This document shows, one piece after another, positions 1 to 64,000 of a stretch of DNA of 64,000 bases. The stretch lies in IMG/VR virus record IMGVR_UViG_3300027974_001778, positions 62,001 to 126,000 of that record. One strand, written 5' to 3'. The translations under genes were made by a program, and so were the position numbers. The DNA is from a virus. Below the pieces are notes generated by a model. It was given only the letters and a program-made list of their open reading frames with translations. It was not told the DNA's origin and did not search any database. Each line of letters begins with the position of its first letter. Position 1 is the first letter of the stretch.

Positions 1-1
1 T

Positions 2-658
2 CCTGATTCAGAATATGGATGGGAAAAATTATTCTCCGAAAGATTATATTTGGCTTTCCATAGAAACTATGGTTTAGATGTTAGAGTTGCAAGATTCCAT
101 AACATCTTTGGGCCACAAGGTACATGGACAGGTGGTAGAGAAAAATCACCAGCAGCAATGTGTAGAAAAGTTGTGGAGGCTAAAGACGGAGATGTAGTCG
201 AAGTTTGGGGTAATGGAATGCAAACTCGTTCATTCTTATACGTAGATGAATGTGTTGAGGCAGTATTAAGATTAATGGAAAGTGACTTTACAGGTCCTGT
301 TAATATTGGTAGTGAAGAAATGGTTACAATTAATCAACTTGCAGGAATGGCAATAGCAATATCGGATAAAAATATTGAAATCAAAAATATTGATGGTCAA
401 GAATTTATTGACAAGTACGGATTTAAATGTCCTTTAGGTGTTAAGGGAAGAAATTCTGACAATAAACTTTATAGAGAAAAAGTTGGTTGGGAAGTTAGTG
501 AACCCTTATCTATTGGTTTGAAAAAAACTTACCAATGGATTAAGTCACAAGTTGACAAAAAAGAAATTGAAACTCCATGGATTTATGAAAGTCCTGACGG
601 TGGAAAAACAGTCTATAGACGAGAACCTCAAAGTTCCGATAGACATAAAATCAAATAA
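2..658 (+). CDS. GDP-mannose 3,5-epimerase-like NAD-dependent epimerase, 5'-truncated
   Basis: The gene runs in from before the window; the open frame already encodes PDSEYGWEK at base 2, before the first ATG at 50. YGWEK is the YxxxK catalytic motif of extended short-chain dehydrogenases. The text that follows (RFHNIFGPxGTWxGGREKxPAAxCRK, TRSFxYxDExVExVLRL, PVNIGSxEMV, GRNSDN) matches plant-type GDP-mannose 3,5-epimerase very closely, as known from that family. The N-terminal Rossmann half (NAD-binding GxxGxxG) lies outside. Expected role: making GDP-L-galactose or a related nucleotide sugar for virion or host-surface glycans. It is followed after 6 nt by phoH and by two glycosyltransferases, which supports a sugar role. 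The exact substrate is inferred. Confidence 0.85.
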   Translation, partial: PDSEYGWEKLFSERLYLAFHRNYGLDVRVARFHNIFGPQGTWTGGREKSPAAMCRKVVEAKDGDVVEVWGNGMQTRSFLYVDECVEAVLRLMESDFTGPVNIGSEEMVTINQLAGMAIAISDKNIEIKNIDGQEFIDKYGFKCPLGVKGRNSDNKLYREKVGWEVSEPLSIGLKKTYQWIKSQVDKKEIETPWIYESPDGGKTVYRREPQSSDRHKIK

Positions 659-664
659 CATATA

Positions 665-1405
665 ATGGCAAGAGGCACCAAAAGAACTCCATCAACAACA
701 CCAACAACAACAAGTGAAGTTATGGTAACAAGAACGAAAAAAGAATTAATTTGTTCAATTGTTAAAAGAAAGACTAAAGAAAAATTTTTATCTGAAAGTC
801 AAAAAGAGTATTACAATAAACTAGAAACAAACCAAATTACAATATGTTCGGGGCCTGCTGGAGTTGGTAAGAGTTACATCGCAATGAAGGCGGCTGTAGA
901 CTTATTAGTTGACCCAAAAACTCCTTATGAAAAAATTATTATTGTAAGACCCGCAGTTGAGGCAGAAGAAAAATTAGGGAGTTTACCAGGAGGTGTTGAA
1001 GAAAAATTAGACCCTTACATATTCCCATCTTATTATTTATTAAATAAAATTATTGGTAAAGAATCAAGAGAAAAATTAAAAGATGTTGAAGCGATTGAAG
1101 TTTTTGCATTAGCTTATATGAGAGGGATGAATATTGATAATTCAATATTAATTTTTGAAGAAGCTCAAAATTCAACTCCAAGTCAAATGAAACTTTTGTT
1201 AACAAGAATTGGATTTAATTCTAAATTTTTTATTTCAGGTGACTTAGAACAATTTGATAGACATAAAGATAAAACTCAAACTGGATTATGGGACGCTCTT
1301 CAAAAATTTCAAGGTATGAATGATATTGGAGTATTTGAATTTAGTTCTGATGATATTGTAAGAAATCCATTGATTACAAAAATATTAAAAAGATACGAAG
1401 AATGA
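665..1405 (+). CDS. phoH: PhoH-like P-loop ATPase
   Basis: A 246-residue protein with Walker A GPAGVGKS near residue 65 and Walker B ILIFEEAQN near residue 160, followed by a sensor-like SGDLEQ. This is the PhoH family layout: an ATPase related to the RNA helicase superfamily I core, common in marine and T4-like phages. The N-terminal 30 residues are a Thr/Ser/Pro-rich tail. Its role in phage growth is unknown; RNA metabolism or phosphate-stress response are the usual suggestions. The stop overlaps the next ATG (ATGA). Confidence 0.9.
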   Translation: MARGTKRTPSTTPTTTSEVMVTRTKKELICSIVKRKTKEKFLSESQKEYYNKLETNQITICSGPAGVGKSYIAMKAAVDLLVDPKTPYEKIIIVRPAVEAEEKLGSLPGGVEEKLDPYIFPSYYLLNKIIGKESREKLKDVEAIEVFALAYMRGMNIDNSILIFEEAQNSTPSQMKLLLTRIGFNSKFFISGDLEQFDRHKDKTQTGLWDALQKFQGMNDIGVFEFSSDDIVRNPLITKILKRYEE

Positions 1406-1992
1406 GAATAGGAATAGAATTAAACGGAGTTCTTCGAGATACGCTCAGAAAAATTCAACAAGAATATGAGAAATGGTATATTGAAAATTCTTTTAATGAA
1501 GATGAAGAATTTAAATATGAAGTTATAACAAAATTAACAAGTTTAGAAATATCCAAACATCTTAAATTTAAAAATGAAGATGAGTTATATGATTTTTTAT
1601 ATAAAGAACATACGATGGAAATTTTTGGACATGCTGGTTCTGTAGAAACTTCAGGAATGATGGACTTTAATGATTTTTATTTAGATGTTAGGGATAACCA
1701 CGATATTACAATAGTTTCTGATGAAATTGGTAAATCAAAACCAGCGTCATTATTCTTTATTTCTAAATTTGGGTGTTTAGTAGAATCTATTAAGTTCTAT
1801 AGTGAAAGTACAATTAATTCACTTTGGGAGTCTATAGACATTTTACTTACCGCAAATCCTAAACTATTATTAAATCATCCTGAAAATAAAACAGTTATTA
1901 AGTATAATACCGCTTATAATTCAGATATAAAAACCGAGTATGAGATTTCAACAATCAAAGAACTCAAATCAAAAATAGACGAAATAGTATGA
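1402..1992 (+). CDS. HAD-like protein lacking the catalytic aspartate (pseudo-nucleotidase)
   Basis: A 196-residue protein that opens with IGIELNGVLRD, which aligns with the hhhDxDGVLxD motif I of HAD-fold 5'(3')-deoxyribonucleotidases, but both catalytic Asp positions are replaced (E and N). The C-terminal half keeps HAD-like strands (ITIVSDE, IDILLTAN) and a KSKPAS segment resembling the Lys motif II. I infer an inactive or altered HAD fold. It overlaps phoH by 4 nt and the next gene by 4 nt, so it is translationally coupled. Confidence 0.5.
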   Translation: MRIGIELNGVLRDTLRKIQQEYEKWYIENSFNEDEEFKYEVITKLTSLEISKHLKFKNEDELYDFLYKEHTMEIFGHAGSVETSGMMDFNDFYLDVRDNHDITIVSDEIGKSKPASLFFISKFGCLVESIKFYSESTINSLWESIDILLTANPKLLLNHPENKTVIKYNTAYNSDIKTEYEISTIKELKSKIDEIV

Positions 1993-2270
1993 TAAATGTA
2001 TTAGGTGAAAATTATTACATTGATTTAGATGTAATTGAACAGTACCTTGATATGTCTAATGACGCATCACCTGAGGATTTATCAGGAACAACAGAAATGA
2101 AAATTAACATTATCAAATTTGAGATGGTAAAAATGTTATTAGACACTGTATTAACAGAACAAGATATTGTTGACGAAAAATTAGGAATGAAAAGTAGTTT
2201 AAACACAAGTATTCCTTTTAGAATCGCATTTAACAGTCTTTTAAATAAAAAACTAATCAATCATTATTAA
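1989..2270 (+). CDS. hypothetical protein, 93 aa
   Basis: Not recognised. A small acidic, helix-rich protein (FEMVKMLLDTVLTEQDIVDEKL) with no transmembrane segment or cysteine motif. It overlaps the preceding gene by 4 nt and is followed 2 nt later by a glycosyltransferase gene, so it belongs to the same polycistronic unit. Confidence 0.75.
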   Translation: MINVLGENYYIDLDVIEQYLDMSNDASPEDLSGTTEMKINIIKFEMVKMLLDTVLTEQDIVDEKLGMKSSLNTSIPFRIAFNSLLNKKLINHY

Positions 2271-2271
2271 T

Positions 2272-3324
2272 ATGGAAAACACAATAGAAGAAAAAGTAAA
2301 ACAGTCCATTCAGGTTTTGAGAGACAAAAAAGCAAGAATTTATTTTTTAGTACAAGATACTAAAGGTAATGCAAAAGCTTCTGTCAGATACATTTACCAA
2401 ATGGCAAAAACATTAAAAGACAACGGGTTTAATCCAATCATTTTACATGAGAAAGCGGATTATTCAGGAGTTGTTGCGTGGTTGAATGAAGAATACATGT
2501 CTATACCACATAAAGCAATTGAAGGTCAAAATTTAGAGATTTCTCCTGAAGATTTCTTAGTAATTCCTGAATTATTTGGTTACGTTATGGACCAAGTAAA
2601 ACAATTACCTTGTGCTAAAATTGTTCTAACACAACAATATTCACACATGTTAGAAACATTACAGCCAGGTCAATCATGGAATCAATTTGGATTTATGAAA
2701 TGTCTTACAACATCTAACAAACAAAAAGAATACATTGAAAGAGTAATGAGACAATCATCTTTTGATGTTATTGAACCGTACATTACGGATTCATTTAAAC
2801 CTAAATCAACACCAGCAATGCCAATTATTGGTATTCACACAAAAGAGCAAACTGACGCAATTAATATTATTAAAACTTTCTATTTAAAATTCCCTCAATA
2901 CAGATGGTTTACATTTAGAGACTTAAGAGGGTTGTCTGAAAAAGAATTTGCAAACTCATTAAGTGATTGTTTTTTAAGTGTATGGATTGACGATGATAGC
3001 GCCTTTGGTACTTTCCCATTAGAATCTATGAAATCAGGTGTTCCTGTTATTGGAAAAGTTCCTAATATACCTCCAGATTGGATGACTGAACAAAATGGTA
3101 TTTGGATTACCGACAAAACATTATTTGTTGATGTTATCGCTGATTATATACAAAATTGGCTTGAGGATAATATTAATCCTGAAATACAAGATGAAATGAA
3201 AAAAACAATAGAACAATTTTCAGATAAACAAAAATTTGACTCAAGTGTTGTAACATTATTTAGTACTTACTTAAACACAAGAGCAGATTCATTCGAACAA
3301 CAAATTTCAAAAACAGAAGAATAA
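2272..3324 (+). CDS. GT-B glycosyltransferase (GT4-like)
   Basis: A 350-residue protein with two Rossmann-like halves. The first has IYFLVQDTKGNAKASVRYIYQMAKTL near residue 23; the second carries FGTFPLESMKSGVPVIG near residue 245, the E-x7-E type donor-binding motif of GT4/GT-B enzymes. It probably transfers a sugar to a virion protein, DNA or host glycan. The neighbouring GT-A gene and upstream nucleotide-sugar epimerase support this. Donor and acceptor cannot be told from sequence. Confidence 0.75.
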   Translation: MENTIEEKVKQSIQVLRDKKARIYFLVQDTKGNAKASVRYIYQMAKTLKDNGFNPIILHEKADYSGVVAWLNEEYMSIPHKAIEGQNLEISPEDFLVIPELFGYVMDQVKQLPCAKIVLTQQYSHMLETLQPGQSWNQFGFMKCLTTSNKQKEYIERVMRQSSFDVIEPYITDSFKPKSTPAMPIIGIHTKEQTDAINIIKTFYLKFPQYRWFTFRDLRGLSEKEFANSLSDCFLSVWIDDDSAFGTFPLESMKSGVPVIGKVPNIPPDWMTEQNGIWITDKTLFVDVIADYIQNWLEDNINPEIQDEMKKTIEQFSDKQKFDSSVVTLFSTYLNTRADSFEQQISKTEE

Positions 3325-3325
3325 T

Positions 3326-4132
3326 ATGAGCAATAAATTATCACTTTCAGTTATACTACCAATCAAATCATCAAAGGCTAAAAATTTTGATGAATATTTT
3401 GAAAAAGCAATTACATCACTTAAAAATCAACAAATTGAGTTTGAGGAGGTTGTAATTATACACACTAGCGAAGAACAATTAGTTACATTACTTAATGGAT
3501 ATGACTTTGGAAATCTTACTGTAAATAAATTACTTTGGGATAAAGAAGCAAACTATTGTGACCAAGTAAATTATGGTATTAAAAACGCAAAAGGAACATG
3601 GGTTTCTCTTTTTGAATTTGATGACGAGTACTCGTCTATTTGGTTTAAAAATGTTGACAAATACATTACATCATATCCTGAAGTTCAAATGTTTTTACCT
3701 GTAGTCGTTGAGACGGATGAAAAAGGTCTTTTTGCAGGATTTACAAATGAGGCTACTTTTGCTGCAAACTTTACTCAAGAAATGGGATTCTTAACAAATG
3801 AAACATTACAAGAGTATCAAAATTTTCAAACAGCAGGTTCTGTATTTAAAAAAGAAATTGTTGAGGATTTTGGAGGGTTTAAATCTTCAATTAAATTAAC
3901 ATTTATATATGAATTCTTATTAAGACTTACATATAATTCAGTTCAAATTATGACTATACCAAAACTTGGTTACAAACATGTTAACCTTAGAGAAGGTTCA
4001 ATTTTTTGGAACTATAAAAATGGTGACGAAAAAATGATTGAGGATGAAGTTAAGTTTTGGATACAAACAGCGAAAAAAGAATATTTCTTCCCTGACGACA
4101 GAGTCATAAAATATCAATCTGAAAATGTATAA
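3326..4132 (+). CDS. GT-A family 2 glycosyltransferase
   Basis: A 268-residue protein starting with LSVILPIKSS, the first strand of GT2 nucleotide-diphospho-sugar transferases, then NYGIKNAKGTWVSLFEFDDEY, where FDDE stands at the DxD metal-binding position (about residue 102). A later SVFKKEIVEDFGGF segment matches the GT2 acceptor-side pattern. Its final base is the A of the next gene's ATG. It probably works with the adjacent GT-B enzyme. Confidence 0.75.
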   Translation: MSNKLSLSVILPIKSSKAKNFDEYFEKAITSLKNQQIEFEEVVIIHTSEEQLVTLLNGYDFGNLTVNKLLWDKEANYCDQVNYGIKNAKGTWVSLFEFDDEYSSIWFKNVDKYITSYPEVQMFLPVVVETDEKGLFAGFTNEATFAANFTQEMGFLTNETLQEYQNFQTAGSVFKKEIVEDFGGFKSSIKLTFIYEFLLRLTYNSVQIMTIPKLGYKHVNLREGSIFWNYKNGDEKMIEDEVKFWIQTAKKEYFFPDDRVIKYQSENV

Positions 4133-4878
4133 TGCAAGAAACTCTATCTGCAACAACAGAAGATGTTTTATCTAAAAAGAGAGGAAGAAAAGCTGTTAAT
4201 TTAAATTATTTTGATGTAAGAGAAGAAGATGCGGTTAGAAAGTTTTTAATCACAGAGGACTCACACGAAAAAAATAAAATATATAATGAATTTTTAAGAG
4301 GACCTCTTGATAAGATGATTTCATCTATCATACGACGATATAAACTATATCGTAAGGACATGGATTTTAACGAAATTCATACAGACACTCATTCGTTTTT
4401 AATGACTAAAGTTGACAAGTTTAAACCAGATAAGAATAAGAAAGCTTATTCTTATTTTGGTACAATTTGTAAAAATTACTTAATGGGTCAAATAATTAAA
4501 GACCAAAAAGAAACGAATAGAAAAATATCATATGAAGACATATCTTCAAGTTTAGAAGAAAGAGTGGATATGAGTTATAGAATTGATGATGATATCGTTG
4601 AAACCGATATCATTATTGTTGAATATTTAAAAGAATTAAAAGAATTTATCGATAATGAAAATTTAAACGATAATGAAAAAAAATTAGGGTATGCCCTTAT
4701 TGATTTGTTTGATAACTATGAAAGCATCTTCTCAGGAGCAGATAATAACAAATTCAACAAAAATGTAATCCTACTTTCACTAAGAGAAATGACTAACTTA
4801 AGTACTAAAGAGATTAGAAGTTCAATTAAAAGGTTTAAAAAATTATATACAGTTATTCAGATTAAAATGAAAAACTAA
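4132..4878 (+). CDS. late-transcription sigma factor, T4 gp55-like
   Basis: A 248-residue basic protein. Residues around 95-130 (DKFKPDKNKKAYSYFGTICKNYLMGQI, partly) look like sigma-70 region 2: KFxPxxxxxaYSYFgxixKNyLmgxI, i.e. core-binding and -10 recognition. There is no recognisable region 4 of normal size, as in T4 gp55 and its homologues in marine T4-like phages. It would direct host RNA polymerase to late promoters; the recurring TATTTATA box in this window is the obvious candidate target (inference). It ends the first plus-strand block, 20 nt before a TATTTATA-led gene. Confidence 0.6.
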   Translation: MQETLSATTEDVLSKKRGRKAVNLNYFDVREEDAVRKFLITEDSHEKNKIYNEFLRGPLDKMISSIIRRYKLYRKDMDFNEIHTDTHSFLMTKVDKFKPDKNKKAYSYFGTICKNYLMGQIIKDQKETNRKISYEDISSSLEERVDMSYRIDDDIVETDIIIVEYLKELKEFIDNENLNDNEKKLGYALIDLFDNYESIFSGADNNKFNKNVILLSLREMTNLSTKEIRSSIKRFKKLYTVIQIKMKN

Positions 4879-4887
4879 TTAAAAAAG

Positions 4888-4895
4888 TATTTATA
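4888..4895 (+). promoter_or_regulatory. TATTTATA late box
   Basis: TATTTATA ends 3 nt before the ATG at 4899, at the head of the baseplate gene block and just after the putative late sigma gene. Confidence 0.55.
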
Positions 4896-4898
4896 GGT

Positions 4899-5264
4899 AT
4901 GCCAAGACCACAAAGAAAAGAAATTAATTTCACGAAAGATTCAATCTTGTCTTTAATGCAAGAAATTTACAACGAACTTGTAGAACAAAGACAAACTGCA
5001 ATCAGAATACAAAATAAAATGTTAGCAATGTTAAAAGACCCTGCTGATATGACAACTATTGGGCCTGTAATTGAAAAACAACAAAAAATAGTCAACGATT
5101 GTGTTGAAAAGAAAATTAGTTTATCAAAATTACAATCTGGTATTTGGGAAAAATCTAACAACAATACAGAATCATTTTCTCTTGCAGATTTAGATGACGA
5201 TTTAATACAAAATCTTATAGAAAAAGATGTTTCTAATGATGAAGAAACGTATAAAATGAAATAA
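4899..5264 (+). CDS. hypothetical late protein, 121 aa, coiled-coil
   Basis: Not recognised. Mostly long helices (residues 15-75) with a heptad-like pattern and a very acidic C-terminus. It is led by a TATTTATA box 3 nt upstream and followed after 3 nt by a large baseplate-type gene, so it is probably a virion or assembly protein. An alternative is a tail chaperone. Confidence 0.75.
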   Translation: MPRPQRKEINFTKDSILSLMQEIYNELVEQRQTAIRIQNKMLAMLKDPADMTTIGPVIEKQQKIVNDCVEKKISLSKLQSGIWEKSNNNTESFSLADLDDDLIQNLIEKDVSNDEETYKMK

Positions 5265-5267
5265 GAG

Positions 5268-7364
5268 ATGCAAGCATTAGATATAACTTCAGCACAAGAT
5301 TCGATACAAGGTAAGATAAAATCATTTAAAACTTATATTGATGTTTCTGGTGCTGCCAAAAGTTTAAAAAATGCGGGGGATTCGGCTACTAAAGCATCAT
5401 CACAAATTACATCTCAGTTAGACAAAATTAAAAATCTACAAAAAAGATTTTTTAGAGAACCACCTAATTCAATGGACCAATTGTTAGGGTTCTTAGGTCA
5501 AACTCAAGGAACTGGTTCAGGTACTTCAACATATATTAGAAAAAAAATGTTAGAAGCTGCTGCGTTAATTGAACCAAAGTTATCAGTTATTATTAAAGAG
5601 GAAACAATCAAAGCCTTAGGTTGTTCAATTGAACAAACGTATAACGGTATATCCCCTTCAGTTCTTGAATCACAACCTTTACCGTTACTACCTCAACAAG
5701 AAGGGATTTACATACCAGTTAGTTCTATTGATTTATTTTCTAATTTAAAACAATCACCTGAAACAAATTTTGGAAAAATTTTCTATGAAGCTCAATCACC
5801 TTCTGGAGACCAAAAATTTAGACCTTATGGTGGAGATGTTCCATTTCCAATGAACAAACAACTTTATCAGTTAATGGAATCTAACAACACTGGTAGGTCG
5901 TTTAATCAAATTAATGGTAAAAATTATTTAGGTAAATCGGGTCAGGATTTATTTGATGTTCAATATTCAAACGTAAATAGTTTTGGGGTTACAGGAGACT
6001 ATTATCGTATTGTATTAATAAATAGAGAAGATGGTTCAGGTAATATTAGCAATAATGTTGGAGAATTTATTTCAGATTATTATAGTACAATTAAGTTAGT
6101 TGATACGGTAGATATTGGAGCTCAAATAGTTAACATCATTTCTGGAGCTGTAAGTATGAATCTGCAAGTTGGTTATGGACAACTTGATGAACAATCAAAA
6201 TTTGACTTATTAATACAAAGAATTTTAGGGTTATGTTTTGATTCAAGAAGAGAAATTGATGTAAGTGGTGTCTCCAAAGTAGCAGAACTTGACGGTGTTG
6301 ATGATAGTTTTTATGAATTAACTGAAATAGATTTAAGAAATATTGAAGTTAAGATTAATAACATCCAAAACGGTGTTATGGAATTTATAGACTGTGACAA
6401 TGTTAAAGTTCCTGTAGATACTGAAGTTCTTATAAGTCAATTAATTGATTTTAGAGATACTCTAACAGGTCAAACCGTAGAACAACAAGTTGCCACTTTA
6501 GAAACTATTGTTGATTCAATATCACAAAATCCAGATTGGAGAGCCACAATACCAACCAATTTTAACTCTAGTGTTTCAATCAACACAAATGTCATTAAAA
6601 AAATACCTTTGGCGGTTGCTGCAAGTGTATTAAGTCCAAAAGTTTTATTACCTCTTTACACTTTATTATCGGTAGTTCAATCAGGTGCAACATATACTTA
6701 CAATCAAGCAGTAACAAGTGCAAATACAGCCACAAATAGTGTAAATACGACAATAACTAACGCTGGAAACGCGGGTGCAAATATTGGACAAGCTGGAAGT
6801 AATATAGTTACTAACGGAGCGGATTTTTTAAAGGTATATAAAACATTTTCAATACAAGTCATTTCTAAAGTTAATGCTGAATTTCTTAGAGTTTTATTTG
6901 AGATATTAAAAAAAGATATAGTTAATTTAGTTGGTAGTATTATTGCAGACGTTTCTAAATCTTACTTAACCAAAAAATATGCAATGATTTTAAGGTTGAT
7001 TCAAATTGCATTAATAATAGCACAATTAATAGATGATTATAGAAAATGTAAAAATTTATTAGATAATATTTTATTATTACTTAATTTAATTGGTCAATCT
7101 GTAGGTGGAGGTCAAACAATACCATTACCATTATTAGCTTTATCAAGTGCATTACCAGGTATTTCGGCAGAGCAGATGACCATAAACACAATTCAAATCC
7201 TTCAATCTATAGGAGTTCCGACAGGACCTCTTCCTGATGGTTCTCCTAATCTTATGTTACAATTTAATTTAGCGGCTAATAAAGGAATTGTATCGAATAT
7301 TACTGAAGAAGGTAAGTTGAAAACGATTGGTATGGCGGGTCCATCAATAGGTAAATTAATATAA
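5268..7364 (+). CDS. large putative baseplate/tail structural protein
   Basis: A 698-residue protein with an Ala/Ser/Thr-rich N-terminus, a beta-rich middle and a C-terminal region with strongly hydrophobic helices (about residues 550-630, e.g. ILRLIQIALIIAQLI and LLDNILLLLNLI). Position directly before a gp5-like hub gene and under a late box suggests a baseplate or tail-tip component. The hydrophobic helices are unusual for a soluble tail protein and could be buried in a multimer or act at the host membrane. Specific T4 equivalence is not clear. Confidence 0.65.
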   Translation: MQALDITSAQDSIQGKIKSFKTYIDVSGAAKSLKNAGDSATKASSQITSQLDKIKNLQKRFFREPPNSMDQLLGFLGQTQGTGSGTSTYIRKKMLEAAALIEPKLSVIIKEETIKALGCSIEQTYNGISPSVLESQPLPLLPQQEGIYIPVSSIDLFSNLKQSPETNFGKIFYEAQSPSGDQKFRPYGGDVPFPMNKQLYQLMESNNTGRSFNQINGKNYLGKSGQDLFDVQYSNVNSFGVTGDYYRIVLINREDGSGNISNNVGEFISDYYSTIKLVDTVDIGAQIVNIISGAVSMNLQVGYGQLDEQSKFDLLIQRILGLCFDSRREIDVSGVSKVAELDGVDDSFYELTEIDLRNIEVKINNIQNGVMEFIDCDNVKVPVDTEVLISQLIDFRDTLTGQTVEQQVATLETIVDSISQNPDWRATIPTNFNSSVSINTNVIKKIPLAVAASVLSPKVLLPLYTLLSVVQSGATYTYNQAVTSANTATNSVNTTITNAGNAGANIGQAGSNIVTNGADFLKVYKTFSIQVISKVNAEFLRVLFEILKKDIVNLVGSIIADVSKSYLTKKYAMILRLIQIALIIAQLIDDYRKCKNLLDNILLLLNLIGQSVGGGQTIPLPLLALSSALPGISAEQMTINTIQILQSIGVPTGPLPDGSPNLMLQFNLAANKGIVSNITEEGKLKTIGMAGPSIGKLI

Positions 7365-7365
7365 A

Positions 7366-7578
7366 ATGAAAAACGAAGAATATCAAAATATTTTAGAAGA
7401 ACAAAAAAATTTAAAAGACTTACCTAACACTAAGTTAGTTGAGTTTATGGATTTGTTATCTTCTGATTTTGAATTAACAAAACAGTCAATTATTACCTCA
7501 ACAATTTATTTAGATAAAGTTGAAGAGTTGTATAATAATGTCCTAAACGTGTATCAAGACAGAAATAATGGAAGATAA
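7366..7578 (+). CDS. hypothetical protein, 70 aa
   Basis: Not recognised. A small helical, acidic protein (LPNTKLVEFMDLLSSDFEL). Begins 1 nt after the preceding stop and overlaps the hub-like gene by 11 nt, so it is probably translationally coupled and may be a small partner of the baseplate proteins. Confidence 0.75.
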   Translation: MKNEEYQNILEEQKNLKDLPNTKLVEFMDLLSSDFELTKQSIITSTIYLDKVEELYNNVLNVYQDRNNGR

Positions 7579-9103
7579 TTCAATATTTTTTCAGTGTAGA
7601 GTTTTAAATATAGAAGACCCAATGATGTTGGGTAGAATCAGAGGAGTTAGACTAATCGATAACTACGAAGATATATTAAAAAGTATTTCTGACCCACCAT
7701 GGAATGAAGAGAAAGATATTTGGACTTCAAGAGACCCTCTTATTTTTAATCCATTATTACCTTATTTTATTTATTCAACACCTAAGGTGGATGAACTTAT
7801 TCAAGTTATTTACATGAATAAGGATTTCAAATACCAAAACCAATATTATGTTCAAAATACATTTTCAAGTCCAACAACGACTTTTAAAGAGTATTATTAT
7901 GGAGGTAATAAGTTTACGGGTACAGGTATGCAAATTAAAAATCCAAAACCTTTAAAGAATCAAGATGGTACATATACAGACCAATCAATTCATAAAGGTG
8001 TTTTCCCTCAACCTGGCGATAATGCAATTATGGGTAGAGGTAGTGCGGATATGATTGTCAAAGAAGATGAGATACTAATTCGTGCTGGTAAATTTAAAGG
8101 ACAATACTTAAAGCCAAATGTAATCCCTGTTGCAAATCAACAAAGAGGATTCTTACAACTTAGTAAATTTCAACAAACCAAACAAAGTTTAGAACCTAAA
8201 GTATATTATGAACTTAAAGAAGACGTACTTTTAACTAAGTATTTAATTGAATGGGTTGTCACAAATCCTGAGAACACCCAAGACAAATTCTCAGGAGCGG
8301 TATACCTTTATCAACTTAAACCAGATGTATCAACCAATTCAAAAAACTTAACATTAACAAGTGAAGTTTCTGAAAATCTTAAAAAATTAGTTGCAAGCGA
8401 ACCATTTACGTTATTATCAAAAACAGAAGTAATTAAGTTTATAAATGATTTTATTAAAACTTGTAACACAACTAATGTAACCGCAAGTGGCGTTAAATTA
8501 TTTCCCGATAATAATGCGAGTACCAAATTTCCAATTTTTTATAGGCCAAATTCATTGATGTATTCAAAACTTAATCCATCAACTAATTCAGGGGCAGGTG
8601 CGGGTAATATTGAAGTTAAAAATATTACCGATATATACAGAGCAATTAAATTAACACCAGCAATTAAAGGTGGATACGGATTAATATATGCCAAGGGTAA
8701 GGTAGGTATCCCTAAAACCCCTATTAAAAAAGTGGTTCCTCAGTCTAAATATGTTACTTCAGAGTCAACATATGGAGCATTAGGTAGTGATAAATTATTT
8801 TTATTGTCCCATAATTCTCAAATTCCTGGCAAATCCAAAATTAATTTTGACGATACTTTATATGGTATCAGTCCTGAAAAATTTGCCGACGATATTATGC
8901 CAAATACATCAAGTATGGTTAGAGGAGAAGAGTTATTAGAATTAATAGATATGATTGTTAGATTCTTAATTACCCATACTCACGCATTTCCTGGACTACC
9001 TCCAGTACCCGTAACACAAGACGGCTCAAGTACAGCAAAGATGCTTACAGAGTTAAATAATGCAGTTGAAAAAATACTTAGTAGTAATATTCGACTTAAT
9101 TGA
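7568..9103 (+). CDS. baseplate hub / central spike base protein, gp5-like OB-fold
   Basis: A 511-residue protein. The N-terminus FFQCRVLNIEDPMMLGRIRGVRL has the pattern of the OB-fold found in gp5/VgrG-type hub proteins (cRVxxxxDPxxxGRIrv). Near the C-terminus ITHTHAFPGLPPVPVT gives the HxH and Pro-rich motif seen in phage spike/hub proteins. No lysozyme domain is evident between them, unlike T4 gp5. It should sit at the tail tip and pierce the outer membrane. The start at 7568 overlaps the previous gene. Confidence 0.65.
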   Translation: MEDNSIFFQCRVLNIEDPMMLGRIRGVRLIDNYEDILKSISDPPWNEEKDIWTSRDPLIFNPLLPYFIYSTPKVDELIQVIYMNKDFKYQNQYYVQNTFSSPTTTFKEYYYGGNKFTGTGMQIKNPKPLKNQDGTYTDQSIHKGVFPQPGDNAIMGRGSADMIVKEDEILIRAGKFKGQYLKPNVIPVANQQRGFLQLSKFQQTKQSLEPKVYYELKEDVLLTKYLIEWVVTNPENTQDKFSGAVYLYQLKPDVSTNSKNLTLTSEVSENLKKLVASEPFTLLSKTEVIKFINDFIKTCNTTNVTASGVKLFPDNNASTKFPIFYRPNSLMYSKLNPSTNSGAGAGNIEVKNITDIYRAIKLTPAIKGGYGLIYAKGKVGIPKTPIKKVVPQSKYVTSESTYGALGSDKLFLLSHNSQIPGKSKINFDDTLYGISPEKFADDIMPNTSSMVRGEELLELIDMIVRFLITHTHAFPGLPPVPVTQDGSSTAKMLTELNNAVEKILSSNIRLN

Positions 9104-9111
9104 TATTTATA
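9104..9111 (+). promoter_or_regulatory. TATTTATA late box
   Basis: TATTTATA ends 12 nt before the ATG at 9124, directly after the stop of the hub gene. Confidence 0.5.
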
Positions 9112-9123
9112 GTAAAAAGATAA

Positions 9124-10632
9124 ATGTCAATTCTAAGGTCTTACATAGATAAAAATAATACCATCGTATCAAACTCATATGTTAATACAGGAAGAAACCC
9201 TGTTATTGAATTAAATTTTGGTGCTTCGGATTACATAGTTCCTAATTACGGTTACTCAAGATTACTTTTCAACTTAGATTTATCTTTGTTAGAAGAAAAC
9301 ATTGCAACAGGTGTTATATCAACAGGATGTACATCAGCAATGACTCACACACTAAAGATGACCAATACTTCATCATTTGATAATGAATTACTTAATACGT
9401 TCATGTCAAATGAAAGAAGACGTGCAACATCATTTGATTTAATATTATTTAGAATACCTAACGTATCAGGTAATACAGGAAATCCACAATATTGGGATGA
9501 AGGTGTTGGATACGATTATACTGATTTTAATATTGCCCAAGGAAGCTCACAAGGTGGAATTTCTCCATTAACTTACGTCGATAGTAGAGCATTCTCAACA
9601 AGACCATCTAATTGGTACCAAACAACAACAATAGATGATTGGTCTCAACCAGGAGTATACAGTAATACTAATAGTGGCACAGTTAACTATTCAGGTCTTA
9701 CAATCGTTGCAAGACAACATTTTGAGTTAGGTAATGAAGACCTTAACATGAATATGACTGACGAGATAAATGGTATCTTAAACGGTTCTATCACAGGTGT
9801 TACAGGTTGGGGAGTTGCGTATCTTCCTCAAATTGAAAACATCACTGGGTTAACCGATAGTTACAGTGTTGCATTCTTTTCAAGACATACTCAAACTTTT
9901 TACCAACCATACCTTTTAACTAATTATGACGACTTAATTCAAGACGACAGGAATCTATTTTTGAAAAGCCAAGAGAACAAATTGTTTTTATACATTTATC
10001 AGAATGGTGATTTAGTTAATTTAGACGCAGACCCGTTCGTTAGAATTGAAGACCGAAATGGTGACGCGGTAACAGGAATGGCATCATTAACAACTTGTTT
10101 AAGAACTAAAGGTGTTTATGAAGTTGTTGTTCCTAATGGATTTACATCATACCCTACACCTTGTCAATTTTACGATGTATGGTCAGGTTTAACTATTAAT
10201 GGTCAAGGTATTCCAAATGTAACAAATCAATTTACATTACAACAATATAATGCGGGAATTCAGATTGGGCCTCTTTCTAAAGAACCATCTAAATTTGGAT
10301 TTAGTTTTTATGGTATATTACAAAATGAACAAATATTAAATACTGATATTAGAAAAGTTGGTGTGACAATTAAAAAGGCTTACACTGGTCAACAATTATT
10401 AGAGAATGTTTCTTCGTTTTATAGAGTATATGTAAAAGAAGGAACTACTGAAGTTCAAGTCCAAGATTGGACTCCTATCAATAGAACTCCAAACGAATTT
10501 TATTTTATATTTGATATGAGAGATAAAATACCTAATCAATATTATGTAGACATTCAAGTGAATACTTCAGGAGAAAAAGATACTTATAAGAAACAATTAA
10601 CCTTTAATATTGTAAATACAAAACAATCATGA
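9124..10632 (+). CDS. putative virion structural protein, 502 aa
   Basis: Not assigned to a named family. Beta-rich, Asn/Thr/Ser-rich protein without signal peptide; it contains a YQPYLLTNYDDLIQDDRN-like stretch that I associate with structural proteins of marine T4-like phages. Led by its own late box and followed with a 4-nt overlap by a small leader-bearing gene. Probably baseplate, wedge or fibre-connector. Confidence 0.6.
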   Translation: MSILRSYIDKNNTIVSNSYVNTGRNPVIELNFGASDYIVPNYGYSRLLFNLDLSLLEENIATGVISTGCTSAMTHTLKMTNTSSFDNELLNTFMSNERRRATSFDLILFRIPNVSGNTGNPQYWDEGVGYDYTDFNIAQGSSQGGISPLTYVDSRAFSTRPSNWYQTTTIDDWSQPGVYSNTNSGTVNYSGLTIVARQHFELGNEDLNMNMTDEINGILNGSITGVTGWGVAYLPQIENITGLTDSYSVAFFSRHTQTFYQPYLLTNYDDLIQDDRNLFLKSQENKLFLYIYQNGDLVNLDADPFVRIEDRNGDAVTGMASLTTCLRTKGVYEVVVPNGFTSYPTPCQFYDVWSGLTINGQGIPNVTNQFTLQQYNAGIQIGPLSKEPSKFGFSFYGILQNEQILNTDIRKVGVTIKKAYTGQQLLENVSSFYRVYVKEGTTEVQVQDWTPINRTPNEFYFIFDMRDKIPNQYYVDIQVNTSGEKDTYKKQLTFNIVNTKQS

Positions 10633-11099
10633 GTAAGATAATAAAATTAACAGAATTAGATTTGAACCGTTTGGTAATAAAAGTTCTTAAAGAGCAAGAA
10701 CAAGAACAATCTAACTATATGTTCTTTAGCAATTTAGAACAAATAAAAAGACAATGTAATATGATGTTGGATATGGACCCAAATAAAATCGATGACATAA
10801 TCCAAAATGGTCATGATTGGGCAGATGACCATATATCTGAAGCTAAGACTAATATTGACCAAGTATTTGATTTTTTCAAAAATGAAATGTCAAAAGAATC
10901 TGAATATGTTGATTATGAAGATATTCAGGAAGGTAGAAAAAAAACGGGTACCCCACTTTGTTCAAGAGGTAAATCCGCAGCAAAATCAAAATTTAAAGTA
11001 TATCCAAGCGCTTATGCAAACGGATATGCGGTTCAAGTATGCAAAGGTAAAATAAAAGGACTAGATGGGAAAAAACATTGTTCAGGTTCCTATTGTTAG
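10629..11099 (+). CDS. leader-bearing putative cargo protein with YPSAYANG motif
   Basis: A 156-residue protein. Its N-terminus is a short amphipathic helix ending in VLKE (residue 22) followed by Gln-rich sequence, an (I/L)-x-E site of the type cut by T4 gp21-like proteases. The C-terminal third is basic and Cys-containing, with KFKVYPSAYANGYAVQVCKG, a segment recurrent in marine-phage proteins of unknown function, and C-x-G-S-Y-C at the end. May be a packaged virion protein (inference). Overlaps the upstream structural gene by 4 nt. Confidence 0.65.
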   Translation: MSKIIKLTELDLNRLVIKVLKEQEQEQSNYMFFSNLEQIKRQCNMMLDMDPNKIDDIIQNGHDWADDHISEAKTNIDQVFDFFKNEMSKESEYVDYEDIQEGRKKTGTPLCSRGKSAAKSKFKVYPSAYANGYAVQVCKGKIKGLDGKKHCSGSYC

Positions 11100-11123
11100 T
11101 TTGAAAAATTTTTTCTATATTTG
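11093..11123 (+). promoter_or_regulatory. Bacteroidota-type promoter
   Basis: TTG at 11093-11095, 20-nt spacer, TATATTTG at 11116-11123; the ATG of the next gene is only 4 nt further, so the transcript would be leaderless or nearly so. Confidence 0.6.
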
Positions 11124-11127
11124 TTAA

Positions 11128-11538
11128 ATGGAAAATAAAGTTGTGGGGTATGTCCCTCGTTTATTATTTAAAATATATCTGAATCTTAAAGATAAGTTTG
11201 ACCCAAGACCTAAAGTTACGGACGAAGAAATATTTGCTTCAGAAATCTGCAAAAAGTTAATCACTAATCCAACATCAGAGTTAACTATTTCCCCAATCTC
11301 ACACAAGAGAATTATTAAAAACGAAGAAAAAAATATGTATGTTGTAATGGAAGGTTATACTATCCATTTAATTAATCATGTGTACAGTTATAGTGTCTAT
11401 CTACAAGAAACATCTAAGTTTATAGAATTAACTCAAATATTTGATAAAGTTTTAGAAGACAGAAGAGAGGTACTTGAATCTGAAATTAGAAAAAACATCA
11501 AGCATTCATTGAGTAATATTTTGGATAAATTAAATTAA
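11128..11538 (+). CDS. hypothetical protein, 136 aa
   Basis: Not recognised. A mixed alpha/beta protein with a helical charged C-terminus (LEDRREVLESEIRKNIKHSL). Expressed from its own host-type promoter rather than a late box, so it is probably not a virion component. Its end overlaps by 4 nt the end of the convergent gene on the other strand. Confidence 0.75.
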   Translation: MENKVVGYVPRLLFKIYLNLKDKFDPRPKVTDEEIFASEICKKLITNPTSELTISPISHKRIIKNEEKNMYVVMEGYTIHLINHVYSYSVYLQETSKFIELTQIFDKVLEDRREVLESEIRKNIKHSLSNILDKLN

Positions 11539-12224
11539 AAACTTTCTCTAAGAACTTTTCGGATAAGTTCGGTTAATCCTTCATTTTTTGGTTTGTAAGA
11601 AACCATCTTTGGTTTGTTACCAGTACCGACTTTTGAATGCGATTTTTCTGCGGTTCTTTTTTGTTGACATGCGGATTTTTTTTCTGAATCACTCATTTTA
11701 CTTGCAACACCCGCAGCTCGACATTTTGGATATCCTTTGTCACTTGCCTCAGGTCTACCACATGGTGGATGTCCACCACCTTCTTTTTTACGACAAATAT
11801 TTACCCAAGGACCTTTAGGTTGTGAACTTCCTTTTGGTTTTTTTTTTGTACCAAACCATACTGCCAAGTCTTCTTTAAGTGGACCTACGGCTTGTTTAAT
11901 AATTTTTTCAGGGGGTTCAACATCAGCAATATTACTACCATCTTCGTCATTTTGACCTGTATAGAAACTTTTAAGATAATCATCAATACGTGATAACTTA
12001 TCAGTTCTTTTTTCAATCTTGGCTCTTTCTTCAGGTGTTTCTTTAAAATCACCATCAGCTTCTTCATACGCCAATTCAGCATTATTATAATGATAAACAG
12101 GAATATTAAATGGACCTAATTGGTCTTCTTTCCAATTCTGTGGAGCTAATACTATTGGAATTTTAAAATGTCCTGCACTTCCTGAACCTGTTGCTTCTTT
12201 AATATGTTTCTTATTTAATCCCAT
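11535..12224 (-). CDS. late protein with Cys-rich PWVNICR/PPCGR domain (DUF5872-like)
   Basis: I place the start at the ATG at 12224 (MGLNKKHI), 7 nt after a TATTTATA box; the longer frame from a TTG at 12248 would include that box. About residues 130-210 hold GPWVNICRK, HPPCGR, YPKCR and a basic tail, the pattern of the phage family I know as DUF5872. The extreme C-terminus LTELIRKVLRESF resembles the N-terminal (I/L)-x-E leaders found on other late genes here, but placed at the C-terminus. Function unknown; possibly a packaged nucleic-acid-binding protein. Confidence 0.65.
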   Translation of the reverse strand: MGLNKKHIKEATGSGSAGHFKIPIVLAPQNWKEDQLGPFNIPVYHYNNAELAYEEADGDFKETPEERAKIEKRTDKLSRIDDYLKSFYTGQNDEDGSNIADVEPPEKIIKQAVGPLKEDLAVWFGTKKKPKGSSQPKGPWVNICRKKEGGGHPPCGRPEASDKGYPKCRAAGVASKMSDSEKKSACQQKRTAEKSHSKVGTGNKPKMVSYKPKNEGLTELIRKVLRESF

Positions 12225-12231
12225 GTGTATA

Positions 12232-12239
12232 TATAAATA
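12232..12239 (-). promoter_or_regulatory. TATTTATA late box
   Basis: On the minus strand TATTTATA lies 7 nt before the ATG at 12224. Confidence 0.5.
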
Positions 12240-12254
12240 GTTTAACAAACAAAA

Positions 12255-12280
12255 AAAAAGGGTCTCACGGGACCCTTTTT
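12255..12280 (-). terminator. intrinsic terminator
   Basis: Perfect stem AAAAAGGGTC / GACCCTTTTT around a 6-nt loop, with T-runs on both strands; it sits just after the stop of the minus-strand gene 12284-13105. Confidence 0.75.
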
Positions 12281-12283
12281 CAT

Positions 12284-13105
12284 TTATAACTTATTTCCAC
12301 AAGACGGACAGAACTTAAAGTTTGTTTTTGTCTTGGTTCCACACTCAGTACAATATTGTCTAATGTCTTCTGTGGTTTTGTTTTTTGTGCTTGATGGTTG
12401 AATCTTAAAATTAACTTCATGCGATGTATAATAATTAAATTCTTGATATGAATTGGTAAATGACTGATTTGATTCATTTCCTTTTTCGACTATACCCGTT
12501 TCAATTGACTTACTTTTCTTACTTCGGGGTTTACCGTTCAACAACGTTTTTGACGTATCAAATTTGCTTCTCAAATCAGAACTTGTAAAAGTTGCATTTG
12601 ATATATTATAAGTTGACGTAGTTGTTGAATACCCTACTCCTCCTGTAGTACTAATTGTAGTACCAAAATGTGGAATATAATCATTACTACGACTTCCATA
12701 TACTAAACCATTTCCATAGATAGTTCCTGATGATATTGCAAAATTATTCCTTGATGTTTGTTCATCATAGAACTCAATTCTAACATCTCCGTTTAAATCG
12801 ATTGCAGACCTGTTTTCTGACGTATCTTTAACTTCATAGGTACTGAACTCAAACTTGTTATTAGAGTCAAGGAAACGTTCTAAAAAGACCCTCTGACCTG
12901 GTTTCAATACAATACCACTTGTGGAAATGTATTCACCATTCAATTTGACCTTTACAAGGACTGATTTTTGTTTTGGATTATGAAGTTCGAATTCGAAATT
13001 GTCTTTATCTTTTAAAAAGACTATATGGCCGTTATAGACCTTTAGACGTGACTTTTTATTTGTGATGTGCGCAGTCGGTTTGCCCACTTGTGTTGCGTAA
13101 TTCAT
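12284..13105 (-). CDS. putative virion protein with C-terminal zinc ribbon
   Basis: A 273-residue protein. Residues 1-115 form a beta-rich domain (KPTAHITNKKSRLKVYNG, LKPGQRVFLERFLD) resembling phage structural domains seen near marine-phage capsid genes; the middle is Ser/Thr/Gly-rich and disordered; the last 25 residues are a zinc ribbon, YCTECG then FCPSCGNKL (two CxxC knuckles). Its own terminator follows. Function unknown; a decoration or adaptor protein is possible. Confidence 0.65.
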   Translation of the reverse strand: MNYATQVGKPTAHITNKKSRLKVYNGHIVFLKDKDNFEFELHNPKQKSVLVKVKLNGEYISTSGIVLKPGQRVFLERFLDSNNKFEFSTYEVKDTSENRSAIDLNGDVRIEFYDEQTSRNNFAISSGTIYGNGLVYGSRSNDYIPHFGTTISTTGGVGYSTTTSTYNISNATFTSSDLRSKFDTSKTLLNGKPRSKKSKSIETGIVEKGNESNQSFTNSYQEFNYYTSHEVNFKIQPSSTKNKTTEDIRQYCTECGTKTKTNFKFCPSCGNKL

Positions 13106-13231
13106 GTTTTTAAATTTTACAATAGTTTAATGACTACGTTACCAATACCTTTGTGTCCGTGAATACTCAACAGCCATTACGACTGGGGACTGATAACTTA
13201 AAATCTATTAATAAATATAGTAAAAATTTTT

Positions 13232-13261
13232 TTGATGAAAATAAAAAATGTCTTATCTTTG
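13232..13261 (+). promoter_or_regulatory. Bacteroidota-type promoter with palindrome
   Basis: TTG at 13232-13234, exactly 19 nt, then TATCTTTG at 13254-13261. The -7 element overlaps the palindrome TTTGTACAAA (13258-13267), a possible operator. Confidence 0.75.
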
Positions 13262-13278
13262 TACAAAATACAAATAAT

Positions 13279-13503
13279 ATGACCAAAACAATTTATTTTA
13301 TAGGAGTAATATTTTTAATATGTTCTTGTTCGACAACAAAAGAATTTCAAATCCCTATGACAGAAAAAATGTATCAATCGACAAAAAAAAATTATTTAAA
13401 AAATTATACAAAAAACTTTGTTAATTCAATATCAAAAAATGACATTGAATTAATGACTAAGGACAGTATTGTCATACTTTACGATACAACTACTGTTCGT
13501 TAG
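13279..13503 (+). CDS. small lipoprotein, 74 aa
   Basis: Start chosen at 13279, 17 nt after a consensus host-type promoter. MTKTIYFIGVIFLICSC is a lipoprotein signal peptide with lipobox ICSC, so the mature protein should be anchored in an envelope membrane; the rest is short, basic and polar. Its 3' end overlaps the convergent gene by 14 nt. Host promoter and host-style export suggest an early envelope function such as superinfection exclusion (inference only). Confidence 0.7.
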   Translation: MTKTIYFIGVIFLICSCSTTKEFQIPMTEKMYQSTKKNYLKNYTKNFVNSISKNDIELMTKDSIVILYDTTTVR

Positions 13504-15013
13504 TAGAAACTATTATAACATTTGATGGGTATTCTACTCCTTTCTCATTAAATGCTAAATCAACGTTATAACCATTAAAATTAGGTACTTCGCTTATCAT
13601 ACCTCTTTCTTCATATTTTTTTAATCTTCTTTCTGGAATATCCGAAGGTTGTATTTGAAAATTTATTTTGACGGTTTCGTTCCCTTTAAAACTATGTTTA
13701 TAAGGTTTGCTACCTCCAAAAGGATTGATGAAATACCCTAACACCATAGGAGATTTAATATTATAAGTTATAGTTAAAAATTGTTTATTTGATTGTATGT
13801 TTGAAATTATAAGTTTACTATTTTTTGGAAAGAAGGTAGTACCACCATTTGTGTTTGGTACAACTGTAAGTCCTTGGGTGTTAATTATTTCAGTTAATTT
13901 TTCATTATTTTGAGTATTAACTTGGTCCGATAATGATTGTATTTCTTCCGCACTAACATTATCATCTGTAGTTCCTTTTATTGGCATACCACACTTATCT
14001 AAAACTGCTAATATTTTTTGAGAAGTATTTCCTCTTGCAGATTGTGGGTTAACGCAATCGTGATATATTTCAGTACCAGTACCATTAACAATTCTAACCT
14101 CTTGAACTGACGTATGACAATTTGCACTTGAAATACATCTTGTTGAAAGTATTAGTGTTTTTTTGTTCCATTTTGGATTAGAAACAATTTTCTGAACCAT
14201 TTCATTTGTAACGGTAAATTGGGCAGTCCTATCACAATCATTAGGGTTATTGTCTTGCCCACATCCATAATTATTTAAATTTGCAATACCTAATAAAACA
14301 TTATCAATATAAAGTTCAAATTCGGCGTTATTACAGTTGTGTCCACCTCTGCATCGAAATTTTGCATCAGGTTTATTATAGTAACTCACATCTATTACTA
14401 AATTAACTAAGCAATCATAGATATCTTCTGTTTTAGTTGCAGATAAACTAATTTTAAATTTAACATATTGGTCTTCCAAATATTTCACATCTTTAGGGTC
14501 ATCTTTAAGTTTAACATAATCATATTTTTGAGTACCAAGCTCTACATTTGTTTGGGCTTTTGGTATATTTGGCATTGTAGTCAAATACCCTGATTCTACT
14601 AATCCTTGAAAATAATTGGTTAAATATTGTTGTAATTTTTCTCCTCTTAATTTTGCTAATTCTCCTTGTCCTAATGGTTTCTTTAATTCATTATCAAAAT
14701 TAGTTACCTTGGATTCTCCAACTTCAATTTGAATGTTAAGTTGGGTACCGTTATTTGCTTTTGCAAATTGTGCAATTTCTTGTAATTTTAAATCCAAATC
14801 TTTTTTACCCTCACCTAATTTTTCAATAGAATACAATCCAGATGGGTAAGACTTTTTATCCAACGAAATTTCCTTCCCTGTTGTAGTTGTCTTTTCACCA
14901 ACTTTAATTTTTTGTTGTTCGTTGATTAAATATAAATTTTTAGTTGCACTCTCATGCATCATTAATATTCTTTTAACTTCTTCTGTGTCAATATTCCAAC
15001 TTTGCTTAATCAT
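13490..15013 (-). CDS. leader-bearing virion protein with OmpA-like peptidoglycan-binding region
   Basis: A 507-residue protein. The first 32 residues are a helical leader ending LINE before Gln-Gln, a candidate prohead-protease site. Residues about 85-145 (LNIQIEVGES, then LAKLRGEKLQQYLTNYF) match the second half of OmpA-like domains (G.T...N..LS..RA..V...L), suggesting peptidoglycan contact. Later sequence is beta-rich with Cys pairs (CRGGHNC, CGQDNNPNDC). The TATTTATT box ends 3 nt before the ATG. Could be a packaged or tail-associated cell-wall-binding protein. Confidence 0.6.
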   Translation of the reverse strand: MIKQSWNIDTEEVKRILMMHESATKNLYLINEQQKIKVGEKTTTTGKEISLDKKSYPSGLYSIEKLGEGKKDLDLKLQEIAQFAKANNGTQLNIQIEVGESKVTNFDNELKKPLGQGELAKLRGEKLQQYLTNYFQGLVESGYLTTMPNIPKAQTNVELGTQKYDYVKLKDDPKDVKYLEDQYVKFKISLSATKTEDIYDCLVNLVIDVSYYNKPDAKFRCRGGHNCNNAEFELYIDNVLLGIANLNNYGCGQDNNPNDCDRTAQFTVTNEMVQKIVSNPKWNKKTLILSTRCISSANCHTSVQEVRIVNGTGTEIYHDCVNPQSARGNTSQKILAVLDKCGMPIKGTTDDNVSAEEIQSLSDQVNTQNNEKLTEIINTQGLTVVPNTNGGTTFFPKNSKLIISNIQSNKQFLTITYNIKSPMVLGYFINPFGGSKPYKHSFKGNETVKINFQIQPSDIPERRLKKYEERGMISEVPNFNGYNVDLAFNEKGVEYPSNVIIVSTNEQ

Positions 15014-15016
15014 ATT

Positions 15017-15024
15017 AATAAATA
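15017..15024 (-). promoter_or_regulatory. TATTTATT late box
   Basis: On the minus strand TATTTATT lies 3 nt before the ATG at 15013. Confidence 0.55.
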
Positions 15025-15033
15025 TCGTAAAAT

Positions 15034-15064
15034 AAAAAAAGGGTCCCCATTGGGAACCCTTTTT
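15034..15064 (-). terminator. intrinsic terminator after the capsid gene
   Basis: GGGTyCCCA / TGGGrACCC stem flanked by A- and T-runs, between the capsid gene stop and the next minus-strand gene; ends the scaffold-capsid transcript. Confidence 0.75.
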
Positions 15065-15084
15065 AGTATAATATAAGATAATGA

Positions 15085-16893
15085 TTATCTTAATTCTCTC
15101 AAGTCAAATGTTCTTACACCATCAACTGTGATTCTACCGTAGAAACGGTTGTTCACCATTTTCTTAGCGTATCTAGTCATGATACCTTTGATTGGAGTGA
15201 AGTTGAATGGATTGTACATTGTTGGAGTTAATTGTAGAGGTACGTACGGTGCGTAGATGTAACCTGTATCTAACAAAGAAGTTCCTTTGTGACCCATTAA
15301 CACTTGGTTAGGTGGGAAGTAAGGGTCTCTGTAAACTTGGTAACGACCAGCTAAAGTACCAACTCTTTCAATACCCATGTTGTATTGGTCTTGCTCAGGA
15401 GCTGCGTTTGAAACGTGGAAATACTCCAAGTCATCAAAGATTGCACTGATTTCAGAAGAAACAACAATCCAGTTTGCTCCACCTCTTAATGTAGATTTGT
15501 GGATTTGAGCTGAAATTTGGTTGATTGCTGTGATTAAAGTTTGGTTCCAATCTTTTTGAGTGTATGGAACTGCACTTGAACCCAGTCTCTTCCAACCATT
15601 GTAATCCCATCTTAAGTTCCAAGCTGCACCTTTTCTCAAATCTCTTAAGATTTCTCTATCGATTTCCGCTGCAACTTGCTCAGATAATAATGCTGTTAAT
15701 TCAGCTTCAGCGTCAATGTTGTGGAATGCCGCAACGTCTTGAGCCATTTCAGGAGACCATTGTGCTCTTAATTTTCTTTCAGTTACAGAAACTGTTACTG
15801 ACATTAAGTCAAATGAAACCTCACCAATTCTATCTTCGAATTCCAAGTTCTTATAGATTCTATATGTTGCAGAGAATGCTTGAGAGTTAGTTGCGATTGT
15901 AGACGCAAATGTAGAACCTGTGTAACCGTCCATTGAACCACCACAAGTGATACATACTGGTACCTGTAAATCAACTTCTAAATAGATTTTTCCTTCAGCA
16001 TCACATAAGTTGTCATATTGACCACCATCAGTTTTACTGTTAGGGAATACTAACGTAGCGTTGTTGTTACCGTACTGTACAATACCTTTACCATATCTTT
16101 GAGTTACAACTCTGAATAAATAAGGGTTAGTTGTGTTAGCAGAAGTTGTTGCGTTTCCAGCAACACCATAGATAGTCAAATCAGATAAGAAAGCTTCATT
16201 ATCCATTGGTTGACCATCAGGACCGATTAATTTACCAGCTCCATCAGATGCGAAACCTGACATAACTATTAATACTTTTCTATAATCAGAAAGAGTATAT
16301 GCAGAAGGAACTAATTGGTCAGCTAACCATGAAACTGTTGTTACGTTTGCAGTGATTGCAGAATATTGTCCTTTAGAATAGTCAAATAAACCTGGTGGGT
16401 CTAATGCTGGTTCGTTACCTTCGTAGAATCTATCGTAAAGGTCTTTAGTGTTGTTATAGTCATAACCACTGTTTGGAGTTTGGTCCGCAGCTGCGTTTGG
16501 TGAACCATAAGGAGGGTAGTGAATACCTGTGTTCGCCAAGTTTGCAGGGTCAGTGTACGCCTGAATGTTAGGTACGAAGTAGAATAATTTACCAATTGGT
16601 AAGTTCATTGCTTGTACTGAAACGATGTCGTTTGCTAATAATTTAGAGAATACACGTCTAACAATTGGGAAAACCACAGTTTCAAATGCACCTGTATCAG
16701 ATGTAGATGATGCTTCATTAATTAAAAATGATGCTTGGTTTTCGTATAATTGAGCTACGTTTTCTCTCATGTGACCTTTAAGACCTTCTAAAAAGCCTAA
16801 TTTGTCCCATTTGTTGATTGTATCTTCTTTGATAACTTTAAGGTGCTTAAGACCGATGTTACCAACAAGACCTGATTCTAATAATGCTCCCAT
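15085..16893 (-). CDS. major capsid protein, T4 gp23-like
   Basis: A 602-residue protein with typical gp23 text: LLENQ-like QLYENQASFLINEAS, FPIVRRVFSKLLANDIVSVQAMNLPIGKLFYF, and a C-terminal FTPIKGIMTRYAKKMVNNRFYG. The sequence LINE-A puts a gp21-type cleavage after residue 60; T4 gp23 is cut after residue 65. The mature protein would form the HK97-fold hexamers of the head. It lies directly after the acidic scaffold gene, as in T4. No late box precedes it; it is probably read with the scaffold gene. Confidence 0.95.
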   Translation of the reverse strand: MGALLESGLVGNIGLKHLKVIKEDTINKWDKLGFLEGLKGHMRENVAQLYENQASFLINEASSTSDTGAFETVVFPIVRRVFSKLLANDIVSVQAMNLPIGKLFYFVPNIQAYTDPANLANTGIHYPPYGSPNAAADQTPNSGYDYNNTKDLYDRFYEGNEPALDPPGLFDYSKGQYSAITANVTTVSWLADQLVPSAYTLSDYRKVLIVMSGFASDGAGKLIGPDGQPMDNEAFLSDLTIYGVAGNATTSANTTNPYLFRVVTQRYGKGIVQYGNNNATLVFPNSKTDGGQYDNLCDAEGKIYLEVDLQVPVCITCGGSMDGYTGSTFASTIATNSQAFSATYRIYKNLEFEDRIGEVSFDLMSVTVSVTERKLRAQWSPEMAQDVAAFHNIDAEAELTALLSEQVAAEIDREILRDLRKGAAWNLRWDYNGWKRLGSSAVPYTQKDWNQTLITAINQISAQIHKSTLRGGANWIVVSSEISAIFDDLEYFHVSNAAPEQDQYNMGIERVGTLAGRYQVYRDPYFPPNQVLMGHKGTSLLDTGYIYAPYVPLQLTPTMYNPFNFTPIKGIMTRYAKKMVNNRFYGRITVDGVRTFDLRELR

Positions 16894-16930
16894 TTTAAAA
16901 TATTTGTTTTTGTTTTATTTATTTTATTTT

Positions 16931-18547
16931 TTACCCTAACTTACTCATCAAATCCTTCATTCTCATGAATTGAGGATTCTCATAAGTTTTTGATTCAATT
17001 AAGGTAGTTGATGAACCTGAAGTAACTTGTTTAGTTAATTTCGTTTCAACTGATTCATTCATTGATTTAGTTTCACCTTTAGATAATTCACCTTTGATTG
17101 ACTGATAAAGATTTTTAGATTCTTTTAAAGTTTCAACATCGTCAAATCTTCTTAAGATATTAATTTTCTCTTTCTTAGTAGTCGAATGTTCAGTGAACAA
17201 TCTTGTAGCATATGCCAAGTTTGAGTTGAAGATAGCAACTTCGTTAAGTTTTTCTCTGAAAACATTTAACGCTTTTCTATACTCTTCATTCTTTTCTCTC
17301 AACATATTAACTTCTTCTTGAGTAGATTCTACTTTAACACCACCTTTACCATAAACATAGTTTCTGTTATTTGTGATGCCTTTTCTTAGACCTCTACCTT
17401 CTTTGGAACCCATTCCATAAGTTCTAGCAGCTTCTTTAGTTTCTTCCTTTTCGAAAGCTTTTCTTTTTAACGTGTCACCTTTTTTAATAGTGTAATCTTT
17501 ATCACCTTTAAAAGTTTTAGATTTATCACCCTTATTCATTCCGTAATCACCTTCTTTTGTTTCTGCCTTTACAACTTTGGATTTTCCTTCCATATTTGCT
17601 CCTTTTTTGTATTGGAATTTACTAGCTTTACCAGTACCCACTGATTTAGGACCTTCTTTTTTGTCCTCTTTAAATCCACCTACAGATTTTGTATTGTAAG
17701 TAAATTTAGGGCCTGAGCCAATTCCAACACCTTTAGGTTTTACTGTAGACTTTCCTTCTCTAACAGTTCTTCTTTGGTTGTAAGATTCGTCCAAATCTTC
17801 TTCGTCTTCGTCTTCTTGTTCATCAAGTTCTTCGTCTTCATCATCTGATTCCATCATGTCTTCATCATCTGATTCCATCATGTCTTCATCATCTGATTCC
17901 ATCATGTCATCGTCATCTGAGTCTTCGTCGTCTTGTTCTTCGAATTCGATTTCGTACATAACTTCGTCTTCATCTTCTTGGTCTACTTCGATATCTGAAG
18001 CGTCACCGTCTTTTGAAAAAATTGCGTTAATCACATCTTCTGTGTCAACGTCCATTTCATCGATTTCATCTAAATTCATAGTGTCATCATAATTTGTGTC
18101 TTCTTCAGATTCACCAAGCTTAACAAGATATTCTTGGTCAGCGTTACTGTCAGTTAAGTGAATATCGTCACCATCTTTTTTAACGATGATTCCGTCTTCT
18201 TCACCCATTGCTTTAAACACCTTAAGAATTTCTTCATCAGAAGCGTCAGTTAAATCTATTGGACTTTCTTCAGAGTCCATGTCCATGTCTAAATCTAAGT
18301 CCATGTCCATATCATCCGCATTATCAGCATCCATATCAACGTCCACATCTTCTGTGTCGTCATCCATGTCTACATCTACGTCAACCTCTTCTTCATCATC
18401 TTGTTCTGATAGAGATTCTTTTACTAATTGATTGATTTCTTCCTTCATAGTTGAAGCAAGTATTCCCTTTGCGTTTTCGGCAATAGCCTCTTCAACGTTT
18501 TTCATTTGAATGAGTGCCTCTTGTACTAAATTTTTATTTTCTTGCAT
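16931..18547 (-). CDS. prohead core/scaffold protein, gp22-like
   Basis: A 538-residue, extremely acidic protein. Residues 50-120 are Asp/Met-rich and about residues 218-242 contain three copies of an 8-residue unit (MESDDEDM type), encoded by 24-bp direct repeats at about 17840-17900. The C-terminal 130 residues are helical (LREKNEEYRKALNVFREKLNEV). Position between protease and capsid genes is that of T4 gp22, the internal scaffold degraded by gp21. Late box 23 nt upstream. Much longer than T4 gp22 because of the acidic insert. Confidence 0.75.
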   Translation of the reverse strand: MQENKNLVQEALIQMKNVEEAIAENAKGILASTMKEEINQLVKESLSEQDDEEEVDVDVDMDDDTEDVDVDMDADNADDMDMDLDLDMDMDSEESPIDLTDASDEEILKVFKAMGEEDGIIVKKDGDDIHLTDSNADQEYLVKLGESEEDTNYDDTMNLDEIDEMDVDTEDVINAIFSKDGDASDIEVDQEDEDEVMYEIEFEEQDDEDSDDDDMMESDDEDMMESDDEDMMESDDEDEELDEQEDEDEEDLDESYNQRRTVREGKSTVKPKGVGIGSGPKFTYNTKSVGGFKEDKKEGPKSVGTGKASKFQYKKGANMEGKSKVVKAETKEGDYGMNKGDKSKTFKGDKDYTIKKGDTLKRKAFEKEETKEAARTYGMGSKEGRGLRKGITNNRNYVYGKGGVKVESTQEEVNMLREKNEEYRKALNVFREKLNEVAIFNSNLAYATRLFTEHSTTKKEKINILRRFDDVETLKESKNLYQSIKGELSKGETKSMNESVETKLTKQVTSGSSTTLIESKTYENPQFMRMKDLMSKLG

Positions 18548-18570
18548 GAAAAAATTGGTTATTTTAACTA

Positions 18571-18577
18571 ATAAATA
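18571..18577 (-). promoter_or_regulatory. TATTTAT late box
   Basis: On the minus strand CTATTTATT lies 23 nt before the scaffold ATG at 18547. Confidence 0.45.
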
Positions 18578-18605
18578 GTATCAAAATGAAAAAAATTCAT
18601 TTTGG

Positions 18606-18929
18606 CTATACTGTTACGTAAAGTTTATTTGAAAATTGAAGGGTAGTAAGTTCAACATCTACTTGATTATCAAGCCAAGCATTGAATGATGAGTAGGTTG
18701 AAGCCCAAACCATACTGGTTGAAATAGCACTACCGTTTTTTAAAGTTACTTGATAACAGCCAGTAGCCCCACTGTCAACAATCACCATATTTATAGAGTC
18801 TATTTCATTAATTGAATTTATTGAAGAGCCTACTCCTTCGCAATATGCTAAACATGTTGACCAAGAGTTAGCAATAACAATTCTTAGTTCCTGTGAATAT
18901 GCGTCACCTAATGATACTTGAAAATTCAT
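18606..18929 (-). CDS. hypothetical late protein, 107 aa
   Basis: Not recognised. A small beta-rich protein with three Cys and no charge clusters (SWSTCLAYCEGVG, ATGCYQVTLKNG). Led by a TATTTATA box and placed between scaffold and protease genes, so probably a head or decoration protein. Short intergenic spacing to the scaffold gene. Confidence 0.7.
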   Translation of the reverse strand: MNFQVSLGDAYSQELRIVIANSWSTCLAYCEGVGSSINSINEIDSINMVIVDSGATGCYQVTLKNGSAISTSMVWASTYSSFNAWLDNQVDVELTTLQFSNKLYVTV

Positions 18930-18940
18930 AATTTTTTATT

Positions 18941-18948
18941 TATAAATA
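18941..18948 (-). promoter_or_regulatory. TATTTATA late box
   Basis: On the minus strand TATTTATA lies 11 nt before the ATG at 18929. Confidence 0.5.
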
Positions 18949-18961
18949 TCTACCAAATAAA

Positions 18962-18986
18962 AAAAGTGGTCTTATGGACCACTTTT
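18962..18986 (-). terminator. intrinsic terminator
   Basis: Perfect AAAAGTGGTC / GACCACTTTT stem with a 5-nt loop, downstream of the minus-strand gene 19006-19218; symmetrical and possibly active both ways. Confidence 0.75.
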
Positions 18987-19005
18987 ATAATTTTAAATAA
19001 ATAAA

Positions 19006-19218
19006 TTAGTTTTCAATAACTTCATCAATCTTACTTTCAGAAACTGATGTGATTCGCCAATCATGGGTAAATCCTTCATATTTCTTTGTAACTTTCGCCT
19101 CAACGTCCGTTACTGAGTAACCTTTAACTAATTTTTCTTCTCTAATTTTTTTAATCTTTCCTGAATTCTCATCAGGTAAATCGTACTGAATTTTTGCTAC
19201 AAAATATTTTTCTTCCAT
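19006..19218 (-). CDS. small DUF4494-like protein, 70 aa
   Basis: The pattern KYFVAKIQYDLPDENSGKIKKIREEKLVKGYSVTDVEAKV resembles DUF4494, a family described mainly from Bacteroidota (aromatic-x-A-K-hydrophobic start, later xEA-hydrophobic). Function unknown. Sits 6 nt after the protease gene and before a terminator, so it is the last gene of that transcript. Confidence 0.6.
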   Translation of the reverse strand: MEEKYFVAKIQYDLPDENSGKIKKIREEKLVKGYSVTDVEAKVTKKYEGFTHDWRITSVSESKIDEVIEN

Positions 19219-19224
19219 GTTTTA

Positions 19225-19941
19225 TTATTTTCCTAAAAAATCGTTTAATTTCTTCATTAAGTCAACTGACTTTTCAACATATCCATTAGTTTGTTTATGT
19301 TTTTTTTCTTCATCTAAATTTTCTTCATACTTTGTTCTATCTTCAGGGTTTGAAAATAAATAAGCTCCTGGCGTTGATGGTGAAGAAACTAAGTCAAAAC
19401 ATATTAATTCAAAATCATCTTGAACCTCATTTCTTTCCCCAACTTTTTTAAGAGAACCAACACCTCTTGAAGAAACTCCCATAGTAACACCTTGTCTCAT
19501 TAAGTTTGCCGCTTGGTCACCTTTAGTTGATACGATTCCTCTTTCATGGAACCCTGGCGAAGTTAATAATTTAAGTTTACCCATTAAAATATTTCCCTCC
19601 CACCAAATTTCTGTAATTAAATGAGCAACTCTATCTAAGTCAATTAAAGAAGATTCAGGGTGATTTAACTCTGAAGTTGATAATCCTTTTTCAATTGCTT
19701 TTTTATAATTCTCGGCTTCTCTTTTAAGAATTCTTTCAGGATATGTTCTACCGTTTCTATTTGGTGTATCGTATTTTTGTAAGACAGCATAAAATTCAAA
19801 TGGATTTCTATAATCCATTTCTTTAGCTTCTCTTAGAACCTTTTCATTACGAGCATCTTTAGGTGATACAAAACCTGCGTCAGCCTCGACTAAAATACCG
19901 TGACCAAATTCGCTAGCTTCTAATATTCTTAAATTTTTCAT
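19225..19941 (-). CDS. prohead core protease, T4 gp21-like
   Basis: A 238-residue protein with the U9/S78-type protease layout: NRNGRTYPE near residue 61, ELNHPESS with catalytic His94, and GVSSRGVGS with nucleophile Ser at about 157-158, then FDLVSSPSTPGA. It should degrade the scaffold and trim capsid and packaged proteins at (I/L)-x-E sites. Its own N-terminus carries ILVE-A (residue 19), a plausible self-cleavage site. Order portal-protease-scaffold-capsid matches T4. Late box 12 nt before the ATG. Confidence 0.9.
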   Translation of the reverse strand: MKNLRILEASEFGHGILVEADAGFVSPKDARNEKVLREAKEMDYRNPFEFYAVLQKYDTPNRNGRTYPERILKREAENYKKAIEKGLSTSELNHPESSLIDLDRVAHLITEIWWEGNILMGKLKLLTSPGFHERGIVSTKGDQAANLMRQGVTMGVSSRGVGSLKKVGERNEVQDDFELICFDLVSSPSTPGAYLFSNPEDRTKYEENLDEEKKHKQTNGYVEKSVDLMKKLNDFLGK

Positions 19942-19953
19942 CTAATCTTTTAT

Positions 19954-19961
19954 GATAAATA
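19954..19961 (-). promoter_or_regulatory. TATTTATC late box
   Basis: On the minus strand TATTTATC lies 12 nt before the protease ATG at 19941. Confidence 0.45.
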
Positions 19962-19977
19962 TACCGTTATTAATAGT

Positions 19978-20418
19978 TTATTGGTCATCAGTCTTTTTTG
20001 AAGTTGAAAATTCAAAGTATTTGTTCGGTTGAATGTTATTTCTAAATATTGATTTAACGATACCTTTAACTGAATCTTTAATTTCTAATGATTTAAAATC
20101 TAATTCAGAATTGGTGTATAGGTTAATCTCTAAGTTAAAAAATGATTTTTTTCCGTGTGAGATTCCACTTGTTCTAAGGTCTAAATCAACAATACTTTTT
20201 TCTTGAAAAAGTTTAGTGTTTATTGATTCAAAAACAGAATGTTTTATTTCTCTACCTAAGTTAGAAACTATTCTGTTCCAGTTATCATATTCTTTTTTTG
20301 GAGTCACCCATGATTGGATGTTGATGTATACTGATTTTAAATTTTTTGAATCTACAGTACCATACACGGATTTAATTGGATTGTATAAATTTAACTTTAC
20401 ACTCTTTCCTTTTTTCAT
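19978..20418 (-). CDS. hypothetical protein, 146 aa
   Basis: Not recognised. A basic mixed alpha/beta protein (VYINIQSWVTPKKEYDNWNRIVSNLGREI) in the head-gene block between the bS21 gene and the protease. Absence of membrane segments and its place suggest a head-completion or assembly role. No clear promoter box within 50 nt upstream. Confidence 0.7.
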   Translation of the reverse strand: MKKGKSVKLNLYNPIKSVYGTVDSKNLKSVYINIQSWVTPKKEYDNWNRIVSNLGREIKHSVFESINTKLFQEKSIVDLDLRTSGISHGKKSFFNLEINLYTNSELDFKSLEIKDSVKGIVKSIFRNNIQPNKYFEFSTSKKTDDQ

Positions 20419-20517
20419 TAATTTTCATGATTATATATGTTTATGTTCTGTACAAGAATAAGTCATATAAAACCAATAGTCAAAAATTTTCTCAAACTAC
20501 AAGATATTTTATAATAT

Positions 20518-20703
20518 ATGATAATCATAAACATTAAAAATGGGGACAATTTAGAGAGAGCTCTAAAAACATTAAAGTCTAAGGTAATAAAGACTAAACA
20601 AAACCAAAAATTAAACGAGAGAAAAGAGTATACAAAAAAATCTGTGGTCAGAAGAGCACAGATTTTAAAGGCAAAATATATTCAAAGTAAAAATAATAAT
20701 TAA
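20518..20703 (+). CDS. rpsU: ribosomal protein bS21 homologue
   Basis: A 61-residue basic protein. Opening MIIINIKNGDNLERALKTLK and the later KKSVVRRAQILKAKY match Bacteroidota bS21 (xxIxVKxGExIDRALKxxK, KPSVVRRxxIxKAxY). bS21 sits at the mRNA exit side of the 30S subunit near the anti-Shine-Dalgarno sequence; in Flavobacterium it helps to occlude that sequence (established knowledge). A phage copy could change which mRNAs are started. It is the only plus-strand gene inside the minus-strand head block; its end overlaps the convergent gene by 4 nt. No Shine-Dalgarno is seen upstream. Confidence 0.85.
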   Translation: MIIINIKNGDNLERALKTLKSKVIKTKQNQKLNERKEYTKKSVVRRAQILKAKYIQSKNNN

Positions 20704-21407
20704 ATTGATTCCTCAAGATTTTTTAATCTTAAAAAATTCATTTGGTCAAATTTTTCGTCTTTTAATTTAGTAATAGTTTCGGAGATTCTTGATTTAATTT
20801 CTGATTCATTTTCATTATTCATAATAGTTTCCAATTTATTAATTGCACTTTCACGAATAACTTCAAATTTCTCCTCAAGAATTTTTGTGTCCTCAGAGAC
20901 AATTTGAATAAATTCTTTTTTAGAATTCTCATCTAAAGTATCAAGATAATTTCTCAATGTTTGGTTTGCAATATTCACCATTGATTTAACAGGAATATTT
21001 ATAGATTCTTTAACGTTTTGAGGCTTTGATGTAAGAATTGAAACAATATTTTTCTTAGATTTAATTCTTTCTGATAAACTCATTTTTTGAGTGTAAACTA
21101 ACGTATCAATATCGGTATAACCATTTTTAACTGATTCAGATACTGTTCTTGGTAATTTTATACTTGGTAAAACTCTTTGTAACAACGATATACCTTCTTC
21201 TAAGAATTCTTTAGCGTCATCATCATTTAACCCTTGAGGAGTACTCAATTGGTCATATAAAGTATACGCCTTTGACATAGATTTATTGTTCAATACATTG
21301 TGTTTGAACTCTCTCAATGTCTTCTTGAATTCCTTTTCATTCTTGTAGGATTCTAGTAGATTATTCTCAATTATGGATTTTATGGTTCCGAAGGTCATTT
21401 TGCTCAT
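20700..21407 (-). CDS. leader-bearing head-region protein, 235 aa
   Basis: Start set at the ATG at 21407 (MSKMTFGTIK), 5 nt after a TATTTATT box; the frame also allows a TTG two codons earlier. Entirely helical and charged. The N-terminus ends in NLLE-S at residue 19, an (I/L)-x-E site. It lies between portal and bS21/protease genes, where T4 keeps its small prohead core genes gp67/gp68, so a prohead core component is likely. No sequence family recognised. Confidence 0.65.
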   Translation of the reverse strand: MSKMTFGTIKSIIENNLLESYKNEKEFKKTLREFKHNVLNNKSMSKAYTLYDQLSTPQGLNDDDAKEFLEEGISLLQRVLPSIKLPRTVSESVKNGYTDIDTLVYTQKMSLSERIKSKKNIVSILTSKPQNVKESINIPVKSMVNIANQTLRNYLDTLDENSKKEFIQIVSEDTKILEEKFEVIRESAINKLETIMNNENESEIKSRISETITKLKDEKFDQMNFLRLKNLEESI

Positions 21408-21412
21408 TTTCA

Positions 21413-21420
21413 AATAAATA
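21413..21420 (-). promoter_or_regulatory. TATTTATT late box
   Basis: On the minus strand TATTTATT lies 5 nt before the ATG at 21407. Confidence 0.5.
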
Positions 21421-23271
21421 CTATGAATTTAGTAACTTATCCAATTCTTTTGAAATTTCTCCTAAAGAATCTTGAGCTTGTCCTAAATCAATCATTCGAG
21501 ACCCTTCAATTAAGTTACTTTCAATTAAAATGTTCATGTCTTTTTTCTTAGACTCTGGAGCTAATTCTGGTTCACCTGATGGTGGTGGAACTTCTCCTTC
21601 TGCTGGAGGAGCCTCTGCAGGTGGTGGTTCAGATGGAGAACTAAATGATGGTGGTGCTCCTAATTCTTCAGTACCTCCTGGTGTAGTTGCTGCTCCTGCC
21701 GCAGGTGTCGCACCTGTCGCACTTCCGTATAATTTATCTATATTATCAAATAATCCTGTTTTAGTAATAACTGTAGGAGTTGCTTTAAGTTCTTCACCAA
21801 CAGCTCTTTCAACTCTTTGTTGTTGTAAGTCCAAACGAACTTCTTCGTCAGACCAACCAAAGATATGTTTCTTAGCCCATGTAGATGATGTCGCTTGAAT
21901 ACCATTTCCTGGGTCAGACACTAAGTCTTTATACAATAATACTTTTTCTTTCCAAACATCAATCTTCAATAAATCTGCCTGAGTTGACGGGTTTGTAAGA
22001 CCTATAGTAAAGTTTGAAAGTTCATCTTCAAACCCTAATAAGAATAAGTGAACAATCGCAATTTTGTTTAACTCAGCTAACATACTCTTTTGGATTCTGT
22101 TGATTGTACGAGCAAATCTAATGTCTTGTAATGCCAAGTTCTTACCGTCACCAACAACTTCTTCAAACCCTAAGAAAGCCTTAGGTACACGAAGTGCCGT
22201 TAATAATTTCTTTTGGATGTATTCAATATCCGCAATCTCTGATAAGTTAGTTGCTCCAGGTAATGTTGTAATTGGGTCTGGTGCCGCTGGGTCTCTTACA
22301 GGAATAAAATAATCTTGGTCAACCGCCATTTGGTTGAATCTCATATCCACATTACCTGTATTCTTGTCAACAATTTGTTCTCTTTTGAATTTGTTGGCAA
22401 CACGGTTTACGTATGCTTCAACATCATCATCGTTCATATTACCTACGAATACTTTGAACATTCTTCTCTCAGGAGCTCTTGATGTACGATAAATCAACAT
22501 CGCATCTTCTGATAATAATAATTGTTTCCAAATTCTTCTGGCTTTTTCTAACATAGAAGTACCATAAGGAAGTTTTCTATCGTCACCTAATAATCTAAAG
22601 TGAGCGATTTCCCATGATTGGAATTCCATATTTTTGTTCTTCCAAGTAAAGTGAAGGGCTTTTTTGTCTTTGTCCAACTCTTGTGTAATATCTACAGATA
22701 TTTTTGCAGTAACACCAACCTCATGTCTTTCAATTTCTATAGTTGGTAACTGTTGTACTCCAACAACACCTTTTTCAGGGTCTAACTTTAAGTAAACAAA
22801 GTTATCACCATACTTACAAGTGTTTCTTGTCCACATAGGTAAGTTGGTATTAATATCTAAATTGTTGTTGAACAAGTCGGCTAATACACCTTTTATTCTT
22901 TTTGACTCAGAATAAATCTGAAGAATAAATCCATCTTCGTTTGTTGTTGTAGATTCTTCAGCATAGATATCAAGTGCCGCTGAAATTTCTGGAGTATATT
23001 CCATCGATTCATAATCGTATTGTGCCGATAATCTGGATGGTTCGTAATAAATTGCTTGTGAGTAAAGATTGTTCTCAACCTTAGCCCATTGATTTGTTAG
23101 GTAAAAAGTTTGTTGTGCTTGTAACTTTTCTCTTTCGTATTCTTCTCTACTTTTGGTACGTAATAATTCCTTCTTATCAAACTTAAAAGTTGGATAATCT
23201 TGTTGAAGAAGTGAGTTCGGACCAAATGTTTGCGACAGTCGTTGCCAAACCGTCATATTTTGTTCTGCCAT
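21421..23271 (-). CDS. portal vertex protein, T4 gp20-like
   Basis: A 616-residue protein with gp20 hallmarks: YxSQAIYYEPSRLSxQYDYESMEYTPEI-like text near residue 70 (ALDIYAEEST), HFRLLGDDRKLPYGTSMLEKARRIWKQL near 240, and TLPGATNLSEIADIEY followed by RVPKAFLGFE near 350. The C-terminal 110 residues are an Ala/Pro-rich linker plus helix. It forms the dodecameric DNA gate. Gene order after terminase agrees with T4. Late box 28 nt upstream. Confidence 0.92.
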   Translation of the reverse strand: MAEQNMTVWQRLSQTFGPNSLLQQDYPTFKFDKKELLRTKSREEYEREKLQAQQTFYLTNQWAKVENNLYSQAIYYEPSRLSAQYDYESMEYTPEISAALDIYAEESTTTNEDGFILQIYSESKRIKGVLADLFNNNLDINTNLPMWTRNTCKYGDNFVYLKLDPEKGVVGVQQLPTIEIERHEVGVTAKISVDITQELDKDKKALHFTWKNKNMEFQSWEIAHFRLLGDDRKLPYGTSMLEKARRIWKQLLLSEDAMLIYRTSRAPERRMFKVFVGNMNDDDVEAYVNRVANKFKREQIVDKNTGNVDMRFNQMAVDQDYFIPVRDPAAPDPITTLPGATNLSEIADIEYIQKKLLTALRVPKAFLGFEEVVGDGKNLALQDIRFARTINRIQKSMLAELNKIAIVHLFLLGFEDELSNFTIGLTNPSTQADLLKIDVWKEKVLLYKDLVSDPGNGIQATSSTWAKKHIFGWSDEEVRLDLQQQRVERAVGEELKATPTVITKTGLFDNIDKLYGSATGATPAAGAATTPGGTEELGAPPSFSSPSEPPPAEAPPAEGEVPPPSGEPELAPESKKKDMNILIESNLIEGSRMIDLGQAQDSLGEISKELDKLLNS

Positions 23272-23299
23272 AATGTAAATTTACTTGTTACCTTGATAA

Positions 23300-23307
23300 T
23301 ATAAATA
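23300..23307 (-). promoter_or_regulatory. TATTTATA late box
   Basis: On the minus strand GTATTTATATT lies 28 nt before the portal ATG at 23271. Confidence 0.4.
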
Positions 23308-23314
23308 CTTATCG

Positions 23315-25069
23315 TTAACGAAATAACCAAGAGTATTTTTCATAGTCACCACGAGATGGACCTTGGTTTATTGGGAATTGTCTTCCCATTTGAGGAACCA
23401 TAGGATTAAAATACTCTGACGTATTTTTGTTCTCACTGATAGCTGTGGACCAAGAGTTTAACATAGCTTTAGTATGGTTTACAACTTTTTCTAAAGATTG
23501 GAATGATTTTTCTGCAACGTAAATCGCCATAGCGATACTCATGATACAATCATCATGATGTCCTTTTTGGTGGTCAGGTCTACCATTAACATAAATAAAC
23601 GTATTCATTTCATTGTATAACCTACTTGAATAAATTCTAAACTTATGTCTCATAGACTCTTCAAATGAGGCAATAATTTGAACCCTTTTATTATTAAAAT
23701 TAATACCAGGTATTTTTTCATTTAATTTAGGGTCAAACTTCCATTTGTTTGTTGTATCAACATTATCAACATACATTCCTGATTGATAACCCATCTCTTG
23801 CATTTTTCTTGCAGTTGCAACTCCCATACCCCCTGTTAAGTCAATCACACAATAGGCGTTGTACATTGTACCCCACTTATATGCAATCTCTGCAGTGATG
23901 TCTGGTGGAACTTTACCGACATATTCAAGGACTTGTTCTCTTGTATCAAAGTCAATTATTTGAATACAACTAAAGTCTTCAGAATCTCCTCTTGATACGT
24001 CGACACCCATAACATACTTATGTCCATTAACAGGTTCTTTAAAAATCCAAAGTCCTCCTCCCATCATTTTTGCCTGAGGTTCTTTGACTTGGTTTTTAGA
24101 AATATCTGTCATCATATCAGAATCAAATACGTTATCACCTGAACCTAAGAAATTACATTCCAATTCCTGAGCTACTTTACGTCTATCGTATTTTAATTTC
24201 TTAACCATACCTTCAAACCAAGAAGAACACGGTTTATATCCTTGTTCAATGTAGTCTGTTACTATGGAGTGGTCTCTATCATATGGATTGTCCATAGACA
24301 AATTAATAATGATTTCATCAAGATTGTATTCTTCTCTATTCAAAAGAAAATGAACTAAATCGTTAGTTTTAACCATATACAAGTCTTTTGTATATCGTGG
24401 GTCACGGTACCAAAACATTTCAGTTATTTTGAAATCGTTCATACCTCTCAAAGATTGGTCATAGATTTCATAATAAATTGGGTCATATCCGTTTGGTGTA
24501 GATACAACAATAACCTTACCACCCGTAGATAGTGAGGCCATACAGGCAGCCCAAAAATCTCCGTCGGCTTCAATGTAGGCGGCCTCATCAAATATCAAGA
24601 TGGTAGGGGTATAACCTCTAAGAGCATCTCGTGATGTTGCAACGGCTTTAATCTCACAACCATTAGTTAATTTGAAATGTCTTTGTGCGTTCTTTTCATT
24701 GGAGAAAGTTACTCCAACCCACGAAGGCCACTGTTCTGTGAACCCTCTAACCTTATTTGCCATCTCCACTGCCGTATCTAATTTGTTGGCAATGATTAGG
24801 ATTTTTTCAGGTTTATTCTTTTTGGCAAAAACTAATCTTTTTGATGCCCATGCAGCGGTAACTGTTGAAACTCCTGCCTGTCTGTATTTCAGGGCAACGT
24901 TTTCATTGTAGTTATCGTAATCTTCGATTAATTTTATTTGGTCTGGAAATAAATCTAACGGAACGTATTTGGATACGGTGTTATCGTAGGTCTGTAAATA
25001 AGTACGAAGTGCGTAAGGAGTATTCCTCATACACTTCGTCACTTCTATAATTAATTGTTCTCTATTCAC
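23315..25069 (-). CDS. terminase large subunit, T4 gp17-like
   Basis: A 584-residue protein: ATPase domain with Walker A YRQAGVST near residue 62 and Walker B ILIFDEAAYIE near 158, coupling motif STPNGYDP near 193; nuclease domain with GVDVSRGDSEDFS near 355 and HHDDCIMSIAMA near 510. It cuts concatemeric DNA and pumps it through the portal encoded next door. Start at the first ATG, 9 nt after the previous stop. No small terminase gene is obvious in the window. Confidence 0.95.
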   Translation of the reverse strand: MNREQLIIEVTKCMRNTPYALRTYLQTYDNTVSKYVPLDLFPDQIKLIEDYDNYNENVALKYRQAGVSTVTAAWASKRLVFAKKNKPEKILIIANKLDTAVEMANKVRGFTEQWPSWVGVTFSNEKNAQRHFKLTNGCEIKAVATSRDALRGYTPTILIFDEAAYIEADGDFWAACMASLSTGGKVIVVSTPNGYDPIYYEIYDQSLRGMNDFKITEMFWYRDPRYTKDLYMVKTNDLVHFLLNREEYNLDEIIINLSMDNPYDRDHSIVTDYIEQGYKPCSSWFEGMVKKLKYDRRKVAQELECNFLGSGDNVFDSDMMTDISKNQVKEPQAKMMGGGLWIFKEPVNGHKYVMGVDVSRGDSEDFSCIQIIDFDTREQVLEYVGKVPPDITAEIAYKWGTMYNAYCVIDLTGGMGVATARKMQEMGYQSGMYVDNVDTTNKWKFDPKLNEKIPGINFNNKRVQIIASFEESMRHKFRIYSSRLYNEMNTFIYVNGRPDHQKGHHDDCIMSIAMAIYVAEKSFQSLEKVVNHTKAMLNSWSTAISENKNTSEYFNPMVPQMGRQFPINQGPSRGDYEKYSWLFR

Positions 25070-25078
25070 AAATTTTGG

Positions 25079-26512
25079 TTATTTGGATAACGATATGCCC
25101 AAACCACCTAATAAGTCGTCAAGATTGTCGGGTTTTTTTATCCCCAAACTATCTAAGTAATTATCCATGTCTGTAAGATAATCCTCATCATCGTCCTCTT
25201 CTTCAGGGGCATAATCAACATCAGAATCTTCATCATCGTCGTAAGAACTAAACTTACCACTAGGATTTAAATTACTATCGTCAGATTCACCATCTTCTCT
25301 AAAATTATCAAAGTCAGACTTCATTTTTTGAGCCTCTTTCATAATTTCTTTAAATTTTGAAGTTGCAATTTTAACTTTTGATTGGTCTTCAGATATTGCA
25401 TTTCCGATAATTTTTAAAAATTCTTGTGCAGGTATTTGATATAATAATATGTGGAACCAAGGAGTTAAACCTTTATTTGATTCATCATACATTTCGTCAG
25501 GTAATGCGTATCTAAGTTTTTCTACAATTTCAGGGCCTATTCTCAATTGCATTGGTTCGTTAGATAATACATCAACAGCTCCTCTAACTTTTTGACGAAT
25601 TTCAGGATTTTTAGAATGACCGTATCTACCTTTGGCTTCTTCTAACCCTTTAATAATTTCATGACATAAAATTGGAAAAATCAACCCTACTGCAACAATT
25701 TTTGTGTCAGGTTGTTCTTCACCTTCCCCTTCTTCTCCACCTTCTTCTCCTTCATCGTCTGCGTCGTCTAATGATACTTTACCTGCCACACCTTGACCTG
25801 TTTGACTCATCATCTCAATCATTTGTTCCATAGTAAAATACATGAAATCATTAATTGCCATGATACCTAAATAATCTCTATATAAAGATGGGTCAATTGC
25901 ATCTAATCTTGCTTTAACCGCTGGTTTTTGAAAAAGGTAATGTCCTCTTTTTGCCGACCCTTGAATGATGGCATTTATAATATTTCTTTTATGTTTTTCT
26001 AATTCTAATTCTTCTTCATCTGTTAAATCTTCAATATCAAAAGATGGAATTTCTAATTTTTCTTCTTCTTCTTCTTCATCATCTTTAGGCTCTTCTGGCT
26101 GATATCTAAAATCTGATGTATCTGGTTGTTCTCCTAAATGAGCATCAATTTGATACCATCCTTCAGGTACTTCACCTTCATCTAAACAAGCGTCAATCGC
26201 CAATTGTATAAGTTCATCTTTATGAGCAGCCTCAATTCTCATGATATTAGGAATTTTCCTCATCATTTCATTGTAAACCATCCCTTGAACTTGTTTTGAA
26301 CTTAAATCTGCTATTCCCGTTACTTGTCTTAATTTGTCAGCTACTTTTTGAAATCTTTGACTGACTAATCTTTGAACATCAGCAGGTCCCTTTTTCATTG
26401 CAGGATTTTGTGCGTACAAACTTTCAGGACTACCTAATTTTTTTACTAAACTTGGGTCCATTCTTTCGGGAGTATTTCCGTAATCTATTTGTTCTTTAAT
26501 CTTTTTTGCCAT
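25079..26512 (-). CDS. putative head/packaging-associated protein, 477 aa
   Basis: Not recognised by name. Helical protein with three acidic low-complexity stretches (about residues 140-165, 250-270 and 410-460). It begins 1 nt after the preceding gene's stop and lies immediately upstream of the terminase, so is probably co-expressed with packaging genes. The composition suggests a scaffold-like or DNA-mimic role, but that is inference. Confidence 0.65.
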   Translation of the reverse strand: MAKKIKEQIDYGNTPERMDPSLVKKLGSPESLYAQNPAMKKGPADVQRLVSQRFQKVADKLRQVTGIADLSSKQVQGMVYNEMMRKIPNIMRIEAAHKDELIQLAIDACLDEGEVPEGWYQIDAHLGEQPDTSDFRYQPEEPKDDEEEEEEKLEIPSFDIEDLTDEEELELEKHKRNIINAIIQGSAKRGHYLFQKPAVKARLDAIDPSLYRDYLGIMAINDFMYFTMEQMIEMMSQTGQGVAGKVSLDDADDEGEEGGEEGEGEEQPDTKIVAVGLIFPILCHEIIKGLEEAKGRYGHSKNPEIRQKVRGAVDVLSNEPMQLRIGPEIVEKLRYALPDEMYDESNKGLTPWFHILLYQIPAQEFLKIIGNAISEDQSKVKIATSKFKEIMKEAQKMKSDFDNFREDGESDDSNLNPSGKFSSYDDDEDSDVDYAPEEEDDDEDYLTDMDNYLDSLGIKKPDNLDDLLGGLGISLSK

Positions 26513-26513
26513 T

Positions 26514-27536
26514 TTACTTTTGTAGGAGGTTTAATATTACGTCAATTACTTTATCTTTTGTTTCTTCAGGAGAAGGGTTTTTTGCCTTTGGGGACTCTTT
26601 TTCGCCAGGGTTTGGATTCTTACCAGGATGTGCAGGTCTTTGAGGTTTTGTGCCAGGTTTTGTTGTCGGACTTGTTTTTGGTTTTGTTGGCGCAACTGCT
26701 GGATTTTGTTCCCCAACTTCTTTTTTTACTTTTGCCTTTGGAGCTTCTTTTTCACCAGGGTTTGGATTTTTACCAGGATGTGCGGGTCTTGGTTTTTTAT
26801 CAGGTGCTCCTGGTTTTGTTGTTGGTGATGTTTTTGGTTTTGCTGGAGCAGTTTCAGTATTAGAACTTTTACCAAATGATTGCAAGTGTTTTGTTGCAAA
26901 ATTTTCACCTTCGGACAGATGTCTAATTAAATCACCCTTAGTGATTCTCGGTGGTAAATTCTTTTCTACTATTTTCATAATTTGATTTTCGATGAACAAA
27001 GATACAGGATTTTTTCCTTCTTTCAACTGGTCTTTTACAGATTGTACACATCTTTCAAATTTTCTTGTTTTTTTAGGACCAACTTGTGCATGGCATATTG
27101 CCCATGGATTTGGTTGTCCTGGCTTAAGGTCAGCTTCACTTTCAAACATACCCATACCGTCATCTCCACCACCAAATCCATCATCACTAGATGGACCGTC
27201 GTCATTTCCAACACTATTACCTGCATAAGGGTCAAAACCACTATCTTTTTCGGCAGAATCATCTAAATCAGCATCTTCCTCTAATTCAGATTCGTTTGGA
27301 GTTGCAACAACATCTCCTGTTGGTGTTTTCTTTACATTATACCCTTTTGGTGATGGTGGTAAATTTCCACCGTCTTGTCCAACTTTATAACTTTTTTTAG
27401 TCGGCATTTCTTCAACTTGTTCCCCTAAAAATAATCTATTATGTAGAACATTAATTTGAGATTCATCTAACTTACTAACTGTTGTAGATGATAACCCTTT
27501 TTCTATAAGTTCTAATGCTTTTTTATTAATTTTCAT
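26514..27536 (-). CDS. leader-bearing Pro/Lys-repeat protein, 340 aa
   Basis: The N-terminus is helical and ends KLDE-S at residue 25, an (I/L)-x-E site. Then an acidic Gly/Asp-rich segment, a folded middle (PWAICHAQVGPKKTRKFERCVQSVK; two Cys) and two near-identical copies of a 37-40-residue Pro/Lys/Thr-rich unit (KPKTSPTTKPG ... RPAHPGKNPNPGEKE) near residues 235-275 and 285-322. The basic repeats could bind DNA inside the head. Co-transcribed with its neighbours; overlaps the upstream gene by 11 nt. Confidence 0.65.
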   Translation of the reverse strand: MKINKKALELIEKGLSSTTVSKLDESQINVLHNRLFLGEQVEEMPTKKSYKVGQDGGNLPPSPKGYNVKKTPTGDVVATPNESELEEDADLDDSAEKDSGFDPYAGNSVGNDDGPSSDDGFGGGDDGMGMFESEADLKPGQPNPWAICHAQVGPKKTRKFERCVQSVKDQLKEGKNPVSLFIENQIMKIVEKNLPPRITKGDLIRHLSEGENFATKHLQSFGKSSNTETAPAKPKTSPTTKPGAPDKKPRPAHPGKNPNPGEKEAPKAKVKKEVGEQNPAVAPTKPKTSPTTKPGTKPQRPAHPGKNPNPGEKESPKAKNPSPEETKDKVIDVILNLLQK

Positions 27537-27921
27537 ATACTACTTTCTTTTCAAATTCTAAAATCAAATCTCGTTCATAGAGTTTGTCTTTTATTTGTTG
27601 TTCGGTCATTCCGAATCTAAAAACCATACGATTTTGTCCATTTTCTTCATCAGGTTCCCAGGCTAATGCGACAACATCGTCAATCGCATCTATCATACAA
27701 AAAAAATCGGAGTTCTGAATCAATTCCAATTTTATATCAGTATTTCTCAGAACTCCTACTTTTTTAATATATTGTAACTCAGGAGGCCCAGGATAACCAT
27801 TTGATGGTTTACTTTCCCAAGATTCCCCCCACACATCCAGACTTTCAGAGAATATGAATTCGTAAAGATTGTCTCCCTTATAGTTGGGTCCTAAACCATT
27901 TACGTATATCAAATTACTCAT
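27526..27921 (-). CDS. hypothetical head-region protein, 131 aa
   Basis: Not recognised. Mixed alpha/beta, acidic, with many aromatic residues (YEFIFSESLDVWGESWES, VVALAWEPDEENGQ). Overlaps the next gene by 11 nt and follows the upstream stop by 1 nt, so tightly operonic with the packaging block. Possibly a neck or head-completion protein. Confidence 0.7.
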   Translation of the reverse strand: MSNLIYVNGLGPNYKGDNLYEFIFSESLDVWGESWESKPSNGYPGPPELQYIKKVGVLRNTDIKLELIQNSDFFCMIDAIDDVVALAWEPDEENGQNRMVFRFGMTEQQIKDKLYERDLILEFEKKVVYEN

Positions 27922-27922
27922 A

Positions 27923-29149
27923 TTACAAAATTTGTCCTTCAGGTGTTATTCTAACTTGTTTACCTTTGTTTTCAAATACCAAGTTTTTCTTATTGGTTTT
28001 GCCAACAATCTTAGCTGAAGAATTTTTAGTTAAGAATTGTTGAGACGCTAATTCTTGTTCAATTGTTTCAGTTAACTTAACAACCGCACCCATTTGTTTT
28101 CTAACTTCAGAAATTTTTGCTACTTTTTTCTTAGCAACTTTTTCTCTACTTTCCATGATTTCTTTTTTAGTAACTTCAAAATACTTTGAGATTACCTTAT
28201 CAATTTTTGATTCACCAAAGATATGGTCTAAAATTGCACCATTTCCAAAGTCTTCTTCCATTTCACTTTCAACAGGCATGTCCATATCAGCTTGGATATC
28301 TTCAACCTCAGTATCGTCAGTAAAGTCTTCACCTCCCATATCATCACCACCCATGTCTTCAGAATCTTCATCAAACTTATCCATGATATCATCTTTATCT
28401 TCTTCACTTAAAGATTTCAAATCTAAAGATGAAATAACCATATTAATAACATATTTGATATCTTCAGAAGTCATTCCTTCTTCATTATCTAAAGTTCTAA
28501 TTTTTTGAGTTAATTTACCTGTTAGTTTTTGAATTGTTTTAAACGTTACTTGTTCGTCATCTCCTCCGTCCATTTCCATGTCTACATCTGCGTCCATTTC
28601 AACGTCACCTTCAGGTCCCATTTCTGCGTCAATATCTAATGAATCTACACCCATACCCTCATCTCCCATTGGTGATGGTGGTAATTCAGGTGAAGGTACT
28701 GCTGGAGGTGCCATAGGTGGAACCGCAGCTTCCATTGGTGCTGGTGCTGGTGCTGGTACAGGTTCTGGTTTAGGAGTTTTTAAAGTATATCTTTTTTGTT
28801 CTCCAAACATTGAAGTACCTTCTTCGTTTTCGTTAAGTCTATTCAACTCACCTGCAACTAAATTTAATCTTTTTAATGCCTGAGAATATGAAGAATAGTA
28901 TTTTCTATTTTTCATTGGCTCAATATAATCAGTTTCAGATTCAGAAATAGTTTTCTTAATGATGTAACCTTGTCTTTCTTTAACGATTTCGTAGTTACTT
29001 CCATCAGACAAAGTTCTTGAATACTCTGATTTTGAAGTTTCATTTATACTCGATGGAGTCGTCTCGTTAAAACGAGCGATTTCCATTATTCTTTTTATTT
29101 TATCTTGACCTTGAAGTTTTTCACTGCCAATTGGTTTTAAATCTCCCAT
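27923..29149 (-). CDS. acidic scaffold-like protein, 408 aa
   Basis: Residues 1-110 are helical; 115-165 are Pro/Ala/Met-rich (PAPAPAPMEAAVPPMAPP); 165-200 and 260-310 are Asp/Met-rich (DMEMDGGDDEQ, DDMGGEDF), like the acidic part of the gp22-like scaffold; the C-terminal 90 residues are a basic coiled coil (KKEIMESREKVAKKKVAKISEVRKQM). May be a second prohead core protein. No TATTTATA box is seen upstream; the leader is A-rich. Confidence 0.6.
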   Translation of the reverse strand: MGDLKPIGSEKLQGQDKIKRIMEIARFNETTPSSINETSKSEYSRTLSDGSNYEIVKERQGYIIKKTISESETDYIEPMKNRKYYSSYSQALKRLNLVAGELNRLNENEEGTSMFGEQKRYTLKTPKPEPVPAPAPAPMEAAVPPMAPPAVPSPELPPSPMGDEGMGVDSLDIDAEMGPEGDVEMDADVDMEMDGGDDEQVTFKTIQKLTGKLTQKIRTLDNEEGMTSEDIKYVINMVISSLDLKSLSEEDKDDIMDKFDEDSEDMGGDDMGGEDFTDDTEVEDIQADMDMPVESEMEEDFGNGAILDHIFGESKIDKVISKYFEVTKKEIMESREKVAKKKVAKISEVRKQMGAVVKLTETIEQELASQQFLTKNSSAKIVGKTNKKNLVFENKGKQVRITPEGQIL

Positions 29150-29167
29150 ATTATGATTTATTTATTT

Positions 29168-29986
29168 TTAATTATTTAATCCGTTAAATCCACCTATTGT
29201 GATTGCGTTTAATTGTTGTACCGCTTCACCCAATTGATTTGTAAATACAGGGTGAGGTGCGTAAGCCCCACTAAAATCTGCACTTCCACCACTGAAACTT
29301 CCTAAAATATCAAGAGTGTAAGCATATTGTTGGTCAGCAGAAAATCCTGTAAATCCTGGTGTTTGTGATGGTGTAGGTGTAACCGTTGGAGTTACTCCTG
29401 CCGTTCCTGTTGGTGTTGGAGTTACTCCTGCTGTTCCTGTTGGTGTTGGAGTCGGTGTCTTTGTTGCAGTGTTAGTTGGCGTTTGAGTTTGTGTCGTAGT
29501 AACTGTTGGAGTCGGTGTCTTTGTTGCAGTGTTAGTTGGCGTTTGAGTTTGTGTCGTAGTAACTGTTGGAGTCGGTGTCTTTGTTGCAGTGTTAGTTGGC
29601 GTTGGTGTTGATGTTACACTTGCCGTTCTTGTCGGTGTTGGAGTTGGTGTAACGGCCGCGGTTCCTGTTGGTGTTGGTGTAGATGTTACACTTGCGGTTC
29701 CTGTTGGTGTTGGTGTTTTTGTTGGAGTTGTTGTTACTGTTGGCGTTGGAGTCACAATAGCTTGGCAAGTAGCGCAATCAGTATAATCTATTGACATAGT
29801 TAGTACTTTGTCAATTCCAGTTGATGGTTCTGCATTATCAATAATGTCATAACATCCCTGAGTTGTCCCGCCAGTAAATGTTAAATAATAATTTCCATTA
29901 ACCGCAGGCAGTGATGAACTATCAAAATCAACTAATATTGAAGCTCCGCCAGCACAAGGACCTATAAGATATGTTACTAATGCCAT
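29168..29986 (-). CDS. Thr/Pro-repeat virion protein, 272 aa
   Basis: N-terminal 80 residues form a beta-rich domain with Cys ([13 protein letters not shown]); residues 80-200 are a Thr-Pro repeat ([23 protein letters not shown]) and the C-terminal 65 residues a small Gly/Ser-rich domain. Such TP-rich stalks occur in structural proteins of marine phages; I infer a fibre or head-decoration stalk and possible O-glycosylation, given the glycosyltransferases. The stalk is encoded by exact tandem repeats. Late box 14 nt upstream. Confidence 0.65.
29440..29640. repeat. 60-bp tandem repeat in the Thr/Pro stalk
   Basis: Bases 29461-29520 and 29521-29580 are identical, and a partial third copy follows from 29581. 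Each unit encodes 20 residues of Thr/Pro-rich stalk, so copy-number change keeps the frame. Confidence 0.9.
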
Positions 29987-30000
29987 CTAATTTTTTTCTT

Positions 30001-30008
30001 TATAAATA
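30001..30008 (-). promoter_or_regulatory. TATTTATA late box
   Basis: On the minus strand ATATTTATA lies 14 nt before the ATG at 29986. Confidence 0.5.
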
Positions 30009-30023
30009 TATGACTAATACTAA

Positions 30024-30776
30024 TTATTTACGGATTTCTTGAATTTGTCCTTCTATGGACAACTCTTTATCCTTGATTTTAGTCTTTTCGTCAAAAAGTT
30101 TACCAATATGCCCAGACCTTCTTAAATATTTGAAAACCAAGTTCTCATAAGAAAATTCTCCATCTTTGTCTAACCCTGACTGTCTATAGTCTTTTAGTTT
30201 GTCTTTTAATTTTTTTAATGTTTCAACATTCCCTTCAGATTTTGCATCTTCAATTGCGTCATCAATCTTATCTGTCCAACTTTTAATTTTGGTTTTTAAA
30301 ACTGACATGTCCAAATCTTTACTTGTTCTTTTAGGTTTGTGAATCCATTCATTATTCATTACAGAATAAACACCATCACTATGAGATTCATCTGAAATGC
30401 CTTGAGCATAAACTTCTACATCATATCCAAAAATTTTAATGTTATGTTTGTCGTTAAAAAGTTTCTTTTTTAAATCAAAAAGTTCTTTATATAAATCTTC
30501 TTGATTTTCATATTTTTCAAAATCAACAATAACATGTAAATCAAAGTCTGAATATTCAGACCAATTAAAATTAGCCAATGAACCCATTAGATAAACGTCT
30601 TCAACAAAAACATCTTCTCCTAAGTCATCAACAAATTCAACTGCGATGCGTTCAAGAGCTTTCCTAACTTTAGGAATCATCGTAGCCTTTTTAGGGTCTT
30701 CAGGATTTTCCCAAACTTTTGGATTTAAAGTTTCTTTAATTGAAAAACTATGTAAAATTTTTTCGAAGTTGCTCAT
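30024..30776 (-). CDS. leader-bearing nucleotidyltransferase
   Basis: A 250-residue protein. The first 15 residues are a helical leader ending SIKE-T, an (I/L)-x-E site. The core has GSLANFNWSEYSDFDLHVIVD near residue 67: the GS...SDxDLxV signature of the polymerase-beta-like nucleotidyltransferase fold with two metal-binding Asp, and a third acidic strand VEVYAQG near 125. The substrate (tRNA, protein or small molecule) is not evident. Late box 4 nt before the ATG; I infer packaging into the head and delivery with the DNA. Confidence 0.75.
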   Translation of the reverse strand: MSNFEKILHSFSIKETLNPKVWENPEDPKKATMIPKVRKALERIAVEFVDDLGEDVFVEDVYLMGSLANFNWSEYSDFDLHVIVDFEKYENQEDLYKELFDLKKKLFNDKHNIKIFGYDVEVYAQGISDESHSDGVYSVMNNEWIHKPKRTSKDLDMSVLKTKIKSWTDKIDDAIEDAKSEGNVETLKKLKDKLKDYRQSGLDKDGEFSYENLVFKYLRRSGHIGKLFDEKTKIKDKELSIEGQIQEIRK

Positions 30777-30780
30777 CCTA

Positions 30781-30788
30781 AATAAATA
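30781..30788 (-). promoter_or_regulatory. TATTTATT late box
   Basis: On the minus strand CTATTTATT lies 4 nt before the ATG at 30776. Confidence 0.55.
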
Positions 30789-30797
30789 GTAGGATAA

Positions 30798-31040
30798 CTA
30801 TAGTTTTTTATACTTATACTTTTTTGAAATATCTGTGGTAAAATACTTTCCCTGTGATTCGGATTTTCTGAAGGCAGTGTATGCCTGATGAGGTACTCCC
30901 TCGTATTCATATTTTAATCCGTTATTAAACTCAACGATTAACTTATTTGTTTCAGTATCGTATTCAGTTTTCTTAATGTTTGAAGATTTAATTTCATTCA
31001 AAATCTTCGTCCCCTTGATTTCCTCTTTTGTAATTGCCAT
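30798..31040 (-). CDS. KTSC-domain protein, 80 aa
   Basis: Residues 18-78 match the KTSC domain: SSNIKKTEYDTETNKLIVEFNNGLKYEYEGVP then SESQGKYFTTDISKKYKY (pattern SSxIxxxxYd...LxVxFxnGxxYxYxxVP...S.GkyF). The domain is found at the C-terminus of some lysyl-tRNA synthetases and as single small proteins in phages; function unknown. Its start overlaps the upstream gene by 47 nt, an unusually long overlap. Confidence 0.8.
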   Translation of the reverse strand: MAITKEEIKGTKILNEIKSSNIKKTEYDTETNKLIVEFNNGLKYEYEGVPHQAYTAFRKSESQGKYFTTDISKKYKYKKL

Positions 31041-31329
31041 GGCTTAATGGTGTTAGTTCATCTATTTTAGTTAATATTGGTTTCATGTAATCTGTAAATT
31101 CATTCCAATCAATATTAAAACCATAATCTTTTACTTGCTGAAATAAAGCTTTTTGTCTTAGACCAAACCTTTGATGTAACGTCATCATCAAAGGTGTATA
31201 CGTCGGAGGGCTTTCTAAATCGCTGTCACTAAACCCTATCTCTTGGAAATGTTGTCTTAATTGTAGATATATTTCTATAAGTTCTTTAAGACCAATACTT
31301 TCGTTTAAAAATTTTTCATATGGTTTCAT
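30994..31329 (-). CDS. leader-bearing putative cargo protein, 111 aa
   Basis: The N-terminus MKPYEKFLNE-S closely resembles the capsid-targeting sequence of T4 internal proteins (MKTYQEFIAE, established knowledge) and ends in L-x-E at residue 10. The rest is helical with no recognised domain. The ATG is 3 nt after a TATTTATA box and only 10 nt from the divergent ATG at 31340. Strong candidate for a packaged internal protein (inference). Confidence 0.7.
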   Translation of the reverse strand: MKPYEKFLNESIGLKELIEIYLQLRQHFQEIGFSDSDLESPPTYTPLMMTLHQRFGLRQKALFQQVKDYGFNIDWNEFTDYMKPILTKIDELTPLSHGNYKRGNQGDEDFE

Positions 31330-31340
31330 ATTTATAAATA
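31329..31340. promoter_or_regulatory. bidirectional TATTTATAAATA late box
   Basis: The palindrome TATTTATAAATA supplies a TATTTATA box to both strands, each ending 3 nt before its ATG (minus 31329, plus 31340). The divergent start codons are only 10 nt apart. Confidence 0.65.
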
Positions 31341-31909
31341 TGGTTATAAATGAGACTTTTCAATTACATGGTAAAATTAATGTTGAGCCAATTCTAAAAA
31401 TTATGTCCGACAATAATTTAGATTGGGATGAATTTACTGACCGACAAAAACGGTATGGTTCCGAACATATACACACTAAAACAATACCAATAATTTTTGA
31501 TAAGTCATTTAATTTTAACCATTTAAAAATTATGCCAACCAACCATTATCCTTTATTTGTAAATGAACTTACAGAGATGGAAAATCATATTAAAGCGAAT
31601 ACTGGTGAAAATGGTAAAATTATGAGGGCTCTTTTAGTTAAACTAACTGCAGGTAAATCAATTAGACCTCACGTAGATGTTGTTGGATTTAGCTTATCTA
31701 TTGGCAGGAGAATTCATATTCCAATACAAACAAATGATGATTGTTTTTTTACCGTAGGTGATGACAAGAGGAATTTAAAATTAGGTGAAATGTGGGAAAT
31801 TAATAATGATAAAAAAATGCACTCCGCTGAAAATTTAGGACAAACAGATAGGATACATTTAATTGTTGATTGGATTGAGGAATCTTTATTTGAAAAATAT
31901 GATAGATAA
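31340..31909 (+). CDS. 2-oxoglutarate/Fe(II) aspartyl/asparaginyl beta-hydroxylase-like
   Basis: A 189-residue protein. IRPHVDVVGFSLSIGRRIHIPI near residue 108 gives the HxD iron ligands, and MWEINNDKKMHSAENLGQTDRIHLIVDW near 150 gives the distal His and the 2OG-binding Arg of the Asp/Asn hydroxylase family. It would hydroxylate a protein side chain or small molecule. Driven by a late box 3 nt upstream; overlaps the sulfotransferase gene by 11 nt, so the two probably work in one modification route. Confidence 0.75.
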   Translation: MVINETFQLHGKINVEPILKIMSDNNLDWDEFTDRQKRYGSEHIHTKTIPIIFDKSFNFNHLKIMPTNHYPLFVNELTEMENHIKANTGENGKIMRALLVKLTAGKSIRPHVDVVGFSLSIGRRIHIPIQTNDDCFFTVGDDKRNLKLGEMWEINNDKKMHSAENLGQTDRIHLIVDWIEESLFEKYDR

Positions 31910-32564
31910 GGACAAGAAACTTATTGTACTGATGCCACCCAAAACCGCATCCAATTCTCTCAAAGAGACTATGAGCCAAAATGGAATTCAATTTTCCAAT
32001 CCAATAAAAAAAATTTTAAAACCGTTAATTCATTTAAAGTTAAGTGAAATTGTTAAGATTTTTGAGGTCAACGATTTGTCTGAATATAAAATACTACAAG
32101 TTACAAGAGACCCTTACACCAGATTTGTTTCATCCTATTTTCATTTAATGAAAATTACACATAATGTTAAGTCTATAAAATTCTCTAATTACAATTTTCC
32201 AACATTTACAAATCATTTTTACGAATCTATTAAATCTGAAAATTTTATTAAAGAATTTTACGGTAACACTTCCTTTGTTGAACACTGTATAAATAACGGT
32301 ATTAGTTGGGGGGGTACTCGACTTTTTGAAATTCAAAAAAGTTGGGGGGACGTAGAATCGAATGTTTCGTATTTTAAATTAGAAGATATCTCAAAAGAAA
32401 TTGTATCACTTAATAATTTCTTATCCACTGAAATTTCTTCCTTATCCAATATAAATAAATCTAATTTAGAACATAAATATGATTTAATGTTAACTCCTAA
32501 AATTAAAGATATTATTTTGGAAGTGTTTGAAGAAGATTTTAAGTTTTTTAATTACGAAATATAA
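31899..32564 (+). CDS. sulfotransferase-like protein
   Basis: Start set at 31899 (MIDKDKKLIVL), overlapping the hydroxylase end. MPPKTASNSLKETM near residue 13 is the 5'-PSB (PAPS phosphosulfate) loop of sulfotransferases, and VTRDPYTRFVSSYFHLM near 67 is the 3'-PB motif (RxPxxRxxSxY). About 221 residues, typical of the short Sulfotransfer_2-like group. Likely sulfates a sugar or protein. Another sulfotransferase-like gene lies at 52015-52593. Confidence 0.7.
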   Translation: MIDKDKKLIVLMPPKTASNSLKETMSQNGIQFSNPIKKILKPLIHLKLSEIVKIFEVNDLSEYKILQVTRDPYTRFVSSYFHLMKITHNVKSIKFSNYNFPTFTNHFYESIKSENFIKEFYGNTSFVEHCINNGISWGGTRLFEIQKSWGDVESNVSYFKLEDISKEIVSLNNFLSTEISSLSNINKSNLEHKYDLMLTPKIKDIILEVFEEDFKFFNYEI

Positions 32565-33206
32565 TTACGATTCAATAATACTAACAATTTTAGAAACTAA
32601 TTGATTTTGTCTCATTAAATAATACGCCACTTTTGGTGTATCGCAATCAATCATTTCAATAGTAACGTTTGGGCATGTTGAAATGTTATTGGATTGTTTT
32701 ACGTGTCTTTCGGCATTTTGTGCAACAATAGAATATATTTGAGTATTATAATTTGCCGATTCCAAATATGGTTTTAAATTTAGATATTCATTCGATTGGT
32801 CTAAAAAACTTACTTGGTCATCTCTACCATCATCATTTAATAATAAAGTTGTTTGGTCCAAATATGAAACGGTATTGAATCCGATAACTTTGTTAACATT
32901 TAACATTGTACCAAAAAGAATCGCTGCATGACCTCCAGCGCAATTACCAATAAAAACTGTTTTTGTGTAACCTGAAGTATATCCCGATAATAATTCCAAT
33001 ACTTTATTAAACGAATTATATGTTTCGTCAATTCCGTTAAAAAAATATTGCCCGTTTATATCGTTAATTTTTATAGTATCATAATCTAGTTGATTTAAGA
33101 TTCCTTTAAATTCATCCACAGTAGTACCAAAAATAGTATTTTCGTGAGCTTGAAATGCAACCACTAATGTGTTGCTATCTTTTAAATTTTCGTATATTGA
33201 CTCCAT
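32565..33206 (-). CDS. alpha/beta hydrolase with cysteine nucleophile
   Basis: A 213-residue protein. KTVFIGNCAGGHAAILFG near residue 92 is an alpha/beta-hydrolase nucleophile elbow (G-x-nucleophile-x-G) with Cys instead of Ser, as in dienelactone hydrolases. First strand LVVAFQAHE and a later NAERHVK could supply oxyanion and His. Substrate unknown; lipid or polysaccharide ester cleavage is possible. Late box 12 nt before the ATG. Convergent with the sulfotransferase gene. Confidence 0.55.
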   Translation of the reverse strand: MESIYENLKDSNTLVVAFQAHENTIFGTTVDEFKGILNQLDYDTIKINDINGQYFFNGIDETYNSFNKVLELLSGYTSGYTKTVFIGNCAGGHAAILFGTMLNVNKVIGFNTVSYLDQTTLLLNDDGRDDQVSFLDQSNEYLNLKPYLESANYNTQIYSIVAQNAERHVKQSNNISTCPNVTIEMIDCDTPKVAYYLMRQNQLVSKIVSIIES

Positions 33207-33218
33207 TATATTTTTAAT

Positions 33219-33226
33219 AATAAATA
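33219..33226 (-). promoter_or_regulatory. TATTTATT late box
   Basis: On the minus strand CTATTTATT lies 12 nt before the ATG at 33206. Confidence 0.45.
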
Positions 33227-33245
33227 GTATTAAGTAGTATAAAAC

Positions 33246-33270
33246 AAAACCCCCACCGAAGTGAGGGTTA
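33246..33270 (-). terminator. intrinsic terminator with TTCG loop
   Basis: Minus-strand CCCTCAC-TTCG-GTGGGGG followed by TTTTGTTTT, just after the UVR-domain gene. Confidence 0.75.
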
Positions 33271-33273
33271 GTT

Positions 33274-33651
33274 TTACTTTTTCAATTTTTTCAATTGGTC
33301 TCTAATGTCAATTGATTTTTCAAAATCTTGTTCTTCAATTGATTTTTTTAACTCCAATTCAAGTTTATCAATATCTTTTTGATTTGACTCAAAATTTTTG
33401 ATTTGGTCTCTAAGTTTAACTGCGGTTTCAAAATCTTCATTTTCAATCGCCATGTTAAGTTGATATTTTAATCTGTCGATTCCTTCTTCCGATTTTGAAG
33501 AGTCTCCTCTGTAATAAGTTGTTACTTTCATAGTACCATCATCAGATACTCTAGTTTTTGATTTCCACTCACCTTGAGTTAAATCGAATTGAGCAAACAT
33601 TTCATCAAATGCTCTAAAAATGTCGTTGTAATTTCTTTTGTTTCCAAACAT
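33274..33651 (-). CDS. UVR-motif protein, possible Clp adaptor (McsA-like)
   Basis: A 125-residue protein. Two tandem UVR motifs occupy the C-terminal half: YQLNMAIENEDFETAVKLRDQIK near residue 75 and LELKKSIEEQDFEKSIDIRDQLK near 100 (pattern L..Ai...dFE.A..lRD.i). UVR motifs mediate protein contacts in UvrB/UvrC and in McsA and ClpC of the Clp system. Since the neighbouring divergent gene encodes a ClpC-like unfoldase, an adaptor or regulator of that machine is the best guess. The zinc-finger half of McsA is absent. Confidence 0.65.
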   Translation of the reverse strand: MFGNKRNYNDIFRAFDEMFAQFDLTQGEWKSKTRVSDDGTMKVTTYYRGDSSKSEEGIDRLKYQLNMAIENEDFETAVKLRDQIKNFESNQKDIDKLELELKKSIEEQDFEKSIDIRDQLKKLKK

Positions 33652-33682
33652 AATTTTATTTTTTTAATTAAGATTTATTTGT

Positions 33683-33690
33683 TATCTTTG
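33683..33690 (+). promoter_or_regulatory. TATCTTTG -7 element upstream of clpC
   Basis: TATCTTTG lies 134 nt before the ClpC-like ATG. No clear TTG is seen 19-20 nt upstream, so strength is uncertain. The long leader holds inverted repeats. Confidence 0.5.
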
Positions 33691-33731
33691 TTGTATTCAA
33701 ATAATATACCAACCAAGTCTTAATGTCAATA

Positions 33732-33767
33732 TGTCAGGTGAAATATTTATAACCTGACAATTTGTCA
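33732..33767 (+). promoter_or_regulatory. overlapping inverted repeats in the clpC leader
   Basis: TGTCAGGT / ACCTGACA (8-bp arms, 33732-33759) encloses ATATTTATA, and overlaps a second repeat TGACAA-T-TTGTCA (33755-33767). Candidate operator, or RNA hairpin controlling the downstream gene. Confidence 0.6.
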
Positions 33768-33824
33768 AAATATTTGGAGAAGTCCAATATTTGATATTAC
33801 TTTGTAAACTAAATATAGAAACAC

Positions 33825-35837
33825 ATGAATGACTTAATGGACGACGACGACAAAATGATGAGTAAAAAACAAAAGCAGTCTGATAGCAGTACTCCTGTTT
33901 TAGACAACTTTAGTCGAGACTTAAATAAACTTGCAGAAGAAGGTAAGTTAGACCCTGTTATTGGTCGTGACAAAGAAATTTTAAGAATTGCTCAGATTTT
34001 ATCTCGTAGAAAGAAAAACAATCCAATTATCATTGGTGAACCTGGTTGTGGTAAAACCGCGATTGTTGAAGGTTTAGCTATGAAGATTGTAAGTGGTGAA
34101 TGTCCCCGTAATTTAGTGGACAAAAGATTAGTTAATCTTGACTTAACTTCAGTTGTTGCAGGTACAAAATACCGTGGACAGTTTGAGGAAAGAATGAAAG
34201 TGATTATTGAAGAACTTACTGCAAACCCACAAATCATTGTGTTTATCGATGAGGTACATACCTTGGTTGGTTCAGGTAACTCTTCAGGTTCAATGGATGG
34301 TTCTAATATCTTCAAACCAGCGTTGTCTCGTGGTGAGATTCAAATTATTGGAGCAACAACTCTTGATGAGTTCCGTAAGAACATCGAGAAAGACGGAGCA
34401 TTGGAACGTAGATTCCAAAAAGTAATTGTGGATGCGTCTACCGTTGACGAGACAATCCAAATCCTTAAAAATATACGTGATAAGTATGAGTCTTATCACA
34501 AAGTGACTTATAGTGATGAAGTAATCGAAGCTTGTGTTAAATTGGCTGACCGTTACATCACAGACCGTGAGTTCCCTGATAAGGCATTTGATATCTTGGA
34601 TGAGGTTGGAGCTCGTATGCAAACCGAACTTAAAGTTCCTGAATCTATTGAACTTTTGAAGAAAGCAGCTGCAGACATTAGACAACAAAAGATTGATGTT
34701 GTTAAAAAACAAAACTACGAACAAGCTGCTCAGTTGAGAGACAAGGAGAAAAAAGTGTTGGATAAATTAGAATCTGAAAAACGTAAGTTTGAAGATTCTA
34801 TGTTGGAAAACAAACAAACTATCTCATTGGATAATGTTTATGAAGTTGTTTCAAACATGGTTAAAATCCCTGTAAATAAGATGAGTGTTGATGACACTAA
34901 GGCTTTATTGAACTTGGATAAAGAGTTAATCGGTAAAGTAATTGGCCAGGACGCAGCAGTTGTTAAGATTGCAAAGTCTATCAAGAGAAACCGTTTAGGT
35001 ATCAAAGACCCGAACCGTCCGATTGGTTCATTCGTGTTCTTAGGTTCAACTGGTGTTGGTAAAACTCACTTAGCTAAGCAATTGGCGAAAGAGATGTTTG
35101 GTTCTGAAGATTCTCTTATCCGTGTGGATATGTCTGAGTACCAAGAGAAACACAGTATCTCTAAATTGGTTGGAGCTCCTCCAGGTTATGTTGGATACGA
35201 AGAAGGTGGTTTATTGACTGAAAAAGTTAAGAACAAACCATATTCAGTTATCTTGTTTGACGAGGTGGAGAAAGCTCACAAAGATGTGTTTACCATCTTA
35301 CTTCAAATCTTGGATGACGGTCACGTTACAGATAGTTTAGGTAGAAAGATTAATTTCAAGAATACCTTAATCATCTTAACTTCAAACTTAGGTGTGAAGA
35401 AGTTACAAGACTTTGGTACAGGTATCGGTTTCTCTAACAGCCCTTACGCTAACGAGGAAGCAAAAAAAGAAGTGTTAATGAAAGAGATGAAGAAATTCTT
35501 TTCTCCTGAATTTATCAATCGTATCGATGATACAATTGTGTTCAACTCATTAACCCCTGAGGACATCAAGAAAATCACTGTGATTGAATTGGCGAAATTA
35601 GGTAAACGTCTTAAGGACATGAAGTACACTTTAAACTTTGATGACACTTTAGTTGATTATTTGGCTAAGATTGGATTTGACGAGATGTACGGAGCGAGAC
35701 CACTCAAGAGAGCTATCCAAGACAAAGTTGAGGATTTGTTATCTGAAGAAGTTCTAACAGGTAAGATGGTTGAAGGTAAAACCTACACTATCAAGGTTGA
35801 GAACGACGAGGTTAAAGTTCAGAAAAAAGGACGATAA
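33825..35837 (+). CDS. clpC: ClpC/ClpA-type AAA+ unfoldase without N-domain
   Basis: A 670-residue double-ring AAA+ protein. D1: GEPGCGKTAIVEGLA near residue 66 and VFIDEVHTLVGSG near 138; a short middle segment with a UVR-like stretch (DVVKKQNYEQAAQLRDKEKK); D2: GSTGVGKTHLAKQLA near 403, VILFDEVEKAH near 480. GIGFS in D2 (about 535) fits the ClpP-docking loop of ClpC/ClpA. The N-terminal double-Clp domain is missing. It uses CGT for Arg far more than its neighbours, which prefer AGA: a hint of acquisition from a host. Partners: ClpP at 60809 and the UVR protein next door. Confidence 0.9.
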   Translation: MNDLMDDDDKMMSKKQKQSDSSTPVLDNFSRDLNKLAEEGKLDPVIGRDKEILRIAQILSRRKKNNPIIIGEPGCGKTAIVEGLAMKIVSGECPRNLVDKRLVNLDLTSVVAGTKYRGQFEERMKVIIEELTANPQIIVFIDEVHTLVGSGNSSGSMDGSNIFKPALSRGEIQIIGATTLDEFRKNIEKDGALERRFQKVIVDASTVDETIQILKNIRDKYESYHKVTYSDEVIEACVKLADRYITDREFPDKAFDILDEVGARMQTELKVPESIELLKKAAADIRQQKIDVVKKQNYEQAAQLRDKEKKVLDKLESEKRKFEDSMLENKQTISLDNVYEVVSNMVKIPVNKMSVDDTKALLNLDKELIGKVIGQDAAVVKIAKSIKRNRLGIKDPNRPIGSFVFLGSTGVGKTHLAKQLAKEMFGSEDSLIRVDMSEYQEKHSISKLVGAPPGYVGYEEGGLLTEKVKNKPYSVILFDEVEKAHKDVFTILLQILDDGHVTDSLGRKINFKNTLIILTSNLGVKKLQDFGTGIGFSNSPYANEEAKKEVLMKEMKKFFSPEFINRIDDTIVFNSLTPEDIKKITVIELAKLGKRLKDMKYTLNFDDTLVDYLAKIGFDEMYGARPLKRAIQDKVEDLLSEEVLTGKMVEGKTYTIKVENDEVKVQKKGR

Positions 35838-35840
35838 GAA

Positions 35841-35867
35841 AAGGGAGATTTATTCTCCCTTTTTTTG
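35841..35867 (+). terminator. intrinsic terminator after clpC
   Basis: AAGGGAGA / TCTCCCTT stem followed by a run of T, immediately downstream of the ClpC-like stop. Confidence 0.8.
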
Positions 35868-35875
35868 TATTTATA
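35868..35875 (+). promoter_or_regulatory. TATTTATA late box
   Basis: TATTTATA ends 4 nt before the ATG at 35880, directly after the clpC terminator T-run. Confidence 0.6.
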
Positions 35876-35879
35876 ACTA

Positions 35880-36638
35880 ATGAAAGATTTGATTAGAAAA
35901 ATAATTAAAGAGACAGTAGAGAATGGTGAAGTAATTTGTGATGATTGCGGATGGTCTTGGGATATGTCTGAAGGTGGAGACGATATGTACATATGTCATA
36001 AGTGCGGCCATGATAATACTCCAAAATCTCAATCAAATCTTGATAGATTAATGGACCAATTCAAATATCAATTTCCAAAAGAATTAATGGAAAAAGTACA
36101 AGTAATTGGTAAATTTGTTTCTGACTACATAAAAAAAAACAACATCAATATTAAATTCCTTAACTCTTGTTTTGCAGGATTTTCAGGAGTTAGAACTAAA
36201 GACCAAGTAATAATTTGTGCTCCAACACAAATGTCAACTATAGGTGATTTCCTTTACACCGTATTTCATGAAATTAGACACGAGCATCAAATTCGTGATA
36301 TGAAAATGCCAAACCCATTAACAGAATTTGACTTGGAAGATTTTGAGACTCTTGCGGACCAATACTGGGAAATGGAGTTAGATGCCGACCAATTTGCCAA
36401 AAATATGGTTGCCAAAATTGTAATTAAATTAGGGATACCGATTGATGTGGCATCAAGATTATTTTCACTATCCCATTACATTCAGAATTATCCATCTGCC
36501 TCAAGAATGGTTAGAGGACATTTAGCCCAAATTGTTAACGGTATTAAAGAAATAAAAAAATCGGGGGCCGAATATGAGGATATTCAAGACCACCCGATGG
36601 TTAAACGTCACATTGATAAGTTAGAAAATTTTATATAA
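35880..36638 (+). CDS. leader-bearing zinc-ribbon metallopeptidase
   Basis: A 252-residue protein. Residues 1-11 form a leader ending IIKE-T. Residues 20-46 are a zinc ribbon (CDDCGWSW, then YICHKCGHDN; C20, C23, C39, C42). HEIRH at residues 130-134 is an exact HExxH metalloprotease motif, and EMELDADQFA about 45 residues later can give the third ligand (ExxxD, gluzincin style). Late box 4 nt upstream. I infer a peptidase carried in the head or tail. It converges with the M20 peptidase gene, overlapping by 8 nt. Confidence 0.75.
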   Translation: MKDLIRKIIKETVENGEVICDDCGWSWDMSEGGDDMYICHKCGHDNTPKSQSNLDRLMDQFKYQFPKELMEKVQVIGKFVSDYIKKNNINIKFLNSCFAGFSGVRTKDQVIICAPTQMSTIGDFLYTVFHEIRHEHQIRDMKMPNPLTEFDLEDFETLADQYWEMELDADQFAKNMVAKIVIKLGIPIDVASRLFSLSHYIQNYPSASRMVRGHLAQIVNGIKEIKKSGAEYEDIQDHPMVKRHIDKLENFI

Positions 36639-37473
36639 CATACCTTTTCATTGGGTCATATTGTACTAATTCTTTGTAGTGTAATTTATATCCTAATTCA
36701 GAAATCATTTTTCTACCCATTTCAATTCCATTAAAAACATCTTCAATTACAACATATTCATTTTTAGTATGATAATCGTAATATCCAATTGAAAAATTAA
36801 TACATGAGAAACTAAATTTGTTTCTCAAAGCATACACATCGGTATATGGGTGAACCATGTATTGCATGTCTTCATTAACCATACCTTCAGTTAAAACTTT
36901 ATCAATCTTTTCAAAGAATTCGCTATCTCTATCAAACAATACTTGCCCAAAACATTTTTCTGTAATCATCCAGTTTTCTGGTGCGTCAAATTGGATTCCA
37001 TATCCAACATTCTCAAAGAATGATTCATCTGCCTTTTTTGAACCGTGACATCCTGTTTCTTCAGAAACAAAAAATGATGCCTTTAAGTACGGTAATTCTT
37101 TAAGTAAGGTTAAACAAGCGAAAACACCACATTTGTCATCTCCACCGATACCTGTTGGTAATCCGTGATGATTATATGCCTTTAAAGCATCTTTAATATT
37201 CCCTTGAGCATTTGGTAATTGTTCTTCACGAATAAGAATGGTATCTAACTCATGGACTGTATCTGTATGGGCGATTACACATGGAAAATGGAAATCTTCT
37301 GGTAATTCAGAATTTTCTTTTTTTGTGGCATAAACATTTTTATGTTTATCTACGTAGTGTTCAATATTATTCTCAGTCAACCAATTAACCAAGAATTCGA
37401 CCATAAGGTCTTCTTTGTATGTTTTACTAGGAACGCTAAGAACCTCCTTTAGTAAGTCTATATTTTGTGTCAT
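36631..37473 (-). CDS. M20-family metallopeptidase (PepT-like)
   Basis: A 280-residue protein with co-catalytic zinc motifs of the M20/M28 clan: CVIAHTDTVH near residue 64 (His, Asp), GIGGDDKCGVFA near 106 (bridging Asp), FVSEETGCHGSKKA near 130 (catalytic Glu and ligand), and a C-terminal YYDYHTKNEYV His. Shorter than tripeptidase T; the lid domain is reduced. It should release amino acids from short peptides, perhaps those made by the phage Clp machine. Host-type promoter 4 nt before its ATG. Confidence 0.75.
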   Translation of the reverse strand: MTQNIDLLKEVLSVPSKTYKEDLMVEFLVNWLTENNIEHYVDKHKNVYATKKENSELPEDFHFPCVIAHTDTVHELDTILIREEQLPNAQGNIKDALKAYNHHGLPTGIGGDDKCGVFACLTLLKELPYLKASFFVSEETGCHGSKKADESFFENVGYGIQFDAPENWMITEKCFGQVLFDRDSEFFEKIDKVLTEGMVNEDMQYMVHPYTDVYALRNKFSFSCINFSIGYYDYHTKNEYVVIEDVFNGIEMGRKMISELGYKLHYKELVQYDPMKRYVI

Positions 37474-37477
37474 ACCA

Positions 37478-37508
37478 CAAAGATAAGAAAAAATTAGATT
37501 TCTTCCAA
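37478..37508 (-). promoter_or_regulatory. Bacteroidota-type promoter
   Basis: Minus strand: TTG (37508-37506), 20-nt spacer, TATCTTTG (37485-37478), then only 4 nt to the ATG of the M20 peptidase gene. Confidence 0.65.
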
Positions 37509-38534
37509 ATTAAATAATGTTGGCTGATAAAGTAGATGGTAAAAATTTTCTTCACTTAACTTTAACTCTCTTTGTTGAAGTGCTTTAGAAAGTTTAACAA
37601 TAATCTTATTTGGATTCATTTCAAAATTTTCAATATAAAATCTAACGTCTTTCTTTTTTGGTAAGTTATGCCATCTGCCGACCTCAAACTTTTTACTAAC
37701 TCTATCCACCATATTAACATAATCTTGAATGTTAAAGTCTCCGTCATACCCTTCTTCAATTTTTTCAAGTATATCATCTAATTGACGTTCAACATAATTA
37801 TTGAATGATACACTATCAAATTTTTCAGAATCTTGATATTCATAACTATTTTCTTGCCATCCACCTATTGAACCTGAATTGGTTGAAAAAATTTTAGGCA
37901 GTAATTCATCAATTGAAAGTTGTAATGAATTTTCCCTGATGTACCACATTACAAGATTTGCAACTGTTGTTGTGAATTCGTCATCGGCAACATAAGTAAA
38001 TCCAAAATCATTAAAATAGTCATTCAACTCTTTTTCAATTCTTTCTTGAGCAACTTGAGTCATTTCCCTATTTTTTTCGGTGTGGTAGTCATCAAGAATA
38101 TCTTGGGTTTGGCGTTTAAATGAAGTTAACAATTTTTCTGCAAATTCCGTTTTGAATTCTTCATTTTCTAAATTAAATTTTTTAGGAAAAATGTATCTTG
38201 ATATTTGTTTTAGTTTTTCAATATTATCTTCATTTAATTCATAAAAAATAATATACCCATTTTTAAAATCGTCAGTAACGCTATACGAATCCATGAATTC
38301 ATAATCTGAATAATGTGAGTTAATCATTTTTAAAAACCAAACATCATCTTCTCCTAAACCAACAGTCTTCCAAAATTTATCATCATTAAATCCTAATTTA
38401 ATCACACTCATCCCACGATTAGACCTATCTTCTCTAACATGATAAATGTTAGAGTCAGAATCTTCTAATTCATATCTAGAAATCTTACCTTTAACGTAAT
38501 CCCTCAAAGCCATAAATGTATCAAATGACGCCAT
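37494..38534 (-). CDS. hypothetical late protein, 346 aa
   Basis: Not recognised. An acidic alpha/beta protein; the first 110 residues (YHVREDRSNRGMSVIKLGFNDDKFWKTVGL, GYIIFYELNEDNIEKL) look like a separate domain, followed by long helices. Late box 6 nt before the ATG. It may be a virion or assembly protein; nothing indicates an enzyme. Confidence 0.7.
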   Translation of the reverse strand: MASFDTFMALRDYVKGKISRYELEDSDSNIYHVREDRSNRGMSVIKLGFNDDKFWKTVGLGEDDVWFLKMINSHYSDYEFMDSYSVTDDFKNGYIIFYELNEDNIEKLKQISRYIFPKKFNLENEEFKTEFAEKLLTSFKRQTQDILDDYHTEKNREMTQVAQERIEKELNDYFNDFGFTYVADDEFTTTVANLVMWYIRENSLQLSIDELLPKIFSTNSGSIGGWQENSYEYQDSEKFDSVSFNNYVERQLDDILEKIEEGYDGDFNIQDYVNMVDRVSKKFEVGRWHNLPKKKDVRFYIENFEMNPNKIIVKLSKALQQRELKLSEENFYHLLYQPTLFNLEEI

Positions 38535-38540
38535 ATTGAT

Positions 38541-38548
38541 AATAAATA
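38541..38548 (-). promoter_or_regulatory. TATTTATT late box
   Basis: On the minus strand GTATTTATT lies 6 nt before the ATG at 38534. Confidence 0.5.
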
Positions 38549-38558
38549 CACTTTCAGT

Positions 38559-38588
38559 TTGGTTTTACGATATTTATTCTTATCTTTG
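38559..38588 (+). promoter_or_regulatory. tmRNA promoter: Bacteroidota consensus plus embedded TATTTATT
   Basis: TTG at 38559-38561, exactly 19 nt, TATCTTTG at 38581-38588. A TATTTATT box (38571-38578) lies in the spacer, so the gene may also be read from a late promoter. Confidence 0.7.
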
Positions 38589-38608
38589 TATCAGTTCATT
38601 GAAATTAT

Positions 38609-39022
38609 GGGGGTGTCCAGGTATTGATTGCAGTAGTTAGGGTAACCAGGCACGTAGTCAGAATTCATCTATGACTTAAATCTATGGTGAAGAAAATCAA
38701 ACGGCAAAACTTTTGCTAAAATGGCTGCTTTAGGTTTAACTAGAGAAGCTGTTGTTGTTGGTGCTTAATTAGTACAGAACAACATTCGGGTCGATGTACA
38801 TATAACCTAGGAACAGAAGTACTCAAGGTGTAATACCACCCAAAGATGTATTAGGAGTCTTGTTCAGGGGTCTACTCCAACACAAGTGAACCCGACACAG
38901 TTATTGGTTACGATGTCAAAATAGGAACCATTTATTTGTCAGTTGAGAACTAACTGAATAAACGTGTAGTCTGTTTATGTTAATATTGTAAGACGCGGGT
39001 TCGATTCCCGCCACCTCCACCA
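38609..39022 (+). ncRNA. ssrA: transfer-messenger RNA (tmRNA)
   Basis: Typical one-piece tmRNA. The 5' end GGGGGTGTCCAGGTATTGATT pairs its first 7 nt with CACCTCC near the 3' end; then A-CCA is encoded, preceded by a T-arm GGGTTCGATTCCC. The mRNA-like segment near 38686 begins GGT-GAA-GAA-AAT, as expected from Bacteroidota tags (GE/GEN-type start), but this frame gives GEENQT... and stops at TAG 38731-38733. Shifting frame after the first codons gives a tag ending AKMAALGLTREAVVVGA at TAA 38766-38768. It tags stalled products for Clp proteolysis. A terminator follows directly. Confidence 0.92.
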
Positions 39023-39050
39023 TAGGTTCACAGAGATGTGAACCTTATTT
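39023..39050 (+). terminator. tmRNA terminator
   Basis: TAGGTTCAC / GTGAACCTTA stem then a T-rich run, starting at the base after the encoded CCA. Confidence 0.8.
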
Positions 39051-39061
39051 TTATTTTTATT

Positions 39062-39445
39062 ATGGGAACAGATTGTAATATATGTAGCAACAAATGCTAT
39101 GGCGTACCAGGACAACACGGAGGTTGTTGTACTTTAGATGACAGAGATTTCATCATTGGGCCTCATCCTGATGCTGAAGAATTTATTGAGTCTTTATCTA
39201 AAAAATTAGGTAGGGATGTTAATTATCGAGAAGTTTTTGTGGACTATGAAGAAGGAAAAACTTTATTTCCAAATAGGTCTGCATGGCAAAAACCAGATAC
39301 ATATCCAGCGTTCAGGGTAGATTTTTATAATCCAAGACTCCCATGTATTTTCTACAATACAAAAGTAAGAGCGTGTTCTATATATGACATTAGACCTAAA
39401 ACTTGTCAAGAATATGAATGCGAATACCTAATTCAAAATACATAA
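39062..39445 (+). CDS. YkgJ/UPF0153-type Cys-cluster protein
   Basis: Start set at 39062 (MGTDCNICS); the longer frame begins in the tmRNA terminator. A 127-residue protein with Cys-rich start CNICSNKC, then GGCC, and a C-terminal CSIYDIRPKTCQEYEC: the CxxCxxxC...CC...C...RPxxCxxYxC layout of the YkgJ family, thought to bind zinc or an iron-sulfur cluster. Role in phages unknown. Follows tmRNA without its own obvious promoter. Confidence 0.75.
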   Translation: MGTDCNICSNKCYGVPGQHGGCCTLDDRDFIIGPHPDAEEFIESLSKKLGRDVNYREVFVDYEEGKTLFPNRSAWQKPDTYPAFRVDFYNPRLPCIFYNTKVRACSIYDIRPKTCQEYECEYLIQNT

Positions 39446-39455
39446 ACTATATTTT

Positions 39456-39486
39456 TTGTCACAAAGTTTTACTATATTTGTGACAA
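39456..39486 (+). promoter_or_regulatory. 10-bp inverted repeat over a TATATTTG -7 element
   Basis: TTGTCACAAA (39456-39465) and TTTGTGACAA (39477-39486) are perfect inverted arms; the second overlaps TATATTTG (39473-39480) and touches the ATG at 39486. Looks like an operator on a host-type promoter. Confidence 0.6.
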
Positions 39487-39836
39487 TGAACAAGTTTTAT
39501 ATTGGGTTATTTATTTTTGTAGTATATACCATATCTCAGATTTTTACGTTTTATCAATTACAGGGTCACTTGTGGAATAAATGGATTAAAGATAATCCAC
39601 TTTTAATGACCATCCTTGGACTACCCATTGGTTATGTGGTAATACTAGCCAGCAGACAAATGGTTGAACTGTGGGGTGGCCAAACGTGGCCAAATAGGAT
39701 TATAGGATTCTGTCTCGGAGTCATAGTTTTTAGTCTTATGTCTTGGTTTCTTTTAAAAGAACCTGTAACCCTTAAAACATCGGTTTGTCTCTTTTTAAGT
39801 TTTGTTATTCTTGGCATCCAATTGTTTTGGAAATAA
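39486..39836 (+). CDS. small integral membrane protein, 116 aa
   Basis: Start chosen at 39486, just after the -7 element. Four hydrophobic segments (about residues 5-22, 41-56, 72-88, 95-113) predict a polytopic inner-membrane protein resembling small DMT-like transporters, including a WNKWIKDNP loop. Not recognised beyond that. Its palindrome-bearing host-type promoter suggests early, regulated expression. Confidence 0.65.
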   Translation: MNKFYIGLFIFVVYTISQIFTFYQLQGHLWNKWIKDNPLLMTILGLPIGYVVILASRQMVELWGGQTWPNRIIGFCLGVIVFSLMSWFLLKEPVTLKTSVCLFLSFVILGIQLFWK

Positions 39837-39840
39837 AGGG

Positions 39841-39848
39841 TATTTATG
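39841..39848 (+). promoter_or_regulatory. TATTTATG late box
   Basis: TATTTATG ends 3 nt before the ATG at 39852; it also contains an earlier ATG (39846) in the same frame, which I do not choose. Confidence 0.5.
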
Positions 39849-39851
39849 AAT

Positions 39852-41351
39852 ATGAAATTCATGAGTATTTTATTAACTGAAAGTAGAAAAGAAGATTTAA
39901 GAAAAAAATACGCCAAAAAGTTTGAAGGCGGTACTGGATTAGATTTTATTTTGAACATTGCCGACTTAGAAGATTTCAATCACAAATACACAGATTGGGT
40001 GCTTAAAAATGTAGACCCTGAATCCGATAATTTTGATGACGATGTTGAATATATCGTAGAATTGGTTAAAGATTTTGATAAATATTCAAGTCAATTTCCT
40101 AAAAAAGATATAAATCAATACGTATCCTTAATTGAACTTGAAAGTGTAGTCAATTTTGTAAGAACTAAAAACAAGGATAAAGAATTAGAATCACAAGCAA
40201 AAAAGATTTACGAAAAGGGTGACTTTGTAGTTATCCAACCAAAAACTGAACAAGCTTCGTGTAAATACGGTTCAAATACAAAGTGGTGTGTTACATCAAA
40301 AAATTCAGGTCATTTTGGTAGATATACCGCAGGTCGTCAAGGATTATATTTTATAATTAACAAAGCCAAGTCCACAAACAAAAATTACTCAAAAGTCGCA
40401 ATCCATTTTGATGACCAAGGATTTATGAGATATTGGGACGCCCAAGATTCATCAATGAGTCAAAGGGAAATTGATGTATTTGAATATGCATTTCCTGAAA
40501 TGATTGAAGCAATTAAAGATGACTATAAAGAATATGCGGGGTCAATGACGGATAAGTTTTTAACTCAGACATTTGACTCTATGGGGGAAAACTCCAAAGA
40601 AAGTAAAAATTATTTAAACTCAAATTATAATTTATCAACTTATATAAGAGGATTTCAAAATAATCCTGATTTGGGATTTGGTCATTCGGAGGCTATTTTA
40701 TCAATATCATTAAATTCAGATAAAGAAAATAACTTGATTGATGAATATCAAGTTTTTATCACTTACAAATCCAAAGATAAAAAAACATTTACCGCCAGTA
40801 TAGGATTTGCAGGCCCCGATAGTATGACCCCTGCAGAAGATTTTGAAGACCTTGGACTTGAGGAATGGGGAATTGATGTAACTTATAGTATTGGTAGAAA
40901 TCCTGCGGAAACTGCCGAAAGTATTAGAAAACACATTGCATCCAGAGTATTGGACCATATTATAAACAATCCAAAATTAACTCAAAAAATTGCAGGAACG
41001 TCAAAAGTATGGAGACCAGATAGATTCAACTACGGTTATACTTTTGGAAAAAACAAAGGGTTTATTAAAAAATTGGTTGATTACTTAGACGCTGGTACTA
41101 TAGGTACAAAATTAGATTTTTTAGAGTCTCTTGGTAAACTTAAAACAAAAAATGTTGATGGTAAAAAACTATACTCTCGTTCAAATGACAATTATGTACC
41201 ATCTTCTCAATTCAGAGGTCAGTTTTCATCTTTCTTTGCATCCGCAAAAATGGCAGGAATTTTAAATTATAGAAAAGTCGGTAAAGATTATTTCTTAGTT
41301 AAAGGTCCTAATTTTGAAGCGTTCAAATCAGGAGAACTCAAGGCACTTTAG
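39852..41351 (+). CDS. leader-bearing large late protein with KWC motif, 499 aa
   Basis: N-terminus MKFMSILLTE-S is a short leader ending in L-x-E at residue 10. Around residue 130-165, ASCKYGSNTKWCVTSKNSGHFGRYT and GLYFIINKA form a motif (YGxxTKWCxT...Y) that recurs in phage proteins of unknown function. The C-terminal 70 residues look like a winged-helix domain (KLDFLESLGKLKTKN ... MAGILNYRKVGKDYFLVKGP). Late box 3 nt upstream of the chosen start. Could be a packaged effector acting early on host nucleic acid or translation (inference). Confidence 0.6.
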   Translation: MKFMSILLTESRKEDLRKKYAKKFEGGTGLDFILNIADLEDFNHKYTDWVLKNVDPESDNFDDDVEYIVELVKDFDKYSSQFPKKDINQYVSLIELESVVNFVRTKNKDKELESQAKKIYEKGDFVVIQPKTEQASCKYGSNTKWCVTSKNSGHFGRYTAGRQGLYFIINKAKSTNKNYSKVAIHFDDQGFMRYWDAQDSSMSQREIDVFEYAFPEMIEAIKDDYKEYAGSMTDKFLTQTFDSMGENSKESKNYLNSNYNLSTYIRGFQNNPDLGFGHSEAILSISLNSDKENNLIDEYQVFITYKSKDKKTFTASIGFAGPDSMTPAEDFEDLGLEEWGIDVTYSIGRNPAETAESIRKHIASRVLDHIINNPKLTQKIAGTSKVWRPDRFNYGYTFGKNKGFIKKLVDYLDAGTIGTKLDFLESLGKLKTKNVDGKKLYSRSNDNYVPSSQFRGQFSSFFASAKMAGILNYRKVGKDYFLVKGPNFEAFKSGELKAL

Positions 41352-41411
41352 AATATACTTTAATTTCTTCAACTTATTTTTTTTTTCAGATAAATTAACT
41401 ATCTTTACGAT

Positions 41412-42026
41412 ATGAAAATAATCTTTTTAGATAATGATGGTGTGATATGCCTTTCCACTAATTGGGGTGGGCGTTCTAAAAAATGGGCTAAATATCGCTC
41501 AGCAAATCCTGAAACAGTTAAATCAATGAGTGTTGCACCAGTTGACGTACGGTTTGATGATTTTGATACAAAAGCGATTAAGGTCCTGAATGAAATTTTA
41601 GAAGAAACAGGAGCTGAAATTGTTGTATCTTCTGATTGGAGATTTCATGCAAACTTAGAAGAATTAGGTGAATACTACACATCCCAAGGAATCTCAAAGA
41701 AACCTATTGGATTCACAAAAAGATTAGGAGAATGTCATGTACCTGAAAACTTCATATGGTCTCGCCAGTGGGACTCAGAACAGACAAGGTCCTTAGAGAT
41801 ACTTCAATACCTTCGAGACCATCCAGAGGTCACAGAATGGGTTGCAGTAGATGATTTGAATATGGGTATCCCACAGACTCATGAAACTTGGGGGGAAATG
41901 GAGATGGATTGGGGATTAACCAATTTTGTGTTAACACCAAAAAGTAGTGAAGGAATTAAACAATCTGGAATAAAAGAAAAAATTGTCAAATATTTAATTA
42001 ATGACACTACTGAATCAAATAGTTAA
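41412..42026 (+). CDS. HAD-superfamily hydrolase
   Basis: A 204-residue protein with motif I IIFLDNDGVI (DxDGV nucleophile and acid/base Asp, with N between), motif II VVSSDWRFH and motif IV WVAVDDLNM. This arrangement (SSDWR) is typical of HAD proteins linked to nucleic-acid end repair, so a phosphatase acting on nucleic acid ends or nucleotides is plausible. A TATCTTTA element lies at 41400-41407, 4 nt before the ATG. Overlaps a tiny membrane ORF. Confidence 0.7.
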   Translation: MKIIFLDNDGVICLSTNWGGRSKKWAKYRSANPETVKSMSVAPVDVRFDDFDTKAIKVLNEILEETGAEIVVSSDWRFHANLEELGEYYTSQGISKKPIGFTKRLGECHVPENFIWSRQWDSEQTRSLEILQYLRDHPEVTEWVAVDDLNMGIPQTHETWGEMEMDWGLTNFVLTPKSSEGIKQSGIKEKIVKYLINDTTESNS

Positions 42027-42120
42027 TCTTATTATTGGACTTGGGTTAATAGTACTAATTATTATTGTTATTTTTAGTTTGGCTCTTTGGATTGCAAAAA
42101 AATTAAATGAATATGATTGA
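42001..42120 (+). CDS. single-span membrane micro-protein, 39 aa
   Basis: ATG at 42001 opens a 39-codon frame with a hydrophobic span (about residues 7-32: LIIGLGLIVLIIIVIF) followed by KKLNEYD. It overlaps the HAD gene by 26 nt and the next gene by 14 nt, so it is probably coupled. Clean membrane-protein design argues it is real. Function unknown; small phage membrane proteins often regulate lysis or exclusion. Confidence 0.5.
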   Translation: MTLLNQIVNLIIGLGLIVLIIIVIFSLALWIAKKLNEYD

Positions 42121-42301
42121 TATATTAAAAATAATCAAAGAAGAAGGACCTATTAGAAAATTTGATGGAGTAGCACCTGAAGGATTTGTTTTAGTTCATG
42201 AAAATACTTTAGAAGAACTGAAAGATTTTGAAGTTTGGAAAGAGTGGAAACACAATCAAATTTCTATCAAAGAGTTAAACAATAAACACTTTGATAAGTA
42301 A
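42107..42301 (+). CDS. small leader-type protein, 64 aa
   Basis: MNMIDILKIIKE-E, with an alternative start at 42113, has the same helical (I/L)-x-E leader seen in late cargo genes, then a short acidic/basic body (FDGVAPEGFVLVHENTLEELKDFEVWKEWKHN). No late box is seen because it overlaps the upstream gene. Unknown function. Confidence 0.6.
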   Translation: MNMIDILKIIKEEGPIRKFDGVAPEGFVLVHENTLEELKDFEVWKEWKHNQISIKELNNKHFDK

Positions 42302-42325
42302 TAAAAAATTGTTACATTTGTAACA
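42291..42325 (+). promoter_or_regulatory. consensus host-type promoter with 7-bp palindrome
   Basis: TTG 42291-42293, 19 nt, TACATTTG 42313-42320. The perfect inverted repeat TGTTACA-TT-TGTAACA (42310-42325) spans the -7 element, a likely operator. It precedes the non-coding RNA. Confidence 0.75.
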
Positions 42326-42489
42326 CAATTAAAGGCGTTAGGTATATGTGAATTTGAATCGAGGTAGAACTTGACAAGGTAAACCATAAGACCTTAACGT
42401 ATGGTGGTCAAACTATTGTAGTTGCCTGCAGCGACGAACGGAAGTGCACTCTCAGGGGGTACCCCAATAGTCCCTGACCACCTTTTTTT
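42326..42489 (+). ncRNA. undescribed two-domain small RNA
   Basis: From a strong host-type promoter to a T-run there is no protein frame. A 5' domain is closed by CGTTAGGT (42334-42341) and ACCTTAACG (42391-42399). The 3' domain is a long hairpin: GGTGGTCA (42403-42410) with TGACCACC (42475-42482) and ACTATT (42412-42417) with AATAGT (42466-42471), ending in TTTTTTT. The internal loop is GC-richer than the genome. It does not match tmRNA, RNase P, SRP or obvious 6S features. Start is approximate. Confidence 0.6.
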
Positions 42490-42500
42490 ATTTTTAAACC

Positions 42501-42689
42501 ATGAAAAAACAATTATTAAGAAAAAGAGAATCCAGACTTGGAGGAGTTTGTGGAGGATTAGGAGAATATTTCAATATTGACAAAACTGTATTTCGTGCTC
42601 TTTTTTTAGTTGGTATTTTTACCCCTCTTCCCGCAATTTTTACATACCTTTTACTTTGGATTATAATTCCAAAAGAATCAAAATATTAA
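42501..42689 (+). CDS. PspC-domain membrane protein, 62 aa
   Basis: Complete minimal PspC domain: LLRKRESRLGGVCGGLGEYFNID, then a hydrophobic span ALFLVGIFTPLPAIFTYLLLWIIIP. In bacteria PspC proteins sense or relay envelope stress. Placed directly after the small-RNA terminator and 1 nt before a HAD gene. May stabilise the host membrane during infection (inference). Confidence 0.85.
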   Translation: MKKQLLRKRESRLGGVCGGLGEYFNIDKTVFRALFLVGIFTPLPAIFTYLLLWIIIPKESKY

Positions 42690-42690
42690 T

Positions 42691-43086
42691 ATGAACAAAG
42701 TAATTAAGAACCCAACGCTATTTGTGGACATTGATGGTACTTTAGTTAAGTATAGAAAGTTTAGTGAACTTCAAGAATCAACAATAACACCAATTCAAGA
42801 TGTTATTGATTACGTGAATAGTCATCACGATGCTGGGTCAGTTGTTGTAATTACAACGGCTCGTCCTGAGAGTTACAGACTATTTACTAAACAAGAACTT
42901 GAAAAACTGGATGTTAGATATAGCCAATTAATTATGGAAATGGGAAGAGGTACAAGAGTAATCTTGAATGACGTTGACCCTGAAAATCCAGAACTACCGA
43001 GAGCAATTGGTATAAACTTAGAAAGAGATGGAGGATTGAAAGATATTGAAATCCCATCTTACATTAGTCCTTATGAATCAAATTAA
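42691..43086 (+). CDS. HAD-like phosphatase, 131 aa
   Basis: LFVDIDGTLVKYRKF near residue 10 is a complete motif I (DxDGT); VVVITTARPE near 50 is motif II; VILNDVDPENP near 88 supplies motif III/IV acids. A minimal, cap-less HAD phosphatase, like those acting on nucleotides or sugar phosphates. Overlaps the following DUF2061 gene by 14 nt. Confidence 0.75.
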   Translation: MNKVIKNPTLFVDIDGTLVKYRKFSELQESTITPIQDVIDYVNSHHDAGSVVVITTARPESYRLFTKQELEKLDVRYSQLIMEMGRGTRVILNDVDPENPELPRAIGINLERDGGLKDIEIPSYISPYESN

Positions 43087-43396
43087 AGTATCTGCCAAAA
43101 GACACTTGGCAAAAACAGTTAGTTACAGAATAATCAGTACCGCAGTTGGTTTTTTAATTATGTGGTGGGCGACAGGAAGTATAAAATTTGGAGCGGCCTT
43201 TGGAGTTGCCGAATTGATACTTAAACCAGTGATATATTATCTACACGAAAGATTTTGGTATAGACATATGAAATATGGTTTAGTCGGAGTTAAACCTATT
43301 AAAAAAGTTAAAGATTTGAAAGAAGAACCTCAAATTGTAGAACAACCTGAAAAACCAAAAATTAAAAGACTTACCTATACAAAGAAGGCCAACTAA
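43073..43396 (+). CDS. DUF2061 membrane protein, 107 aa
   Basis: Start set at 43073 (MNQIKVSAKRH). HLAKTVSYRIISTAVGFLIMWWATGSIKFGAAFGVAELILKPVIYYLHERFWYR matches DUF2061 (KTxSYRxxxT...TG...A...ExxxKxxxYYLHERxW), a two-span membrane family of unknown function. C-terminal 35 residues are a Lys/Pro/Glu tail. A terminator follows. Confidence 0.85.
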   Translation: MNQIKVSAKRHLAKTVSYRIISTAVGFLIMWWATGSIKFGAAFGVAELILKPVIYYLHERFWYRHMKYGLVGVKPIKKVKDLKEEPQIVEQPEKPKIKRLTYTKKAN

Positions 43397-43413
43397 TAGT
43401 TGGTCTTTTTTTA
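43384..43413 (+). terminator. intrinsic terminator
   Basis: GCCAACTA / TAGTTGGT stem followed by a T-run, overlapping the end of the DUF2061 gene. Confidence 0.75.
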
Positions 43414-43425
43414 TTTAAGTTATGA

Positions 43426-43433
43426 TATTTATT
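43426..43433 (+). promoter_or_regulatory. TATTTATT late box
   Basis: TATTTATT ends 5 nt before the lysin ATG at 43439. Confidence 0.55.
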
Positions 43434-43438
43434 AATAC

Positions 43439-44734
43439 ATGAAAGTAAATAAAGACATATTATCGATATATGAAGAAATTCTAACTAACAATAAGAATAT
43501 CTTAAGTGAATTAGAGTTGGTTCAACTCAATGACACAAATTATAGTAATTTAAAATACGATAACGACGGAACTCAATCTGATTCAGTTAATAAACCGTTA
43601 TTAGATGACATTGACGCAGCAGCAAAAGCTGCAGGTCTTACTGCAACAGTAACTACCGCAAGTACAGGACATCCTGCAAACACTGTTACAGGAAACCCTA
43701 GTAGACATGGTCAACAAACTGCTGTTGATATTGCAATCTTAAATGGTATTGGTGCGGGAGGTGCTACTAATTCGGCTGACGGTAATTCAGAATTTAGGTC
43801 TCTTGGAAACAAACTATCTAAAGCCTTGGTTTCTATGGGTTATACATTAAACACTGAGTCAGGTAATAGTAAATCCGTCCTATGGCAAACAAATACAGGT
43901 GGTAACCACTTCAACCATTTACACGTATCAAATAACTCAGGAGAGTCAGGAACTGCACCCACAGTGGATTCAAGCGCAAGTGACAAGGCATATTCAGACG
44001 CAACAAAAACTTCAACGACACCAAAAAGTTTAAATCCGTTTAATGCCTCAGGTGTTGAAAAAGATGATTTTTTAACAAACGTAGCAAAAGGATTAACAGG
44101 TCAAAAGGAAAGTATAGAAGAACAAAGAAATTTTGGTAAAGATATAAGTAATAGATATGGTAGAATTATAATTCCAAAAGATTCTAATCCAAAAATTAAA
44201 AGCCCAATATCAGGGGTTATCTATAATAAAAGATATTCATCCAGTTGTGTAAATCAAATTACAATACTAAACACGGATAATCAAAAAATTTACATTCAAT
44301 TTTGTGGAATAAGTTCTCCTAAAGTTAGGGACGGACAATCTATTTCGGTTGGAGATACATTAGGTAATACTGATTCTGATGTTGAAGTAACAATGTATGA
44401 TAGCTCATGGGGAAGAATTCCTATCGGTTCTGAAGGAGTTGACAAATACACTGAAAAGAAAAAAGATAATAGAGAAAAAGTTAATAAAAAAGACGATACA
44501 AGCAAATATTATACCGACCCATTAACCGCTATTGCTGCAGGTGTTCCTGGAAAAATTTTAGATAAAATATTTGGTGACAAATATGATGAAAAAACAGGAG
44601 AGAGGACCCAAAAAAGATGGGGAGGAGTTGCAGACAAAAAACCTGTTGACCCATGGTTATTAGACTTAATTAAAAGTCCATTTAAAAGTAAAAAAGTTAA
44701 CGAGAATATTGAAAGAATTAAAAAGTTATTATAA
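43439..44734 (+). CDS. leader-bearing peptidoglycan hydrolase, M15-like plus M23-like domain
   Basis: A 431-residue protein. The N-terminal 24 residues form a helical leader ending ILSE. NPSRHGQQTAVDIAI near residue 88 and GNHFNHLHVSN near 155 are the SxHxxGxAxD and HxH zinc motifs of M15 D,D-carboxypeptidase/endolysins. Near residues 240-325, PISGVIYNKRY and VRDGQSISVGDTLG match an M23/LysM-like beta domain, apparently lacking the M23 catalytic His. It likely cleaves peptidoglycan crosslinks at entry or lysis. Late box 5 nt upstream; no signal peptide. Confidence 0.7.
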   Translation: MKVNKDILSIYEEILTNNKNILSELELVQLNDTNYSNLKYDNDGTQSDSVNKPLLDDIDAAAKAAGLTATVTTASTGHPANTVTGNPSRHGQQTAVDIAILNGIGAGGATNSADGNSEFRSLGNKLSKALVSMGYTLNTESGNSKSVLWQTNTGGNHFNHLHVSNNSGESGTAPTVDSSASDKAYSDATKTSTTPKSLNPFNASGVEKDDFLTNVAKGLTGQKESIEEQRNFGKDISNRYGRIIIPKDSNPKIKSPISGVIYNKRYSSSCVNQITILNTDNQKIYIQFCGISSPKVRDGQSISVGDTLGNTDSDVEVTMYDSSWGRIPIGSEGVDKYTEKKKDNREKVNKKDDTSKYYTDPLTAIAAGVPGKILDKIFGDKYDEKTGERTQKRWGGVADKKPVDPWLLDLIKSPFKSKKVNENIERIKKLL

Positions 44735-44736
44735 TA

Positions 44737-44768
44737 AAAAACCCACCAATAGGTGGGTTTTATTTTTC
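44737..44768. terminator. bidirectional terminator
   Basis: AAAACCCACC / GGTGGGTTTT with A/T runs on both sides, between the convergent lysin and lipoprotein genes. Confidence 0.8.
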
Positions 44769-44781
44769 CAATAGAATGTAA

Positions 44782-44964
44782 TTATTTTTTTTCTTCTACT
44801 GATGCAGGTGCTTCAGCCTTTACAGAATCTACAGCTACTGCCGCTGAATCTACTTTTACTGAATCTACCGCTACTACAGTTGAGTCAGAGTTAACTTCAG
44901 TTGATTTTCCGTTACCACAAGAGGCCAATGCTACGATTGCAAAAATTGCTAATACTTTTTTCAT
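44782..44964 (-). CDS. small lipoprotein with VDSVK repeats, 60 aa
   Basis: MKKVLAIFAIVALASC is a lipoprotein signal with lipobox LASC. The mature part is a degenerate repeat (DSTVVAVDSVKVDSAAVAVDSVK) like the low-complexity lipoproteins common in Bacteroidota genomes. Would be anchored in the envelope; possibly a spanin-like or exclusion factor. A TATTTATA box lies at 45001-45008, 36 nt upstream of the ATG. Confidence 0.75.
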   Translation of the reverse strand: MKKVLAIFAIVALASCGNGKSTEVNSDSTVVAVDSVKVDSAAVAVDSVKAEAPASVEEKK

Positions 44965-45000
44965 GTTTTTTTTTCTTTTTTTGTTTATTAATTAATAGAC

Positions 45001-45008
45001 TATAAATA
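45001..45008 (-). promoter_or_regulatory. TATTTATA late box
   Basis: On the minus strand ATATTTATA lies 36 nt before the lipoprotein ATG and after tRNA-Ser. Confidence 0.4.
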
Positions 45009-45054
45009 TAAGAAGGTTAATGTATTATGTCAACTTTTCAAATATTTTTTTCTG

Positions 45055-45139
45055 CGGAAAGTGAGAGACTCGAACTCTCGCATCATTTGATTGATGTACG
45101 GTTTAGCAAACCGCTGCATTACCACTCTGCCAACTTTCC
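45055..45139 (-). tRNA. tRNA-Ser(GCT)
   Basis: Acceptor GGAAAGT/ACTTTCC; anticodon arm GCGGT-TTGCTAA-ACCGT with anticodon GCT; long variable arm as in class II tRNAs; T-arm GTTCGAGTC. CCA not encoded. Confidence 0.93.
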
Positions 45140-45145
45140 AATATT

Positions 45146-45481
45146 TTACAATAATTGTAAAAGATAATAAGACAATTTATATCCCGCAAATGCCCCTAAG
45201 GCTGATGGTATTGGAAACACAATCATTCGTCCCAAATCTGTTACATATTTGGGACGGTTAACTATCTTACCCATAAAAAAGTAATATGTTAGATAACCTA
45301 ATAATACCGCAATATCCGCTCTTGTTGCAATAAACACAACAATAGTCGCACCAATAAACCCAAAAGTAAAATTATCCCTAACTCCTTCCCAAATTTCTGA
45401 AGTAGTGGCATCTTTATACTCTTTTACAATTTTCTTAAACTTGGCTCTATTGCCAGTTTTCTTTTTAATTTCAGTTTCCAT
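45146..45481 (-). CDS. membrane protein directly after tRNA-Ile, 111 aa
   Basis: Start set at 45481 (METEIKKKTGN), 3 nt after the 3' end of tRNA-Ile; a longer frame would read through the tRNA. About three hydrophobic segments (FGFIGATIVVFIAT, VLLGYLTYYFFMG, IPSALGAFAGYKLSYYLLQ) predict an integral membrane protein. Not recognised. It is likely co-transcribed with the tRNA, whose 3' processing would give the mRNA a 5' end at the start codon. Confidence 0.65.
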   Translation of the reverse strand: METEIKKKTGNRAKFKKIVKEYKDATTSEIWEGVRDNFTFGFIGATIVVFIATRADIAVLLGYLTYYFFMGKIVNRPKYVTDLGRMIVFPIPSALGAFAGYKLSYYLLQLL

Positions 45482-45483
45482 TG

Positions 45484-45557
45484 TTGGAATAGATGGACTC
45501 GAACCATCGACATTCACCGTATCAGGATGACGCTCTAACCAACTGAGCTATATTCCA
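45484..45557 (-). tRNA. tRNA-Ile(GAT)
   Basis: Acceptor TGGAATA/TATTCCA; anticodon arm TCATC-CTGATAC-GGTGA gives GAT; T-arm GATGG-TTCGAGT-CCATC. CCA not encoded. Confidence 0.92.
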
Positions 45558-45569
45558 TTGTTGTTGGTA

Positions 45570-45577
45570 CAAAGATA
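45570..45577 (-). promoter_or_regulatory. TATCTTTG -7 element before tRNA-Ile
   Basis: Minus-strand TATCTTTG, 12 nt before the tRNA-Ile 5' end; the -33 region is T-rich but lacks a clear TTG. Confidence 0.5.
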
Positions 45578-45597
45578 CTAATTTTATTTTATAAAAA

Positions 45598-45630
45598 AAA
45601 TCCCCCTGACTTTTAATCAGAGGGATTCAA
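45598..45630 (-). terminator. intrinsic terminator
   Basis: Minus-strand ATCCCTCTGATT / GTCAGGGGGAT stem followed by TTTTTTT, downstream of the gene 45651-46100. Confidence 0.75.
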
Positions 45631-45650
45631 TATTAAATTTAAAAAATATA

Positions 45651-46100
45651 CTACTTTAAAAATCTTAATTTGTATATTGTTGAATAAATTAATTCTTGAA
45701 CCGTATCTATTTGGTTTTGAATAAACGATTCTTTAACTCCTTTTCTTACTTTTTCAATCATGTAGTCTAATGATTTAAAATAATTAATTACTTGGTCAAC
45801 ACTTTTATAATCCTCAGTTTTTGCTGAGTCATAATTTTTAACAAGGTCGTACTTACCTTGGTAACTTTCGATAATACCGTCCACTAATTTGTCTATACCC
45901 TCATAATATCCTTGTAATGCTTTATGTTCTGAATATGATTTGGTTTGTAAATGAAAAATATGAACTTGAGTTTGAGAATGTAATAGTGTTGATACCATAT
46001 TCTTAAATCCTGAGTTACTTTTAGTTTCAGACTTATTTTCCTGCTCATTCAAATGCATCACTTTGAATAGTTGTTCTTTTGTTAATGTTAATTTATCCAT
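45651..46100 (-). CDS. leader-bearing DUF5856/ferritin-like protein, 149 aa
   Basis: N-terminus MDKLTLTKEQLFKVMHLNE-Q is a leader ending L-x-E at residue 19. Then STLLHSQTQVHIFHLQTKSYSEHKALQGYYEGIDKLVDGIIESYQGKYDL, the signature of the phage family DUF5856, whose His/Glu spacing suggests a ferritin/Dps-like four-helix bundle. Late box 3 nt before the ATG. A packaged Dps-like protein that protects DNA or stores metal is an attractive but unproved idea. Confidence 0.75.
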   Translation of the reverse strand: MDKLTLTKEQLFKVMHLNEQENKSETKSNSGFKNMVSTLLHSQTQVHIFHLQTKSYSEHKALQGYYEGIDKLVDGIIESYQGKYDLVKNYDSAKTEDYKSVDQVINYFKSLDYMIEKVRKGVKESFIQNQIDTVQELIYSTIYKLRFLK

Positions 46101-46103
46101 ACA

Positions 46104-46111
46104 GATAAATA
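46104..46111 (-). promoter_or_regulatory. TATTTATC late box
   Basis: On the minus strand CTATTTATC lies 3 nt before the ATG at 46100. Confidence 0.5.
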
Positions 46112-46135
46112 GTCAACATATTCAAAAAATATTTG

Positions 46136-46207
46136 GGTCAACGGACGGTATCGAACCGTCTTCCCGAGCTCCACAAACTCGTGCTTCACCTTAAAGCTTC
46201 AAAGACC
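46136..46207 (-). tRNA. tRNA-His(GTG), weak acceptor stem
   Basis: Anticodon arm CGAGT-TTGTGGA-GCTCG gives GTG; extra 5' G opposite discriminator C, the tRNA-His identity pair; T-arm GACGG-TTCGATA-CCGTC. The acceptor stem GTCTTTG/CGTTGAC has two T-T mismatches. Confidence 0.8.
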
Positions 46208-46212
46208 ATATG

Positions 46213-46286
46213 TTGCGAGAGGCAGATTTGAACTGCCCACCTCAGGGTTATGAATCCTGCGCTCTCACCAAATGAGCTACCTCGCA
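46213..46286 (-). tRNA. tRNA-Met(CAT), first copy
   Basis: Acceptor TGCGAGG/TCTCGCA; anticodon loop TTCATAA gives CAT. Could be elongator Met or an Ile2-type tRNA with modified C34; the sequence alone does not decide. Confidence 0.88.
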
Positions 46287-46292
46287 GTTTAG

Positions 46293-46364
46293 AGGTTCTA
46301 TTAGGATTCGAACCTAAACTCCAAAATCCGTAGTTTTGTGTGCTATCCGTTACACCATAAAACC
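46293..46364 (-). tRNA. tRNA-Arg(ACG)
   Basis: Acceptor GGTTTTA/TAGAACC; anticodon arm CAAAA-CTACGGA-TTTTG gives ACG; T-arm GGTTCGAATCC. Confidence 0.92.
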
Positions 46365-46446
46365 TTAGTCACGGTCATTGTCCCATTTTACAACAAGCAT
46401 CAAAATAACCCATAATAATAATAACCACATATTTTTTTCCATTTTG

Positions 46447-46517
46447 TTATCCGACCTGGATTCGAACCAGAAATGACAGTACCAAAAACTGTAGTGTTAC
46501 CGTTACACCATCGGACA
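46447..46517 (-). tRNA. tRNA-Gln(TTG)
   Basis: Acceptor TGTCCGA/TCGGATA; anticodon arm ACAGT-TTTTGGT-ACTGT gives TTG. Confidence 0.92.
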
Positions 46518-46522
46518 ATATG

Positions 46523-46596
46523 TGGACCAGATAGGAATCGAACCTATTACCTTCACATTATGAGTGTGCCGCTCTAACCGAATGAGCTACAAGTCC
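46523..46596 (-). tRNA. tRNA-Met(CAT), second copy
   Basis: Acceptor GGACTTG/CTGGTCC; anticodon loop CTCATAA gives CAT, as in elongator Met and Ile2 tRNAs. One of the two CAT genes may decode ATA. Confidence 0.88.
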
Positions 46597-46689
46597 ATGA
46601 AGCTAAACATTGCTTTCAGGGTTGAAATGGCTCACAGATAAATCCGAATCACCACCTACTGATTTTACAGTATCTTAGTTTAACTTTTG

Positions 46690-46771
46690 TGGGAGTAGCT
46701 GGACTCGAACCAACGAACTCGAAAGAGGGAAGATTTACAGTCTTCTGCCATTGCCACTAGGCGATACTCCC
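46690..46771 (-). tRNA. tRNA-Tyr(GTA)
   Basis: Acceptor GGGAGTA/TACTCCC; anticodon arm GAAGA-CTGTAAA-TCTTC gives GTA; long variable arm. Confidence 0.93.
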
Positions 46772-46910
46772 AAAAATCAGGAAAGAGGAAGATGGTTCAG
46801 TGGACATCCTCTTTTACGATTGGCATTACTAATGGTAGTTTAAACTCCGACGATGTCTTATTCCAACCACTACCAGGTATTTACATCATCATTCCCCAAT
46901 CAACCTTTAG
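46772..46910 (-). other. structured spacer between tRNA-Tyr and tRNA-Trp
   Basis: No protein frame. Two potential stem-loops: an imperfect one near 46791-46824 and TGGTAGT (46833-46839) with ACTACCA (46869-46875). Could be a small RNA or a processing spacer. Confidence 0.4.
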
Positions 46911-46983
46911 CACGCACGAAAGGGGTCGAACCTCTGACACATAGTTTTGGAGACTACTGCTCTACCATCTGAGCTACGCACGT
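46911..46983 (-). tRNA. tRNA-Trp(CCA)
   Basis: Acceptor ACGTGCG/CGTGCGT; anticodon arm GTAGT-CTCCAAA-ACTAT gives CCA; discriminator G. Confidence 0.92.
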
Positions 46984-46989
46984 GTTTAC

Positions 46990-47235
46990 TTAATTAATAA
47001 ATTCTTCTGTGTTTATGTTATGTTCGTCTAATATTTCGTATATCTTTCCAAACACTAACTCTAAAGTTTCGTACTTATCAACATCTTTACCTTCTAAAGA
47101 CCACTCTAAAGACTTTTTAGTATTATGGGTAATTTCCCATAATGCCATAGCCATATCAAAAGACTTAACCGCTCTTTTATGAGCAATTACTTCATCTTGG
47201 TCATTTAAATCAAATTCTAATATTCCTTTTGCCAT
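46990..47235 (-). CDS. conserved phage protein, 81 aa
   Basis: MAKGILEFDLNDQDEVIAHKRAVKSFDMAMALWEITHNTKKSLEW follows a pattern (ILEFDLNDxDxxxAHxRxVKSxDMAxALWxIxxNTKK) that I recognise from a small protein widespread in phages, function unknown. Helical and acidic. Placed between tRNA-Cys and tRNA-Trp on the same strand. Confidence 0.8.
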   Translation of the reverse strand: MAKGILEFDLNDQDEVIAHKRAVKSFDMAMALWEITHNTKKSLEWSLEGKDVDKYETLELVFGKIYEILDEHNINTEEFIN

Positions 47236-47249
47236 AATATATATTTTTG

Positions 47250-47321
47250 AGGTCGATACAGGATTCGAACCTGTGTAAATAGTTTTGCAGACTACCGCCT
47301 AATCCACTCGGCCAATCGACC
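47250..47321 (-). tRNA. tRNA-Cys(GCA)
   Basis: Acceptor GGTCGAT/ATCGACC; anticodon arm GTAGT-CTGCAAA-ACTAT gives GCA; discriminator T, as in bacterial tRNA-Cys. Confidence 0.92.
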
Positions 47322-47507
47322 ATTTAACGTTTCTTTAATTTTATATTTTTTACATCTTTTTTTAGGTATCTCAACATAATATGAACCAAATACAGAAATA
47401 AAAAGTCCAACATAGTTTTCTCCTTGTTCACTAACTTCTTGTAAAACGGTTCCTTCATATAAATGAGGAAAAATATCCGCGCTATCTTTTTTTACAACTA
47501 CTTTCAT
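47292..47507 (-). CDS. small protein whose 3' end runs into tRNA-Cys, 71 aa
   Basis: Not recognised. A basic beta-rich protein (LYEGTVLQEVSEQGENYVGLFISVFGSYYVEIPKKRCKKYK), SH3-like in feel. The last 10 residues (NGRLAEWIRR) are read from the 5' half of tRNA-Cys, so processing of the tRNA would remove its own stop codon from the mRNA. Confidence 0.55.
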   Translation of the reverse strand: MKVVVKKDSADIFPHLYEGTVLQEVSEQGENYVGLFISVFGSYYVEIPKKRCKKYKIKETLNGRLAEWIRR

Positions 47508-47519
47508 TTTAATTTATTT

Positions 47520-47738
47520 TTAATGTGTTCCGTTTGTTAATGAAATCCCATGCCTTACTCCTGTAATGAAATCTTCAATTTCTTCTTCGGTCATATTGTT
47601 ATATCTCTTACCGACAGTATGTCCAATCTCATTACCACAATCACTTAAATCTCCTTCGTATATTGTTACATCTGATTTTCCTTTCAAAGATACAGAAATC
47701 CAAGATAAATCACTACTGTTAAATGTTCTTTTTTCCAT
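47520..47738 (-). CDS. hypothetical protein, 72 aa
   Basis: Not recognised. Small acidic alpha/beta protein (NNMTEEEIEDFITGVRHGISLTNGTH). Lies 5 nt after the preceding gene's stop; part of the same minus-strand unit as the primase-like gene and tRNA-Cys. Confidence 0.7.
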   Translation of the reverse strand: MEKRTFNSSDLSWISVSLKGKSDVTIYEGDLSDCGNEIGHTVGKRYNNMTEEEIEDFITGVRHGISLTNGTH

Positions 47739-47743
47739 ATTTT

Positions 47744-48367
47744 TTAATTTAATGAATTTGGGTAATACAATAATGTCGGGTTCTTTTTTTGGATATCAAC
47801 CTCGGGATATCTTTCCTTAAATTTCATCACATTAAAAGGTTGAGTTATAATATGGAACCCACTTCTTGTTTTAATAAAAGTCATTCCTTGTTCTTTTCCC
47901 GCCTCTTTCTGTAACTCGTTTATATATTCTCTCATTTTAATTTGACTTGGAGAATGGTTAAATCCATCAATGGATACATTATCAATATCAATAATCCATC
48001 TTTTCTCTTGAGTCTTTATCTGTCCCACAACCGAGTCAAATAACCCCTTTTGGTTCTGAACTCCATTCTTAATTCTCTCAGCCAAACTTGCCAACATATC
48101 CAAAGACACATCTCTGTGATTTTGTTTCTGAACATGAATGTAAGCTCTTGCCTTGAACATCTCACATAATTGCATCACCTCATCATATCTCCTTTCCAAA
48201 TGGTCAACTGATTCAATGCAATATGTTTTAATAGTTCTAACCGACTGATGGTTATCTCTTTCTCCTTCAGGTTGGTCTTTCTTACGTTTGAAAACATACA
48301 GCATATAGAAGTCACCCTTCTCCTCAAAGTTCAATAATGGTTTTATTATGTCTATATTGTTTATCAT
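47744..48367 (-). CDS. AEP primase-like protein (motif-level suggestion)
   Basis: Start set at 48367 (MINNIDIIKPLL); the longer frame begins inside a tRNA-like element. A 207-residue protein. RWIIDIDN near residue 127 fits the hhhDhD metal site and TRSGFHIITQPF near 167 fits the sxH/GxH motif of archaeo-eukaryotic primase/PrimPol folds. The N-terminal half has YMLYVFKRKKDQPEG and AYIHVQKQNHRDV. Size is well below typical primases. Alternative: a related non-catalytic fold. No helicase is adjacent. Confidence 0.5.
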   Translation of the reverse strand: MINNIDIIKPLLNFEEKGDFYMLYVFKRKKDQPEGERDNHQSVRTIKTYCIESVDHLERRYDEVMQLCEMFKARAYIHVQKQNHRDVSLDMLASLAERIKNGVQNQKGLFDSVVGQIKTQEKRWIIDIDNVSIDGFNHSPSQIKMREYINELQKEAGKEQGMTFIKTRSGFHIITQPFNVMKFKERYPEVDIQKKNPTLLYYPNSLN

Positions 48368-48383
48368 ATCATTTTTTTTTGTT

Positions 48384-48500
48384 GTTAAGGTGGGATTCGA
48401 ACCCACAACGTAGTCTCGTAAAGAGAATCATCACCGTTTCGACTTACCGAGCCCTGTGCTCGTTTACATATCTACTACTTAACTTCCTACCCCACTTCAC
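48384..48500 (-). other. tRNA-like element with canonical T-arm (48392 region)
   Basis: Minus strand has GTGGG-TTCGAAT-CCCAC followed by CTTAACA-A, a perfect T-arm and 3' acceptor strand. Candidate 5' partners (GTTAAG) occur 100-135 nt upstream, too far for a normal tRNA, and the anticodon arm cannot be resolved. Degenerate, split or inserted tRNA. Confidence 0.45.
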
Positions 48501-48559
48501 CAGCTTAACGGACTGGCTGCCATATGGGAGTGGGGGTTTCCCGTTAATTCGGGACTCCG

Positions 48560-48640
48560 CGATGTTGCGGGAATCGAACCCACTCGATGAACTACTTGTG
48601 ATATGCACCAACCATTTGCTCCAATCCTAGTATTAAGGAG
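48560..48640 (-). other. second tRNA-like element (48560 region)
   Basis: Minus strand T-arm GTGGG-TTCGATT-CCCGC is present, but no 5' strand pairs with the following AACATCG and no clear anticodon stem is seen. Probably a decayed tRNA. Confidence 0.35.
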
Positions 48641-48827
48641 TGTTACCTACAAATCACCATCATTCAACCCTTTAACACCAAATTTGACTACTGACTGACT
48701 CCTTTCGAACTTTGAGGGTTTGTATCATTCAATATCAGTAGTCCAAGGCTGTAGGAGCTCATCTTTACACTTAGGCTCTTTGTCTTCTCATGTTGCAACA
48801 TTTACGACCGTAGCGTCACCTTGTTTG
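48641..48827. other. non-coding spacer
   Basis: About 190 bases without a credible protein frame on either strand and with higher GC than genes nearby; no tRNA signature. Possibly precursor RNA upstream of the tRNA-like elements. Confidence 0.4.
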
Positions 48828-48900
48828 TGGTACGAGGTGGGTTCGAACCACCGACAACTTGTTCTTCAGACAAGCACTCTACCAACTGAGTTATCGCACC
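48828..48900 (-). tRNA. tRNA-Phe(GAA)
   Basis: Acceptor GGTGCGA/TCGTACC; anticodon arm CTTGT-CTGAAGA-ACAAG gives GAA; T-arm GGTGG-TTCGAAC-CCACC. Confidence 0.93.
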
Positions 48901-48904
48901 AAGT

Positions 48905-48976
48905 TTAAAGTTAAAGTCGCCCACACTTGTTCGGGGCGGGACCTTTCGGTCACCTTCGACATCCCCTCAACTTTAA
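48905..48976 (-). other. structured RNA element with GNRA hairpin
   Basis: Closing stem TTAAAGT / ACTTTAA surrounds GGGG...CCCC and an inner GACC-GAAA-GGTC hairpin (GNRA loop). It begins at the stop codon of the gene 48973-49188 and ends 5 nt before tRNA-Phe. Confidence 0.45.
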
Positions 48977-49188
48977 TTCACTTCAATATCTTCCAAAGGT
49001 ACATCTTCTCCCTGAGTATGTTTATAAACTGTATTAAAAAACTCTCCTAACAATCTATAGTCCTCAGGAATCATATGACAAAAATCAAATGCAGGAATTG
49101 CACCATGAATTTGACCTTGTACTACCTTATCAAACTTATCATCTGGTTTGTACTCAAACACAGTATGTCCTCTAAAAATATATTTCAT
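48973..49188 (-). CDS. hypothetical protein, 71 aa
   Basis: Not recognised. Mixed protein with aromatic start (MKYIFRGHTVFEY) and acidic end. Its start codon is embedded in the last copy of a 13-bp repeat (CGGAAGTTATG), and a structured element overlaps its stop. Co-directional with tRNA-Phe and tRNA-Val. Confidence 0.65.
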   Translation of the reverse strand: MKYIFRGHTVFEYKPDDKFDKVVQGQIHGAIPAFDFCHMIPEDYRLLGEFFNTVYKHTQGEDVPLEDIEVN

Positions 49189-49189
49189 A

Positions 49190-49290
49190 ACTTCCGATTT
49201 TGTCTTGTTTTTACTTCCGAATTTGGACGGGTTTTACTTCCGACTTTGTCACTGCTCACATTTGAGGAAGTTTACTGCTCAAATTTGAGA
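49190..49290. repeat. short tandem repeats upstream of a small gene
   Basis: ACTTCCGANTTTG occurs at 49190-49202, 49213-49225 and 49236-49248 (exact 23-nt spacing), followed by two copies of ACTGCTCAMATTTGAG, also about 23 nt apart. On the minus strand these precede and enter the start of the 71-aa gene. Confidence 0.75.
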
Positions 49291-49296
49291 TTTATG

Positions 49297-49369
49297 TAGT
49301 CCCTGTAGGAATCGAACCTACGACAACTTGCATGTAAGGCAAGTGCTCTTCCAACTGAGCTAAGAGACT
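49297..49369 (-). tRNA. tRNA-Val(TAC)
   Basis: Acceptor AGTCTCT/AGGGACT; anticodon arm CTTGC-CTTACAT-GCAAG gives TAC. Confidence 0.93.
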
Positions 49370-49374
49370 AAATG

Positions 49375-49448
49375 TATCGCGTACGGGGCTCGAACCCGTA
49401 ATCTTCATCGTGAAAGGATGACGACTTAACCAATTTGTCCAACGCGAC
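49375..49448 (-). tRNA. tRNA-Glu(TTC)
   Basis: Acceptor GTCGCGT/ACGCGAT; anticodon arm TCATC-CTTTCAC-GATGA gives TTC. Confidence 0.92.
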
Positions 49449-49458
49449 ATTTGTTTCA

Positions 49459-49489
49459 CAAAGATACAACCAATATTTCAAAGAGCCAA
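49459..49489 (-). promoter_or_regulatory. host-type promoter of the tRNA-Glu/Val run
   Basis: Minus strand TTG (49489-49487), 20 nt, TATCTTTG (49466-49459), 10 nt before the tRNA-Glu 5' end. Confidence 0.65.
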
Positions 49490-49498
49490 AAACAAAAA

Positions 49499-49528
49499 AC
49501 CCTGAACTTCATTTCTGTAGTTCAGGGT
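49499..49528 (-). terminator. intrinsic terminator
   Basis: ACCCTGAACT / AGTTCAGGGT stem; minus strand continues with a T-rich run. Ends the small unit starting near 49675. Confidence 0.8.
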
Positions 49529-49550
49529 ATATAAAAAATTTGGTTTATTT

Positions 49551-49661
49551 TTAGTTTAAAAAATTATTCAAAATTATATCCGAACTACATGACTGCATAC
49601 GCTCATACCAACAAGTTTCTTGTTGTTGACTAAAGACTGTATGTTTTATTGTAGTTCTCAT
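49551..49661 (-). CDS. 36-aa small protein or small-RNA unit
   Basis: Start set at 49661 (MRTTIKHTVFSQQQETCWYERM), 18 nt after a perfect host-type promoter; a terminator follows 23 nt after the stop. The promoter-frame-terminator arrangement fills about 180 nt, so it encodes either this Cys-containing micro-protein or a small RNA. No family recognised. Confidence 0.5.
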   Translation of the reverse strand: MRTTIKHTVFSQQQETCWYERMQSCSSDIILNNFLN

Positions 49662-49679
49662 TGTTTCTAATATATAGTT

Positions 49680-49709
49680 CAAAGATATGAAAAAATCTTT
49701 GAGTGTCAA
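49680..49709 (-). promoter_or_regulatory. consensus Bacteroidota-type promoter
   Basis: Minus strand TTTG (49710-49707), exactly 19 nt, TATCTTTG (49687-49680). Confidence 0.75.
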
Positions 49710-49722
49710 ATATTTTTCCAAG

Positions 49723-49730
49723 TATTTATA
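49723..49730 (+). promoter_or_regulatory. TATTTATA late box
   Basis: TATTTATA ends 5 nt before the ATG at 49736. Confidence 0.6.
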
Positions 49731-49735
49731 AAAAG

Positions 49736-50155
49736 ATGAAGACATTAAGAGAAATTATTAAAGAAAATTTATTAGTTGAGAAAAGAATAACTCAAGTTAA
49801 CTCATCTTTAGAAGTTTTATTTGTATTTGATGTGAATAGAACCAGTCATGCGTTCGATAGAGATACTAGAGATGATATTGAAGGATATAACATAAGAGCG
49901 ATTGAGAATGATGAAATCAGAGAAATTATCAGTAAGGTAAAAAAAGAAATCTCCGAAAAAATAGTAACAAGAGAAATTGTACCTGAAGAAGATTTTGTCG
50001 TAAAATCTTTAAAGTGGGAATTGGCAATGGCGATAACTCCTGTTCATATGGGAGGAACCTATTGGCAACTAATCATCAAAACAGTATTTAGAGAATCCAA
50101 TCATAACCCTTTTAGAGTTGGTAAAAATCAATTGGTTATTTATTCTGACATCTAA
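49736..50155 (+). CDS. leader-bearing putative cargo protein, 139 aa
   Basis: Start set at 49736 by the late box; a longer frame would contain the box. MKTLREIIKE-N is a short helical leader ending I-x-E at residue 10, very like T4 capsid-targeting peptides. The body (SLEVLFVFDVNRTSHAFDRDT, MAITPVHMGGTYWQLIIKTVFRES) is alpha/beta with DRDTRDD-type acids; no family recognised. The only plus-strand protein gene within the tRNA region. Confidence 0.7.
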   Translation: MKTLREIIKENLLVEKRITQVNSSLEVLFVFDVNRTSHAFDRDTRDDIEGYNIRAIENDEIREIISKVKKEISEKIVTREIVPEEDFVVKSLKWELAMAITPVHMGGTYWQLIIKTVFRESNHNPFRVGKNQLVIYSDI

Positions 50156-50156
50156 T

Positions 50157-50245
50157 AAAAAAGGGTAACACTAGTATCTGAATCGTTCCCGTGTTACCCA
50201 GTTTGTAATTGAGCTTGTGTATCTAAATCGTGCTCCTCAATCACA
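50157..50245 (-). ncRNA. twin-hairpin small RNA
   Basis: Minus strand: host-type promoter, then stem ATTGAG/CTCAAT (50241-50236 with 50213-50208) and stem GGGTAACAC/GTGTTACCC (50199-50191 with 50171-50163) followed by TTTTTT. Both loops display the same 13-nt motif ACGATTYAGATAC. No coding frame. The repeated loop motif suggests an RNA that titrates a protein or pairs with targets. Confidence 0.65.
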
Positions 50246-50248
50246 ATA

Positions 50249-50277
50249 CAAAGATACAAAAATATTTTGGTTTACAA
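50249..50277 (-). promoter_or_regulatory. promoter of the twin-hairpin RNA
   Basis: Minus strand TTG (50277-50275), 18 nt, TATCTTTG (50256-50249). A TATTTATA box lies a further 40 nt upstream at 50299-50306. Confidence 0.6.
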
Positions 50278-50308
50278 AATCTATTGTATTTTTTTTTTAT
50301 AAATATTG

Positions 50309-50389
50309 TACCCCAAGTCGGACTCGAACCGACACGACTTACGTCACAAGTTCCTAAAACTTGAGTGTCTACCATTCCACCATCGGGGT
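50309..50389 (-). tRNA. tRNA-Leu(TAG)
   Basis: Acceptor ACCCCGA/TTGGGGT; anticodon arm CAAGT-TTTAGGA-ACTTG gives TAG; long variable arm. Confidence 0.92.
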
Positions 50390-50393
50390 ATAC

Positions 50394-50487
50394 ATTATCA
50401 TCGCTCCAGCCACATCGAGGAACACGCCGCCCCCGCGTTGTTTAAGTGTATGAATTGCGCCGTATCTCACTGAGTTACGATGATAAT
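50394..50487 (-). other. tRNA-sized RNA with 10-bp closing stem, not a normal tRNA
   Basis: Perfect arms ATTATCATCG / CGATGATAAT enclose 74 nt of GC-rich sequence. ATCATCG-TA-ACTCAGTGAGA resembles a tRNA start, but no canonical T-loop or anticodon arm follows. It sits between two good tRNA genes. Confidence 0.5.
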
Positions 50488-50489
50488 TG

Positions 50490-50563
50490 TGATTCGGAAA
50501 GGATTCGAACCTTTGACCCCAAACTTAGAAGGTTTGTGCTCTATCCAGCTGAGCTACCGAACC
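50490..50563 (-). tRNA. tRNA-Arg(TCT)
   Basis: Acceptor GGTTCGG/CCGAATC; anticodon arm CAAAC-CTTCTAA-GTTTG gives TCT, for the AGA codons this genome favours. Confidence 0.93.
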
Positions 50564-50771
50564 AAATTTCCCCACCTGAAATCCCAGTGAGTAGATATTC
50601 GCAGTTTTTCGTATTGAAAAACCCAACGCGTCTTACCGCTTAAAAAGTCAAACATACTCGGTGGCGTTGTTACGACCATTCTCCGAGACCCCCTCTTAAG
50701 GCCGTGGTAGGAAACAACCATAACATCTTTAAAGAACGTTACCAAACTTGATGAGTACTTCTAACTCATTG
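50564..50771 (-). other. inter-tRNA spacer with hairpins and a doubtful 63-aa frame
   Basis: Hairpins GTTTTTC-gtatt-GAAAAAC (50604-50622) and ATGAGT/ACTCAT (50751-50769). A minus-strand frame 50745-50554 exists, but its end is read from tRNA-Arg and it has no promoter box, so I do not call it a gene. Confidence 0.4.
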
Positions 50772-50853
50772 TATCAGAGGTGGGACTCGAACCCACACGA
50801 GCAAAGCTCAACAGATTTTAAGTCTGTCTTGTATACCATTCCAACACTCTGAC
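50772..50853 (-). tRNA. tRNA-Leu(TAA)
   Basis: Acceptor GTCAGAG/CTCTGAT; anticodon arm ACAGA-CTTAAAA-TCTGT gives TAA; long variable arm. Confidence 0.92.
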
Positions 50854-50862
50854 ATTGTTTTA

Positions 50863-50870
50863 CAAAGATA
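50863..50870 (-). promoter_or_regulatory. TATCTTTG -7 element before tRNA-Leu(TAA)
   Basis: Minus-strand TATCTTTG, 9 nt before the tRNA 5' end and after a terminator; no clear TTG at the usual distance. Confidence 0.5.
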
Positions 50871-50894
50871 GTGAATATCTTTAATAAAGTCATA

Positions 50895-50927
50895 AAAAAA
50901 CCCCGAACTTTTTTAGTCGGGGTTTTA
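50895..50927 (-). terminator. intrinsic terminator
   Basis: ACCCCGA / TCGGGGT stem with A/T runs, downstream of the minus-strand gene 50944-51663. Confidence 0.75.
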
Positions 50928-50943
50928 ATTATAATAATTATTA

Positions 50944-51663
50944 TTAATCATTAAAACTTTCCTCGTAATAAGTATCGCTTGCGTTATCTTCTATATTTTC
51001 TGTATGAACCAATTCGATTGTCATATCATGAAAATTGAATATAAATTGTCCATCAGAACCTTCATTAATTTCCCAACCACTATAGTTATCACTAAGCTCT
51101 CTGTAACACCAATCTTCAATTGCAGCTGGAACTCCATCACCTGTTTCATTAAAACTACTTTCAAGATATCCCGAATCACCAGAACCATTATATGTTACTA
51201 TTAAAATCCCATCGTCAGGAATTGTAAGGTCTTCTAATACTCCACTTTCTTCCCATTCTTCAAATAGCTCCTTTCCTTGTTCATCCTCCCAAGTAACTGA
51301 ACTACCTTCTCCTCTAGTATAAAAAGACCACCAACGAGTAAAACTAATTTTTTTAGAATCTACGTCAATGTCGTATTCAAGTCTTTGATAATTCGTATCA
51401 TCATTATCAGGTTCTCTAATTAAATTATTATCATCGCAATATTTCATAATTTTTTGAAGTATTGGAATCAATCCTGATGGAATATCTGCATTGTAGTTAT
51501 TAGTGAAATGGGTTACATAATCCCAATCAACATTGTCATAATCAAATTCCTCTTGATTATCCATATCAATTTCAATGTTGCCGTCTTGCATTCCCATTGA
51601 ACCTAAGTAATTGGATATTCTTCTTAAATATTGTTTTTCTTCTGGTGTTAAAATTCCTTTCAT
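50944..51663 (-). CDS. acidic late protein, 239 aa
   Basis: Not recognised. Very Asp/Glu/Asn-rich with a folded beta-containing centre (ISFTRWWSFYTRGEGSSVTWEDE, DGILIVTYNGSGDSGYLESSF). Acidity suggests a DNA mimic or a regulator of a basic protein. Late box 3 nt before the ATG; terminator after the stop. Confidence 0.65.
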   Translation of the reverse strand: MKGILTPEEKQYLRRISNYLGSMGMQDGNIEIDMDNQEEFDYDNVDWDYVTHFTNNYNADIPSGLIPILQKIMKYCDDNNLIREPDNDDTNYQRLEYDIDVDSKKISFTRWWSFYTRGEGSSVTWEDEQGKELFEEWEESGVLEDLTIPDDGILIVTYNGSGDSGYLESSFNETGDGVPAAIEDWCYRELSDNYSGWEINEGSDGQFIFNFHDMTIELVHTENIEDNASDTYYEESFND

Positions 51664-51666
51664 ACT

Positions 51667-51674
51667 TATAAATA
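51667..51674 (-). promoter_or_regulatory. TATTTATA late box
   Basis: On the minus strand ATATTTATA lies 3 nt before the ATG at 51663. Confidence 0.6.
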
Positions 51675-52028
51675 TCAGTCGTTGAACTCTAGTTTAATTG
51701 TTTTTAACATCCATTGAGGACGTTGATTTGTTGATACGTTATTTATCCATTCTTTGGCAGATGGAATGTAGTTATTACAATCTTCTTTAACATGTTGTTC
51801 TCCAACATATCTGGTGTAGACTGTAGTCCCGTCGCTATTCTTAAATTCGGCCCCAAATCTTTTTTCCATTTCAAAAATACCCTCACTATGATGTCTAAAC
51901 ATTCTATGAAGTGAATCTCCAAACCATCCTTTAGTCTCATCTAACCATTCATGTAGATGAATATAGTCTTCAGGTTTTCCACCAAATTTTTTGGCGGATG
52001 ATTTTGCATGTAAGTTAGGGTGTGCCAT
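51675..52028 (-). CDS. DUF6915-like protein, 117 aa
   Basis: DYIHLHEWLDETKGWFGDSLHRMFRHHSEGIFEMEKRFG and YVGEQHVKEDCNNYIPSAKEWINN match a small family I know as DUF6915 (HLHxWLDxTK...RHHxxGIFxxExxFG...EQHVxED...IPxxxxW). The His-rich pattern suggests metal binding; function unknown. Overlaps the upstream sulfotransferase-like gene by 14 nt. Confidence 0.65.
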   Translation of the reverse strand: MAHPNLHAKSSAKKFGGKPEDYIHLHEWLDETKGWFGDSLHRMFRHHSEGIFEMEKRFGAEFKNSDGTTVYTRYVGEQHVKEDCNNYIPSAKEWINNVSTNQRPQWMLKTIKLEFND

Positions 52029-52593
52029 TTTTCCAAGAGTCTTTATTGTAGTTAAAATATACGAAATCTTCTTCTAAATAAGAATAAACATAATCAGCCA
52101 AATCTTGGTCATAATATTCTTTATAATCATATCCTGATGAATAACCGTTGTTTAAAATGTTATCATACACAATATCAAAAAGTTCATGTGAATCATCCAT
52201 AAAAAATGGAAGTTTTAATATGTCTGAGTATAAATTCTCAACTCTAATTAATAAATCAGGAGTTTTGGTAATCCTTTTTTTTAAAAAAAATTCATAATCC
52301 AAAGTTTTGCCAGGAAATTTTATTTCTTCATGCAATTTTTGTCTAATCCAACTATTAAAGTCATTAGGAATTAAATTAGAGTGTATACAAAAAAGATGAT
52401 ATATTGAAATCATTCTGATATATGGATTTCTTGTATTTAAAACAAAAAAATATTCTTCTTTACCTTTTGGAATTTGCAAACCATGTAGTCCAATAACGTC
52501 AAATTCAAAGTATGTTTGAATAGGCATGCATGACCTTGCTGCCGTTCTAATAGGTGTTGCCCACAATACTTTATATTTGTCAGAATAATTCAT
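52015..52593 (-). CDS. second sulfotransferase-like protein, 192 aa
   Basis: TPIRTAARSCM near residue 12 occupies the phosphosulfate-loop position (P-x-x-x-A-x-x-S), and LNTRNPYIRMISIYHLF near 52 is the RxPxxRxxSxY motif of the family, here RNPYIRMISIY. The C-terminus EEDFVYFNYNKDSW is like the plus-strand sulfotransferase's EEDFKFFNYE. Substrate unknown. Coupled to both neighbours. Confidence 0.6.
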   Translation of the reverse strand: MNYSDKYKVLWATPIRTAARSCMPIQTYFEFDVIGLHGLQIPKGKEEYFFVLNTRNPYIRMISIYHLFCIHSNLIPNDFNSWIRQKLHEEIKFPGKTLDYEFFLKKRITKTPDLLIRVENLYSDILKLPFFMDDSHELFDIVYDNILNNGYSSGYDYKEYYDQDLADYVYSYLEEDFVYFNYNKDSWKNGTP

Positions 52594-52820
52594 TATAAAA
52601 TCTTTTCTTGTCTTCTTCTTGCCATTTCAGCGTCTTTGTACCATCTAATCCAAGTTAAAGACACATCAATTGGTGCTAACACCCAAGCCATAACCATAAC
52701 CATAATAGTATCTAATTCAGGAGACCCACCTGTTGGGTCATCACTATACCTTTTACTAAGGTTTTTAAATAACTGATAGAAACAATATATTACACATACA
52801 AGGTAATATCCAATAAACAT
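52593..52820 (-). CDS. small membrane protein, 75 aa
   Basis: Start set at 52820 (MFIGYYLV): a TATTTATG box ends 3 nt upstream, the same geometry as at 39841. Earlier in-frame starts lie in the box or in tRNA-Thr. Two spans (FIGYYLVCVIYCFYQLF and IMVMVMAWVLAPIDVSLTW) flank a polar loop. Not recognised; possibly a holin-like or envelope protein. Confidence 0.6.
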   Translation of the reverse strand: MFIGYYLVCVIYCFYQLFKNLSKRYSDDPTGGSPELDTIMVMVMAWVLAPIDVSLTWIRWYKDAEMARRRQEKIL

Positions 52821-52823
52821 ACT

Positions 52824-52831
52824 CATAAATA
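52824..52831 (-). promoter_or_regulatory. TATTTATG late box
   Basis: On the minus strand TATTTATG lies 3 nt before the ATG at 52820. Confidence 0.5.
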
Positions 52832-52841
52832 AAAATTTTTG

Positions 52842-52914
52842 AGCCTCCTGTCGGACTCGAACCAACGACCACTTGTTTACAAAACAAGAGCTCTACCAAC
52901 TGAGCTAAGGAGGC
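52842..52914 (-). tRNA. tRNA-Thr(TGT)
   Basis: Acceptor GCCTCCT/AGGAGGC; anticodon arm CTTGT-TTTGTAA-ACAAG gives TGT. Confidence 0.93.
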
Positions 52915-52920
52915 TTATGG

Positions 52921-52992
52921 AGCAGATGAGAGGAATCGAACCTCCGTCTCCTACTTGGAAGGAAGGAGTAATGACCATTATACGACATCTGC
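52921..52992 (-). tRNA. tRNA-Gly(TCC)
   Basis: Acceptor GCAGATG/CATCTGC; anticodon loop CTTCCAA gives TCC; anticodon stem has one T-T mismatch. The following bases read CCA, so the tail may be encoded. Confidence 0.88.
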
Positions 52993-53048
52993 GTGGAGTG
53001 CAGTGGGAGGTACCTTCCCTGTGGTTACTACACATTTTATCCACTTTG

Positions 53049-53121
53049 CGGTCCCGACGGGATTCGAACCCGTATCTCGCACCGTGACAGGGTGGAATTG
53101 TAACCATTCAACCACGGAACC
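53049..53121 (-). tRNA. tRNA-Asp(GTC)
   Basis: Acceptor GGTTCCG/CGGGACC; anticodon loop CTGTCAC gives GTC; discriminator G as in bacterial tRNA-Asp. Confidence 0.92.
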
Positions 53122-53149
53122 GTGTATGGGGAGTTTCACCCCAAACTTT

Positions 53150-53638
53150 TTACTCAACAAAGATATGATTATATTCCAATATTCTTCGTTTTAATTTATT
53201 AACATATTGTGGGTCCTCGGCATAAACTTTACCGAGTAATGCAAAATATTGTTTTTTTGTCATATCATTACGTGATTTTAACATGTGGTCTTGCCACAAT
53301 GAGTAATCATACACGCTATACCCCCAATCTTCGTATTTTGAGTAACCACTTTGGGTTTCCCCAATCTTTGCGGATTCTCTTTTACTTGGAACTTTCATTC
53401 CAAAAAGATTATTAGCTGATTTGAACAACTTTGATGTAAACTCTCCTGATTCTAATATAGCTTGTGCAAACACAATATCAGGAAATTTTATACCATACTT
53501 AATTATCTGCTCATACAAACTTTCTTTTGAGATACTCTCTTGAGTATTTGATTCAATCTGTACTTGCTTCTCTTGTGCTTTGGTTGCCATTGTTCCTAAC
53601 AATAACATCCCAGTCAATAAGAATGTTTTTAACTTCAT
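53150..53638 (-). CDS. secreted glucosaminidase-type lysozyme (GH73-like)
   Basis: A 162-residue protein with a signal peptide (MKLKTFLLTGMLLLGTMATKAQ) and a mannosyl-glycoprotein endo-beta-N-acetylglucosaminidase domain: FPDIVFAQAILESGEFTSKLFKSANNLFGMK (catalytic Glu in ILESG), then YSVYDYSLWQDHML. It would cleave peptidoglycan glycan strands in the periplasm. Exported by the host Sec system, unlike the leader-bearing M15 lysin. Likely for lysis or late wall modification. Confidence 0.85.
   Translation of the reverse strand: MKLKTFLLTGMLLLGTMATKAQEKQVQIESNTQESISKESLYEQIIKYGIKFPDIVFAQAILESGEFTSKLFKSANNLFGMKVPSKRESAKIGETQSGYSKYEDWGYSVYDYSLWQDHMLKSRNDMTKKQYFALLGKVYAEDPQYVNKLKRRILEYNHIFVE
53158..53165 (-). 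promoter_or_regulatory. TATCTTTG -7 element before tRNA-Asp
   Basis: Minus-strand TATCTTTG overlapping the 3' end of the glucosaminidase gene, 36 nt before the tRNA-Asp 5' end; -33 element weak. Confidence 0.4.
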
Positions 53639-53718
53639 TTCTTTCTTTTTGTCTGTTTATGCTTCAGGATTGCTCCATCCACGATACTACAACATTGGAA
53701 TTTTTCCACCTACCGCAG

Positions 53719-53790
53719 AGGCCCCTGTAGGATTTGAACCTACGACCAGTTGATTAACAGTCAACTGCTCTACCACTGAGCTAAAGGGCC
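53719..53790 (-). tRNA. tRNA-Asn(GTT)
   Basis: Acceptor GGCCCTT/AGGGGCC; anticodon arm GTTGA-CTGTTAA-TCAAC gives GTT. Confidence 0.93.
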
Positions 53791-53797
53791 TTATAAT

Positions 53798-53805
53798 AAT
53801 AAATA
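53798..53805 (-). promoter_or_regulatory. TATTTATT box before tRNA-Asn
   Basis: On the minus strand TATTTATT lies 7 nt before the tRNA-Asn 5' end, so this tRNA may be read late. Confidence 0.4.
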
Positions 53806-53830
53806 AAATTTCCAATAAAGGAAACTTTTG

Positions 53831-53904
53831 TCGGGATGGCTGGATTCGAACCAACGGCCTCCACGTCCCAAACGTGGCGCGATACCTGACTACGCTACAT
53901 CCCG
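53831..53904 (-). tRNA. tRNA-Pro(TGG)
   Basis: Acceptor CGGGATG/CATCCCG; anticodon arm CCACG-TTTGGGA-CGTGG gives TGG. Confidence 0.93.
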
Positions 53905-53910
53905 TAAATA

Positions 53911-53943
53911 AAAAAACCCTGAAGGATAAGTTCAGGGTTTAAA
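53911..53943 (-). terminator. intrinsic terminator
   Basis: AAACCCTGAA / TTCAGGGTTT stem followed on the minus strand by TTTTTTT, 20 nt after the stop of the 32-aa gene. Confidence 0.8.
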
Positions 53944-53961
53944 TAATTGGCTATAATATTG

Positions 53962-54060
53962 TTACCAACCACTCGCTTCTGAACTTACGCATATAGTGCC
54001 CCCATCTCCATTAGGAGTTGTCGGCGTGTCTAAATTTGTATTTGTGTTCATAGTTTTCAT
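53962..54060 (-). CDS. 32-aa late micro-protein
   Basis: MKTMNTNTNLDTPTTPNGDG, then GGTICVSSEASGW. It has a TATTTATT box 13 nt upstream and its own terminator just downstream, which argues for a real gene. Polar, no membrane span; resembles a short Asn/Thr/Pro-rich peptide, perhaps a peptide product or virion tail. No family known. Confidence 0.5.
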   Translation of the reverse strand: MKTMNTNTNLDTPTTPNGDGGTICVSSEASGW

Positions 54061-54073
54061 AGTACAATATTAC

Positions 54074-54081
54074 AATAAATA
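54074..54081 (-). promoter_or_regulatory. TATTTATT late box
   Basis: On the minus strand ATATTTATT lies 13 nt before the ATG of the 32-aa frame. Confidence 0.45.
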
Positions 54082-54115
54082 TATTCAAAATCAAATAAAT
54101 CCCTATTTTAGTTTT

Positions 54116-54835
54116 TTAAGGTAATGTGTTACTACCTTTCAGGTAAAAGTCACCTACAACTTTTGGTCTTAATTCTGTACCTGAGTACGTACTATAAACT
54201 CTGTATTCCCCAACAGGAATACGAGTTCCCGTGTAATTTAAAACATAATCAGATAATGTAGAATTAGTATTGAAAGGAGTTCTATATATCATATTGGTAT
54301 GCGCACTAGACATTCTTGATTGTCTCCAATTTGGGTTAGGTGTTGCATTCACAGGAATTAATACCATAATCCACACAAATTGATTATTAACTAAAGGACC
54401 ATTAATTTTAACCGTTCCAAAATTATACACACCTGCCGAAGTTTGTGTAATATTTGATTGAATGACTGTAGGTAATGTTCCATTATACCAATACGGCATA
54501 TCAATATAATTTAACAAATCAGTATAATTTGTTGATTTGATTGGTGACCCAGTAAAAAAACCATAAAATGGAGTGTTTGTCGGGGTTTGTGTACTACGAG
54601 GTCTTGTCTTTAAATAACTCACAATCATATTGAGTTTTGACTGAGGCTCAACAAAAATATAAACCTTTGGTCCAACTGATGAAACAGTCGGAGATGTTGA
54701 CATTGTTCTTAAGTCTTCTCCTTGAGTTGATTCAATTGAAGTTTGTTTAACTGGGTCATACACGTCGTCTTTTGTACAAGATACAAATAATACCGATGTT
54801 GCGAAAATTGCAAGAAATAATTGTTTTAGTTTCAT
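54116..54835 (-). CDS. lipoprotein, 239 aa
   Basis: Signal peptide with lipobox FVSC-TKDD, a very Bacteroidota-like lipoprotein start. The mature part is beta-rich, Asn/Thr-rich (VYIFVEPQSKLNMIVSYLKTRP, IPVGEYRVYSTYSGTELRPKVVGDFYLKG). Expressed from a TATCTTTG element at 54850-54857. May have been taken from a host; possible receptor-masking or exclusion lipoprotein (inference). Confidence 0.75.
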   Translation of the reverse strand: MKLKQLFLAIFATSVLFVSCTKDDVYDPVKQTSIESTQGEDLRTMSTSPTVSSVGPKVYIFVEPQSKLNMIVSYLKTRPRSTQTPTNTPFYGFFTGSPIKSTNYTDLLNYIDMPYWYNGTLPTVIQSNITQTSAGVYNFGTVKINGPLVNNQFVWIMVLIPVNATPNPNWRQSRMSSAHTNMIYRTPFNTNSTLSDYVLNYTGTRIPVGEYRVYSTYSGTELRPKVVGDFYLKGSNTLP

Positions 54836-54849
54836 AGTTGTCTTTTTTT

Positions 54850-54857
54850 ACAAAGAT
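54850..54857 (-). promoter_or_regulatory. TATCTTTG -7 element
   Basis: Minus-strand TATCTTTG, 14 nt before the lipoprotein ATG; TTT rather than TTG at the -33 position. Confidence 0.5.
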
Positions 54858-54892
54858 AATAAAATAATTTGATTTTGAAAATTATTTACAGA

Positions 54893-54900
54893 TATTTATT
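54893..54900 (+). promoter_or_regulatory. TATTTATT late box
   Basis: TATTTATT ends 4 nt before an ATG at 54905. Confidence 0.5.
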
Positions 54901-54904
54901 CTTG

Positions 54905-55006
54905 ATGATAGACAATAATATTACGTGTCTTTTGGGAATTAACCAAAAATATGAGAACTCGGGAACGTTGAGATGTGGAAAACCTCGAACCATAAACTAT
55001 TGCTAA
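54905..55006 (+). CDS. 33-aa late micro-protein with three Cys
   Basis: MIDNNITCLLGINQKYENSG, then TLRCGKPRTINYC. The late box is exactly 4 nt before the ATG, the spacing typical of the larger late genes, and a terminator lies 16 nt after the stop. Basic and Cys-containing; no family recognised. Confidence 0.5.
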   Translation: MIDNNITCLLGINQKYENSGTLRCGKPRTINYC

Positions 55007-55022
55007 ATCATTGGGATATTTT

Positions 55023-55050
55023 AAAGGGGTCGAAGTTCGTCCCCTTTTTT
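55023..55050 (+). terminator. intrinsic terminator
   Basis: GGGG-CGAA / TTCG-CCCC stem then TTTTTT, after the 33-aa frame. Confidence 0.8.
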
Positions 55051-55153
55051 GTTTTTATCATCCAAATAAACTATGTTTGTAAAAATTGGATAAAATGTTT
55101 AGTAGACTAAATCCAAATATATATAAAAACATTACCGTCTAAACAATTACAGA

Positions 55154-57895
55154 ATGAGAGAAATTAAATCTTTTGATATTTTTGATACTTTAATATCAAG
55201 AACTGTTGAAAATCCGATTGATATTTTTGACATTGTTGAAAAACAATTCCCGTATAATAATTTTAAAAATTTACGAATTCAGTCACAAAATCAATCAAAC
55301 CACACAATGGATTCAATTTATAATGAATTTAAAAATATCACAAATGAATCTGATGAAACCATAAATAAGTTAAGAGAATTTGAACTAATTACGGAAATGG
55401 AAAATACCATACCAATTTTTAGTAATATTTCAAAAATAAAAGACGGTGATATATTTGTTTCTGATATGTACCTGTCTTCAAATGAAATACGTAAATTACT
55501 TGATTATCATAATATAAATAAAAATACGGAGTTATTTGTTTCATCTGGAGGTAAATCAGATGGTACAATGTGGGAGGCTCTTACACAAACATATAAAATT
55601 AATTCTCATTATGGTGACAATTATCATTCTGATATAATGATGGCCTCAAGATATGGAATAAAAGGGGTTTACACAGAAGCCTATAAATTCACAGTTTTAG
55701 AATCATATCTTATTCGAAATAATGAATTTGAGTTATGTCAACAAATAAGAAAATTTAGACTTGCAAATCCATATGATGAAAATACTATAGAATACAAAAT
55801 ATACGAACAACAAATTTCTTATAATATACCAATACTATTATTTATTTGTAATAAACTAGATGAAATTTTAATAAATGAAAATCGTAATACTGTATTATTT
55901 CATTCAAGAGATGGGTGCTTATTAATAAAATTATTTTCTTACTTATACCCACAATATAAATCAATATATTTACATTCTAGCAGAATTATTAATAATGATT
56001 ATACCGATGACTATATTTCATATTTAAAAGAAAATTATGATAAAGATAGTTGTGTTTTATTTGATTTACATGGTTCATTAAACAGTGGGAAAAAACTTTT
56101 TACATCACTTTTTGAACATTTGCCTAGAATATTTATTTTTGACCTTTCTTATATTGAAAATTATATTAGTGAAATAACATATATCACAAATTACTCAAGT
56201 AAAATAGAGGAGTTTAATCATGATTATAAAGGAACATTAGTTCAATTTATAAAGAATGAAGATATACGTACCCCAACTGAGCATCCTCTAAAATATATTG
56301 ATATAATTCATAGTATTTTTGATTCTTTTATAAAATATTTTGATGTAAATTTGAAAAAAAATCCAATATTGAACAATAATGATTTTTTTAAAAAATATTA
56401 TGTAGAAACTGTATGTAAATCTGAAACTATTTTAAAAAACCAATTTGAATTTTTGAATCTTACCAAATTAGCAAACAAATATAACTCAGACAAAGGAAAC
56501 CTTTTTTTGTGTGCTCACCATTACTCTATAAAGTACGAACAAATATTCAATGATATATTAAATTTTAAATTAGGAAGAAAAGATTTTTCTACATTTGATT
56601 TATTAGAAATTGGATTAAATATATCAACCACAGAAGAATCAATCCCATCATTAATGATATGGAATGATTATTTTAATAAAAATATAAATATTACAGGATT
56701 TGATATAGATAATCGTTTTTCAAAATTAAATATAGACCAAAATATAGATATTAAAATTGGTGACCAATCAAGTGAAAAGGACTTATTACAATTAAAAAAT
56801 AAAAACTATGACATGATAATTGATGATGGTTATCATGCGTCAAAACATCAACAAATTACATTTAAAACATTGTGGCAAAACGTAAAACCAGGAGGATATT
56901 TTATTATTGAGGATTTACATTACCAACCAGAGCCAGAAACGTGCATAAAAACAAAAGAGTTATTTGAAAATTGGAAGAGCGATAATTGGATAGAAACTGA
57001 GTATATTAACTCAGATGAAATACAAATCATCAAAAAGGATATTGAAAGTATTGAATTTTATGACTCAAGCTCAAAAAATTGGGGGGATTCCGTAAAAAAC
57101 GCGTTTGTGTATATTAAAAAAAAAGAAAGAATGAATATTATAAATGAAAACACTATGAATGAAATTATACAATATGAATTTCCAGTACCATCACAGGCGG
57201 AAGAAAAATATTATTACACAGATAAATCAGCGATTTTGAATATCAGAAACATTTTAAGTAAAAATGGTAAGTATAATTATTGTGAAATTGGTTCTTATTT
57301 AGGAGGTTCATTAGTCCCCTTTTTAAGAGACCCTCAATGTGAGTATATACTATCAGTTGATGATAGAGGTAATATACAACCAGATGAAAGGGGTATTAGT
57401 TATGATTACAGGCATATTTCAACCCAAACTATGTTAGATACATTATCAAAGCATAGTTTAGATTTAACAAAATTAGAAACATTTGATGGTTCTGTACATG
57501 AATTAAATAAAAACATCAATAAATTTGATTTAGTTTTTATAGATGGTGAACATACCGATTATGCATGTTTTAGAGACTTTATGTATTCTCAAAAATACCT
57601 AAAAGAAAATTCAGTTGTTATGTTTCATGATAGTACTTTAGTATATAAATCATTAAAAATAATACAAGAATATCTGACATGTAATAATATAGTTCATAAA
57701 TTTATTAAAATTCCAAATTCATCAGTAACGTTTATTTTTTTTGGTGATTATATTTCTTTGTGTACTGAATTTGAATCAGAAGATGTTGAAATTTTTTATA
57801 ATAAGTCAGAAGAAGAGGTTCTTTACCATGTTATACAAAATAGAGTAGAGGGAAGTTTTATTATTAAAAATAAAACATACACAATAGGTGGGTAA
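55154..57895 (+). CDS. HAD - methyltransferase - methyltransferase fusion, 913 aa
   Basis: Three regions. Residues 1-190: KSFDIFDTLISR is a HAD motif I as in HAD domains of polysaccharide-modifying proteins, with IFVSDMYLS as motif II and HYGDNYHSDI as motif IV. Residues 440-650: class I methyltransferase (FDLLEIGLN; YDMIIDDGYHASKHQQ; KPGGYFIIEDLH), like macrocin-type O-methyltransferases. Residues 690-870: second methyltransferase (YNYCEIGSYLGGSL; FDLVFIDGEHTDYACFRDF). Such fusions modify surface or nucleotide sugars. Even more AT-rich than its surroundings, possibly imported. No clear promoter box. Confidence 0.75.
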   Translation: MREIKSFDIFDTLISRTVENPIDIFDIVEKQFPYNNFKNLRIQSQNQSNHTMDSIYNEFKNITNESDETINKLREFELITEMENTIPIFSNISKIKDGDIFVSDMYLSSNEIRKLLDYHNINKNTELFVSSGGKSDGTMWEALTQTYKINSHYGDNYHSDIMMASRYGIKGVYTEAYKFTVLESYLIRNNEFELCQQIRKFRLANPYDENTIEYKIYEQQISYNIPILLFICNKLDEILINENRNTVLFHSRDGCLLIKLFSYLYPQYKSIYLHSSRIINNDYTDDYISYLKENYDKDSCVLFDLHGSLNSGKKLFTSLFEHLPRIFIFDLSYIENYISEITYITNYSSKIEEFNHDYKGTLVQFIKNEDIRTPTEHPLKYIDIIHSIFDSFIKYFDVNLKKNPILNNNDFFKKYYVETVCKSETILKNQFEFLNLTKLANKYNSDKGNLFLCAHHYSIKYEQIFNDILNFKLGRKDFSTFDLLEIGLNISTTEESIPSLMIWNDYFNKNINITGFDIDNRFSKLNIDQNIDIKIGDQSSEKDLLQLKNKNYDMIIDDGYHASKHQQITFKTLWQNVKPGGYFIIEDLHYQPEPETCIKTKELFENWKSDNWIETEYINSDEIQIIKKDIESIEFYDSSSKNWGDSVKNAFVYIKKKERMNIINENTMNEIIQYEFPVPSQAEEKYYYTDKSAILNIRNILSKNGKYNYCEIGSYLGGSLVPFLRDPQCEYILSVDDRGNIQPDERGISYDYRHISTQTMLDTLSKHSLDLTKLETFDGSVHELNKNINKFDLVFIDGEHTDYACFRDFMYSQKYLKENSVVMFHDSTLVYKSLKIIQEYLTCNNIVHKFIKIPNSSVTFIFFGDYISLCTEFESEDVEIFYNKSEEEVLYHVIQNRVEGSFIIKNKTYTIGG

Positions 57896-57935
57896 CATCT
57901 AAAAAAGATTCAATAAAATTTATATAAAAATTTCT

Positions 57936-57943
57936 TATCTTTG
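57936..57943 (+). promoter_or_regulatory. TATCTTTG -7 element
   Basis: TATCTTTG 15 nt before the HNH gene ATG; it lies in the short palindrome TTATC-TTT-GATAA. No TTG at -33. Confidence 0.5.
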
Positions 57944-57958
57944 ATAAAAGCGGATAAA

Positions 57959-58447
57959 ATGAGTACGGTATTGGTATTAAATTATGATTACACCCCCCTA
58001 AATGTTACAACTATAAGGAGAGGGTTTGTATTGGTAGATAAGGGTAAGGCAGAGGTTGTTAAATCAGATGAATCACCTATTATGACTAGTTATAAGATAT
58101 ACATACGCCCTGTAATCATCCGACTTTTAAAATACATCAAATATCAAACAAGAGGATTAAGAGCCAATAGAACAAGAATATATAAAAGAGATAGTTATGA
58201 ATGTGTTTATTGTGGTTCAAAAAAAGATTTGACATTAGACCATGTTTTACCTAAATCAAGAGGTGGTGGAAACGAATGGACCAATCTTGTAACATCTTGT
58301 TTTAAATGTAATCTTAAAAAAGGTAGTAAAACACCTGATGAAGCCAAGATGACGATGAAACATAGACCTTTCGCTCCAACATTAATTAATGAGAACGTAG
58401 GAATGCAAAAGATTTGGAATGATTATCAAAAATCATTTGTTTATTAG
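57959..58447 (+). CDS. HNH endonuclease-family protein
   Basis: Start set at 57959 (MSTVLVLNYDYTPLN). CVYCGSKKDLTLDHVLPKSRGGGNEWTNLVTSCFKCNLKKG near residues 83-122 is a complete HNH domain with two CxxC zinc knuckles and catalytic DH. The N-terminus (LNYDYTPLNVTTIRRGFVLVDKGKAEVV) matches the Bacteroidota/phage HNH family often annotated as restriction-like. Stand-alone, no intron visible. May nick DNA for packaging or competition. Confidence 0.85.
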   Translation: MSTVLVLNYDYTPLNVTTIRRGFVLVDKGKAEVVKSDESPIMTSYKIYIRPVIIRLLKYIKYQTRGLRANRTRIYKRDSYECVYCGSKKDLTLDHVLPKSRGGGNEWTNLVTSCFKCNLKKGSKTPDEAKMTMKHRPFAPTLINENVGMQKIWNDYQKSFVY

Positions 58448-58476
58448 AATTTTTTACTAAAATTAAAAATACAGTT

Positions 58477-58749
58477 ATGTCAATAGAAACTAAATTAAGG
58501 GGATTTTTGGTGTTATCAATTTTAATACTATTATGGGAAATGGTTATGTGGAATAATAGTATCATAACCGTGAAAGAACAAAAAAGTAAAATTGATAGTT
58601 TAACAAATATATCTGATAGTCTCCGTGATGAATCATTTGTCAATTCTATTGAAGCCAGTAGATATGAAATTGCCTTAGAAATTTATAAAGAAAAAAATCC
58701 TAAAGCAGTTGAAGAAATTGAATTAATAAAAACAACACAAACAGAATAA
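58477..58749 (+). CDS. membrane-anchored coiled-coil protein, 90 aa
   Basis: One N-terminal span (LRGFLVLSILILLWEMVMW) followed by a helical tail with heptads (KEQKSKIDSLTNISDSLRDE). Topology resembles i-spanins but no partner gene is evident. Starts 29 nt after the HNH stop and ends 1 nt before the next gene. Confidence 0.65.
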   Translation: MSIETKLRGFLVLSILILLWEMVMWNNSIITVKEQKSKIDSLTNISDSLRDESFVNSIEASRYEIALEIYKEKNPKAVEEIELIKTTQTE

Positions 58750-58750
58750 A

Positions 58751-59056
58751 ATGCAAGAAGTAAATTACACAAATCCAGAAAAAGCAGGTGTAGGACAAAA
58801 TCCTCAAGACCTAATGAACGCATCTTTAATTTTCGCAAGAGCTTTAGGATTAATCTTAAAGGATGGCGAAGGTATTGTAGTTGATGTCGTAGGTGATATC
58901 AATTTAGGTGAAGAAGTTAAAAAAGTGATTGTATTTGAACACAAAGACCAAGTACACATTTATAAATGTGAAGAAGATTTGGTTGAGGGGACTGCAGTAA
59001 ACATGGACACAAATGAAAAAGGTCCTGAAACGACTGAAGTAGCTGAGGAGGCATAA
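58751..59056 (+). CDS. hypothetical acidic protein, 101 aa
   Basis: Not recognised. Small alpha/beta protein (ASLIFARALGLILKDGEGIVVDVVGDINLGEEVKKVIVFEHKDQVHIYKCEEDL) with an acidic tail. Co-directional with carbamoyltransferase and ClpP genes. Confidence 0.7.
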   Translation: MQEVNYTNPEKAGVGQNPQDLMNASLIFARALGLILKDGEGIVVDVVGDINLGEEVKKVIVFEHKDQVHIYKCEEDLVEGTAVNMDTNEKGPETTEVAEEA

Positions 59057-59077
59057 TCTTTTTTAAAAATATATAAA

Positions 59078-60745
59078 ATGAGGGTACTAGGATTTTCGGT
59101 AGGCCATGATAAAGGCGCGGTTATTATTGAGAACGGAAAAGTTGTTGTTGGGATAACCCAAGAAAGACTTTCCAGAATAAAGCATGATGGTGCATATCAA
59201 GGTGGCGTAATACCATTTGAATCAATAAATTATTGTCTAAGCTCTATGGGTATTACACATAGAGATATTGACTATTATGTTTATAGTACAACAGAAGTTG
59301 AAGATACTGTTTTTAGGCAGTTTTTTGCCAAGTATAGCGACCTTAGAAAAGAAATCTTATATTTCATTCCTCACCATTTAGCTCACGCATATTCAGCATT
59401 TTTTAGTTCAGGTCTTGAAGAATCTGCAGTTGTTGTTGCGGACGCCTCAGGAAGTATTTTAACCTTTAAAAACAAATTAAATCTTTGGTATGAAAAAACC
59501 AGAGATGGGTTAGATACCAATGAAGATTGGGCTGAAGGTATATCTATTTTTAAATTTAATAAAACGGAGCATAATGAAGTTTATAAAAAATGGATAAAAT
59601 ACCCCGTTCCTCTTGAAACCGATGAATCAACCTCTTTAGGTACAATGTATTCAACAGGTTCATTACAGTTAATTTATGAACCTAATAGTCAGACTTGGCC
59701 AGCAGGTAAATTAATGGGATTAGCATCTTATGCCGATATGGATATTGTTAATGAAGCTCCTCAATTTGTTCAAGAATTAGAAGATGATATTTTTATTTCA
59801 AATCATAAAATTTATCCAAAAGTTTCTTGGAAATCTGATTTCTTCTCAAGAGCTTGTGTTGCAGGAATTTACCAAAGGGAACAAGAAAGAGCCTCAATGA
59901 TTTTAGCTAAAATGGCTAAAAAGTTCACTGATTCAAAAAATATTTGTGTTGTTGGTGGTTCTTTTTTAAACTGTAATTCAAATGAATTAATTTTAAACTC
60001 AGGATTATTTGAGAATTGTTACTTCATACCTCCTAGTGATGATAGTGGTATACCATTAGGATGTGCGTGGTACGCATATCAAAAAATAACCGATATTGAA
60101 TCTACAGAACAATTAATCCCATATTTTGGTAAATCTTACGATAAAGAAGATATTTTTACGGCATTAAATCAATTTCCAAATTTAAAGTACACTGAGTATC
60201 AGAACTTTGAAGATTTAACTGAAGAAATTTCATATTCTTTAACTCAAAATAGAGTAGTTGGATGGTTCCAAGGAGGGTCTGAAATTGGCCCAAGAGCATT
60301 AGGTAATCGTTCAATATTAGCGTCACCAATACAATCTTGGATGACAGGCCATATCAATAGTGATATTAAAAAAAGAGAGTGGTATCGACCATTTGCACCT
60401 GCTGTAATGTTTGAACACCAATCTGAAATTTTTGAGTCTTCAGATTATTCTCCTTATATGTTAGTAACAACAACAGTTAAAGAAGAATGGAGAAATAAAA
60501 TTCCTGCAGTTACTCACATCGATAATTCCGCAAGACACCAATCAGTTACTGAACAAAATAATCTAAAGTTTTATTCTTTAATTAATAAATTTTATGATAA
60601 GACAGGAGTACCTGTATTACTTAATACAAGTTTTAATGGGCCATCGGAACCTATTGTTGAAACGCCTTTAGACGCTATTAATACATTTTTGGAAACAAAT
60701 TTAGACATCTTAGTTATTAATAATATTGTTATTATCCGTGAGTAA
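59078..60745 (+). CDS. carbamoyltransferase (NodU/CmcH family)
   Basis: A 555-residue protein with both family domains. N-terminal Kae1-like domain: GFSVGHDKGAVII, PHHLAHAYSAFFSS (metal-binding HHxAH) and VVVADASGS. C-terminal YrdC-like domain: GWFQGGSEIGPRALGNRSILASP and REWYRPFAPAVM, LLNTSFN. It transfers carbamoyl from carbamoyl phosphate through carbamoyl-AMP, usually to a sugar. Fits the phage's glycan-modification set. Confidence 0.9.
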   Translation: MRVLGFSVGHDKGAVIIENGKVVVGITQERLSRIKHDGAYQGGVIPFESINYCLSSMGITHRDIDYYVYSTTEVEDTVFRQFFAKYSDLRKEILYFIPHHLAHAYSAFFSSGLEESAVVVADASGSILTFKNKLNLWYEKTRDGLDTNEDWAEGISIFKFNKTEHNEVYKKWIKYPVPLETDESTSLGTMYSTGSLQLIYEPNSQTWPAGKLMGLASYADMDIVNEAPQFVQELEDDIFISNHKIYPKVSWKSDFFSRACVAGIYQREQERASMILAKMAKKFTDSKNICVVGGSFLNCNSNELILNSGLFENCYFIPPSDDSGIPLGCAWYAYQKITDIESTEQLIPYFGKSYDKEDIFTALNQFPNLKYTEYQNFEDLTEEISYSLTQNRVVGWFQGGSEIGPRALGNRSILASPIQSWMTGHINSDIKKREWYRPFAPAVMFEHQSEIFESSDYSPYMLVTTTVKEEWRNKIPAVTHIDNSARHQSVTEQNNLKFYSLINKFYDKTGVPVLLNTSFNGPSEPIVETPLDAINTFLETNLDILVINNIVIIRE

Positions 60746-60762
60746 TATTTTTTTAGTAAATG

Positions 60763-60793
60763 TTGTGGGTTTAAATTAAAATTACTACATTTG
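60763..60793 (+). promoter_or_regulatory. Bacteroidota-type promoter of clpP
   Basis: TTG 60763-60765, 20 nt, TACATTTG 60786-60793, 15 nt before the ClpP ATG. Confidence 0.65.
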
Positions 60794-60808
60794 TAAAAAA
60801 TAAAATAC

Positions 60809-61489
60809 ATGAATATAGGACAAGATTTTCAAAACTACTACGTAAAACATTTAGGTAAGTCTTCATTAGACATACACAACTTTTCAAACCATATTGAGTC
60901 TTCTATGACTCCGTATATTCTTGAAGAAAGAGAATTAAGAGCAACTCAAATTGACATCTTTTCAAGATTAATGAGAGATAGAATTTTATGGGTTGCAGGT
61001 CCTGTTAATGACCACATGTCCACCATTGTTCAAGCTCAATTAATGTTCTTGGATTCAAACGACAAAGCCGATATCACAATGCATATCGATTCTCCTGGTG
61101 GAAGTGTTAAATCAGGGTTATCTATGGTTGATGTAATGAATTATATCGCTTGTGATATTAAAACAATTAATACAGGTATGGCGGCTTCTATGGGTTCTGT
61201 ATTATTAGGAGCAGGGACTAAAGGTAAAAGAAGTTCATTGAAATTCTCAAGGACTATGTTACACCAATCTTCTGGTGGAGCTGGAGGTAATATTCAGGAC
61301 GCAAGAGTTTCATTTAAAGAGTGGGAGAAAATAAACGACACTTTATTTGACTTATTAGGAGAATATTGTGGTAAGACAGCTGAACAAGTTAAACTTGACG
61401 CAACTCGTGATTTATGGTTGGATAGTCAAGAGGCTTTAGATTATGGTATTATTGACGAAATCGTTAAAACAAAAAAGAAGGGTATTTAA
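60809..61489 (+). CDS. clpP: ClpP-like serine protease
   Basis: A 226-residue protein with ClpP motifs: ITMHIDSPGGSVKSGLSMVD near residue 88, catalytic Ser in GMAASMGSVLLGAG near 131, catalytic His in RTMLHQSSGG near 153, and Asp in TRDLWLDSQEALDYGIIDEIV near 203. Complete triad, normal length, so probably active. It should pair with the phage ClpC-like unfoldase (or host ClpX/ClpC) to degrade tmRNA-tagged and other proteins. Own host-type promoter and terminator. Confidence 0.92.
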   Translation: MNIGQDFQNYYVKHLGKSSLDIHNFSNHIESSMTPYILEERELRATQIDIFSRLMRDRILWVAGPVNDHMSTIVQAQLMFLDSNDKADITMHIDSPGGSVKSGLSMVDVMNYIACDIKTINTGMAASMGSVLLGAGTKGKRSSLKFSRTMLHQSSGGAGGNIQDARVSFKEWEKINDTLFDLLGEYCGKTAEQVKLDATRDLWLDSQEALDYGIIDEIVKTKKKGI

Positions 61490-61502
61490 CCCTTCTTTTT
61501 TT
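61474..61502 (+). terminator. intrinsic terminator of clpP
   Basis: AAGAAGGG / CCCTTCTT around a 7-nt loop that includes the stop codon, then a T-run. Confidence 0.8.
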
Positions 61503-61575
61503 AGACTTTAGAACACCCCCTTTTTTCTTTTTGTTCACCAGTTTATGAAAATAACTTTTTAATGTTATTTTGGCA

Positions 61576-62295
61576 TTAAGATGTAGCGACTGCAGGTGTT
61601 AATGCTTTTTTACCAGCATCTAATAATCCACCAAGTCCACCTCCACTAGAAATATCAGTTTTTAACTTACCATAAACATCTGAAGCCTTATCGTTAATTT
61701 TTCCAAAAAGACTACAAACAGTAGAACTAAGTTGTTTTTCTAAACTTTCAATAAATTTATAATCTTTAACCGCTCCACCTAAAGCATTTCTAATAAAAGT
61801 ATAACCTTGACCCGATAATCCTTTTTCTCTTTGAATCATCATGGCAACAGCCTCAGTTAATGATTCAGCAATTAATTTAGTTAACTCTTCACAACTTTTA
61901 AGTGCTTTTGCAAGTCTTAACGGATTTGAAGTTATAAATGAAACTAAGAAATCTTTAAAATATCCACCAAGTCCTATTGAACTTAAAAGTGAATTAACTA
62001 AAGGTTCAACAATTGTTTGAGCAATGCCTCCTAATGAATTTCCAAAGATTTTACCTAAAAAATCCCATACTTGTTCATTCATTAAACCTTGTTCTTCAAG
62101 ATAACCAATTTCTTCAAAAAGAGCATAAGCCATTTTTTGTTGCTTTTCTTCAGATAATCTTTTGAATTTTTTGATATTATCTTTTGATTCAATAATCATC
62201 ATGATTCTACTTTCAACTAATTTTTGCTCAATTAAAAGTTTCTCTTTTCTTTCTTTGGTCTCTAAAATAGACTTCTTTATTTCTTTTTTTAACAT
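61576..62295 (-). CDS. virion-associated helical protein, 239 aa
   Basis: Start set at 62295 (MLKKEIKKSILETKERK), 10 nt after the preceding stop; a longer frame would overlap that gene by 86 nt. N-terminal 60 residues are a charged coiled coil with several hydrophobic-x-E sites; the centre has weakly hydrophobic helices (LGGIAQTIVEPLVNSLLSSIGLGGYF, FLVSFIT), and the end is Gly-rich. No family recognised. Grouped with two cell-wall/virion-type genes. Confidence 0.6.
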   Translation of the reverse strand: MLKKEIKKSILETKERKEKLLIEQKLVESRIMMIIESKDNIKKFKRLSEEKQQKMAYALFEEIGYLEEQGLMNEQVWDFLGKIFGNSLGGIAQTIVEPLVNSLLSSIGLGGYFKDFLVSFITSNPLRLAKALKSCEELTKLIAESLTEAVAMMIQREKGLSGQGYTFIRNALGGAVKDYKFIESLEKQLSSTVCSLFGKINDKASDVYGKLKTDISSGGGLGGLLDAGKKALTPAVATS

Positions 62296-62305
62296 TGTCT
62301 TTTTT

Positions 62306-63307
62306 TTACTGTATTCTCCATTTAGAATCATCACCGTATGACGTTGGGCCACCTTCTTTAACTCCTCTAAGAATGTCAACGTAATTGTCAATCTTACTTA
62401 AAACTCCTCCCCACTTACCATTAAACTCATTCGCACATGCCTGAACTTTTTCTTTCATCGGTTCAAATGCGTTAGGTTGAATTCTTTTTTTAGTGATGTA
62501 AGCTTGGTAATACGCTTCAATAGTATTTTTACAATCTCCTTTACTTGATGGAGTTTGACTTGATACTGCGAGATTAAATTGTTGTTCAATACTTGAACCG
62601 TTTGCACCCACGACATTTTCAGGTGGGAAATACATTACTAAATCTTGAGAGAAATATCCTTCACTTGCAGGACTAACGACTCTTGAACTCCATGTCTTTG
62701 CCTCTTCAGGGTCTAATTCTTTTCTTAATTTAGCTCCTTTGCCTTTCCATTTTTCAATTACTTTAGTTTGGTCAGGAGTTAATCCTCCCGTAATTCCACT
62801 GCCAGGAACACTTCTATATAATGTCACACCATTAACAACTTTCTTTTCAAACATTAATGGGTTTTCTAAATTTTCACGAGTTGTTTTAATGTCTTTAGCT
62901 TCTTGCCATCCACCTTCTTGTTGTATTAAAGAAGTATCCGCAGCATTTGCAGCTGCTGTCGCAGCATTTGCTGCTGCTGCAGTTGCTTGTTGAACTTCTG
63001 AACAATCTAATTTACCTGGAAGGAATTGAAATTTGCCACTTCCGTCAAAAATACCTGCTCTTCCGTCTGCAAAGAAATATCTAACTTTTCCTGGTGTTTT
63101 AGTACTCTCTTGTTTAATTGCAAACTGTAATGCAGGATTCTTAGTTTGCATTGTCACAATTTTACCATTCTTTACACATCCATCTGATATTATTTTATTT
63201 AATTTACTTTTTAAATCAGAGTCAACTTGTTCTGAAATTAAAGATTTTTTCATTTTGGAATGCATTTCCAAAATTGATTCTTTATCTATTTGAGTGATAT
63301 TATACAT
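62306..63307 (-). CDS. leader-bearing virion-associated protein, 333 aa
   Basis: The N-terminus (MYNITQIDKESILEMHSKMK, then KSLISE-Q at residue 26) is a helical leader ending I-x-E. Then a beta-rich domain with Cys (SDGCVKNGKIVTM, KVRYFFADGRAGIFDGSGKF), an Ala-rich helix (ATAAAANAATAAANAAD) and a C-terminal domain with Cys pairs. No enzyme motif seen. Probably packaged or structural. Confidence 0.6.
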   Translation of the reverse strand: MYNITQIDKESILEMHSKMKKSLISEQVDSDLKSKLNKIISDGCVKNGKIVTMQTKNPALQFAIKQESTKTPGKVRYFFADGRAGIFDGSGKFQFLPGKLDCSEVQQATAAAANAATAAANAADTSLIQQEGGWQEAKDIKTTRENLENPLMFEKKVVNGVTLYRSVPGSGITGGLTPDQTKVIEKWKGKGAKLRKELDPEEAKTWSSRVVSPASEGYFSQDLVMYFPPENVVGANGSSIEQQFNLAVSSQTPSSKGDCKNTIEAYYQAYITKKRIQPNAFEPMKEKVQACANEFNGKWGGVLSKIDNYVDILRGVKEGGPTSYGDDSKWRIQ

Positions 63308-63325
63308 TTTTATATTTTTTTTAAT

Positions 63326-64000
63326 TTAGAAATCATTGCCGTTGATACGTTCTTCTTCCCCTGAAATCTCAGGTTCAACTACAGCCTTTTCACATATTTT
63401 AGTTACGTCAGCATCTGTAAATGTTGTAAATCCTTTACCACTTAATGCCGCTTGAGTTTTTGGACCAAATTTACCATCAGTAACTAACCCTAAACATCCT
63501 TGTACTTTAGCAATTACATCAGACTTACATCCTTTTGAGTAAGTTCCTGAACAAGATTTATATCCACCTCCTGAGTTACCACCATCAGTTTTTTTCTGTT
63601 CTTCAGGAGTTAATACTATTTCAGTATCTTCAATCATTCCCGCTAAAGGTCTTGTAAACATTTTCCATTCATCAGGACTATCAGTTAAATCATCTAAAAA
63701 TTTTAAAAGTCCGCCAGTCACTTTTTTATCTAAAGCACATAAGTCAGGAATTGATTCAACTTTTTGTAATGTAGACACAATAGCATCTTCATCATCATTC
63801 CAGTTACCTTTGGCGTCTTCAATTTGAAAAGCTAAAGTTCGTATCTCACTTTTTGACATTTTAGGGACCAATTTAGATACTCCAGGTGCTTGACAAACAC
63901 TTATTACTTGAGCAAATCCATCTTTACCCTTATCTCCATTTACCATCCAATCAACAAGTTTATATAATCCATAAGCAGCGACTGCACCTACAGCCGCGGG
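63326..64000 (-). CDS. peptidoglycan-binding protein, cut by the window edge
   Basis: The frame is open from the window end (Ala/Gly/Tyr-rich hydrophobic stretch AVGAVAAYGLYKLVDW) through an internal Met to a stop at 63326. Near the C-terminus, GCKSDVIAKVQGCLGLVTDGKFGPKTQAALSGKG is a PG_binding_1 repeat (LQ..L...DG.FGp.T..A). It should attach the protein to peptidoglycan; any catalytic domain would lie beyond the window. Confidence 0.75.
   Translation of the reverse strand, partial: PAAVGAVAAYGLYKLVDWMVNGDKGKDGFAQVISVCQAPGVSKLVPKMSKSEIRTLAFQIEDAKGNWNDDEDAIVSTLQKVESIPDLCALDKKVTGGLLKFLDDLTDSPDEWKMFTRPLAGMIEDTEIVLTPEEQKKTDGGNSGGGYKSCSGTYSKGCKSDVIAKVQGCLGLVTDGKFGPKTQAALSGKGFTTFTDADVTKICEKAVVEPEISGEEERINGNDF

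Follow-up and report, generated by a model that had tools for sequence, protein, structure and literature searches.

What is encoded in the stretch of about 165 nt that lies without a gene between a host-type promoter and a run of U residues in this phage, and in what form would its product act? The window analysed here is 64 kb of the 127-kb IMG/VR virus record IMGVR_UViG_3300027974_001778. The window phage encodes T4-type major head and portal proteins, and its nearest capsids include those of the Flavobacterium phages 'immuto', with 42% identity across about half of the protein; this likeness, together with the promoter matches described below, makes a Bacteroidota host likely. The stretch and its surroundings contain the following features:

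38609-39022, + strand: tmRNA gene (38559-39022 with its promoter), preceded by a perfect TTG-N19-TATCTTTG promoter
41412-42026, + strand: HAD gene of the 'Swiss Army Knife RNA repair' family (HAD_SAK_2)
42107..42301, + strand: c0, a 64-aa ORF family of unknown function, the constant upstream neighbour
42291..42320, + strand: host-type (Bacteroidota) promoter TTG-N19-TACATTTG, an exact pattern match
42475..42489, + strand: predicted intrinsic terminator, the 3' strand of helix P1 (UGACCACC) followed by U7
42501-42689, + strand: gene for a PspC-domain protein, optional among relatives between the RNA and the HAD gene
42691-43086, + strand: HAD gene, weakly similar to polynucleotide-kinase phosphatases
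45054-53904, - strand: island of 21 tRNA genes with small ORFs interspersed

A phage-encoded tmRNA is also found in the related loci L103 and L111, and comparable tRNA islands adjoin the RNA in related phages. The two HAD-type phosphatase genes flanking the RNA (41412-42026 and 42691-43086) may constitute an RNA-repair module. Further along, 44782-44964 on the minus strand encodes a short lipoprotein-like protein that begins MKKVLAIFAIVALASCG and ends in a Val/Ser/Asp-rich tail; similar proteins occur in relatives (cluster c9), and Pfam contains no match to it.

The promoter consists of TTG at 42291-42293, a spacer of 19 nt and TACATTTG at 42313-42320, forming a perfect TTG-N19-TAnnTTTG. Because the window contains seven such matches, where shuffled sequence would give 2.5, the match by itself is only modest evidence. 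A 7-bp inverted repeat, TGTTACA/TGTAACA, extends over the -7 element (42310-42316 / 42319-42325), and both features claimed by the first-pass annotation, the perfect host-type promoter and the repeat enclosing its -7 element, are present at 42291-42325. Control by a palindrome does not hold as a general trait, as the inverted repeat is confined to the window's close clade and is absent in L006, L020 and L096. Other relatives carry a different promoter, or have the RNA directly behind a tRNA-Thr gene or after the upstream gene without a promoter; the tRNA-Thr gene ends just upstream in nine loci, and a tRNA-Gly gene lies downstream in three. The U-tract is found in many promoter-bearing relatives and is missing from the L021-like clade, in which the core directly follows the upstream gene with neither its own promoter nor a U-tract. 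The stretch is also free of genes as originally described, with nothing but the disrupted remains of a small ORF, whole in relatives, within 42302-42500. Read from the sequence, the element of about 165 nt spans the host-type promoter to a predicted intrinsic terminator.

Related loci were collected from many large phage contigs through three neighbouring genes. In blastn and nhmmer searches, conservation of the 3' domain reaches well past the close clade, whereas that of the 5' domain does not. A pattern scan returned 61 viral records, 54 of them genuine; the remaining seven (L097, L102, L118, L125, L127, L140 and L146) resemble one coding sequence and were rejected. A covariance model (R1) built from 27 sequences (alignment A1) places one copy apiece in 47 of 47 records scanned whole and recovers four further records missed by the pattern scan (L195-L197 and L233), with E-values of 1e-17 to 1e-23 across members and 1.7e-19 for the window. 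The family comprises about 59 IMG/VR records, the window's own included. In 41 records with the neighbouring genes the model detects no RNA, and 18 pattern matches in bacterial genome contigs, which it scores above E 0.5 or not at all, were taken as chance. Only chance matches, and no member, were returned by blastn against the deposited phages of INPHARED with three family members as queries. Rfam 15 at its gathering score has no match in the window stretch; at a permissive threshold the best match to a 271-nt stretch is a chance snoRNA (E 9.6), and four relatives match nothing in Rfam except tRNA, in agreement with the first-pass annotation, which could match the element to no RNA family. 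A search of open-access papers found no description of this RNA. The family is undescribed in the resources searched and belongs to large T4-like phages of Bacteroidota-type hosts.

The element almost certainly specifies a conserved structured RNA. Its core (42403-42482) consists of an 8-bp helix P1, which is also the terminator stem, a 7-bp helix P2, and a junction from which P3 (4 bp), P4 (3 bp) and P5 (2 bp) emerge:

42403..42410, + strand: P1 5' strand GGUGGUCA, pairing with 42475-42482; 5 of 8 pairs show double changes
42412..42418, + strand: P2 5' strand ACUAUUG, pairing with 42465-42471
42465..42471, + strand: P2 3' strand CAAUAGU; 100% of cells paired, 6 of 7 P2 pairs show double changes
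42421..42435, + strand: P3 hairpin GUUG-C-CUGCAG-CGAC; 7-nt loop with the palindrome CUGCAG at 42426-42431; all four stem pairs covary
42440..42452, + strand: P4 hairpin GGA-A-GUGCAC-UCU; 7-nt loop with the palindrome GUGCAC at 42444-42449
42455..42464, + strand: P5 short hairpin, GG/CC with a variable loop; 2 pairs, 98% of cells paired, little variation

In the alignment of 27 distinct core sequences, 97.8% of the cells are paired, 18 pairs are double-changed against 9.7 after shuffling, and the covariation score is 0.421 against 0.206. Pairing reaches 93% of cells in P1, 100% in P2 and 98% in P3, and falls to 35-38% when the partners are slid by one column. RNAalifold, unaided, recovers the same core fold plus one extra pair in the P3 loop, and in L195, a member found without the pattern, the P4 stem changes from GGA/UCC to GAG/CUC. 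G-U cells far outnumber A-C cells (about 41 vs about 4, counted by eye from the pairing tables), which fits the plus strand as the folded strand. Folded alone, the window sequence is only mildly better than its shuffles (z -2.5), so the case rests on comparison; single-sequence folding does not recover P4. Two groups of A1 columns, perhaps tertiary contacts of the core, vary together outside simple helices: A48 mostly accompanies G62 (columns 48/62), and in columns 20-21/83-84/86 the A-C/G-U type of P2 mostly accompanies C86 and the G-U/A-C type mostly U86.

Upstream of the core, the 5' domain is closed by P0 and contains a second hairpin, P0a:

42336..42340, + strand: P0 5' strand CGUUA, pairing with 42395-42399; closing stem of the 5' domain
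42395..42399, + strand: P0 3' strand UAACG, containing the stop codon of a 30-aa ORF in relatives
42359..42374, + strand: P0a hairpin UCGAG-GUAGAA-CUUGA, with compensatory changes in relatives

In 5'-domain pieces aligned by hand, the CGUUA/UAACG pairing of P0 is kept in 87 of 90 cells over 18 relatives, with an A-U to G-C replacement in L150; L105 has a different, 8-bp pairing at this place. P0a is paired in 83 of 90 cells against 76.7 after shuffling, a value reached by 0 of 1000 shuffles, and its compensatory forms include UUGAG/CUCAA (L004), UUGGG/CCUAA (L150) and UUAAG/CUUAA (L006). The first-pass annotation had proposed two domains, a 5' domain (42334-42399) and a terminator-linked 3' hairpin domain (42403-42482), to be judged by compensatory changes in relatives. 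Such changes are found in both: the 18 double-changed pairs bear out the 3' domain, and the 5' stem is likewise real, with weaker support. The equal rank of the two domains does not stand, as the core is family-wide, whereas one clade lacks the 5' domain.

In most relatives the 5' domain contains an ORF of 29-38 aa that ends with its stop codon in P0, has the consensus ...VELDP...W(E/D)xGD(N/I)IxF and encloses P0a (K/E-VELDP). It is carried by L006, L020, L096, L099, L100, L103, L104, L121, L129, L134, L137, L141, L152, L156 and L195, and one member scanned against Pfam and PHROG gave no match. The element could accordingly be read as a messenger that encodes a 30-aa phage peptide and ends in a structured 3' UTR, or as a dual-function RNA whose main product is the peptide, a reading favoured by this ORF and by L009, which keeps the peptide's C-terminal motif without the RNA. 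However, the window's clade has lost the ORF, its ATG being followed immediately by TGA while P0 and P0a are kept and still covary (L004, L150), and the ORF is absent likewise in L150, L015 and the L021-like clade, where the 3' core is fully structured. The messenger reading is therefore unlikely. Since L015 and the L021-like clade possess the core without the ORF, it is the core that stays constant, with the peptide as an optional addition.

A cis-acting riboswitch, attenuator or leader for the next gene downstream, with P1 as a regulated terminator, is also improbable. The RNA is located upstream of start codons, a U-tract follows P1 in the window, and the conserved junction residues could hold a ligand; yet the RNA is retained while its downstream neighbour varies among PspC, HAD, c12, a DUF2061-like c1, an M23-peptidase-like c4 and tRNA-Gly. 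No HAD gene is seen in 8 of 18 RNA-bearing records (most of these eight or so being fragments of genomes), the whole L021-like clade lacks the U-tract, no alternative antiterminator pairing is seen in the alignment, and a ligand pocket leaves the palindromic loops unexplained. A cis-regulator of the PspC or HAD gene specifically was rejected because the downstream gene changes. On the upstream side, c0, which has no match in Pfam, is found in about 30 of 34 loci examined. The combination of a swapped downstream gene and a nearly constant upstream one favours a trans-acting product.

The most informative feature of the RNA, absent from its earlier description, is the pair of palindromic loops at the tips of P3 and P4. 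Both loops consist of one nucleotide followed by a 6-nt palindrome, a few P3 loops being one nucleotide shorter. In P3 the hexamer is CUGCAG in 27 of 27 aligned sequences and also in the pattern and covariance-model searches that did not require it; a pattern scan with both palindromes left open returned no new member, so no P3 variant is known. In P4 the letters change while self-complementarity is kept: the hexamer is GUCGAC in 10 sequences, GUGCAC in 8, GCUAGC in 8 and GUCGGC in 1, and the loop is self-complementary in 27 of 27, counting U-G, with L134 (GUCGGC) depending on the wobbles. The P4 palindrome contains 24 double-change cells against 7.0 after shuffling and zero when slid by one column, and the top covariation (MI) of the whole alignment falls on its adjacent columns 55/56. 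Since neighbouring bases within one loop are unable to form a pair, these columns would most naturally find their partner in the same loop of another molecule. No second copy of either hexamer, and hence no competing complement within the molecule, is found in 30 transcripts. Pairing between the P3 and P4 loops of one molecule was discarded, as it is possible only in the UGCA class (4 bp) and not in the CUAG and UCGA classes.

Self-pairing of the hexamers yields -7.5 to -8.2 kcal/mol in every class, pairing between P4 classes is at -2.2 or weaker, and CUGCAG pairs poorly with the P4 hexamers (-0.1 to -4.0 kcal/mol). The P4 class changes about 9-10 times on the tree of the upstream c0 protein, several of these changes having weak branch support. 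L021 and L027, a sister pair, share 94% and 90% identity in the flanks but only 68% in the cores, and their P4 classes differ, which points to exchange of the whole allele as one route of class change; the switches could therefore be in part recombination of whole RNA alleles instead of stepwise compensation.

In GOLLD and OLE, palindrome switching at adjacent nucleotides supports symmetric kissing loops (Kretsch et al. 2025, PMC12286853). The same kind of switching here, combined with the lack of a second hexamer copy, suggests that copies of this RNA probably homo-oligomerise through symmetric kissing loops. A conventional regulatory RNA, with the CUGCAG and P4 loops pairing host or phage mRNAs or binding a protein and with palindromy incidental, would suit an invariant CUGCAG with a fixed partner, a hexamer that occurs 13 times in the window, and the unchanging palindrome of P3 would fit a loop that binds protein or RNA just as well. 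Against this, the three P4 hexamers share self-complementarity, which a targeting loop has no reason to keep, and the only GTGCAC of the 64-kb window is the one in this RNA, so that this alternative is very improbable. An element acting as DNA, through a single-stranded DNA fold or through palindromes to which a dimeric protein binds, can be dismissed almost entirely, for although every loop hexamer is also a 6-bp DNA palindrome, the excess of G-U over A-C, the fixed hairpin-loop places of the palindromes, and the promoter ahead of and U-tract behind many members all speak against it.

In the homo-oligomer favoured here, P3 would bind P3 via CUGCAG, a contact that is the same in all phages, and P4 would bind P4 in an allele-specific contact, although a P4 stem of only 3 bp, which single-sequence folding misses, speaks against this. 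The product could be a homodimer held by two contacts, or a chain or ring in which the two contacts alternate. Such a multimer might serve as a stable trans-acting particle or scaffold, and not as a switch for the next gene, and might act within the phage region for RNA and translation take-over that contains the tmRNA, the tRNA islands and the RNA-repair-like HAD phosphatases.

On the sequence evidence, the best reading places the RNA beside GOLLD, ROOL and pRNA in style and within none of these families. Like GOLLD, it is phage-encoded near tRNA islands and has a conserved 3' and a less conserved 5' region; GOLLD also forms symmetric kissing loops with a palindrome that covaries at adjacent nucleotides (PMC12286853), where for the present RNA we infer oligomerisation. 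GOLLD members, however, often exceed 800 nt, against about 165 nt and an 80-nt core here, and Rfam reports no match. ROOL is likewise a phage or prophage RNA near tRNA islands and self-assembles via loop-loop contacts (PMC12286853), but it is large, contains multiple pseudoknots and matches this RNA in neither sequence nor structure. The phi29 pRNA, also small and phage-encoded, forms multimers by means of its hairpin loops (PMC7357161); these are two different, complementary, non-palindromic sequences joined head to tail, whereas here each loop is self-complementary and the two are not complements of each other (-0.1 to -4.0 kcal/mol). The HIV-1 DIS provides a 6-nt palindromic kissing loop whose GUGCAC form equals the window P4 hexamer (PMC7357161), but it belongs to a retroviral genome and shares no ancestry with the present RNA, which has two 7-nt loops per molecule. 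In OLE, a symmetric kissing loop joins the homodimer, and the tetranucleotide within that loop changes from one palindrome to another (PMC12286853), but OLE is a large RNA of Gram-positive extremophile bacteria, and no Rfam match connects it to this family.

A more specific form of the homo-oligomer is possible though doubtful: an RNA polymer or ring with a core of about 80 nt and two orthogonal kissing loops, the universal CUGCAG and an allele-specific one, in which P4 would be a tag of self and non-self. If true, this tag would keep the RNAs of rival phages in one cell from co-assembling, and the arrangement would parallel, in RNA, the incompatibility loops of plasmids. To our knowledge, few RNAs in nature form homo-oligomers on their own; phi29 pRNA aside, the phage cases in print are very large RNAs to which no function has been assigned. 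If its two palindromic loops do kiss, this small RNA, with dozens of homologues and with three natural P4 alleles that amount to ready-made loop-swap variants, would offer an easy system in which to examine the role of RNA assemblies in phages. In conclusion, the family would add to the tRNA/tmRNA regions of large phages a structured RNA that, in most members, contains a nested gene for a 30-aa peptide.
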